A stretch of 28,190 nt of DNA from the IMG/VR virus record IMGVR_UViG_3300006919_000313, positions 1-28,190 of that record, one strand, 5' to 3'. Shown one piece after another: positions 1 through 28,190 of the stretch (the stretch's first letter is position 1; every line of letters begins with the position of its first letter). The notes under the pieces were generated by a model, which saw nothing but the letters and a program-made list of their open reading frames with translations, was not told the DNA's origin and did no database searches. This DNA is from a virus. A program made the position numbers and the translations under genes.

Positions 1-60
1 CCGGAAGGGCTTGCGACTGGCGATGTGTGGAATGATTCCGGCACGCTGAAAATTGTTTAG
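1..60 (+). CDS. C-terminus of a phage tail protein (partial)
   Basis: Frame 1 is open from the window edge to a TAG at 58-60 and gives 19 residues ending in GDVWNDSGTLKIV. This Gly-x-x-W-N-D-x-G-x-L-K-(I/V)-V ending is a common C-terminus of phage tail or baseplate proteins. The tail genes that follow support this. The start lies outside the window, so neither length nor function can be judged further. Confidence 0.6.
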   Translation, partial: PEGLATGDVWNDSGTLKIV

Positions 61-87
61 TAACTCCAAGCCAGAAAGGGCTTTCCA

Positions 88-336
88 ATGTCTGACGACT
101 TCTCCGGTTTCGCGCGCGGCCTGACATCTCCCGGCGTCTATCACAAATCATTGACGGCAACCGTGGCGGATATCGATCCAAAGCCGCTTGTGATCCGCTG
201 CGATGTGGCGGGCACTGCAACGCTTGTTGATGCGGATGGCGTGTCTATCGCCTATAATCTTGCCGCTGGCGAGCGTATCGACTGGCGTCCAACCAAGTTC
301 ACGGCTGGCACTGCAACCCTAATCGCTTGGTGGTAA
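88..336 (+). CDS. spike base protein-like (RCAP_Rcc01079 type), 82 aa
   Basis: An 82-aa protein with the layout known for the spike base protein family first named in the Rhodobacter gene transfer agent: an N-terminal D-x-F...GL-x-SP segment, then short beta strands with Gly-Thr-Ala patterns, and a hydrophobic Trp-Trp end. In gene transfer agents such proteins sit at the base of head spikes; here the gene lies in the tail/fibre module. An AAAGGG Shine-Dalgarno lies 7 bases before the ATG. The next gene starts 3 bases after the stop, so the two are probably co-translated. The family call rests on length and residue pattern only. Confidence 0.65.
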   Translation: MSDDFSGFARGLTSPGVYHKSLTATVADIDPKPLVIRCDVAGTATLVDADGVSIAYNLAAGERIDWRPTKFTAGTATLIAWW

Positions 337-339
337 TCA

Positions 340-2394
340 ATGCCCGGATATGGCTACGGCTACGGCTACAGTTCGCGCGGTGGGCCGCTTGGCGTCTCTC
401 TCTCCTACGACCTTACCGAATACGAATGGGCCGAGGCGTGGTTCACATACGTTGACCCAGGCGCGGCGGGCACTGCGGTTGGCCAGATTCGAGACGTTGG
501 CGTTCTGGCAGACGGCACGATTGTCGCCACTGGCGGGCAGACGGCATATCCAGGCACACCTACCGCCGTTCGCTATGCAGTCACTGGAGGCACATCGGGC
601 GCGGGAACGCCTCTGATTGCGCACTTGGCATGGTTCGACCGGGACGATGGCAGCATCATCCGCGTCGTTGAGATCGGCAGCACCACTGGCTATGAGCGCG
701 CCTATGCGCTGGACGTGGCCACGCTGCCCGGATATGGCGAAGTTGTTGTCATAGCGGGCCGCGCTGGCGATGCGTTCTATACGACGACAGGGGCATATCA
801 GGAGACGTTCCAAGGCGACAGCAACCCCAACACCAACCCCTATGGGCCGCAGGATGGGTTTGTATCCATCTTCCGGGCGTCGGACGGCACGTTGCTTGCG
901 TCGTCCTATGCCGGTGCGCCAGACGGCGACCTGGCGCGAGACGTGCAGGTAATGGGCAGCAGCATTTTGCTCGCCAAGTCGCGCTACGGCGGCGGCACGC
1001 CAACGTCCAGCAATGACCTGATTTCCTACACCTACGATCTGTCTGACCGGAACTGGGTATGGAGCCCTGGAAACTCGCCAAACAGTGAAGGCGGAACCCC
1101 GTCAGCCACCCTTGGCGATGGCTATATATTTGTCCAAATGTCCACGGATGCCGAGCCGACAACGGGAACGACAACGGGCGCGCTGGAGGAAACATGGAAC
1201 GGCGGGCAATCAGTTCAGTACGCCGTGAAGCTGACCCAGGCAGACCCGCCGGTACTGGTTGCCGCGACATACCTGATTGACGGGAATGGGCTGGTCAACA
1301 ACACGGCAGAGACGCACTCTGCCAGCTATAGCCCGCTGACCAAGCATCTGGCGATGGCGACGGTTGTCGGCTTTGGCTATGACGCGCCGGTCACGCTCGA
1401 TGCTGCGGTATCGACCCAGCACGGCGGCACCCTTGGCCCGTCCGGCTTGGTGACGGTGTTGGATGCCAACTTGGCGACCATAATCTATTGCACCTATATC
1501 GACGGCACAACGAACGACGTGCTGACATCGCCCGATGGATGCGTCTACCACACCGATGGGCGCTTCGCTGTTGGCATTGAAAAGACGACTTCGCCGACGC
1601 TGCCGGTCACTGACGGCTCGACGTATCCCGGCTATCAGACGGGCGCGGTGTTCGTCTTTGCGCCGGACGGTGCGGGCAGCTATGTGCTGGAATTTGGGTC
1701 ATATGTGCCAGAGGCGGAAATCCGATGTGTCGGCTGGACGCCTGAAGGCGACCTTTTGATTGGTGGCCGCGCGCATGATGGCGGTAGCGGAAGGCCCGCA
1801 AGTTTCGTCCAGTTGTACGACCGTCTGCCCACTGAGGCGCACTTCAACAAGGCACCTCTGGCCAACGTCTACCTCGAAACGCCAGCGGCGCTTACGACAA
1901 CGCTGCCGGCATTCACCGGGGCAGTTGGCACCTTCGCGGCCCGCTTGCGCAAGCCTGACGATGGCCTCAACGCGGGCATTTTCTTTATGACCGGCGATTT
2001 GGATGTGTCGATGCGTGACACAATATCGAATCAAATTCGGGCCAGCTTTAAGGGCGGCGCTAACGAGTTCAGTGCGTCGAATGTTTACCGCAATGACCGG
2101 TTTCTCACGCTCCTTGTAACATTCGACTTTGCCGCTGGCTTGGCTTACGTCTACATCGACGGGGTGGAAGTGCTGGAATACACCGCCCTTGCTGGATCGC
2201 AGGCCATCGGCACGAACCCGCTTAGCATGTTGAAGGGCACGGCCTATGGCATGGAATGCGCTTGGTTGCGATGCTGGAATGTTTATAGTGCCGATGGTAG
2301 TATTCCGACGGAGACGCCCCTTATCGACGAGGGGCCGGACCCGGATGACGTTAATATCAGCCCGTACATCGCGGGCACCGCAGCTTACACATAG
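340..2394 (+). CDS. large virion/adsorption protein with C-terminal lectin-like domain, 684 aa
   Basis: 684 aa, rich in Gly, Thr, Ala, Asp and Tyr, with almost no Lys or Cys. It begins with a short Tyr-Gly tandem repeat (residues about 3-10). Residues about 30-480 show repeating beta-strand blocks with G-D-G/A-D-G and V-V-x-G-x-A patterns, compatible with a beta-propeller. Residues about 495-665 resemble a concanavalin A/LamG-like jelly roll (F-A-A-R-L-R-K-P, then L-L-V-T-F-D, then Y-V-Y-I-D-G-V-E). Such proteins bind host surface glycans as fibres or decorations. It lies 3 bases after the spike base gene and before a lipoprotein and a tailspike-like gene. The exact structural role is inferred. 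Confidence 0.7.
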   Translation: MPGYGYGYGYSSRGGPLGVSLSYDLTEYEWAEAWFTYVDPGAAGTAVGQIRDVGVLADGTIVATGGQTAYPGTPTAVRYAVTGGTSGAGTPLIAHLAWFDRDDGSIIRVVEIGSTTGYERAYALDVATLPGYGEVVVIAGRAGDAFYTTTGAYQETFQGDSNPNTNPYGPQDGFVSIFRASDGTLLASSYAGAPDGDLARDVQVMGSSILLAKSRYGGGTPTSSNDLISYTYDLSDRNWVWSPGNSPNSEGGTPSATLGDGYIFVQMSTDAEPTTGTTTGALEETWNGGQSVQYAVKLTQADPPVLVAATYLIDGNGLVNNTAETHSASYSPLTKHLAMATVVGFGYDAPVTLDAAVSTQHGGTLGPSGLVTVLDANLATIIYCTYIDGTTNDVLTSPDGCVYHTDGRFAVGIEKTTSPTLPVTDGSTYPGYQTGAVFVFAPDGAGSYVLEFGSYVPEAEIRCVGWTPEGDLLIGGRAHDGGSGRPASFVQLYDRLPTEAHFNKAPLANVYLETPAALTTTLPAFTGAVGTFAARLRKPDDGLNAGIFFMTGDLDVSMRDTISNQIRASFKGGANEFSASNVYRNDRFLTLLVTFDFAAGLAYVYIDGVEVLEYTALAGSQAIGTNPLSMLKGTAYGMECAWLRCWNVYSADGSIPTETPLIDEGPDPDDVNISPYIAGTAAYT

Positions 2395-2405
2395 GAAGGC
2401 CAACC

Positions 2406-2672
2406 ATGACAAACCTTGCAAAGTTCCTGCGCATCGCTTGCCTCGGCGGTGGCGTGCTTGGGCTCTCGGCCTGCGCGGTCGCTACCGACTTGATCAATCA
2501 GGGCCGCCCCTACGCAGCCCGCACGGCGGCGGAACTGGTACAGGCCGAGTGCGCCCTCCCTATCAGCGAGCGCAAACTCAATGCTGAAGCCGTCGCCGCG
2601 CTATTGCTGGCAGCGGGAAGCCCGGCACTGTTCAACCTTGATTGCCAAGGCGACGGCCAGAAGGACTTTTAG
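2406..2672 (+). CDS. small lipoprotein, 88 aa
   Basis: The N-terminus is a lipoprotein signal: Lys and Arg early, a hydrophobic Gly/Leu stretch at residues 10-20, and the lipobox L-S-A-C with the modified Cys at residue 23. The mature part would be 66 aa, mostly Ala-rich helix with two further Cys. AGGAAGG precedes the ATG by 6-7 bases. It lies between two virion genes. It could be an outer-membrane spanin or a superinfection-exclusion lipoprotein; the sequence does not decide. No overlapping inner-membrane spanin gene is present next to it; the only coiled-coil membrane protein nearby begins at 4113. Confidence 0.75.
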   Translation: MTNLAKFLRIACLGGGVLGLSACAVATDLINQGRPYAARTAAELVQAECALPISERKLNAEAVAALLLAAGSPALFNLDCQGDGQKDF

Positions 2673-2675
2673 CCC

Positions 2676-3986
2676 ATGCGCACGCTCTCCCCGGTTACAC
2701 AGGCCGATGCCTACAGCGCACTACGGAACGCCGGGGCGGGCGATACCGTCAAGCTGGGCAATATTGCCATGGACAGTCTCACTGGCGGGACTGCGATTGC
2801 CCCCGGCGTCACCATCGAAGGCGGGCAATTCACCCGGATCAACGGCGGGTGGAATAAGGTCAAGTTCCTGGGGCCAACGCTGCGACCGAACGGCATTGGC
2901 TTCAACACAACTGCCATCATCCTGCATGGTGACGATTGCATTATTCAGGGCCTAGACCTGGATTGCCGCGACGGCGCTTTGTGGACTGTGCGCGACTGGC
3001 GTGACCGCTCAACGGGCGGGGTCATGTTCTATGGCCACGGGTGCCAGCTTATCGGCGGCGCTATGTACGGCGTCCGCACGGGCTTTGTAGCCCAGCATTC
3101 TAGCACTGGCGCGCGCGTTGAGGGCCTGCGGATCAAAGGCATTTCCGGTGACGCCTTCCGCCCAAACGGCAACGGCACGCGCATTGCGCTATGCGACGTC
3201 ACCGACACTTGGGCGGTTGACGGCAATCACGATGATATGGTCCAGGCGTTCGCGCTTGATCCGGCGACCGGCAGGCCAACCAAATCAATGGCCCATTCGG
3301 TCGATGATGTGCAGATTGTCGGCAATGAGTTCTATTCCTGCGACGACCCGGCCAACGAAATATGGAGCCGGACGGCAGAGCCGGGGCCTATCAACCCGGA
3401 CGCGCCGCCGCTTATATCCGCGGGGCAGGGCATATGGATGGGCGATGGTGCGCCGCAAAACTGGACTGTTGACGGCAACCTGCTTGTTCTCACGCCATGG
3501 AAACACGGCATCAGCCTTGGCGGCGCTATCGGCTGCCGGGTAACGAATAACCGCGTGATCGACGGCAACCCGCGCTATCGTGGCGAGGGCCTGCGGATTT
3601 TCGTCCGGGCCGGGAATGGCAATCAGGTCGTAGGCAACGAAGCGCCAAGCGTGCCGAAGTATCAGGCGCACAACCGGGAAATTCCGCCGTCCGACTATGC
3701 CAAGCATTACAAAGACCCTGCGCGCTTCGACTTCCGGCCAATCGGCTCCGTTCCGGCCCCGGTCCCCGTCCCTCCGGCTCCGGTCCCGCCGCCCGTTGTT
3801 GTGCCAGAGACGCCGGTTGATGAGCCACAAGAGCCGTTGCCGGTAGACTTTCTCTTCAGCGATGATGGAAGCGGGCCTGGGGTAATCCCAGAGCCGCCAA
3901 CCGATGAGCCACAAGCGGCCATCGTTGCGGAGATCGAATCCGGGCTGGCAAACCTGACGGCGCTTGTCGCCAAACTGAAAGGTTAG
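2676..3986 (+). CDS. right-handed beta-helix tailspike-like protein, 436 aa
   Basis: Residues about 15-320 carry the repeat pattern of a right-handed parallel beta-helix (pectate-lyase fold): successive short strands with G-x-x-I/V-x-G and N-x-V/I turns, for example VTIEGGQF, VEGLRIKGISG, VQIVGNEFYS, CRVTNNRVIDGN. Phage proteins with this fold are tailspikes that bind or cut surface polysaccharide. A proline-rich linker (Pro-Val/Ala repeats, residues about 352-375) and a short acidic then coiled C-terminal region follow, perhaps for oligomerisation. The gene starts 3 bases after the lipoprotein stop. No catalytic residues can be assigned with confidence. Confidence 0.75.
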   Translation: MRTLSPVTQADAYSALRNAGAGDTVKLGNIAMDSLTGGTAIAPGVTIEGGQFTRINGGWNKVKFLGPTLRPNGIGFNTTAIILHGDDCIIQGLDLDCRDGALWTVRDWRDRSTGGVMFYGHGCQLIGGAMYGVRTGFVAQHSSTGARVEGLRIKGISGDAFRPNGNGTRIALCDVTDTWAVDGNHDDMVQAFALDPATGRPTKSMAHSVDDVQIVGNEFYSCDDPANEIWSRTAEPGPINPDAPPLISAGQGIWMGDGAPQNWTVDGNLLVLTPWKHGISLGGAIGCRVTNNRVIDGNPRYRGEGLRIFVRAGNGNQVVGNEAPSVPKYQAHNREIPPSDYAKHYKDPARFDFRPIGSVPAPVPVPPAPVPPPVVVPETPVDEPQEPLPVDFLFSDDGSGPGVIPEPPTDEPQAAIVAEIESGLANLTALVAKLKG

Positions 3987-3997
3987 CGGCACAGTGC

Positions 3998-4044
3998 CAG
4001 CATACGATTGTATAGGTGTGATATACTTCACAAGTGGTATGCTG
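3998..4044. repeat. inverted repeats in the gap after the tail genes
   Basis: The gap after the tailspike gene holds an 8-bp perfect inverted repeat, CAGCATAC at 3998-4005 and GTATGCTG at 4037-4044, enclosing a second one, GTATA at 4010-4014 and TATAC at 4022-4026. The inner part is AT-rich, with TATACT at 4022-4027 as a possible -10 element but no good -35. It could be an operator or promoter for the coiled-coil gene, or a weak transcript end for the tail genes. Confidence 0.35.
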
Positions 4045-4113
4045 CCCGGCGTGCAAGTCTCGCACGATGCAACATTTGTGGAAGCCTCTCATGCCGTTTG
4101 GCCCTATGCCTAA
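4039..4113 (+). CDS. tiny ORF, possible leader coupled to the next gene, 24 aa
   Basis: ATG at 4039 opens a 24-codon frame (starts MLPGVQVSHD) whose TAA shares its last A with the ATG at 4113 (TAATG). This stop/start overlap is the usual border in this phage and would explain how the next gene is translated without a clear Shine-Dalgarno. There is no strong ribosome site before 4039 itself and no homology that I recognise. It may be chance. Confidence 0.3.
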   Translation: MLPGVQVSHDATFVEASHAVWPYA

Positions 4114-4490
4114 TGCCGATAAACGCCGAAGCATTTATGGCGATGGTCGTAGCCATGGTAGGGGCTCTTTGGCTGTTTATTCGCAACCTCGTGGCACGGC
4201 AGACGGAGACGCAGGATCAAACCCGCAAGATGGAAGCGGCGCACGCCAAGCGCTTGGAAGAGATCATAATCGAGAACAGCCGCCGCATCGAGGCGCTGGC
4301 AATGTCTTATGCCGACCGGGTGGAAGCGGGGAAGGCGGCTCACTTACAGGATACCCGCGAGATGCTTTCTCAGGTAATGGACTTGCAGCGGGAATCCTTA
4401 GAGACGGCCCGCGCGATGGCCGCCTCTGTAGAGCGGCTGGCGAGGTCAGAGAGCAACAGGTCGAAAGTTTCGAGTTGCACCACGCCTTAA
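4113..4490 (+). CDS. membrane-anchored coiled-coil protein, 125 aa
   Basis: One transmembrane helix near the N-terminus (residues about 9-25, ending ALWLFIRNL) is followed by a long charged helix with heptad spacing (residues about 35-110), a predicted coiled coil. This layout fits an inner-membrane spanin or another phage envelope protein. I chose the ATG at 4113 because it overlaps the stop of a 24-codon ORF; the next Met at 4137 also keeps the membrane helix. The last ten residues (ending SSCTTP) break the heptad pattern, while the -1 frame continues it. Function is not certain. Confidence 0.55.
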   Translation: MPINAEAFMAMVVAMVGALWLFIRNLVARQTETQDQTRKMEAAHAKRLEEIIIENSRRIEALAMSYADRVEAGKAAHLQDTREMLSQVMDLQRESLETARAMAASVERLARSESNRSKVSSCTTP

Positions 4491-4567
4491 AGCGCGTCAT
4501 GGCCGAAATACGCCGCGGCCTGGATGAATTGGACACCATCATAGACCGCGACGGCACGAACGGTTAA
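4475..4567 (+). CDS. short out-of-frame coiled-coil segment (frameshift product or small gene)
   Basis: In the -1 frame relative to the preceding gene, about 40 codons before the TAA at 4565-4567 look coding: charged, helical and heptad-like (HALKRVMAEIRRGLDELD). Possible starts are TTG at 4475 or ATG at 4499, both without a good Shine-Dalgarno. A -1 shift near 4440 would join it to the upstream coiled coil smoothly. No classical slippery heptamer is present at that place. It may be a small overlapping gene, a frameshifted extension, or the result of an old indel. Confidence 0.35.
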   Translation: MHHALKRVMAEIRRGLDELDTIIDRDGTNG

Positions 4568-4734
4568 ACTGCGTCGTCCATAAAGTCCGCCTTCCCAAGT
4601 TTGTCGAGATACGCGATGGCTTTGAGGGCTGTGCGCAAGCGTTCGATCTCGTCAGCAGCTTCAGCGTGCAAGTCTGGCGAAATGTCAAACCGTCCGTCCA
4701 AAAACCGCAGCCGCTCAACAATGTCCTTTTCCAT
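4564..4734 (-). CDS. small helical phage protein, 56 aa
   Basis: Starts MEKDIVERLR and ends ADFMDDAV. The middle holds the LHAEAADEIERLR pattern seen in many short phage proteins of unknown role. The ATG at 4734 is preceded by the ribosome site inside the 33-bp border repeat at 4731-4763. It is the last gene of the early minus-strand operon and converges on the plus-strand frame ending at 4567, overlapping it by a few bases. No terminator is visible between them. Confidence 0.7.
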   Translation of the reverse strand: MEKDIVERLRFLDGRFDISPDLHAEAADEIERLRTALKAIAYLDKLGKADFMDDAV

Positions 4735-4737
4735 CAC

Positions 4738-4926
4738 TCATTCCCCTCCTTTGGCCGGTCGATTGCGCCAGCGCCGCCAACGCCGCCACTGCATGTCCGC
4801 TACGGTACCCGCCGCCATAAAGGCAGACAAAGCCGCAGCAGTGTACTCGCCCCAGATGAGAGACAGCCCGGCGATGGCTATTGCCATGATCAGCATTCCG
4901 TGGTTTTCGTGGTCCCTGCTCGTCAT
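4738..4926 (-). CDS. small membrane protein, 62 aa
   Basis: Starts MTSRDHENHG. It has one or two hydrophobic helices (residues about 11-40, with AIAIAGLSLIWG and AALSAFMAAG), then an Arg/Trp-rich tail. An AGGGGA ribosome site precedes the start by 8 bases. ATG at 4926 is preferred over the overlapping frame from 4933, which lacks the membrane pattern. A size of about 60 aa with two hydrophobic segments fits a holin or another small phage membrane protein, but no lysis enzyme is next to it. Its last codons lie in the 33-bp border repeat. Confidence 0.6.
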   Translation of the reverse strand: MTSRDHENHGMLIMAIAIAGLSLIWGEYTAAALSAFMAAGTVADMQWRRWRRWRNRPAKGGE

Positions 4927-4939
4927 CACTCATTCCCCT

Positions 4940-5170
4940 TCACATGCTGTCGTAGGTGTCTCGAAGCGCCGCGTGCGCTTCGAGCATCGCAACAACATCG
5001 CCAGAAGCCAATGCCCGTGCCGCCTGATCAAGTTCGGCCTCGATAACCGCAATCGTCAATTTGGCCATCGGGGCAACCTTAGCCACCTCCTCATAGGATG
5101 GGATAACCACAGTTCGAACCTGTGCCATCAAATCCGGCAGCGCGTCCGCAAGCGTGTTGATATCGCTCAA
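4940..5170 (-). CDS. small helical phage protein, 76 aa (TTG start)
   Basis: Ala/Leu-rich helical protein starting (M)SDINTLADA and ending DTYDSM. The start is a TTG at 5170 with AAAGGA 7 bases upstream; the nearby ATG at 5176 is in another frame and gives only a very short product. It lies in the early operon between two membrane proteins and ends just before the AAGGGGA ribosome site of the next gene. I do not recognise a family. Confidence 0.6.
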   Translation of the reverse strand: MSDINTLADALPDLMAQVRTVVIPSYEEVAKVAPMAKLTIAVIEAELDQAARALASGDVVAMLEAHAALRDTYDSM

Positions 5171-5195
5171 ATCTCATTCCTTTCCGCGGTTAGGC

Positions 5196-5357
5196 TTACA
5201 CGGCGAAAACCGCCAAGTTGCTAGCCCCGCCTCCCAAAAGCCCTATACCGACACAGCACCACGCATCAGAAAACCGGCGATAGTTGCAGGCCATATCAAT
5301 GGAAAGGGCGATTAACCCCGCCCCGCCGATCATCGCCGCAGTCGTTGCCCAGGCCAT
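5196..5357 (-). CDS. small two-helix membrane protein, 53 aa
   Basis: ATG at 5357 shares one base with the TGA of the gene upstream (TGATG). The product starts MAWATTAAMI, has a first hydrophobic helix at residues 3-22 (GGAGLIALSI), a polar turn with Cys and Arg, and a second helix at residues 33-53 (CCVGIGLLGGGASNLAVFAV). It ends four residues after the second helix. Its ribosome site lies in the 33-bp border repeat at 5354-5386. It may be a small holin-type or envelope protein; nothing more can be said. Confidence 0.6.
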   Translation of the reverse strand: MAWATTAAMIGGAGLIALSIDMACNYRRFSDAWCCVGIGLLGGGASNLAVFAV

Positions 5358-5386
5358 CACTCATTCCCCTCCTTTGGCCGGTCGAT
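5354..5386. repeat. 33-bp border repeat, copy 2 (copy 1 at 4731-4763)
   Basis: The 33 bases at 5354-5386 and at 4731-4763 are identical. Each copy contains the last codons of one minus-strand gene, a GGAGGGGA ribosome site, the stop and the start codon of the next gene. In copy 2 the upstream gene is read as ...DRPKEGNE-stop, in copy 1 as ...RPAKGGE-stop: the same DNA in two different frames. The first 19 bases recur at 6022-6040, and 16 of them at 4924-4939. Confidence 0.9.
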
Positions 5387-6025
5387 ATTGTGTTTTGAGA
5401 CAGTGAAGGTCAGTGCCACAACCCATGGATTTTCGGCCCACCCATAGCCGCGGGCCTCATAGATACTATTCCAGAGCCACCCAAATGCGTTGCGGGGATC
5501 AATGCACCAGTCCTGCCAAAGCCAACCGTGATCTTCATTGCCCGGCTGGCCGTCGCGGTCTGGAATGCCGTATTTGCATTTGCTGCCCCCCTTCCCCCGC
5601 ATCGCCAGCCCTTCGGCTGTCGCATCCGCGGCGCTGATATCCTGCACCCGCTCAACCCGAACGCCAGTGACAGTCAGGGTCAGCCGTGACGCCCCCCGGG
5701 ACATGTGGATAGATGGCCTCCATTTAGGCTCTGGCGGGTAGGGCAGGTCGAAGCCATGCCGCCTACATTCCCGCGCGTAGCCGCTGGCGCGGTAAAGAAC
5801 CCATTGCGGGTCAACACTACCGACAAAGGCACAGCTTTCCCGCACCCACAGCCGGTCGCCGACTGCAAACCCGCTTGTATTCGGAATGTCACGCGCAGCC
5901 ATGATGCATTCGCGGACAACACCGGGCGAGGGCTGCGGTTTCAACACACGCCGCGTCTGCGTCTTGCGCCCTTCCATCAGCGCCTGGATCATAGGGCCGC
6001 TAAACAAGATTGGTCTATCAGCCAT
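5357..6025 (-). CDS. ASCH-like phage protein, 222 aa
   Basis: Starts MADRPILFSGPMIQALMEGR followed by KTQTRRVLKP, the hallmark of a widespread phage protein related to the ASCH/PUA-like fold. Other features are GDRLWVRES and V-x-R-V-Q-D-I-S...A-x-A-E-G. ASCH-like proteins are thought to bind RNA or modified nucleotides; the phage version has no proven role. The ATG at 6025 shares a base with the TGA of the GapR-like gene. The C-terminal codons (DRPKEGNE) lie in the 33-bp border repeat. Confidence 0.75.
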   Translation of the reverse strand: MADRPILFSGPMIQALMEGRKTQTRRVLKPQPSPGVVRECIMAARDIPNTSGFAVGDRLWVRESCAFVGSVDPQWVLYRASGYARECRRHGFDLPYPPEPKWRPSIHMSRGASRLTLTVTGVRVERVQDISAADATAEGLAMRGKGGSKCKYGIPDRDGQPGNEDHGWLWQDWCIDPRNAFGWLWNSIYEARGYGWAENPWVVALTFTVSKHNIDRPKEGNE

Positions 6026-6264
6026 CACTCATTCCCCTCCAGCGCTTCGAAATAAAGCGCCTCTAGGCTTTCCAGTTCGGCCCGCTCTTGGGCACCCATC
6101 TTGCGCTTGCGGAGAACAACCCGCATGGCCTTGGTGTCATAGCCGTTCGATTTGGCTTCCTGGAAAATGTCTTTCACAAGGTCGGCAATTTCGGCCTTCT
6201 CCGTTTCCAGGTGTTCGATTTGTTCGATGTACTGGCGCAGTTGCGCGCCGTTCGCTTGGGTCAT
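6025..6264 (-). CDS. GapR-like nucleoid protein (DUF2312), 79 aa
   Basis: The protein matches the DUF2312/GapR family: L-R-Q-Y-I-E-Q-I-E-x-L-E-x-E-K near the start, then A-K-S-N-G-Y-D-x-K-A-M-R-V-V-L-R-x-R-K, then a third helix. GapR of Caulobacter is a small chromosome protein that binds overtwisted AT-rich DNA ahead of replication forks and assists type II topoisomerases. The start is the ATG at 6264 with AGGAAA upstream; a longer in-frame Met at 6309 has no ribosome site. Length fits the family (about 80-90 aa). The long leader (6265-6423) is unusual for this operon. Confidence 0.85.
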   Translation of the reverse strand: MTQANGAQLRQYIEQIEHLETEKAEIADLVKDIFQEAKSNGYDTKAMRVVLRKRKMGAQERAELESLEALYFEALEGNE

Positions 6265-6423
6265 GGTGTCTTTCCTTCGTTCGTTGTTAGTGCCGGAGAT
6301 GCCAGCCATTGCCGGGTAAAAATGCAAGACACCGCACCCGGCTTTGAACTCACGCTGTACTGGCTTTAGGACGCTCCGGCCCGCCCCCTAGGGAGTTGCG
6401 GTGTCTATTCTGTTGCATGGCGG
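6265..6423 (-). promoter_or_regulatory. structured 159-base leader upstream of the GapR-like gene
   Basis: This is the longest gene-free stretch in the early operon. It holds a 10-bp perfect inverted repeat (6327-6336 with 6397-6406), a 7-bp one (6311-6317 with 6336-6342) and an 8-bp palindrome CCCTAGGG at 6386-6393. On the minus-strand RNA the arms come in the order A, C, A', C', the topology of an H-type pseudoknot. No clear promoter and only a 22-codon ORF (6350-6418) without a ribosome site were seen. It may be a cis-acting RNA or a protein-binding region. Confidence 0.4.
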
Positions 6424-7164
6424 TCAAGCAGCCACGATTTTACGGGTTGGCGCTGGGTCCGGCCCGCCCGCCTGATAGTTGACCAGCACCGGGGCGATGT
6501 AGACCAGCTTCCTTTCAACCCGCCCTTTCCCGTGTACCTGTTGCCGGATATAGCCAGAGCGCATATGCACTGGCATCGCGCGGCGAGAGCCTGACACCGG
6601 GCGGCCATCGCGGTCGTAGACGGTCCCAATATGAAACACCGCATGGCGGGGCACGGGCGGCAACCCTCGCTCCACTCGCTTGCGGTTCAGTGCAGTCGGC
6701 TCGACTACCTCACGATCCACGCCGCGAATGTTCAGGATCAGCAGCGCCACCGCCGCCGCAAAGCCAGCCGCAAGCCGGTCCAGGTCGCTTGATCCTTTGC
6801 CGCTTATGTGCAGCTTCCCATCGTCGGGCAAGACCATCAACGGCGTGTCAGATACGGTCAGCACCGGCTCGCTATAGGCACATACATAGGCGTCAAAGCC
6901 GCCGTCATTGTCCGTCAGCAAGACCAGCCGCCTGACGCCATCCTCTGCCTCAAACTCGACGGCAACCTCTGGATATGGCAAGTGGAACAGGTCAGCGTCC
7001 AGGGCTGCGCGGATGGAAGCCACCACGTCAGACCGGCCCAGCAAGTCCACCAGCTTGCGGTCGATAACGAAATGATGCGCGGCCATGGCCCGGGCGAGTA
7101 TGGGATCGTCAGGCGCAACCTCAGCCATCTTGTGGATTGCCGTCGCGATGTATTTCTGCACCAT
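6424..7164 (-). CDS. conserved phage protein of unknown function, 246 aa
   Basis: Starts MVQKYIATAIHKMAEVAP. ATG at 7164 shares a base with the TGA of the gene before it. The N-terminal 150 residues are alpha/beta with acidic stretches (VAVEFEAEDGVRRLVLL). The C-terminal third has R-G-L-P-P-V-P-R-H and then G-Y-I-R-Q-Q-V-H-G-K-G-R-V-E-R-K, a basic motif followed by V-Y-I-A-P, a pattern I recall from phage and mobile-element proteins of unknown role. The basic motif suggests nucleic-acid binding, which is inference. Confidence 0.6.
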   Translation of the reverse strand: MVQKYIATAIHKMAEVAPDDPILARAMAAHHFVIDRKLVDLLGRSDVVASIRAALDADLFHLPYPEVAVEFEAEDGVRRLVLLTDNDGGFDAYVCAYSEPVLTVSDTPLMVLPDDGKLHISGKGSSDLDRLAAGFAAAVALLILNIRGVDREVVEPTALNRKRVERGLPPVPRHAVFHIGTVYDRDGRPVSGSRRAMPVHMRSGYIRQQVHGKGRVERKLVYIAPVLVNYQAGGPDPAPTRKIVAA

Positions 7165-7316
7165 CAGAACGCGCCGACAAGCCAGAGAAGGGCCAGCAGT
7201 GCAGCCGCGCCCAGGGTGACGAATATGACGGTCCTTGCCCATTCCCGCGCTTCCTCGCGCGCATGGTGGCCGATGTCAATTTCCCGGTCCAGGTCTTCAT
7301 ATGGGTCATTTGGCAT
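7164..7316 (-). CDS. single-pass membrane protein, 50 aa
   Basis: Starts MPNDPYEDLDREID, followed by a polar helix and one C-terminal transmembrane helix (residues about 31-49, ending LLALLWLVGAF). ATG at 7316 overlaps the end of the HTH gene by 11 bases, and its TGA overlaps the next start. The acidic N-terminus would face the cytoplasm. I do not recognise a family. Confidence 0.6.
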   Translation of the reverse strand: MPNDPYEDLDREIDIGHHAREEAREWARTVIFVTLGAAALLALLWLVGAF

Positions 7317-7521
7317 TGTGCCAATCCTCCCGGCGTTGTTTGGTGGGCTTCGGTTCAACCAGCCCATATTCCCGAACCATGCGATCCAGGCTTCCACGAG
7401 CCATTTTGAGCCGCTTTGCCGCTTCCGTCTGATTGCCGCCGCATGCCGCGATGGCGTCCGTCACGGCAGCGCATCTCTCTTCCTGCTGGCGGCGCTTGAT
7501 CTCTGGCCATGTTTCAGCCAT
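7306..7521 (-). CDS. Fis-type helix-turn-helix protein, 71 aa
   Basis: Residues about 22-51 form a Fis-family (HTH_8-like) helix-turn-helix: A-I-A-A-C-G-G-N-Q-T-E-A-A-K-R-L-K-M-A-R-G-S-L-D-R-M-V-R-E-Y-G. The rest is a basic, Pro/Lys-rich tail. It probably binds DNA as a dimer; it may regulate phage or host promoters. The first eight codons (MAETWPEI) are identical in sequence to those of the next gene upstream (7514-7828), part of a 24-bp repeat. Confidence 0.75.
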   Translation of the reverse strand: MAETWPEIKRRQQEERCAAVTDAIAACGGNQTEAAKRLKMARGSLDRMVREYGLVEPKPTKQRREDWHNAK

Positions 7522-7522
7522 T
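7499..7522. repeat. 24-bp start-codon repeat, copy 1 (copy 2 at 7806-7829)
   Basis: 24 identical bases at 7499-7522 and 7806-7829 encode the first eight residues (MAETWPEI) of two adjacent, otherwise unrelated minus-strand genes. The bases outside differ. This is a duplicated gene start rather than a duplicated gene. Confidence 0.9.
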
Positions 7523-7828
7523 TCGCGGTTCCTTTAGCGGGATAACCTTTACGTTACGATACCTGGCCTTGGCGCGGGCTATCTCCGCCGCACGCGAGCC
7601 ACGCATGAAGGGGAGGGCCAACCATTCGCCCCCCTCAAAAGAGCGCCCGCAATGCAGGCACGTTGATCGCCAACCATACCACTCTTGGAAGAACGAGGCG
7701 AACCACGCGCGGGCGCGTTTGCAGTCAGGGCAACGCTTGCGGTGCAGGCGTTTTTCGTTGGTCGGCGGGGCGTGAATGTGGACTGAACTTATCCCATCGG
7801 CCTTAATCTCTGGCCATGTTTCAGCCAT
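7514..7828 (-). CDS. zinc-ribbon phage protein, 104 aa
   Basis: Starts MAETWPEIKADG; the in-frame Met five codons upstream lacks a ribosome site, while GGAGAAGGG lies before 7828. Two Cys pairs, C-P-D-C (residues about 33-36) and C-L-H-C (about 57-60), are 20 residues apart and would form a zinc ribbon. The middle W-F-A-S-F-F-Q-E-W-Y-G-W is strongly aromatic, and the C-terminus is basic. It overlaps the HTH gene by 8 bases. DNA or RNA binding is likely for this fold, but no specific function is known. Confidence 0.65.
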   Translation of the reverse strand: MAETWPEIKADGISSVHIHAPPTNEKRLHRKRCPDCKRARAWFASFFQEWYGWRSTCLHCGRSFEGGEWLALPFMRGSRAAEIARAKARYRNVKVIPLKEPRNG

Positions 7829-8234
7829 TGCCCTTCTCCCCAAGCGACCGCATCAAGACTTCCATAAATGGGCGGAAGGGTTCGGCTTCTTCCGGTGTGG
7901 CTGGCCTGTAATCGCGAGCGTTAAATCCATGGATGGTGATGTCACAGCCATACCGACACCATCCAAAAATCCGGCTTTCATCGTGAATGGCTAGGACCAA
8001 AAAAGCGGGTGTGCTTGGGCCTACCCACACCTCCCCAACCTGCGGCTTGCGCGCGGCGACGGGGATCGGCGGGGGAGGGTTGAACAATCCGCCTATCGCC
8101 GTCCCGCATTGCCATCCACCCGGCAGCCCAAACCAGAAGTGTCTTGTCTCTGTGTCGTACGCGGTCACGGTCACGGTTGTTTCGCGCGCGACGGCGTTCG
8201 TCTCAAACGGCGGGTCGATTGAGTAAACGATCAT
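7821..8234 (-). CDS. phage protein of unknown function, 137 aa
   Basis: Starts MIVYSIDPPFE. Mostly beta: V-T-V-T-A-Y-D-T-E-T, then W-F-G-L-P-G-G-W, a proline run (NPPPPIP), and V-G-E-V-W-V...F-L-V-L-A-I. It ends MRSLGEKGNG. The start overlaps the stop of the membrane protein gene by four bases (ATGA) and its own stop overlaps the zinc-ribbon start. No family recognised; the small beta fold resembles many phage accessory proteins. Confidence 0.6.
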   Translation of the reverse strand: MIVYSIDPPFETNAVARETTVTVTAYDTETRHFWFGLPGGWQCGTAIGGLFNPPPPIPVAARKPQVGEVWVGPSTPAFLVLAIHDESRIFGWCRYGCDITIHGFNARDYRPATPEEAEPFRPFMEVLMRSLGEKGNG

Positions 8235-8464
8235 GCGTCTTCTCCCAAGAGTTTGTCATTCAGCCACTGCATGCCCAGGCAAGCGGCACTCAACACACCA
8301 ACAAAAGCCGCCACGATGACAGCCATGCCAGCAAAGCCAGCCAGGAAGTCAGGCGCGTAGTGGATCACGTTCTGCCACTCATGGGCATGGGTTGCAATCG
8401 TGCGTTCAGCCAGTGCGCCGGTAAAGAACCCCGCCGGTAGCCAGCGTTTGATCGTGGTTTTCAT
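8231..8464 (-). CDS. membrane protein, 77 aa
   Basis: Starts MKTTIKRWLPAGFF. A weakly hydrophobic N-terminal segment, a His-rich polar part (THAHEWQNVIHY), then one clear transmembrane helix (residues about 42-68, AGMAVIVAAFVGVLSAACLG) and an acidic C-terminus. ATG at 8464 overlaps the upstream stop (ATGA). This could be a small holin-like or exclusion protein; context alone does not decide. Confidence 0.6.
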   Translation of the reverse strand: MKTTIKRWLPAGFFTGALAERTIATHAHEWQNVIHYAPDFLAGFAGMAVIVAAFVGVLSAACLGMQWLNDKLLGEDA

Positions 8465-8751
8465 AACGTCCCCCCGCTGGCGTGCCCATAAACGCCGGGC
8501 TGCCGGGCATCGTGCTCCCATTCATCGCCGCGCGCGGTATTGTCCTGCGCCAGCGGCGGACGGCGGCAGGCGTTGCCAATCTCCGCCAGCACGGCTTCAA
8601 CCTCGTCAGTATCGACGGCGGCGGCATAGGCTTCGCGCGTCATATCCATGGCCCGGCCCAAATACACCAGCCGTTGAGCCGGTGACGCATCGCTACCCAA
8701 CCGGGCAAGCGTTGCAAGATTGGTGCGGGCTATTTGCAAGAAGTGGCTCAT
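8461..8751 (-). CDS. phage protein of unknown function, 96 aa
   Basis: Helical, Ala-rich protein starting MSHFLQIARTNLATLARLG and ending GVYGHASGGTL. A strong AGGAGG lies 8 bases before the ATG at 8751 but only 1 base before the ATG at 8757, so 8751 is taken as start. Residues about 1-65 could form a helical bundle; the end is polar and flexible. It lies in the early operon with an ATGA overlap to the membrane protein gene. Confidence 0.6.
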   Translation of the reverse strand: MSHFLQIARTNLATLARLGSDASPAQRLVYLGRAMDMTREAYAAAVDTDEVEAVLAEIGNACRRPPLAQDNTARGDEWEHDARQPGVYGHASGGTL

Positions 8752-8762
8752 CGTCATTCCTC

Positions 8763-9032
8763 CTAGAGTGTCACCGGCAGGGAGTAATACCGCCCCGCCG
8801 TTTCGTATTCGCGTTCGGCTTCGCAATCGGTGCAAACGTGGCCTTCCTCAACCGGCGTTTGCCAGTCTATCGGCTCCACGCCGCCACACCAACAGCACGC
8901 GGTGCAATCCTCGCGGCGGTACACATCGTCACCAATGGCGATGAAATACTCCGTCAGGGCCGCGGGATCGTCCACCATGCCGATTGCATCGGAAAGAACG
9001 TCTGCGGCGGTTAGGGGGCGGGTCATGGTCAT
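8763..9032 (-). CDS. Cys-rich putative zinc-binding protein, 89 aa
   Basis: ATG at 9032 overlaps the upstream stop (ATGA); a second Met follows two codons later. Residues 1-45 are helical and acidic. Then come C-T-A-C-C-W-C-G-G and, about 20 residues on, H-V-C-T-D-C, which can bind zinc as a treble-clef or ribbon. It ends GRYYSLPVTL. No enzyme motif is visible; a DNA- or protein-binding adaptor is possible. Confidence 0.6.
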   Translation of the reverse strand: MTMTRPLTAADVLSDAIGMVDDPAALTEYFIAIGDDVYRREDCTACCWCGGVEPIDWQTPVEEGHVCTDCEAEREYETAGRYYSLPVTL

Positions 9033-9298
9033 GCCTTCACTACGTTGAAATGCAGCGGGCAATCATAAGTGAAAGCACCATCGACAAACGCCGTGCCAAA
9101 ATATGGCGATTGCGGGCGCGTCACGTACCCGCGCTTGGTCAGTTCGGCAGATGCGCTTTGCACATCCTTAAATTCGCCAAGGTAAACGCCAGTTTCTATA
9201 TATCCGCCAACGGCATTGCTCCAAACGATTGCCACGCAGTGGCACGTAACCGGCTTCCACTCGGTGAAATCGCCGGTAGTTGTGATTGCTTTTTTCAT
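9029..9298 (-). CDS. first gene of the early operon, 89 aa, unknown function
   Basis: Starts MKKAITTTGDFTEWKPVTCH and ends LHFNVVKA. AGAGGA is 7 bases before the ATG at 9298 but too close to the ATG at 9304, so 9298 is preferred. It has a small alpha/beta pattern (CHCVAIVWSNAVGGYIETGVYLG). It is the gene nearest to the operator-bearing promoter at 9330-9358 and should be made first and most. First genes of phage early operons often act on the host, but this is inference. Confidence 0.65.
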   Translation of the reverse strand: MKKAITTTGDFTEWKPVTCHCVAIVWSNAVGGYIETGVYLGEFKDVQSASAELTKRGYVTRPQSPYFGTAFVDGAFTYDCPLHFNVVKA

Positions 9299-9329
9299 GG
9301 TCATTTCCTCTCAGTCGTTCGATGCTCCA

Positions 9330-9358
9330 AACATAATGCCACGGTGTGGCCACGTCAA
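9330..9358 (-). promoter_or_regulatory. sigma70-type early promoter with operator in the spacer
   Basis: On the minus strand TTGACG (9358-9353) and TATGTT (9335-9330) are separated by exactly 17 bases. The spacer contains a perfect dyad, GCCAC-GGT-GTGGC at 9338-9350, so a bound repressor would block RNA polymerase. The leader to the first gene is about 25 bases and carries a good ribosome site. The divergent ribbon-helix-helix gene is the obvious candidate repressor. Confidence 0.7.
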
Positions 9359-9365
9359 TACCCTA

Positions 9366-9393
9366 TTGCAATTATTTGTAGCCTTCCTATTAT
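9366..9393 (+). promoter_or_regulatory. promoter of the ribbon-helix-helix gene, probably leaderless
   Basis: TTGCAA (9366-9371), 16-base spacer, TATTAT (9388-9393). Only six bases separate the -10 element from the ATG at 9400, so transcription should begin at or next to the A of the start codon. No Shine-Dalgarno is present. The -35 elements of the two divergent promoters lie only 7 bases apart, so both would be sensitive to the same bound protein. Confidence 0.6.
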
Positions 9394-9399
9394 AACAGC

Positions 9400-9567
9400 A
9401 TGGACACACAGGAAACATATATTCGCCTCCGCGTCAGCGATGAGCTTAAGGCGGAAATGAAAAAGGCGGCCGGGGCTCATGCGCTCTCGCTGTCTGGTTG
9501 GCTGCGGATGACTGCCATTGCGGCAATCGAAGCAGCCAAGGATGCACGCAACAAAGGGAGTGAGTGA
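9400..9567 (+). CDS. ribbon-helix-helix (Arc/MetJ-like) regulator, 55 aa
   Basis: Starts MDTQETYIRLRVSDELKAEM. The strand Y-I-R-L-R-V, then helix A (SDELKAEMKKAAGAHA), then S-L-S-G-W-L-R and helix B give the Arc-type ribbon-helix-helix fold, which binds DNA as a dimer through the strand. It is divergent from the early operon and next to a dyad in that operon's promoter, so it is probably its repressor and may regulate itself. The mRNA appears leaderless. Its TGA lies just before the next gene's start. Confidence 0.8.
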   Translation: MDTQETYIRLRVSDELKAEMKKAAGAHALSLSGWLRMTAIAAIEAAKDARNKGSE

Positions 9568-9569
9568 CG

Positions 9570-9785
9570 ATGATCATGCGCCTGCTTGTGCGCCTTTTCG
9601 GAGAGCGCGCCACGAAGGCTAAACATGGTGCGGAGGCGCTGCCTGAATCGCCCGTTGAGCTATGGGTGTTGCGGGAAAGGTTCTATGAATTGCCTAGGCC
9701 ATGCACGCAATCCACGTGCGACGGCTGGGACGATCCAGACAGCCGGTGCCCGCGACGCCCGCGTGACTGTAAACGGTTTAGTTGA
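9570..9785 (+). CDS. Cys-rich small protein, 71 aa
   Basis: Starts MIMRLLVRLFGERATKAK. The C-terminal third has five Cys (P-C-T-Q-S-T-C-D-G-W-D-D...R-C-P-R-R-P-R-D-C-K-R), a possible zinc site with basic residues. GGGAG lies about 9 bases before the ATG at 9570; a GTG at 9564 overlapping the upstream stop is also possible. It is co-transcribed with the ribbon-helix-helix gene. Function unknown; it could modify that regulator or host transcription. Confidence 0.5.
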   Translation: MIMRLLVRLFGERATKAKHGAEALPESPVELWVLRERFYELPRPCTQSTCDGWDDPDSRCPRRPRDCKRFS

Positions 9786-9837
9786 GGGGAGGGAGTGACG
9801 GCGATTGAGTGAGCCGGTGTTGCCAGAGGCTAAACGC

Positions 9838-9870
9838 AAAAACGCCGCCGCTTTTGATATAGCGGCGGCG
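9838..9870 (-). terminator. rho-independent terminator of the minus-strand recombination operon
   Basis: A 10-bp perfect stem (CGCCGCCGCT at 9843-9852 with AGCGGCGGCG at 9861-9870, 8-base loop) is followed on the minus strand by five T (9842-9838). It lies 15 bases past the stop of the 9886-10305 gene. It also faces the short plus-strand operon, where no good U-run follows, so it acts mainly on minus-strand transcripts. Confidence 0.85.
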
Positions 9871-9885
9871 CTTGTGTCATGCGCG

Positions 9886-10305
9886 TCACTCATCTTCCGC
9901 TGCCATCGCCACCAACACCCGCTGGGCAAAGTCTTTGGCGCGGAACATGTCGGCTGGCGAGGCTTTGCCGTTGTGTACGTCTCGCCAAAAGTTACTGCCT
10001 TGCGGGGTGTTCCACCAATCAAAAACGGTCCAAGTGGGGCCAAAATCACCAGCCGCAACCAACATAATATTGTGACTGTGGCGTCGGTGTGTATACTTCC
10101 GCCAATCGCCGACTTCATCCTGCGCCTTGCCGGGTTCCGTCCGCCGCATTTCCGCAACTGTGTCCTCAGTGACTGCCAGCGCGGCAAGGAGGGCATCTGC
10201 TTTTGCAACCGCCCGTTCGGCCAAGTCTTGATCGCTTCCGCCGCCACCTATCATGGCAAGCATCCCCTGCATCGCCATGGCGGCGATTTTCATCCGGTCA
10301 TTCAT
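9886..10305 (-). CDS. phage protein of unknown function, 139 aa
   Basis: Starts MNDRMKIAAMAMQGMLAM, then GGGGSDQ and an Ala-rich helix. The second half is beta-rich and aromatic (THRRHSHNIMLVAAGDFGPTWTVFDWW, N-F-W-R-D-V-H-N-G-K), ending in a helix with A-K-D-F-A. AGGAGAG lies before the ATG at 10305. It is the last gene of its operon, right before the terminator. The family is not recognised. Confidence 0.6.
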   Translation of the reverse strand: MNDRMKIAAMAMQGMLAMIGGGGSDQDLAERAVAKADALLAALAVTEDTVAEMRRTEPGKAQDEVGDWRKYTHRRHSHNIMLVAAGDFGPTWTVFDWWNTPQGSNFWRDVHNGKASPADMFRAKDFAQRVLVAMAAEDE

Positions 10306-10328
10306 CTAAAACTCTCCTCATTGATGAT

Positions 10329-10374
10329 GCGCCTACGCTACACTCTAGCGGCGGCGCTTGTGTCATGCGCGTCA
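10329..10374. repeat. hairpin with a 29-bp repeat of the terminator region, downstream of ssb
   Basis: Bases 10346-10374 repeat bases 9860-9888 exactly (29 bp). At both sites the first part of the repeat forms the right arm of a hairpin. Here the stem is GCGCC-TA-CGCTA, loop CACTC, TAGCG-GC-GGCGC (10329-10357), with a 2-base internal mismatch. A GNRA-type hairpin CGGC-GAAA-GCCG on the minus strand also lies just after the ssb stop. Without a U-run this is probably a weak or partial terminator. Confidence 0.6.
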
Positions 10375-10396
10375 AGCGGCTTTCGCCGTTCTTGGC

Positions 10397-10840
10397 CTAA
10401 CGCGCAAAATCAAAAGGGATGTTATCGTCCAGGTCGTAATCACCGCCGCCCGCCTTTGGTGCTGGCGCGTAATCGTCATCGGACCCGCCGCCGCTCTTGC
10501 CCAGAAGCACAATCGAGCCGCGAAATTTCTGTAGCACGATTTCAGTTGAGAACTTCTCAACCCCGCTTTGATCCGTCCATTTGCGCGTTTGCAACTGGCC
10601 TTCGAGATAGACCGGCGAGCCCTTCTTGAGGTACTTGTCGGCAATCTCGGCAAGGTTTGGATCGAAAATAACGACCCGGTGAAACTCGGTCCGTTTTTTC
10701 CGCTCTCCGCTGCTTCTGTCTGTCCACCTTTCACTTGTGGCGATTGACACACTGACAACCTTATCGCCGGATTGCGTGTGGCGCACTTCTGGGTCACGAG
10801 TGCAATTCCCGAGAAGTATAACTTTGTTGACGCTGCTCAT
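10397..10840 (-). CDS. ssb: single-stranded DNA-binding protein, 147 aa
   Basis: A typical SSB: MSSVNKVILLGNCTRDPEVR, then S-V-S-I-A-T-S-E-R-W, then E-F-H-R-V-V-I-F, Y-L-K-K-G-S-P-V-Y-L-E-G-Q-L-Q-T-R-K-W and the end of the OB fold near residue 110. A Gly/Asp-rich linker follows. The acidic tip D-D-N-I-P-F is present but is followed by four extra residues (DFAR), unlike the usual free end. It protects single strands during phage replication and recombination, together with the ERF protein of the same operon. AAAGGA precedes the ATG at 10840. Confidence 0.95.
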   Translation of the reverse strand: MSSVNKVILLGNCTRDPEVRHTQSGDKVVSVSIATSERWTDRSSGERKKRTEFHRVVIFDPNLAEIADKYLKKGSPVYLEGQLQTRKWTDQSGVEKFSTEIVLQKFRGSIVLLGKSGGGSDDDYAPAPKAGGGDYDLDDNIPFDFAR

Positions 10841-10923
10841 GGCGTTCCTTTCAGGTTATGCGCTGCGCTGCCAGGGGCTCGGACCCTAAACAGCCAGCGC
10901 TTGTCTCCGCATTGGCCCGGCAT
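10837..10923 (-). CDS. tiny ORF overlapping the ssb start, 28 aa
   Basis: ATG at 10923 opens 28 codons (MPGQCGDKRWLF...) whose TGA lies inside the first codons of ssb (overlap of 4 bases). This border type is usual here, which argues for a coupled small gene. There is no good ribosome site before it and the product has no known family. It fills most of the 122-base gap between ssb and the membrane protein gene. Confidence 0.3.
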   Translation of the reverse strand: MPGQCGDKRWLFRVRAPGSAAHNLKGTP

Positions 10924-10962
10924 ATTCTGCCTACCGTGCCGCCGCGGGGATTGGGTTGTTGT

Positions 10963-11166
10963 TCAGTCTTTCTTGAATAGTGCGACAACGGCAATAGTCA
11001 CGACAGCCAGCGAAACGCACGTTGCAAGATGGATGGCCTCCCATGTGACGTATGTCCAAAGCGACAGCCAATTGGTTTGCGCCATGTCGTAATAGATTTC
11101 ACCGGAAACGCTCGCGGCGAACAAATACGACAACACCAAAAGCAGAACCTTTACGGCTAATTTCAT
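10963..11166 (-). CDS. two-helix membrane protein, 67 aa
   Basis: Starts MKLAVKVLLLVLSYLFAA (first hydrophobic helix, residues 3-20), then a loop with Trp and Tyr, then a second helix (residues about 45-62, ATCVSLAVVTIAVVALF) and the basic end KKD. The in-frame Met 22 codons upstream lies inside the preceding gene and is not used. The stop of the preceding gene is 5 bases before. It is an inner-membrane protein of unknown role. Confidence 0.6.
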   Translation of the reverse strand: MKLAVKVLLLVLSYLFAASVSGEIYYDMAQTNWLSLWTYVTWEAIHLATCVSLAVVTIAVVALFKKD

Positions 11167-11170
11167 GGCG

Positions 11171-11545
11171 TCACGCTCCCCGTTCGTCGCCGTCGTTTGG
11201 CATTTTAAGTTCGATCCCGCACATTGCGGCAATCTGCTTGATGCCGTTAACGTCCGTAAGCGGTTGGGAGTATTCCACGGCGCGCTTTAATTGCTGCCAC
11301 AGATCGAAGGCTAACGTGGCTTCGTCGCAATCCTCCTTCGATAGCCAGTACGTTCCTGGGATTGAATAGCCTCCGCCGTCAGCGCGCAGAGTTACCAAGT
11401 CGAATCGAGGGTATCGTGCAGGCTCTACGGTTGCCCATTTCCGGCCAATTTTGGAGACGGTTACGAATGTTGAGTTGTCGTATCGACGATAATGTGGCAC
11501 GTACCAAAGTTGCTGACCGACTTCTATTCCATGCAGGTTTGTCAT
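11171..11545 (-). CDS. conserved phage protein, 124 aa
   Basis: Starts MTNLHGIEVGQQLWYVPH. The order V-G-Q-x-L-W-Y-V, V-T-V-S-K-I-G-R-K-W-A, R-x-D-L-V-T-L-R-A-D-G-G-G-Y-S, P-G-T-Y-W-L-S-K-E is a small beta-barrel seen in many short phage proteins of unknown function. A helical C-terminus follows (LWQQLKRAVEY). GGGGAG lies before the ATG at 11545, one base after the stop of the previous gene. It belongs to the recombination operon; role unknown. Confidence 0.65.
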   Translation of the reverse strand: MTNLHGIEVGQQLWYVPHYRRYDNSTFVTVSKIGRKWATVEPARYPRFDLVTLRADGGGYSIPGTYWLSKEDCDEATLAFDLWQQLKRAVEYSQPLTDVNGIKQIAAMCGIELKMPNDGDERGA

Positions 11546-11546
11546 A

Positions 11547-11759
11547 TCACGCTCCCCACCCATCCGCGTCACCGATGACGGCGTAAACCGGCCCGGCTTG
11601 CGGCTTGCCTTGGATGCGCTCCAGGGCAATCATGGCGGAATGCAGTTGCCGCTTGGCCAGTTCTATCCGTTCCTCGCGGTCGTCACCGTCCATGATTTCG
11701 ACAATGTTGCGTTGCGCGTTTACCGCGTGTTGCATGGCTTCGATTAGGTTCGGGCTCAT
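11547..11759 (-). CDS. small helical phage protein, 70 aa
   Basis: Starts MSPNLIEAMQHAVNAQRNIVE. Two amphipathic helices, then a Pro/Gly-rich end (KPQAGPVYAVIGDADGWGA). ATG at 11759 overlaps the stop of the GcrA-like gene (ATGA). The close coupling could mean it is made in fixed ratio with the GcrA-like protein. No family recognised. Confidence 0.6.
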   Translation of the reverse strand: MSPNLIEAMQHAVNAQRNIVEIMDGDDREERIELAKRQLHSAMIALERIQGKPQAGPVYAVIGDADGWGA

Positions 11760-12151
11760 AGCCTCATTTCCTTCATGGTTGCATCAACGTCAAGTTCTGG
11801 CAGCGTGCGCTTGCTGGCCAATGCGCCATGCGTTGCGCAATAGCTGCCGCGGGCGATTTCCGCCCCGCACAAGCGAAAGTCTGGCTGCATGGGGTCACCA
11901 ATGGGCCAAGCGCATGACGCGGCCCGGTGCAGCGGCGGAGGGCGTACCAACACCGGCTTGAATGTCGGCTTTTGCTGGCCAATCTTGCGCGGCAATCCCA
12001 TCCGGTAAGCTTTTCCGATCACCGCGTTCTTGTTCTTGCCGATCTTCTTGCCGATCTGCGCGGTTGTGAGTTCGTTGGCAATCCATAGCCGTTTGAGTTC
12101 GGCGATTTGTTCGTCCGTCCAGGACGGCACGAATTGGGCATATAGCTTCAT
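11756..12151 (-). CDS. GcrA-like cell-cycle regulator, 131 aa
   Basis: The N-terminal helix-turn-helix (W-T-D-E-Q-I-A-E-L-K-R-L-W at 11-23, then A-Q-I-G-K-K-I-G-K-N-K-N-A-V-I-G-K-A-Y-R-M-G-L) and the C-terminal motif C80-A-W-P-I-G-D-P, F-R-L-C95-G, Y-C105-A-T-H108 are those of GcrA. In Caulobacter GcrA is a sigma70-interacting activator that favours promoters with methylated GANTC sites. The protein is shorter than host GcrA (about 170 aa), mostly in the linker. A phage copy could redirect host transcription. ATG at 12151 has GAGAGGAAACGCC before it. Confidence 0.85.
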   Translation of the reverse strand: MKLYAQFVPSWTDEQIAELKRLWIANELTTAQIGKKIGKNKNAVIGKAYRMGLPRKIGQQKPTFKPVLVRPPPLHRAASCAWPIGDPMQPDFRLCGAEIARGSYCATHGALASKRTLPELDVDATMKEMRL

Positions 12152-12165
12152 GGCGTTTCCTCTCG

Positions 12166-12318
12166 TTATCGCCCGCGGCGCAAATGTGCGGGCAGGGTAT
12201 CTTCAAGCAACCTAGCCGCCTTTTCCAAGGCGTCGGCTTCGGCGCGAATACGTTTGGCTGTCGCGCGCATTTCTGCAACGGCATCATGCACTGGCGCAAG
12301 ATATGGACTACCTGACAT
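12166..12318 (-). CDS. small coiled-coil protein, 50 aa
   Basis: Starts MSGSPYLAPVHDAVAEMR and continues as one charged amphipathic helix (ATAKRIRAEADALEKAARLL), ending LPAHLRRGR. ATG at 12318 has GAGAGGGAACG upstream. The stop lies 14 bases before the GcrA-like start. A helical dimer or protein-binding peptide is likely; function unknown. Confidence 0.6.
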   Translation of the reverse strand: MSGSPYLAPVHDAVAEMRATAKRIRAEADALEKAARLLEDTLPAHLRRGR

Positions 12319-12331
12319 AGCGTTCCCTCTC

Positions 12332-12583
12332 TTATTCGATGCCAGCGATGGCGCTGATCACGGCTATTCGCGCTAGTTCCGCCGCTTCCATTTCGCGAGC
12401 GCGAACACGAAGGCGGGAGCCCTTCCCCTCAAGGCGGGAAAGTTCTGCGGTAATGTTAGTAAGCCCCATGCTATTCGCCTCCGCCTCTAGCAACACCTTC
12501 GTCAGCAACTCTTTCGGCACCGTCACCATTTCCGGGCTGGCAGCTTTGAGTTCGGCAATTTGTTTGTCAGTCATCTGTAGCAT
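12332..12583 (-). CDS. helical phage protein, 83 aa
   Basis: Starts MLQMTDKQIAELKAAS; AGAGGA is 4 bases before the ATG at 12583, while the ATG at 12574 has none, so the longer form is preferred. The product is helical with heptad-like charge (LSRLEGKGSRLRVRAREMEAAE) and a hydrophobic end (IAVISAIAGIE). It overlaps the preceding gene by 17 bases. Family unknown. Confidence 0.55.
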   Translation of the reverse strand: MLQMTDKQIAELKAASPEMVTVPKELLTKVLLEAEANSMGLTNITAELSRLEGKGSRLRVRAREMEAAELARIAVISAIAGIE

Positions 12584-12746
12584 CCAATCCTCTGCGGCGC
12601 AGTTCCTCTGCGTATCGGGTTGTCATTCTCTGCGACTCCCTTCGCTTGTCGCGCAAAACGGAAGTCGGCATGACTTTAACTTCCGGGTCTCTTGCCTCAA
12701 AGGGGCGGTGATAATCCGACCCAAAATAGGGCTCACCTACTGCCAT
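12567..12746 (-). CDS. small basic phage protein, 59 aa
   Basis: Starts MAVGEPYFGSDYHRPFEARD and ends RRRGLDATDD. Many Arg/Glu pairs (VLRDKRRESQRMTTRYAEELRRR) suggest a helix that binds nucleic acid or protein. CTGGAGAG lies 6-10 bases before the ATG at 12746. The frame is open and uses codons like its neighbours. No family recognised. Confidence 0.6.
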   Translation of the reverse strand: MAVGEPYFGSDYHRPFEARDPEVKVMPTSVLRDKRRESQRMTTRYAEELRRRGLDATDD

Positions 12747-12798
12747 CGTTTCTCTCCAGAATGCGGGGGTTCGTTGCCGGGGCGCGCGCGACGGTCAT
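12733..12798 (-). CDS. tiny ORF between two recombination-operon genes, 21 aa
   Basis: ATG at 12798 shares a base with the TGA of the 231-aa gene (TGATG). Twenty-one codons (MTVARAPATNPRILERNDGS...) end at 12733, inside the next gene by 14 bases. It would carry ribosomes from one gene to the next, as the AAGGAGG just upstream is a strong ribosome site. Whether the peptide itself matters is unknown. Confidence 0.35.
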   Translation of the reverse strand: MTVARAPATNPRILERNDGSR

Positions 12799-13493
12799 CA
12801 AAACGCCTCCTTTTCTGTCCACGTGCGGACGCCATCCATCTGCACGTTGCGATGGTTCTTGGCGACGTAGGCTTCAATAAACTCTGTCATGGCCGCTTTA
12901 TCGTTGGCCGCAATCCAGTGCAGCGCCGCCTTGTGGCCGGTGATTTCGTACTTGTGGACAGTCCGCAATCCGCGCACTTCCACCTTTGTCGCCGCGGCCC
13001 GCTTGGCAGCTACAACCGCCGCCCGCTTGGCTTCGGACGCTTGGCGCTGGGCTTCAATGTCGCCAGCGTTGGCCGCATTGCTGGCAGCTTCCGCCGCCGC
13101 CTTTAGCCGCCCTGCCTCCTGATACGCCAATCGCCGGGCTTCCGATTGCTGCGATGCCAGCTTGGCCTTGTAGTCGCCAGCGATGGCAACAAGCCCGGTG
13201 ACGATGGTGTCTAGATTTTCCTGAGCAGGCTTCCACAGTTTTATTTCCGCCTGCCATGCATCGTACAGCGGTTTGGTCGATTCATCGCGCGCAGCCTCTA
13301 TGGCTTTGCGTGCCGCCTTGGCCTGCTTGGTCAGTTCGTCAACGGCTTTCAGTTGATCCGCATTGGCGACCGGCGTGCCGTCAAGCCAGTTATCCGCCTC
13401 CGTCAGCAAGTCGCTATACGGTGCAAGCGCTGCCTCTATCGGATTGGGCGGGTTGTTGCCGCCAATCACGGCGCGCGGGTTGTCATTTTCCAT
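12798..13493 (-). CDS. coiled-coil protein linked to the ERF recombination module, 231 aa
   Basis: Starts MENDNPRAVIGGNNPPNPIE. Residues about 45-165 are a long Ala/Lys/Glu/Gln-rich helix with coiled-coil character. The last 60 residues are a small alpha/beta domain (V-R-G-L-R-T-V-H-K-Y-E-I-T-G, then A-L-H-W-I-A-A-N). This pattern of a G-G-N-N-P-P start plus a coiled coil is found in phage proteins encoded next to ERF or RecT genes; the role is unknown. GAGGGGA lies before the ATG at 13493, 12 bases after the ERF stop. Confidence 0.65.
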   Translation of the reverse strand: MENDNPRAVIGGNNPPNPIEAALAPYSDLLTEADNWLDGTPVANADQLKAVDELTKQAKAARKAIEAARDESTKPLYDAWQAEIKLWKPAQENLDTIVTGLVAIAGDYKAKLASQQSEARRLAYQEAGRLKAAAEAASNAANAGDIEAQRQASEAKRAAVVAAKRAAATKVEVRGLRTVHKYEITGHKAALHWIAANDKAAMTEFIEAYVAKNHRNVQMDGVRTWTEKEAF

Positions 13494-13505
13494 TGGTCAT
13501 TCCCC

Positions 13506-14171
13506 TCAATACGGAATTTGGTCGTCGAAAGCATCGCCATCGCTGGGCGGCTCTTGCGCCGCTAGCTGCGTCTTTCGCGCGTCCTTTTCCTCCAACACAC
13601 CCGGCCACGTTTGCACCTGCTTGGGCAGGCTCTCCCAAATGGCTTTCAGCCGGGGCAGGTCTACTGCGCGTTGCAGCGACTGCTTTGCCTCCATGATGGT
13701 GCCAATCGTTGGATTGTCAGGCTCTGCCTCCGGTTTCGCCTTGCGCGGCGGCTCGCGGTTGTCAGGCTGGCCCTTGCCGTTGCCGTTGCCCTTTGCGCCT
13801 TCGCCGTCGTCATCCTCCGGCGCTACGCCTGCCATTGCCATCAAGCCATAGCGGCGGGCATAGGTCATTGCAGAGCCCAGCCCTTGCATATCCTGCTTGC
13901 CTAGCAACATGGGCACTCGGCACGAAAGCCGCTCGCCACTGACATGCAAGAAAACAGTATCGACGTAATGCCCGGTATCGTCCAAGCCGGACGGCTGTAT
14001 CACCGCAATCCCATGGCTATTGAGCGCATCCATGCACGCATCCATGACGGATTGCAAATCGGCGTACTTGGATTTCAGATGCGGATTGTTTGACAGCTTA
14101 AGCGCTTTGCCCATTTCCATCTGGGCAGCGGCCAAGGCCCCGGCAATTGTTGTTTGTGTGTCGCTGGTCAT
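13506..14171 (-). CDS. erf: ERF-family single-strand annealing protein, 221 aa
   Basis: Starts MTSDTQTTIAGALAAAQMEM. The ERF core is visible: N-P-H-L-K-S-K-Y-A-D-L-Q-S-V-M-D, then G-I-A-V-I-Q-P, and G-S-A-M-T-Y-A-R-R-Y-G-L-M-A-M-A-G-V (residues about 110-130). A Gly/Asn/Lys/Pro linker follows, then a C-terminal helical part and the end F-D-D-Q-I-P-Y. ERF proteins anneal complementary single strands and can circularise phage DNA. GGAAGGGG precedes the ATG at 14171. The DDQIPY end resembles an SSB acidic tip. Confidence 0.9.
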   Translation of the reverse strand: MTSDTQTTIAGALAAAQMEMGKALKLSNNPHLKSKYADLQSVMDACMDALNSHGIAVIQPSGLDDTGHYVDTVFLHVSGERLSCRVPMLLGKQDMQGLGSAMTYARRYGLMAMAGVAPEDDDGEGAKGNGNGKGQPDNREPPRKAKPEAEPDNPTIGTIMEAKQSLQRAVDLPRLKAIWESLPKQVQTWPGVLEEKDARKTQLAAQEPPSDGDAFDDQIPY

Positions 14172-14434
14172 GGCAACCCCTTCCATTTGTAAAAATGCCC
14201 ATCGTTGCCCTTCACGCACTCAACAGCGCCAAGGTCACGCATCCGGCGAACCTGACGATGCACGGTGCGCACTTGCACGTTGGCCGCGGCTGCCAGCCCT
14301 TTCAGGTTGGCGCGCTCGTCCGGGTTAAGCGCCATGATGGCAGCAAGGCACCGGCTGGAGAAGTCAAGCCGTGGCTCAGATAGGCTGGCCAGCGCCATCG
14401 CTATGCAGGCTTTGAGTTCGTCGGCTTCAGTCAT
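14168..14434 (-). CDS. winged helix-turn-helix protein, 88 aa
   Basis: Starts MTEADELKACIAMALASLSE; ATG at 14434 overlaps the upstream stop (ATGA). Residues about 45-80 have a winged-helix pattern: A-N-L-K-G-L-A-A-A-A-N-V-Q-V-R-T-V-H-R-Q-V-R-R-M-R-D-L-G-A-V-E, then a wing, G-N-D-G-H-F-Y-K-W. It is probably a DNA-binding regulator of the operon or of replication genes. It is followed at once by erf. Confidence 0.7.
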   Translation of the reverse strand: MTEADELKACIAMALASLSEPRLDFSSRCLAAIMALNPDERANLKGLAAAANVQVRTVHRQVRRMRDLGAVECVKGNDGHFYKWKGLP

Positions 14435-14667
14435 TGGACGCGCCACACGCGGACGCCATCGACGCCGTTCTCTGTTACGGTGCGCGTTCGAAACTTGCGT
14501 CCAGGCAAGCGATGCCGTGCGCCGCCAATCGATCCGCCAAGGTCTGTCGATTTTTTGCCAGGAACAAAAAAGGATTCGCCGACAGCAAGCTCGTCAAACG
14601 GGTACTTGCGCGGTGCCCCACGCCCAGAGAGTTTAGGTATCGGCTTGTCTTTGTCGATTGTGATCAT
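14431..14667 (-). CDS. conserved small phage protein, 78 aa
   Basis: Starts MITIDKDKPIPKLSGRG. The order K-Y-P-F-D-E-L-A-V-G-E-S-F-F-V-P-G, then R-K-F-R-T-R-T-V-T-E-N-G-V-D-G-V-R-V-W-R-V is a pattern I recognise from small phage proteins of unknown role (DUF7303-like), often found near regulators and replication genes. AGAGGA is 8 bases before the ATG. Basic residues and the small beta fold would suit nucleic-acid binding. Confidence 0.6.
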   Translation of the reverse strand: MITIDKDKPIPKLSGRGAPRKYPFDELAVGESFFVPGKKSTDLGGSIGGARHRLPGRKFRTRTVTENGVDGVRVWRVQ

Positions 14668-14680
14668 GGTTTCATTCCTC

Positions 14681-14896
14681 TCAGTTGGTGGCGTCGTCAT
14701 TCGTGGTGGCGGCGTCCCGGATCGTGGATCGCAGGAACGCTTCAATCCCTGCGCACACCGCCGCCTCTTCTGCGAAATGCTGCACGGCCACAGGGCTGTC
14801 CGTAAACGACCCCGACAAATCCAGCAGCCGTTCGCGCTGCTTTGCCATGTAGTCCGCCCATTGTGGCAGGTGTGATGTGCAATCGCCCATTGTCAT
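14681..14896 (-). CDS. first gene of the recombination operon, 71 aa
   Basis: Starts MTMGDCTSHLPQWADYMAK; AGAGGA lies 8 bases before the ATG at 14896, with a second Met two codons on. Mostly helical with acidic patches (VAVQHFAEEAAVCAGIEAFLR), ending TTNDDATN. It is the first product of the promoter at 14929-14956. The leader shares a 15-bp repeat (14904-14918) with the leader of the next gene (14675-14689). Function unknown. Confidence 0.6.
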   Translation of the reverse strand: MTMGDCTSHLPQWADYMAKQRERLLDLSGSFTDSPVAVQHFAEEAAVCAGIEAFLRSTIRDAATTNDDATN

Positions 14897-14928
14897 CGGG
14901 TGGTTCCTCTCAGTTGGTCGATAGACAC

Positions 14929-14956
14929 AATGTACACGCATAAAATCACCATGCAA
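14929..14956 (-). promoter_or_regulatory. promoter of the recombination operon
   Basis: On the minus strand TTGCAT (14956-14951) and TACATT (14934-14929) are 16 bases apart. The same two hexamers, with 17 bases between them, form the XRE-operon promoter at 22326-22354. It is divergent from the Cro-like gene promoter, with 13 bases between the two -35 elements, so one bound regulator could affect both. Confidence 0.5.
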
Positions 14957-14969
14957 CATAAAAAAAGCA

Positions 14970-14997
14970 TTGCGCGCATTTTTTTTGCGCGTATGAT
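14970..14997 (+). promoter_or_regulatory. promoter of the Cro-like gene, probably leaderless
   Basis: TTGCGC (14970-14975), 16-base spacer, TATGAT (14992-14997). Seven bases separate the -10 element from the ATG at 15005, so the mRNA should start at or next to the start codon, and no Shine-Dalgarno exists. The spacer holds a T-run between two TGCGCG half-sites (14971-14978 is a perfect 8-bp palindrome), likely a regulator target. Confidence 0.6.
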
Positions 14998-15004
14998 CCA
15001 ATGC

Positions 15005-15223
15005 ATGGATTATGAAGCAATCACACGTCACGCAATCGACGCTATCACCGTTGAGCGGGTTTGCGCCCTAAACAACGTGAAGCGCCGCACAGTGACAACC
15101 GCCCGGAAGCAAGGCGTTATGCCAGCCGCATGGGCGATTAACATACGGGCGGCGGCGGCGGAACTTTCCCCGCCTCTGCTTGTGCCGGATCAATGCTTTT
15201 CATTCAGGGGCGTTGGCAAATGA
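15005..15223 (+). CDS. Cro-like helix-turn-helix regulator, 72 aa
   Basis: Starts MDYEAITRHAIDAITVERV. The segment T-V-E-R-V-C-A-L-N-N-V-K-R-R-T-V-T-T-A-R-K-Q-G-V-M-P-A-A-W fits the small Cro/YdaS-type helix-turn-helix in which the recognition helix is followed by G-V-P-x-x-W. It is the first gene of the replication operon and divergent from the recombination operon, the usual place for a Cro-type repressor. The start at 15005 is set by the promoter and by homology; the in-frame Met codons upstream would lie inside the promoter. Confidence 0.7.
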   Translation: MDYEAITRHAIDAITVERVCALNNVKRRTVTTARKQGVMPAAWAINIRAAAAELSPPLLVPDQCFSFRGVGK

Positions 15224-15426
15224 CGCGCCGCCTGGACGGCATGGAAGCCACGGCAAACGCCATTGCCGGGCTCGCTATATCCGCAACCGCAGTCCAGTTG
15301 CTTTGGCCGCTGTTTGGCTGGCAATCAACTATTGAGCAATCATCAATGGTTGCCGCGGTGTTCTTTGTCCTATCAACCGCGCGCAGCTATGTACTGCGGC
15401 GCATATTTCGGAGGATGCAGCCTTGA
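15220..15426 (+). CDS. DUF7220-like membrane protein, 68 aa
   Basis: ATG at 15220 overlaps the Cro-like stop (ATGA). The protein starts MTRRLDGMEATANAIAGL and ends S-T-A-R-S-Y-V-L-R-R-I-F-R-R-M. Two membrane helices lie at residues about 12-30 and 42-56. The (N/A)-x-x-x-G-x-A-I start and the A-R-S-Y-x-L-R-R-x-F end are those of the DUF7220 family of phage membrane proteins, whose function is unknown. It precedes the helicase gene. Confidence 0.75.
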   Translation: MTRRLDGMEATANAIAGLAISATAVQLLWPLFGWQSTIEQSSMVAAVFFVLSTARSYVLRRIFRRMQP

Positions 15427-16793
15427 GTTTGGCAGAGTACAGGCGGTTTTTAACAGACCGCGAAAACACTGGCGCGCAACGTGGGTTTACACCCACATTT
15501 ATGCCGTCATCTCTCTTTGATTTTCAAGAGGCCCTTGTGACGTGGGGTATAGAGACGGGCAGGGCGGCTATATTTGCCGACTGCGGATTGGGCAAAACAT
15601 TGCAAGAGCTGGTTTGGTGCGAAAACGTGGCAAGGCATACCGGCAAGCCCGTTTTGCTTTTGGCACCGTTGGCCGTATCTTCTCAAATGGTGGCCGAAGG
15701 CGAAAAGTTTGGCATCGAGTGCAAAAGGTCTAGGGATGGATCTGTTGCGGGGCGAATTACCGTAACAAACTACGAGAAATTGCATCTATTCAGCCCTCAT
15801 GACTTTGCGGCTGTCGCTTGCGATGAGAGCAGTATTCTCAAAAATTATGACGGGGCGACCAAACAGGCCATAACTGACTTTATGCGAAAGACAGAATACC
15901 GGTTGCTCGCGACGGCAACCGCAGCGCCAAACGATTACATAGAGTTGGGAACCTCTGCCGAAGCGTTGGGGTATATGGGCTTTATCGATATGCTTGGCCG
16001 GTTCTTTAAGAACGACCAAGGCAATGTCGCGATGAAGCGCATGTATGGAGAGGCCCCTAAGTGGCGGTTCAAAGGACATGCCGAATTGCCTTTTTGGCGG
16101 TGGGTTACAAGCTGGGCCAGGGCCTGCCGGAAGCCATCGGATCTAGGTTTTGATGATGGCCCTTTTATCTTGCCCAGACTGATAGAGAATGAGGTTTTGA
16201 TTGACACCAAGGACGCGCCGGATGGGATGCTTTTCAACATGCCCGCAACGACATTGCCGGAACAGCGAGCCGAACGAAAACGAACCATACACGACCGATG
16301 CGAAGCCGCTGCCGCGCTAGTGGATCACAACCGCCCAGCGGTTTTGTGGTGCCATATGAACGATGAAGGCGACCTGCTAGAAAAGCTGATACCCGGCAGC
16401 GTCCAGGTAAGCGGCAAAGACAGTGACGATTCCAAAGAAGCCAAATTCGAAGCCTTTGGCAGAGGCGATGCGCGGGTAATGATAACCAAAACAAAGATAG
16501 GCGCGCTTGGTCTTAATTGGCAGCACGCGGATCATGAGGTGTACTTTCCCTCCCATTCTTACGAACAATATTACCAAGCCGTTCGCCGGTGTTGGCGGTT
16601 TGGCCAAAAAAACGATGTCACGGTCGACATAGTTATGACTGAAGGCGAGCGCCGCGTTATGGCCAATCTTCAGCAAAAATCGGTTAAGGCCGATACCATG
16701 TTTGCAAACCTCGTGGCTGAAATGAACCGCGCTGCGGGGATTGCAAAAGTTGATCACTATACACAAAAAACGGAGATGCCCAAATGGCTGTAA
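15423..16793 (+). CDS. SNF2-like superfamily II helicase, 456 aa (TTG start)
   Basis: Helicase motifs in order: Q-like F-D-F-Q-E (31-37), Walker A A-D-C-G-L-G-K-T (52-59), D-E-S-S (134-137), A-T-A-T-A-A-P-N (163-170), G-A-L-G-L-N-W (360-366) and Q-A-V-R-R-C-W-R-F-G-Q (385-395). The last is typical of SNF2 motif VI. Such enzymes move on double-stranded DNA using ATP. GGAGG lies 8 bases before a TTG at 15423 that overlaps the upstream stop (TTGA). It overlaps the methyltransferase gene by 10 bases, and the two are probably functional partners, as often seen in phages. Confidence 0.85.
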   Translation: MSLAEYRRFLTDRENTGAQRGFTPTFMPSSLFDFQEALVTWGIETGRAAIFADCGLGKTLQELVWCENVARHTGKPVLLLAPLAVSSQMVAEGEKFGIECKRSRDGSVAGRITVTNYEKLHLFSPHDFAAVACDESSILKNYDGATKQAITDFMRKTEYRLLATATAAPNDYIELGTSAEALGYMGFIDMLGRFFKNDQGNVAMKRMYGEAPKWRFKGHAELPFWRWVTSWARACRKPSDLGFDDGPFILPRLIENEVLIDTKDAPDGMLFNMPATTLPEQRAERKRTIHDRCEAAAALVDHNRPAVLWCHMNDEGDLLEKLIPGSVQVSGKDSDDSKEAKFEAFGRGDARVMITKTKIGALGLNWQHADHEVYFPSHSYEQYYQAVRRCWRFGQKNDVTVDIVMTEGERRVMANLQQKSVKADTMFANLVAEMNRAAGIAKVDHYTQKTEMPKWL

Positions 16794-17746
16794 AAGATCA
16801 ATCCATCACGGACAAATACGCTATTTACAATGGCGATTGCATTGAGGTTATGGCTTCCATGCCCGATGCGTGTGTTCACCTGTCGGTATACTCTCCGCCG
16901 TTTGGCGGGCTGTACCACTATAGCAGCGATGACCGAGACCTATCTAACAGCGGCGATTATGCGGACTTCTTTGCTCATTATCGTTTCTGCATCGAAGGCA
17001 TTCACCGGATAACCATGCCGGGGCGGATAACCGCGGTCCATTGCACCGACATACCAAGCGGCAACAGCGGTAGGGATTACCTTCTCGATTTCCCCGGCGA
17101 CATTATCAAACTCCACGCGGAGTGCGGTTTCGATTTCATCGCCCGGCACACGATATGGAAGGAGCCGCTTTGGGTTCGTAACAGGACCATGGTCAAGAAC
17201 TTGGCTCACCAAACCATAGTTCAGGACGCGGCATACGGAGGCGTTGCTAGCGCCGACTACATGCTGATTTTCCGCAAACGCGGCGAAAACCCGGTTCCTA
17301 TAACCCATGACTTTGGGCTTTATCACTACGCGGGCGAAGAGCCCATGCCTGGAGATATTCTTGGGTACAAGGGATGGAAGGGTAAGCAAATTGAAAACCG
17401 GTATTCTCACTGGATATGGAGGCATTACGCCTCGTCTGTTTGGGATGATATCAGAATGCAGAGGGTTCTTCCTTTCCAGGGTGGGAAAGACCCGGAAGAC
17501 GAAAAGCACGTTCACCCGCTTCAATTGGATGTCATTGATCGGTGCATAAGCCTGAGAACAAATCCCGGCGAAAAGGTTTTCACTCCATTTATGGGGATTG
17601 GTTCTGAGGTTTTCGGGGCAGTTCAGTTGGGCCGGATTGGTATCGGCGTTGAACTGAAGTCCAGCTATTTTCGACAAGCGGTGCAAAATCTTGAGAAGGC
17701 CGATGTTTTGGACGCTAGCGACGAGCCACAACTTAGCTTTGAATAG
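16784..17746 (+). CDS. DNA methyltransferase (N6-adenine/N4-cytosine type), 320 aa
   Basis: Catalytic motif IV is S-P-P-F (37-40), preceded by Y-N-G-D-C-I-E-V-M. The S-adenosylmethionine-binding F-x-G-x-G motif is F-T-P-F-M-G-I-G-S-E (266-275), followed by G-I-G-V-E-L. H-P-L-Q-L is the usual segment before it. Catalytic motif first and cofactor motif last indicate the beta-type order. S-P-P-x can occur in N4-cytosine enzymes, so the target base is open; it is not a typical CcrM (D-P-P-Y). It may protect phage DNA against host restriction. No restriction endonuclease gene is nearby. Confidence 0.9.
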   Translation: MAVKDQSITDKYAIYNGDCIEVMASMPDACVHLSVYSPPFGGLYHYSSDDRDLSNSGDYADFFAHYRFCIEGIHRITMPGRITAVHCTDIPSGNSGRDYLLDFPGDIIKLHAECGFDFIARHTIWKEPLWVRNRTMVKNLAHQTIVQDAAYGGVASADYMLIFRKRGENPVPITHDFGLYHYAGEEPMPGDILGYKGWKGKQIENRYSHWIWRHYASSVWDDIRMQRVLPFQGGKDPEDEKHVHPLQLDVIDRCISLRTNPGEKVFTPFMGIGSEVFGAVQLGRIGIGVELKSSYFRQAVQNLEKADVLDASDEPQLSFE

Positions 17747-17766
17747 ATGATGCCCTCATAAAGTTT

Positions 17767-17852
17767 CGCCGCGGGCAGGAAGAATTAACGCAACACAAAC
17801 GAAAGGACCAAGCAGTTGTGCTTACGTTCTGAAACGGGACTTGCCCGCGGCG
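17767..17852 (+). other. structured intergenic element after the methyltransferase gene
   Basis: Within a 134-base gap an 11-bp perfect inverted repeat (CGCCGCGGGCA at 17767-17777, TGCCCGCGGCG at 17842-17852) encloses two further complementary pairs: AACG 17787-17790 with CGTT 17825-17828, and CACAA 17794-17798 with TTGTG 17816-17820. All are nested, so an RNA would fold as one long interrupted hairpin of about 86 nt. There is no U-run for termination. It could be a cis-regulatory RNA, a processing site or a protein-binding DNA palindrome. Confidence 0.45.
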
Positions 17853-17880
17853 TCAACCTGCAACTTGAGAGGATATGAAC

Positions 17881-18066
17881 ATGAAACAACCGGAACTAGA
17901 GCGAGCAACCAAGGCTTGTCAGACTGAGGCTGAATTTCAATACGCGCTTGCCGCGGTGAAATTGAAATCTGGGAAGCTTGACGAAGCCATACAGCGGCAA
18001 AATAGGGCGGCGGTTTGGTCCGCTCGCAGCCGCCGTTGCCTTTGGAAGCTTCTGGCCAATGACTGA
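17881..18066 (+). CDS. small basic helical protein, 61 aa
   Basis: Starts MKQPELERATKACQTEAEF. AGAGGA is 7 bases before the ATG at 17881; the ATG at 17875 is too close. Helical, with a basic C-terminal half (K-L-K-S-G-K-L-D-E-A-I-Q-R-Q-N-R, W-S-A-R-S-R-R-C-L-W). It overlaps the RusA gene by 8 bases. Function unknown. Confidence 0.6.
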   Translation: MKQPELERATKACQTEAEFQYALAAVKLKSGKLDEAIQRQNRAAVWSARSRRCLWKLLAND

Positions 18067-18436
18067 CGCCATCACCATCCGCCTGCCATGGCCAGACGCG
18101 GCGCTATGGCAGAATGCGCGGCCGCATTGGGCAGCGAAGGGCACGGCAACACGCAAGGCCCGCACCAACGCAGCATGGGAGTGCAAGGCCGCTGGGTGTT
18201 CCTTCCTGACCATCACCGGGCGGCCTAGGCTGGTTTGGTCGATACACAAGCCACCAAAGAGCCGGGCCGATATGTCCAACGTCCAGGCGGCGCTTAAAGC
18301 GGCCATAGACGGCATCCAGGACGCGCTAATGATAGACGACAACAAGTTTATCCACGTTTGGCCGGAACAGTTTGGCGAGCGCGTGCCGGGCGGGCTGGTC
18401 ACCGTAACTATCACCGATGGAGGAAATCATGACTGA
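18059..18436 (+). CDS. rusA: RusA-family Holliday junction resolvase, 125 aa
   Basis: Starts MTDAITIRLPWPDAALWQNA. The RusA hallmark K-S-R-A-D71-M-S-N74 followed by A-A-I-D84-G-I-Q-D-A-L-M-I-D93-D94 gives the acidic residues that bind metal at the active site. RusA dimers cut four-way junctions that arise during recombination or block packaging. Length matches the family (about 120 aa). The start at 18059 overlaps the upstream stop; longer in-frame starts lie inside that gene. Confidence 0.9.
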   Translation: MTDAITIRLPWPDAALWQNARPHWAAKGTATRKARTNAAWECKAAGCSFLTITGRPRLVWSIHKPPKSRADMSNVQAALKAAIDGIQDALMIDDNKFIHVWPEQFGERVPGGLVTVTITDGGNHD

Positions 18437-18809
18437 CTGGCAACCAAGCAGTTATCACAAAAATGGCTATGGCAGGATGGGCGGCATTCCAGCGGACCCA
18501 AATCGTTGCGCTGAGGAAGTCGCGTCGAATGATGCATGGGCGTATTCTCAATGCTCACGAAAGCGCGGGCATGGGCCTGAGCAAGCCTATTGCAGGCAGC
18601 ACGACCCAGAAGTGGTAAAGGAAAGGCGCGAAGCCCGTCGCGCAAAATGGAAGGCGGAATACGATGCTCAAGACAAGGCGCGGGAAGCCGAACGCGCCGC
18701 AACCCAGCTGGGCAAGGACGCTATCGCCGCGTTGCAAGCGATTGCAGACGGCCACAACGACCCGCGCGGGCTGGCGCAAAGCGTGCTGGAGGGGACGGGC
18801 CATGAATGA
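18429..18809 (+). CDS. phage protein of unknown function, 126 aa
   Basis: Starts MTDWQPSSYHKNGYGRMGG; GGAGGA lies just before the ATG at 18429. An N-terminal part with three Cys and two His (R-C-A-E-E..S-Q-C-S-R-K-R-G-H-G...Y-C-R-Q-H) is a possible zinc site. A long charged helix follows (residues about 60-100), ending in AIAALQAIADG. It overlaps RusA by 8 bases. The first five residues match those of the gene at 19175. Confidence 0.6.
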   Translation: MTDWQPSSYHKNGYGRMGGIPADPNRCAEEVASNDAWAYSQCSRKRGHGPEQAYCRQHDPEVVKERREARRAKWKAEYDAQDKAREAERAATQLGKDAIAALQAIADGHNDPRGLAQSVLEGTGHE

Positions 18810-19182
18810 CTTGGAGCCGTTAGAGCTTTTGCCGGAAAATCGGTTTGACCACAAGCCAGAACAACCGGAAACGCCCGGCATTTGGTGGCGGTATGATAGC
18901 TATTGCGAAGTGCGAAACAAAGAACGAAAGCACGATAGCGCTCGTATATATGCTTGCCCCTATGCAGTCATTCGGGAGACTGAGGCGTCTGTTTGGGTGG
19001 AGCGTGATACTGGAACCGTGCGCATTCAAAGGGATTGGAATCGCAAGTGGGCATACCCGACAAAGGCGGAGGCTTTGGCTGCGTGGAACAGGCGCTTTCT
19101 CTGGCGCAAGAAGTTTCACGAATATGAGGCGCGGCGTATTGCTGTGCTAGAGATAACGATGAAGGAGGCGGACCATGACTGA
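18802..19182 (+). CDS. phage protein of unknown function, 126 aa
   Basis: Starts MNDLEPLELLPENRFDHKPE. Rich in Trp, Tyr and Arg (GIWWRYDSY, Y-A-C-P-Y-A-V-I-R-E-T, V-W-V-E-R-D-T-G-T-V-R-I-Q-R-D-W-N). This looks like a small beta domain with a Lar-like end: A-Y-P-T-K-A-E-A-L-A-A-W-N-R-R recalls the E-A-x-x-A-W-N-R-R motif of Lar-type restriction-alleviation and similar phage proteins. Only one of the usual zinc Cys residues is clear, so this remains a suggestion. Confidence 0.55.
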   Translation: MNDLEPLELLPENRFDHKPEQPETPGIWWRYDSYCEVRNKERKHDSARIYACPYAVIRETEASVWVERDTGTVRIQRDWNRKWAYPTKAEALAAWNRRFLWRKKFHEYEARRIAVLEITMKEADHD

Positions 19183-19429
19183 CTGGCAGCAAACCGCCGC
19201 CACCATAATCGCCTCACACGCGGGCGATTTCACGGGCGAGGATATCCGCCTAGCGTGCCGGGAGCGGGGAGCCGTTGCGCATCACCCAAACGCATGGGGC
19301 GCGTATGTCAGAGACCTGTTGCGCGATGGCGTGATAGAGCGAACGGGCGAATTCCGGGCCATGAGAGATACCACATCGCACGGCAGGGAAACGCGGGTAT
19401 ATCGGCGCAAAGCCTTAGATGGAGAATGA
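19175..19429 (+). CDS. winged-helix-like protein, 84 aa
   Basis: Starts MTDWQQTAATIIASHAGDF. The pattern F-T-G-E-D-I-R-L-A-C-R-E-R-G...N-A-W-G-A-Y-V-R-D-L-L-R-D-G-V-I-E-R-T-G, then R-E-T-R-V-Y-R-R, resembles a small winged helix used by phage regulators and replication accessory proteins. GGAGG lies before the ATG at 19175, which overlaps the previous gene by 8 bases. Confidence 0.6.
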   Translation: MTDWQQTAATIIASHAGDFTGEDIRLACRERGAVAHHPNAWGAYVRDLLRDGVIERTGEFRAMRDTTSHGRETRVYRRKALDGE

Positions 19430-19432
19430 TCG

Positions 19433-19924
19433 ATGACGACTTATAGACCTTGCTACGGGTGTTATACAGACCCGCGGGGATGTCCAATTCGTGAAAAAAT
19501 GAAAGCGCGCATAAAGGGGCTTCGCCTGACGAGCGTTAATTTTTCCTGCACAGAGCGCATCCCGCTTTTCTCGGTCGGGGATCGTGTTTCTGTGGAGTGG
19601 GAATTTAGCGGCGAAGACCGCAGCTTTTATGGAGAAGACCCGGAGGTTGTTAAATTTGCGGCGACTATCATCAAAGAAAAGCGCTATGGGCGTTATACGC
19701 TGCGGGTAGACCCAGGCGAGAGCATCACAGGTGAGGGGATAGGCAGCGACGACCTTCGTTTAAAAGGGTTTGCAACTGCGTCTATTCACCGTCTTAAATC
19801 ATTGGGAGAGCCGGGCGTGCGCGTTTGTGGAGTTTGTCATGCCGTTGTTGGCATCAGCAATATGGATGAAGAATGTTTTTCATCCGGGTACACCAAGCAA
19901 ACCGGTTGTATAGCCGAAGATTGA
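19433..19924 (+). CDS. Cys-rich phage protein, 163 aa
   Basis: Starts MTTYRPCYGCYTDPRGCPI. One Cys cluster at the N-terminus (C-Y-G-C...G-C) and another near the end (V-C-G-V-C-H...C...C) could bind two zinc ions. The middle is beta-rich (F-S-V-G-D-R-V-S-V-E-W-E-F, Y-T-L-R-V-D-P-G), like a small barrel. The start lies 3 bases after the previous stop, with GGAGAA upstream. Its codon use is somewhat more AT-rich than its neighbours. No family recognised. Confidence 0.6.
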   Translation: MTTYRPCYGCYTDPRGCPIREKMKARIKGLRLTSVNFSCTERIPLFSVGDRVSVEWEFSGEDRSFYGEDPEVVKFAATIIKEKRYGRYTLRVDPGESITGEGIGSDDLRLKGFATASIHRLKSLGEPGVRVCGVCHAVVGISNMDEECFSSGYTKQTGCIAED

Positions 19925-19953
19925 CACCGGCAAGCATCAGGCTGATAATAAAA

Positions 19954-19985
19954 GAGCGGGGAGTGCGGAAACACTCGACCCGCTC
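19954..19985 (+). other. strong hairpin upstream of the replication initiator gene
   Basis: GAGCGGG (19954-19960) pairs with CCCGCTC (19979-19985) and GAGTG (19961-19965) with CACTC (19972-19976), with a CGGAAA loop and a 2-base bulge. It is flanked by a direct repeat ACACCGGCA at 19924-19932 and 19986-19994. No U-run follows, so it is not a normal terminator. It may be a translational control element or a binding site near the origin. Confidence 0.5.
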
Positions 19986-20017
19986 ACACCGGCAGCGGAG
20001 AGGGAGATACACCGCCA

Positions 20018-20074
20018 ATGTCTGCAAACAGATTTAACACCGCGCGCAACGGTTCGCAAGGGGCTTTTGTATGA
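20018..20074 (+). CDS. leader peptide candidate before the replication initiator, 18 aa
   Basis: ATG at 20018 opens 18 codons (MSANRFNTARNGSQGAFV) ending in a TGA that overlaps the initiator ATG (ATGA at 20071-20074). GGGAG lies about 11 bases upstream, a little far. The initiator itself has only a weak ribosome site (AAGGGG), so coupling from this short ORF is plausible. It could tune initiator levels. Confidence 0.4.
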   Translation: MSANRFNTARNGSQGAFV

Positions 20075-21108
20075 GCAACGGCACGGTCAACATAGCCCGC
20101 ACGATATGGAGTGATGCGGCATTCAAAGACGAGCCTTTCACCGAACGGGAGGCGTTCGTATGGATGATTATGGAGGCATCATGGAAGCCTAGAGAGAAGC
20201 GCGTAGGCTCTGCAACTGTCTTTCTGGAGCGTGGGCAACTATCTCATTCCATTAGGTTTTTGGCTGAAGCCTGGGGGTGGAAGCGAAACAGAACTCACGG
20301 GTTTATAACACGCTTGAAAAAGCGGGGAATGGTTGGAACAGAAACGGGGACAGGCGTTCTGGTTATAACTATCAGTAAATACGATGAATTTCAGGCACCA
20401 AACGGGAGCAGGGGGACAGCAACGGGACAGCGAAGGGACAGCAAGGGGACAGCAAGGGGACAAACTAGAACTTCTGATGAAACTTCTGATGAAACTTCTG
20501 ACTGTCTAAAGAAAGAAACACCTAGCGGTGTTTCCAAAGAAAGCGACGCCACAACGGAGAACCACGATGGACGAACAATCAGAAGCGGCAATGCAGCGGA
20601 TACGGCAGCACCTGGACAGCCCGGCAGCATATCGGAGGCAGCCGGAAAAGACCTGGACGCCGGAACGGGTGAAGGTGAGCCCGGTGCCGACGACCCGCCT
20701 AAGCCGAAAACAAGAAGCGCCAGCGTCAAACGACGAATTGCAGAAGATCGGCAGCCGGATAAAGCAGCTATTGCCTACGCCAGAGAGCGCGGCGTTGACG
20801 TGCGCCGGGAATGGCCAAAGTTCGTCAACCACTGGATTGATCGAGACACGAAAACTGAACGCGGTTGGGCAGCGGCTTGGCGAAATTGGTGTCTCCGCTC
20901 GCTTGAGTTTGCCGAAAGGGATAAGCGCTTGGCGGGCCCTGCTAGACCTGGAAAGCCGTCTGACTGGATCGAAGCTTTCGCCATGGCTGAACGGGAAGCG
21001 AACGGAGGTGGTCAGCATGCAGGGGAAGCCGGGCTATGGGGTAACGATGAAAGCGGCTTGGATTCAACCGGACAGATCGTTACTTTCGGACGTGTTGGCC
21101 GTGCATGA
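20071..21108 (+). CDS. replication initiator protein with N-terminal winged helix, 345 aa
   Basis: Residues about 1-110 match the replisome-organiser N-terminal domain: T-I-W-S-D-A-A-F, T-E-R-E-A-F-V-W-M-I-M-E-A-S, L-E-R-G-Q-L-S-H-S-I-R-F-L-A-E-A-W-G-W, then R-L-K-K-R-G-M-V and V-I-T-I-S-K-Y-D-E-F-Q. A low-complexity polar linker follows (about 111-225). The C-terminal part (A-I-A-Y-A-R-E-R-G-V-D-V-R-R-E-W-P-K-F-V-N-H-W) resembles the ends of phage replication proteins. Tandem iterons lie in the linker-coding DNA, as in lambda O. It would bind the origin and recruit a helicase loader. Confidence 0.75.
   Translation: MSNGTVNIARTIWSDAAFKDEPFTEREAFVWMIMEASWKPREKRVGSATVFLERGQLSHSIRFLAEAWGWKRNRTHGFITRLKKRGMVGTETGTGVLVITISKYDEFQAPNGSRGTATGQRRDSKGTARGQTRTSDETSDETSDCLKKETPSGVSKESDATTENHDGRTIRSGNAADTAAPGQPGSISEAAGKDLDAGTGEGEPGADDPPKPKTRSASVKRRIAEDRQPDKAAIAYARERGVDVRREWPKFVNHWIDRDTKTERGWAAAWRNWCLRSLEFAERDKRLAGPARPGKPSDWIEAFAMAEREANGGGQHAGEAGLWGNDESGLDSTGQIVTFGRVGRA
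20404..20505 (+). other. putative replication origin: 11-bp iterons and 12-bp repeats
   Basis: Four head-to-tail 11-bp units begin at 20413, 20424, 20435 and 20446, each GGGACAGC plus three variable bases, with a fifth partial unit at 20457 (GGGACAAAC). A degenerate unit lies before them. The spacing is about one helical turn and not a multiple of three, so the repeat is kept at DNA level. Directly after come two and a half 12-bp repeats ACTTCTGATGAA (20470-20481, 20482-20493, partial from 20494), less GC-rich, a possible unwinding site. Confidence 0.65.
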
Positions 21109-21424
21109 TCTGGTCTTCACCGCGATGCGCGACCGCGTGTCTGGCGAGTTTCTGGCAAAGAGCGTCACCGGGCTATACTCGACCATGAAGGCGAGAGGCA
21201 ACATGACCAGCCAGGAAGGCGCGCAAGTTTGGCGATATGCCCTTGGAGATATGCCAGCCGGTTGCGTTGAGGAAGCCTTCGCCGATTACGCCAAGCACGG
21301 CGAATGGATGCCAGAACCGGCAGAAATCAGGAAGAAGGCGCAATTGCTGGCGCGACGGTATCGACGGCTTGAACGCGATTGCAAGCGGGCTTTGACTGAA
21401 TGGGCGATGGAGAAAGACGCATGA
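21017..21424 (+). CDS. possible helicase loader, 135 aa
   Basis: GGAGG lies about 9 bases before the ATG at 21017, inside the end of the initiator gene (92-base overlap, different frame). The product starts MQGKPGYGVTMKAAWIQP. The segment W-R-Y-A-L-G-D-M-P-A-G-C-V-E-E-A-F-A-D-Y-A-K-H-G-E-W-M-P-E-P-A-E-I resembles the pattern of phage helicase loaders of the G39P type (domain with D-x-P, then x-W-x-P-x-P-A-E-I). The position after the initiator, as P follows O in lambda, agrees. The call is inference; the start at 21050 is an alternative. Confidence 0.5.
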   Translation: MQGKPGYGVTMKAAWIQPDRSLLSDVLAVHDLVFTAMRDRVSGEFLAKSVTGLYSTMKARGNMTSQEGAQVWRYALGDMPAGCVEEAFADYAKHGEWMPEPAEIRKKAQLLARRYRRLERDCKRALTEWAMEKDA

Positions 21425-21642
21425 CATCACCGGCAGTTACCGTTGATCTGGAAATTGGCGAACTAAAGTTGATGCTGGATCGTGCGCAAGAGGTTTGCGA
21501 GGATTTGATGTCATTGGTGGACCATCAGTACCAAGGTGACGAGCCGATAATGGTCAGGCGGCGCAATCGCGACAAACACACAGCCGCAGCGCTAATTGAA
21601 AGCGTGGGCATCATAAAAACCCGGTTTCGTTTAGATGAATAA
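21421..21642 (+). CDS. small helical phage protein, 73 aa
   Basis: Starts MTSPAVTVDLEIGELKLML. ATG at 21421 overlaps the upstream stop (ATGA). Helical with acidic N-terminal half and a basic middle (V-R-R-R-N-R-D-K-H). It is the last gene before the operon terminator. Function unknown. Confidence 0.6.
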   Translation: MTSPAVTVDLEIGELKLMLDRAQEVCEDLMSLVDHQYQGDEPIMVRRRNRDKHTAAALIESVGIIKTRFRLDE

Positions 21643-21725
21643 CCCCTTGCACCATGCCGCAAGCCGCGGTACAAGAGCTTACTCAGTGCGTAGCGCGGGG
21701 TTTCCTTCTTGGTTGGTTCGAGATG

Positions 21726-21756
21726 CGCCCCAGGTCAAAAGCCTGGGGCGTTTTCT
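21726..21756 (+). terminator. rho-independent terminator of the replication operon
   Basis: A 9-bp perfect stem CGCCCCAGG (21726-21734) and CCTGGGGCG (21742-21750), loop TCAAAAG, followed by TTTTCT. It closes the plus-strand operon that begins at 15005 and separates it from the convergent XRE gene. The 80 bases before it contain no gene. Confidence 0.9.
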
Positions 21757-21761
21757 CTGCG

Positions 21762-21950
21762 TCACCAGTCAGGCGGGCGATACCCGTCCAGATAAGCGCG
21801 CAGCAGACGGGCAGCCGCGGGGCCTATGTTTTTTGTGCCGCGCTCCAGGTTGCTTATAGCCATTGCAGAGCGATAGCCTAAGACGCGGGCAAGCCCGGCC
21901 TGTGTAAGGCCGAGCCGCTGGCGAGCGGTGGAGATTTCAGATGGTGTCAT
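21762..21950 (-). CDS. XRE-family helix-turn-helix regulator, 62 aa
   Basis: Starts MTPSEISTARQRLGLTQAG. The HTH is classical: A-R-Q-R-L-G-L-T-Q-A-G-L-A-R-V-L-G-Y-R-S-A-M-A-I-S-N-L-E-R-G, then helices A-A-A-R-L-L-R-A-Y. It is short, a single domain without an oligomerisation or peptidase domain. The upstream gene has nearly the same first 18 bases. It probably represses its own promoter (22326-22354), which contains a dyad. It could control the neighbouring late switch. Confidence 0.85.
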   Translation of the reverse strand: MTPSEISTARQRLGLTQAGLARVLGYRSAMAISNLERGTKNIGPAAARLLRAYLDGYRPPDW

Positions 21951-21997
21951 TGTTTGTTCCACGGCGTCGGACGCGGGGCCGGATCCCCGTTGCGGTG

Positions 21998-22276
21998 CTA
22001 CTCTACCGGCAGTGTTTGAGCCGGATCGTCTTGGCTGCATCCGCCTTTGTATCCGGCAGGCCGATTGGTAAAGCCAAAATAATTGGTCAGCTTTGGCTCG
22101 GTGCCAAACTTCCGGCTTCCAATAACCGGGGCGTCAAACCGGCAAGCAAAGAGAAAACGCTTGGTGGAGGATGCGCGGATAACTTCGCTCTTCCCGGCAG
22201 CATCGTGGCCCATATAGCGAAATTTCCCGGCGCTGAGTTCCTGGCAGGTTATCTTGGTGATTTCGGATGGGGTCAT
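21998..22276 (-). CDS. phage protein of unknown function, 92 aa
   Basis: Starts MTPSEITKITCQELSAGKF; AAGGAGA is 7-8 bases before the ATG at 22276. It has beta strands and basic residues (R-Y-M-G-H-D-A-A-G-K-S-E-V-I-R-A-S-S-T-K-R-F-L-F-A) and a C-terminal part with K-L-T-N-Y-F-G-F-T. It is co-transcribed with the XRE gene, 47 bases apart. It may be the partner of the regulator, but it lacks clear toxin motifs. Identity of its start with the XRE gene is discussed as a finding. Confidence 0.55.
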   Translation of the reverse strand: MTPSEITKITCQELSAGKFRYMGHDAAGKSEVIRASSTKRFLFACRFDAPVIGSRKFGTEPKLTNYFGFTNRPAGYKGGCSQDDPAQTLPVE

Positions 22277-22325
22277 TTTCGTGTCTCCTTGGTGTTGGCG
22301 CTATCTACGCCGTTTCAATAATGTG

Positions 22326-22354
22326 AATGTAGCTCTTAGCGCTACATGATGCAA
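22326..22354 (-). promoter_or_regulatory. promoter with dyad operator for the XRE operon
   Basis: On the minus strand TTGCAT (22354-22349) and TACATT (22331-22326) are 17 bases apart. A perfect inverted repeat TGTAGC-N7-GCTACA (22328-22346) covers the -10 element and most of the spacer. A bound XRE dimer would block the promoter, so autorepression is likely. The leader to the first gene is about 40 bases. Confidence 0.65.
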
Positions 22355-22391
22355 GAGGAAAATGCAGGGAAGTTGAATTTTTTTCTCTGGC

Positions 22392-22420
22392 TTGACCAAA
22401 GCGCGACCCGCTGGCATTAT
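22392..22420 (+). promoter_or_regulatory. promoter of the 159-aa gene
   Basis: TTGACC (22392-22397), 17-base spacer, CATTAT (22415-22420). Transcription would begin near 22427 and give an 87-base leader to the ATG at 22514. Just downstream are three GAGCGC words and a CTGG-AGCG-CCAG dyad (22434-22445), possible regulator contacts. It diverges from the XRE promoter. Confidence 0.6.
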
Positions 22421-22451
22421 CCGCCATAGAGCGCCTGGAGCGCCAGAGCGC

Positions 22452-22488
22452 GCATGGATGGATGGCTTAGGGGCTGTACCATCCATGC
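22452..22488 (+). promoter_or_regulatory. leader hairpin of the 159-aa gene
   Basis: A 10-bp perfect stem (GCATGGATGG at 22452-22461, CCATCCATGC at 22479-22488) encloses a 17-base loop with TTAGGGGCT (22467-22475). The loop is complementary to the loop of the short RNA made downstream (23071-23079). The ribosome site AAGGGG lies 14 bases after the stem. It probably affects translation of the gene. Confidence 0.5.
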
Positions 22489-22513
22489 CGCTCGCCAACG
22501 CAAAGGGGATTGC

Positions 22514-22993
22514 ATGAGCCAGCCCGACCACGTGCAGATACACCGTGAACGGTATCACCAGGTTGTGCCGGTCGAAGTCACCATAGCGCACACTGCAAAT
22601 GGCCGCAAAACCCGGACCATCGCCAAGCAATGCGCAATGCACGCCACATCTTGGGCAGCACTCTCCGAAACTCAGCAAGAGGCCGCGTTACACATAGGGC
22701 GGTGTTTCCGCGTTATAGCGAAGTCGCCCGCCAAGGCCATGGACTATGAACGCGCCCAAATGCCAAGAGGCGCAGGCATTAACCCAGAGTTTGAGCAAGC
22801 GCTAAAGGCGGACTACTTCGCGTGGTGGGTCTTATGTATGGACGATCAGATAGACCCCAATCCGGCAAGGCTTGTCTGCGGAGAAGGCGTCTACATCAAC
22901 CAGATGACCACGTCAGGACACCGCCGAAAACTGCTGACCGAGCAATACCACAAAAGCCTGGACGTGATGGCGAATATGAAAGGCTGGCGATAA
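22514..22993 (+). CDS. candidate late-gene regulator, 159 aa
   Basis: Starts MSQPDHVQIHRERYHQVVPV; AAGGGG is 5 bases before the ATG at 22514. The protein is alpha-rich and basic at the start (A-N-G-R-K-T-R-T-I-A-K-Q-C), with a central W-A-A-L-S-E-T-Q-Q-E-A-A and a C-terminal A-R-L-V-C-G-E-G-V-Y-I-N-Q...R-R-K-L-L-T-E-Q. I do not recognise a family. Position is telling: it ends 4 bases before a consensus -35 element that drives a short RNA with a terminator, followed by the terminase genes. This is the place of antiterminator Q in lambda. A Q-like role is inferred from context only. Confidence 0.55.
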   Translation: MSQPDHVQIHRERYHQVVPVEVTIAHTANGRKTRTIAKQCAMHATSWAALSETQQEAALHIGRCFRVIAKSPAKAMDYERAQMPRGAGINPEFEQALKADYFAWWVLCMDDQIDPNPARLVCGEGVYINQMTTSGHRRKLLTEQYHKSLDVMANMKGWR

Positions 22994-22997
22994 CCGC

Positions 22998-23026
22998 TTG
23001 ACACACGCAGGCGGAAACGCTAGTAA
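22998..23026 (+). promoter_or_regulatory. strong late promoter (pR'-like)
   Basis: A perfect consensus TTGACA (22998-23003) and TAGTAA (23021-23026) are 17 bases apart. The predicted start is near 23033. The promoter begins 5 bases after the stop of the 159-aa gene and faces the terminator at 23103-23137 and then the terminase genes. Confidence 0.7.
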
Positions 23027-23032
23027 ATCAAG

Positions 23033-23137
23033 TATGTCGCGAGAGGCGGCACAAAAATCTGGCGCGCATTAGCCCCTAACCGGATGCGCGCTCTGAGAGA
23101 AGGCCCCGCGATTTTCCCCCGCGGGGCTTTCGCTTTT
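23033..23137 (+). ncRNA. short structured RNA (about 100 nt), 6S/pR'-like leader or sRNA
   Basis: Between the promoter at 22998 and the terminator no gene exists. The RNA would fold into an 8-bp stem GCGCGCAT (23062-23069) with ATGCGCGC (23084-23091), a 14-base loop containing AGCCCCTAA, and the terminator hairpin. The loop and the right arm are complementary to the leader of the 159-aa gene. It could be the short transcript made before late activation, or a regulatory RNA. It also lies next to the small terminase gene, so part of this DNA could be a packaging site. Confidence 0.55.
23103..23137 (+). terminator. rho-independent terminator before the terminase genes
   Basis: An 8-bp perfect stem GCCCCGCG (23103-23110) and CGCGGGGC (23120-23127), loop of nine bases, followed by TTTCGCTTTT. 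It lies only about 75 bases after the start of transcription and 20 bases before the small terminase gene, so expression of the head genes from the upstream promoter requires read-through. Confidence 0.85.
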
Positions 23138-23157
23138 CTGGAATATGGAGCGGACAC

Positions 23158-23700
23158 GTGGCAGCGCCGAAAGGCAACAAGTTCTGGCTTGCGCGGTCAT
23201 CGCATGGGCGCGACCCGATATTTAAGACGCCAGATGCCCTATGGTCAGCCGCTGTTGAATATTTCGAGTGGGTGGAGGATAACCCGCTTTATGAAGCCAA
23301 GGCATTCAACGACAAGGGCAATATCGTCATTGCTCATATGGAGAAAATGCGGGCCATGACAATTGACGGCCTGACGAACTTTCTTGATATCGGGGATCAA
23401 ACGTGGCGGGATTACAACAATCGCGAAGATTTTTCGTTGGTCTGTGCGCAAATTGCAAAAATCATCCGTCAACAGAAGTTTGAAGGCGCAAGTGCAGACC
23501 TGCTGAATCCGGCGATTATCGCTAGAGATTTGGGGCTTGCCGACAGAAAAGAGCATGCGGGCGACCCCAGCGCGCCCATTCACTTGAGGGTTAGCGCACA
23601 GGCCGAACGGGCAGAACTGATTGAGCAAGCAACCAGACTTGGCGTCGATCCGGCACTTCTTGGCCTCACTGGAAGCGCACAAGAAGGCGACGACGCTTAA
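23158..23700 (+). CDS. terS: small terminase subunit (P22 gp3-like DNA-packaging protein), 180 aa (GTG start)
   Basis: The N-terminus (M)AAPKGNKFWLARSSHGRDP, then I-F-K-T-P-D-A-L-W-S-A-A-V-E-Y-F-E-W, and I-R-Q-Q-K-F-E-G-A-S-A-D-L-L-N-P-A-I-I-A-R-D-L-G-L are hallmarks of the gp3-type packaging protein family. Such proteins form rings that recognise the packaging site and control the large subunit. The start is a GTG at 23158 with GGAG 7 bases upstream. It overlaps the large subunit gene by 80 bases. A gp3-type small subunit suggests pac-type or cos-type headful packaging; the site itself is not identified. Confidence 0.85.
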   Translation: MAAPKGNKFWLARSSHGRDPIFKTPDALWSAAVEYFEWVEDNPLYEAKAFNDKGNIVIAHMEKMRAMTIDGLTNFLDIGDQTWRDYNNREDFSLVCAQIAKIIRQQKFEGASADLLNPAIIARDLGLADRKEHAGDPSAPIHLRVSAQAERAELIEQATRLGVDPALLGLTGSAQEGDDA

Positions 23701-25108
23701 ACCATCCGGCCCGCTGTTAGACTTCGCGAAGTGGTTCTTTTACGACCGGGAACGGATGGCCTTTATCGAAGGGCCGCACCATAGGCTGATTGGCGAGACG
23801 CTTGACCGGGTGTTGACCGGTGACATAACCAGGCTGTTGATTACGGTTCCGCCTGGATACACCAAAACAGAATTGGCGGTTGTGGCCTTCATCGCCAAGG
23901 GGTTTCAGATTAACCCGGCAAGCCGCTTTATTCACGCCACATTCTCAGACGATCTGGCGCGGGAAAATAGCAGCAAGATAAAAGACCTAGTGGAAAGCGA
24001 GGCATTCGCCGAACTAAGCCCAGGCTTTGGCATCGCGGCGGATTCATCGGCCAAGGACCGGTGGAAAACAATGGCGGGCGGCGGGCTACTGGCCAAGGCG
24101 GCGGGCGGTCCAATTACCGGCTTCAGGGCGGGCCTTATGGACCCCGGCAAATTTACCGGCGCTCTGATTATCGATGATCCGCTAAAGCCAGATGATGCCT
24201 TTTCGCCGACACGCAGGGCAGCGGTTAACCAGAGGGCAACCAATACATTCCGCAGCCGGTTGGCGCATGATGGAGTGCCGATCATCGTCATCATGCAGCG
24301 GCTACACAACGACGATTTCGCGGGCCATCTATTGCGCGGCGGGTCTGGCGACAAGTGGCATCATCTGGATTTGCCGGTAGAGATAACCGCGGGGCATGAA
24401 TACCCGCCTGATTGGACGCACGGCATACCGATAGAGCATGATTTGCCGGATGGCCCGCTATGGCCCGCAAAGCATACCTTGTCGGAAATCGAGATATTGA
24501 GGGCAGACGCTTACACGTTCGCCAGCCAATACATGCAGCGGCCCGTTAGCATTGAAGGCGCGTTGTTCGATATGGCCGGGATCGAGTGGTATAACGAGCC
24601 GCCCGAATGCAGCGAATATTGCATCTATGCGGATACCGCACAAAAGACGGGCGAGCGCAACGATTGGAGCGTGTTCCAGCTATGGGGCCGTGCCGGGCAT
24701 CGCATCGCGCTAATGGACCAATTGCGAGGCAAATGGGAAGCGCCAGAGTTGGAGCGGATGGCCGTTGCCTTCTGGGAAAAGCACCGTTTCAAGCGTCCGC
24801 ATGGGTTTAAGGTAGAGGATAAGGTTTCAGGCACTGGCCTAATCCAGACGCTTCGCCGTAAGGGTTTGCCCATGATTGGCATTCAGCGCGGCAAGGACAA
24901 ATATACCCGCGGGCTTGACGCGGCCCCATGGATAGCAACCGGGCAAGTGATGTTGCCTGCGAATGCTGAATACACGCCAGCGCTAAGGAGCGAATTGCAG
25001 ATGTTCGATGGCCTAGGCACCGGCTTTGATGATCAGGTTGACCCGTTAATGGATGCTATCGACGACTTTCTGGCGTTCCCAGCCGCGCCGCGGATCAGGT
25101 CGCTATAA
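23621..25108 (+). CDS. terL: large terminase subunit, 495 aa (TTG start)
   Basis: ATPase part: Walker A-like V-P-P-G-Y-T-K-T at 76-83, Walker B region A-L-I-I-D-D at 181-186, and a coupling motif near I-V-I-M-Q-R-L-H-N-D-D (222-232). Nuclease part: the first acidic residue in Y-A-D338-T-A-Q-K-T-G-E-R-N-D and the last acidic cluster in F-D-D-Q-V-D-P-L-M-D-A-I-D-D near the end. It pumps DNA into proheads with the portal and cuts it. The TTG at 23621 overlaps the small subunit gene by 80 bases and has only a weak ribosome site; later TTG codons are possible. Confidence 0.95.
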   Translation: MSKQPDLASIRHFLASLEAHKKATTLKPSGPLLDFAKWFFYDRERMAFIEGPHHRLIGETLDRVLTGDITRLLITVPPGYTKTELAVVAFIAKGFQINPASRFIHATFSDDLARENSSKIKDLVESEAFAELSPGFGIAADSSAKDRWKTMAGGGLLAKAAGGPITGFRAGLMDPGKFTGALIIDDPLKPDDAFSPTRRAAVNQRATNTFRSRLAHDGVPIIVIMQRLHNDDFAGHLLRGGSGDKWHHLDLPVEITAGHEYPPDWTHGIPIEHDLPDGPLWPAKHTLSEIEILRADAYTFASQYMQRPVSIEGALFDMAGIEWYNEPPECSEYCIYADTAQKTGERNDWSVFQLWGRAGHRIALMDQLRGKWEAPELERMAVAFWEKHRFKRPHGFKVEDKVSGTGLIQTLRRKGLPMIGIQRGKDKYTRGLDAAPWIATGQVMLPANAEYTPALRSELQMFDGLGTGFDDQVDPLMDAIDDFLAFPAAPRIRSL

Positions 25109-26343
25109 TGGCGTTCTGGAACCGCTGGCTATCGCGCAAAGAGAGCGCGGTTGCATCGTTGCACATACTCAACCCAGGCCAGCCGGTATGGTCGCCAAAG
25201 GACTATAAGGCGTTCGCAGAAGAAGCCTACATGCGGAACGTGGTCGCCTATCAGGCAATCAACCGCGTGGCCGAGGCAGTTTCAAGCGTGCGGTGGATGG
25301 CGTGGCGAGGGAAGACGGAACTTACTGAAAGCCCATTGCTTGACCTTCTGGCGCGTCCAAATCCGCAACAGGGTCAGGCTGAATACATTCAGGCAAAGAT
25401 TGGCTTTTTGCTGATTAGCGGCAATGAGTATGAGGAGCGCGTGACCGTCCGCAATGAGCCGCGTGAGATTTACACGCTTCGGCCTGACCGGATGAAAATC
25501 ATACCGCCGAGCAATGGCGGAGAAATGACGTTTCGCTACAGCGTCGGAAACGGCAAGTATCGCGATTTTGTGGCGGACCCAATCACGGGCAAGGGTGATC
25601 TACATCATACCCGGCTCTTTAACCCGCTCAACGACTGGTACGGCATGAGCCCGATTGAAGCCGGGGCATATTCGGTAGATCAGCACAACGAAAGCATGAG
25701 CCTTATGCAAGCGCTCTTGCAAAACAGCGCCAGACCATCCGGCGCGCTTGTCTCAGAAACGCCGCTTTCAGATGACAACTACAACCGGCTGAAAGCCCAG
25801 ATGGAGGACCAGTATCAGGGCGCAAAGAATGCAGGCCGCCCGATGCTGCTTGAAGGCGGTGTATCGTGGCAGGCTATGGGTATGAGCCCGAAAGACATGG
25901 AGATATTGGAGACCAAATACAGCGCCGCGCGTGATGTGTCGCTGGCGTTTGGCGTCCCTGCCCAGCTTATGGGCATTCCCGGCGATAACACATATTCCAA
26001 CTACCAGGAAGCCCGGCTGGCGTTCTGGGAAGATACGGTAATCCCGCTTGTGGAACGGGTGGCGGACAACTGGACCAATTCACTTGGCGAGGCTTTCGGC
26101 GGGTTGGAGATCAAGCCGGACTATGACCACGTTCCGGCGATTGCGGAAAAGAAGCGCGTGCTTTGGGATATGGCAGACAAGTCTATGGACCTGACCATAA
26201 ACGAGCGGCGGCTGATTAAGGGTTATGAGCCGTTGCCCGATGGCGATGTCCTGCCGACAAAGCCAGCCGCACCGGTTGCGCCAGATCCTGCGTTGAGCAA
26301 GTCAGACCTGACCGCCTTGGCTTATGGGCTTGATCTAAAGTGA
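25108..26343 (+). CDS. HK97-type portal protein, 411 aa
   Basis: ATG at 25108 shares a base with the terminase stop (TAATG). Portal signatures: A-Y-M-R-N-V-V-A-Y-Q-A-I-N-R-V-A-E-A near residue 40, L-L-A-R-P-N-P, G-N-E-Y-E-E-R-V, L-R-P-D-R-M, H-H-T-R-L-F-N-P-L-N-D-W-Y-G-M-S-P-I-E-A, and G-V-P-A-Q-L-M-G-I-P-G-D-N-T-Y-S-N-Y-Q-E-A-R. The protein forms the dodecameric ring at the head vertex through which DNA enters and leaves. Length is normal for the family. Confidence 0.95.
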   Translation: MAFWNRWLSRKESAVASLHILNPGQPVWSPKDYKAFAEEAYMRNVVAYQAINRVAEAVSSVRWMAWRGKTELTESPLLDLLARPNPQQGQAEYIQAKIGFLLISGNEYEERVTVRNEPREIYTLRPDRMKIIPPSNGGEMTFRYSVGNGKYRDFVADPITGKGDLHHTRLFNPLNDWYGMSPIEAGAYSVDQHNESMSLMQALLQNSARPSGALVSETPLSDDNYNRLKAQMEDQYQGAKNAGRPMLLEGGVSWQAMGMSPKDMEILETKYSAARDVSLAFGVPAQLMGIPGDNTYSNYQEARLAFWEDTVIPLVERVADNWTNSLGEAFGGLEIKPDYDHVPAIAEKKRVLWDMADKSMDLTINERRLIKGYEPLPDGDVLPTKPAAPVAPDPALSKSDLTALAYGLDLK

Positions 26344-26726
26344 GTAATGGCAACATGCAAGAGCCTTTGACCGATGATTTTAATCAGGTTTCGCATATTA
26401 GAGACCGCGTGAAATCTAATATTTTAGACATCACAGGCCGCAAATCACCAATGGAAGCAGAAATAGCCTTGCATGATTTGGAGTTTATGGCGTGGGCAGC
26501 CAGAACGTGCAATTTCACAAATGGCACGGCAACAATCCTTAACACATACATTCAAAATGCATGCGTTGAATTGAGCAAATCAATCAACCTAGTGCGGTCG
26601 GCAACATGCGAATGCTTGCAAAGTGAATATGGGTTGGGCTTTCGGTATTTGGCTGATTTCGCAAGGTCGGTGCCGAATAATGAAGGCAAGCCGCTGGCCG
26701 ATTATCTGGACGGCATACAAGGGTGA
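26340..26726 (+). CDS. AT-rich accessory gene in the head operon, 128 aa
   Basis: The frame opens with a GTG at 26340 overlapping the portal stop (GTGA); the ATG at 26355 is an alternative. The product is helical and polar, with four Cys (A-A-R-T-C-N-F, N-A-C-V-E-L, S-A-T-C-E-C-L). By hand count its G+C is about 45 percent, clearly below neighbouring genes. It lies between two conserved head genes, is coupled to both, and has no homology I recognise. It looks like an inserted accessory gene (a moron without own promoter). Confidence 0.6.
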   Translation: MSNGNMQEPLTDDFNQVSHIRDRVKSNILDITGRKSPMEAEIALHDLEFMAWAARTCNFTNGTATILNTYIQNACVELSKSINLVRSATCECLQSEYGLGFRYLADFARSVPNNEGKPLADYLDGIQG

Positions 26727-27526
26727 AGGTGTTGCTTGGCGGCACGCCTGCGGAAGAGGCTGCTAGGCAAGAAAAGCTGATTGATGCAATGGCTAAGGCC
26801 AACCGTTCGCGCATAGCCAGTGAAATCAACCGGACCATGCAGGCGATGGCGGATCAATACGAAATAGGCCGCGGGTTGCCGCAACTGCCAGACGGCAGCG
26901 AGGCAAGGTTGACGGCAACAATGCGCACTGTAGCGAGGCAATCCATCGCCACATTCGGCGCGCGCATTCTGGACCGTGGCAAAAATGCAACGCTTACGAT
27001 GGAACAAAAGGGCTTTGCGGAGTTCTTTGCCCGATTGGCTGCGGAGTTTATCGCGGCGGAAATGATACGGCGGCGCATAACGTCCATTAACGAGACAACG
27101 CGCGACCACGTTATGCGGATCATTGCCAACGGCCAAGAGAATGGCGACAGCCTGGAAAAGATAGCCAAGGCAATCCGGCAACGGTCGCCACGCATCGCCC
27201 GCGTGAGGGCTCACACGATAGCCCGAACGGAAACACACAACGCGGCCAACTATGGCGCACACCATGCCGCCAAGGCCACAGGGCTGCAATTGGTGAAGGA
27301 ATGGGTATCGGTGGAAGATCACCGCACTCGCGACTTCCTGGAGCCGACAATATCGGAATTCAGTCACCGGGAAATGAATGGCGTACAGGTCGCTATGGAC
27401 GCGCCTTTCATGGTTCCCGGCCTGTTCGGCAAGACTGAAGCGCTGATGTACCCAGGCGACCCGGCAGGCAGCCCAGGGAATACGATTCTTTGCAGATGCG
27501 CCTCAGTGCATACGGTTTTGGAGTAG
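26723..27526 (+). CDS. minor head/head morphogenesis protein (Mu gpF-like), 267 aa (GTG start)
   Basis: GTG at 26723 overlaps the upstream stop (GTGA). The C-terminal half has the head morphogenesis signature: R-A-H-T-I-A-R-T-E-T-H-N-A-A-N-Y-G-A, K-E-W-V-S-V-E-D-H-R-T-R-D, E-F-S-H-R-E-M-N-G, Y-P-G-D-P-A-G-S-P-G-N-T-I-L-C-R-C. The N-terminal half is helical. Family members (Mu gpF, SPP1 gp7) are present in few copies in the head and act in assembly or DNA ejection. Confidence 0.85.
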   Translation: MKVLLGGTPAEEAARQEKLIDAMAKANRSRIASEINRTMQAMADQYEIGRGLPQLPDGSEARLTATMRTVARQSIATFGARILDRGKNATLTMEQKGFAEFFARLAAEFIAAEMIRRRITSINETTRDHVMRIIANGQENGDSLEKIAKAIRQRSPRIARVRAHTIARTETHNAANYGAHHAAKATGLQLVKEWVSVEDHRTRDFLEPTISEFSHREMNGVQVAMDAPFMVPGLFGKTEALMYPGDPAGSPGNTILCRCASVHTVLE

Positions 27527-27530
27527 ATCG

Positions 27531-28184
27531 ATGGAATACAAATCAGCCGCCTTTGAACTGAAGGCAGAGCCGGACGATGCAGGCGTGTTTGAAGGCTATG
27601 CTTCGGTTTTCGACGTGGTGGACCAGGGGCTCGACGTTGTAAAGCCCGGCGCGTTTGCGAAGTCGCTGGCAGGCGGGCGGAAGGTCAAGATGCTATGGCA
27701 GCACGATCAAAGCCAGCCGATTGGCGTATGGGAAAAGGTGGAAGAGGACGAGCGCGGGCTATTCGTTCGCGGGCGATTGGTCAAAGGCGTTCGCCGTGCG
27801 GATGAAGCCGCGGCGCTGTTGAAGGCTGGCGCAATGGACAGCATGTCAATCGGCTATCGCGTCAAAGAGGCAAGCGATGAAGCGGGCGGGCGCATTCGGG
27901 CGCTTGATGAGGTGGAACTATTCGAGGTTAGCCTTGTCACGTTCCCCATGCTGCCAGACGCGCAGGTAACGGCGGTCAAGTCGATCAGGACAATTCGAGA
28001 TTTTGAGCGAGCCTTGCGGGATGCGGGTTTCTCTCAAACGGAAGCCAAGGCCATTGCGGCCCAGGGTTTCAAAGGGCTAGCAGAGCATCGGGACGATGTG
28101 AAAGCAGAGCCGGTAGCCGAGCCGCCTGATACGGGCGGCTTTTTTGATGCAATCAGGCAACTGGAAAGGCAATTTCATGTCTGA
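27531..28184 (+). CDS. HK97-type prohead protease, 217 aa
   Basis: Family S78-like: E-G-Y-A-S-V-F-D-V-V-D-Q-G-L-D near the start, catalytic His in M-L-W-Q-H58-D, catalytic Ser in M-D-S-M-S106-I-G-Y-R, then V-E-L-F-E-V-S-L-V-T-F-P-M. It cleaves scaffold and capsid N-termini during head maturation. The C-terminal helical part (R-D-F-E-R-A-L-R-D-A-G-F-S-Q-T-E-A-K) is usual. It overlaps the next gene start by 8 bases. Confidence 0.95.
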   Translation: MEYKSAAFELKAEPDDAGVFEGYASVFDVVDQGLDVVKPGAFAKSLAGGRKVKMLWQHDQSQPIGVWEKVEEDERGLFVRGRLVKGVRRADEAAALLKAGAMDSMSIGYRVKEASDEAGGRIRALDEVELFEVSLVTFPMLPDAQVTAVKSIRTIRDFERALRDAGFSQTEAKAIAAQGFKGLAEHRDDVKAEPVAEPPDTGGFFDAIRQLERQFHV

Positions 28185-28190
28185 CGATAA
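28177..28190 (+). CDS. start of the next gene, probably major capsid protein (partial)
   Basis: An ATG at 28177, with GGAAAGG about 8 bases upstream, opens MSDD before the window ends. It overlaps the protease stop. In HK97-type phages the major capsid gene follows the protease, so this is the likely identity. Only four codons are visible. Confidence 0.5.

Follow-up and report, generated by a model that had tools for sequence, protein, structure and literature searches.

A putative Q-type late-gene switch with an unrecognised regulator family and a conserved leader RNA in phages of probably alphaproteobacterial hosts

Genes and promoters ahead of the late operon

The analysed window is a whole IMG/VR record of 28190 bases. 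It begins, in 1–5224, within apparent tail or fibre genes and ends after a prohead protease gene (PF04586, E 8e-36). The record is probably a fragment, because it seems to lack the major capsid gene and some of the tail genes (1–5224, 27531–28190). Its plus-strand late genes include those for a P22 gp3-like small terminase (terS, 23158–23700; PF16677 E 1e-25, phrog_606 E 3e-50) and, from profile matches, for the large terminase (terL, 23621–25108) and the portal protein (25108–26343). terS is the first late gene and starts with GTG at 23158, as the initial annotation had it. The host is probably an alphaproteobacterium, since the nearest terS at the DNA level belongs to a Paracoccus phage and phrog_21451, a family of unknown function matched by the regulator described below, points to Caulobacter.

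Upstream of terS lies a plus-strand regulator gene of 159 codons (22514–22993), enclosed in a frame of 179 open codons (22454–22993). The start at 22514 is retained because a relative, L003, carries an identical ribosome-binding site and start, AAGGGGATTGCATGAGCCAGCC; the 159-aa gene ending at 22993 that had been called earlier is thus confirmed. A promoter found by consensus scan, TTGACC-N17-CATTAT with a TG before the -10 (22392–22420, plus strand), precedes the gene and is kept in L003. Two small genes on the minus strand (21762–22276), one of them coding for an Xre-type HTH protein (phrog_14076, E 1e-20), are transcribed away from the regulator, which therefore has its own divergent promoter region and does not lie inside the replication operon. 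A strong 11-bp hairpin terminator with a TTTTCTC tail (21725–21751) separates the replication genes from these divergent regulators.

Behind the regulator gene, the late promoter TTGACA-N17-TAGTAA occupies 22998–23026 on the plus strand (-35 TTGACA at 22998–23003, -10 TAGTAA at 23021–23026). It had been proposed at this place and is indeed present there, but the description of it as strong does not hold: the -35 is perfect, while TAGTAA matches only 3/6 of TATAAT and lacks the final T, which is why it is absent from the consensus scan. By itself, TTGAC is frequent, with 54 copies in the window. Four distinct sequences with the module could be compared, namely the window and three IMG/VR relatives (L003/L004, L002 and L005/L094), and in all four TTGAC stands 33–34 nt before a GTATG, the bases between them, including the -10 region, having diverged. 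Because this spacing is constant, the late promoter is beyond chance. From these features we infer that transcription starts near 23032, at GTATG. The TATG that would occupy +2 to +5 is invariant; tested as a sigma-dependent pause sequence, it is a poor match to a -10. The spacer stretch GGCGGAAA (23010–23017) is a candidate binding site for the regulator, as a GGCnAAA-like stretch recurs in the spacer among the relatives. It is not diagnostic elsewhere, where scans gave chance matches in coding sequence. By eye, no QBE-like direct repeat of the TGAGCA type was seen in the late promoter spacer.

A conserved three-hairpin leader RNA that ends in a terminator

The late promoter is followed by a stretch expected to be transcribed into a leader RNA of about 105 nt (23032–23137, plus strand), composed of GTATG, hairpin P1, a linker ACAAAAATC, hairpin P2 and hairpin P3. 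P1 (23036–23050) is GTCGC-GAGAG-GCGGC, with a 5-bp stem and a GANAG loop that is found in all four sequences. P2 (23062–23091) pairs GCGCGCAT with ATGCGCGC and exposes the loop stretch GCCCCTAACC. P3 (23099–23137) is an intrinsic terminator supported by scan, fold and conservation, with the stem GAAGGCCCCGCG/CGCGGGGCTTTC (23099–23110/23120–23131) and the tail GCTTTT. The strong terminator announced at 23103–23137 is therefore there as a hairpin (stem 23099–23131), but its U-tract is interrupted. The claim that no gene lies between promoter and terminator was borne out, the only ATG frame having 12 codons and no conservation; a leader peptide was discarded since this frame, which starts at 23034 in the window and is also found in L003, shrinks to 2 codons in L002 and L005.

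The RNA 23030–23137 folds at -50.4 kcal/mol with a z of -3.74, and 0/200 shuffles were as good. The corresponding z values are -3.35 in L003 and -2.50 in L002; the L005 RNA has a different free fold, yet the same stems can form. No Rfam covariance model matched the RNA at E <= 5. Across the four sequences, the P2 loop GCCCCTAACC and the linker AAAATC are invariant. When the window/L003 type is compared with the L002/L005 type, 2/5 pairs of P1 and 4/7 of P2 have changed on both sides with pairing kept; these were counted by hand, since the automatic alignment had slipped by one base in P2. This covariation is real, but it has little depth, as the four distinct sequences amount in effect to two RNA types. 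A possible GCCCC/GGGGC interaction between the P2 loop and the P3 arm was rejected, being absent in L002 and L005. A pattern search with AAAATC/GCCCCTAACC returned 17 stretches, 4 of which were the element; of the 13 others, 11 were copies of a single coding sequence and two occurred once, and all of them lacked the hairpins and the promoter. The sole additional match of a second pattern search, L101, falls inside an apparent coding sequence. Judged by this conservation, three hairpins and one loop of the short RNA look to be under selection. The initial annotation had taken a 100-nt RNA for the default product of the switch; a short RNA ending in a terminator fits that view, but it does not look like a mere by-product. 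We consider the leader RNA a conserved structure in itself, which is new, and it probably has a further function, with a protein or an RNA binding specifically to its loop.

The module as a whole, i.e. the regulator gene, the TTGAC/GTATG spacing, the three hairpins with their invariant loop and the terminator before the late genes, is kept in the three relatives. In each of the four sequences P3 ends 10–21 nt before the first late gene. This leaves no room for a separate promoter after P3, a possibility that was accordingly dropped, and the spacing implies that late mRNA must pass through P3. In L002 the first gene of the late operon is ParB-like (PF02195, E 9e-7) and the second is a DNA-modification gene of the Mom-like kind (PF25680, E 7e-43), after which a different terS follows (the two genes occupy L002:1981–3193). 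Since the RNA element stays at the promoter there, it is a property of the late promoter and not of terS. L002 also has, between its regulator homologue and the late-RNA element (L002:1710–1830), TTGCAC-N18-ATAAAT, an untranslated stretch and a G+C-rich hairpin with a T run, so that it possibly carries two tandem terminators before the late genes. L008, which has a related terS, shows TTGACG-N17-TATAGA, about 150 untranslated nt in which a TATG is equally spaced from the promoter, and, ahead of terS, a strong terminator; its RNA is unrelated in sequence to that of the module, and because the contig begins only about 200 nt upstream of this promoter, the position of the regulator falls outside it. 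The overall claim of a lambda-like late switch can thus be kept as far as gene order is concerned: Q, pR', short RNA, tR' and late genes have their counterparts in this order, conserved in four phages, but the promoter is not strong.

Conservation of the RNA raises the alternative that the RNA itself is the switch, i.e. a cis-acting antitermination signal of the put/nut type whose P1 and P2 loop would be recognised by RNA polymerase or by an N-like factor. P1 does have a 5-bp stem capped by a GANAG pentaloop, and the P2 loop, invariant above changing stems, includes CUAACC, which is also the hexaloop sequence of the phage 21 boxB (PMC12550061). The closing C-G pair of the CUAACC loop is nevertheless missing outside the window, and identity with the phage 21 boxB was rejected because the agreement is limited to the CUAACC letters. 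Moreover, the RNA ends in its own terminator, which would be pointless under a constitutive put-like signal, and a regulator gene of the same family stands upstream of the RNA in four sequences. We therefore regard a cis-acting RNA switch as very unlikely.

One further feature of the RNA concerns the regulator's own mRNA. The interval between the regulator promoter and its start codon holds an insert of about 64 bp (22426–22489, plus strand) which has no counterpart in L003 and no match in other viral contigs. It contains a hairpin (stem 22452–22461/22479–22488) whose loop TTAGGGGCT (22467–22475) matches the late-RNA loop AGCCCCTAA as its reverse complement, as well as CAGAGCGCGCAT (22444–22455), complementary to 23084–23095 in the same antiparallel register as the loop match. 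Together, the insert and the late RNA form 21 pairs in two runs that are in register. This value was reached by 0/3000 dinucleotide shuffles of the leader, and other 87-mers of the window gave at most 16 pairs with the late RNA. A TTAGGGG inside the L003 regulator gene (L003:5383) could pair with the late-RNA loop along 7 nt, which may be due to chance. The complementarity to the regulator leader was found in one phage only, that of the window. The insert, known from this one example, could serve feedback pairing or be a functionless copy of P2 that has been inverted and has diverged; it hints at RNA feedback on the regulator. The wider proposal that the short RNA is a structured regulatory RNA beyond its role as default product, acting through the conserved GCCCCUAACC loop and, in this phage, closing a feedback loop by pairing with the mRNA leader of its own antiterminator, is doubtful.

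Carried further, this reasoning would make the RNA mainly a trans-acting small RNA and the late promoter its source. The invariance of GCCCCTAACC, which is predicted to be unpaired, the leader complementarity in the window and the precedent of StxS, a small RNA from an early-terminated Shiga-toxin transcript (PMC12197685), would all suit such a role. The complementarity to a regulator leader is confined to one phage, though, with no other phage target of the late RNA evident, and a trans-acting RNA would be compatible with a Q-type switch anyway; as the main purpose of the locus it seems highly improbable.

The regulator belongs to no Q family by sequence and is predicted to resemble phage 21 Q

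Three Q families are defined by sequence, PF06530, PF03589 and PF06323 (PMC7171158). The PF06530 (Q21) profile matched none of the four regulator homologues at E <= 10, and neither did the lambda Q (PF03589) and Q82 (PF06323) profiles match the regulator, which is consistent with an unrecognised family. More generally, the 159-aa protein has no match to a Pfam or NCBIfam family, no meaningful sequence match to solved structures, no relatives in phages and plasmids (tblastn) and none in genome contigs. A weak Pfam match to Pertussis_S1 (E 0.05, below the cut-off, in one homologue only) was taken as chance, and DUF6456 (PF20057) gave weak structural neighbours only, with no sequence match at E <= 10 in four records. 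The profile of phrog_21451 matched three homologues (E 9e-6, the value for the window protein, 5e-4 and 7e-8). Among the four homologues 39 positions do not vary; some of these form an N-terminal AHT..GRKTR stretch.

AlphaFold2 was run on the four-row alignment, and the two models, of the window protein and of the L003 protein (45% identical), share that alignment. The window model shows a confident helical domain at about residues 44–159, with a gap at 77–85. When the top Foldseek candidates were re-aligned for ranking, Q21 took ranks 1–3 among solved structures for the window model (6p1a, Z 6.8, 94 residues, 3.3 A) and again for the L003 model (Z 6.5, 6.5 and 6.0; best match 6p19, 95 residues, 3.5 A), followed each time by sigma region 4. 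Residues 44–159 of the regulator are thus predicted to resemble phage 21 Q and sigma region 4. This pair of matches is coherent, because 21Q is reported to combine a sigma-region-4-like domain with a packing helix and to bind a direct-repeat site in the promoter, its helices H3–H6 resembling sigma region 4 (PMC6606751). Z values of 6–7 lie under the tool's caution line of 8, in the range where chance matches are warned of. As plain Foldseek against the PDB matched no solved structure and both models derive from one alignment, the fold match is support rather than proof. The structure prediction therefore goes part of the way with the earlier assignment of the 159-aa protein to an unrecognised antiterminator family: Q21 comes first in two models, at Z values below the caution line. 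Together with the gene order, these models make a Q-like antiterminator of an unrecognised family the most likely identity of the regulator.

The main rival of a Q switch is classical activation, in which the 159-aa protein would stimulate initiation at the late promoter with its weak -10, P3 being a leaky attenuator or the end of the regulator transcript. A -10 with 3/6 matches is what activator-dependent promoters have, the predicted domain would bind DNA near it, sigma region 4 is the second-best fold class, and the Caulobacter gene-transfer-agent cluster needs an activator, GafY, together with GafZ, an antiterminator with a sigma-like HTH (PMC11150451). Such an activator would nonetheless leave unexplained why a terminator stands 10–21 nt before the first late gene in four sequences, and in both models sigma region 4 ranks below Q21, which is an antiterminator. 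We hold activation of initiation to be unlikely.

The proposed switch and its closest known relatives

A check made without regard to genomic position came from Foldseek against viral models, in which an uncharacterised 172-aa protein of the Rhodobacter phage RcRhea, A0A0K1LM32, appeared in both searches, at rank 12 and then at rank 3 (probability 0.99). From its length we infer that it is gp44, the only 172-codon gene in the RcRhea record. This gene directly precedes the late region, and after its stop codon come CCCCG, TTGACT, about 150 non-coding nt, gp45 and then, across the record end, terS. The structural neighbour thus appears to sit at the same genomic place as the regulator. No clear terminator and no stable fold were found in the gp44–gp45 region. 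In the Paracoccus phage vB_PkoS_Pkon1 the p32–terS region reads gene, TAG, GGCG, TTGACT, a short stretch, hairpin terminators and terS. Both regions share with the window a gene, its stop codon, a TTGACT within 4–5 nt, an untranslated stretch and late genes; they differ from it in that the Pkon1 gene and the RcRhea protein have no sequence similarity to the regulator, the RNAs are unrelated and RcRhea lacks a clear terminator. This arrangement thus recurs in alphaproteobacterial phages.

Together, the parts observed in the sequence, their order and conservation, the lack of room for a promoter after P3 and the computed Q21/sigma-region-4-like fold make a late-gene switch of the lambda/phage 21 type (Q/pR'/tR'), with an unrecognised Q-like family, the likely reading. 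RNA polymerase would start near 23032 at the late promoter and, by default, would make the three-hairpin RNA of about 105 nt and stop at P3. Meanwhile the 159-aa protein would be made from its own promoter at 22392 and accumulate, then load on polymerase at the late promoter by means of its sigma-region-4-like DNA-binding domain and the site between -35 and -10. The loaded polymerase would read through P3 into terS, terL, the portal gene and the remaining late genes. In this phage, pairing of the regulator leader with the late RNA would add feedback.

To our knowledge, little is known of late control in alphaproteobacterial phages apart from the regulators of gene transfer agents. Our results point to an unrecognised family of Q-like antiterminators in phages that probably infect these bacteria, and offer a small module in which to study how unrelated proteins can arrive at one and the same way of antitermination. 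Conservation of the leader RNA also raises the question of a function for the RNA that a Q switch seems to make as 'waste'. The RNA and regulator families are unrecognised ones, while the mechanism is most likely that of the known Q-type switches.

Compared with Q-pR'-tR' of lambda and phage 21, the locus shows the same order of elements, from the regulator gene through the late promoter, a short untranslated RNA and an intrinsic terminator to the late operon, and the fold predicted for its regulator is like that of phage 21 Q. It differs in that the regulator has no sequence relationship to PF03589, PF06530 and PF06323, terS (or a ParB-like gene) opens the late operon and the structure of the leader RNA is conserved. 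The -35 is perfect here, whereas 21PR' has none (PMC6606751), and no TGAGCA-type direct repeat was seen. Caulobacter GafZ, the antiterminator of a gene transfer agent, resembles the regulator in its sigma-like HTH, its alphaproteobacterial setting and a binding element between -35 and -10 (PMC11150451); as differences, GafZ acts together with GafY and IHF, and the terminator in its case is found downstream of the first gene. StxS and other small RNAs from prophage late leaders are, like the RNA predicted here, short products of early termination of the late transcript, and StxS sets a precedent in that an RNA from a late leader acts in trans (PMC12197685); sequence and host are different, and for the RNA of this phage a role in trans would be hypothetical.
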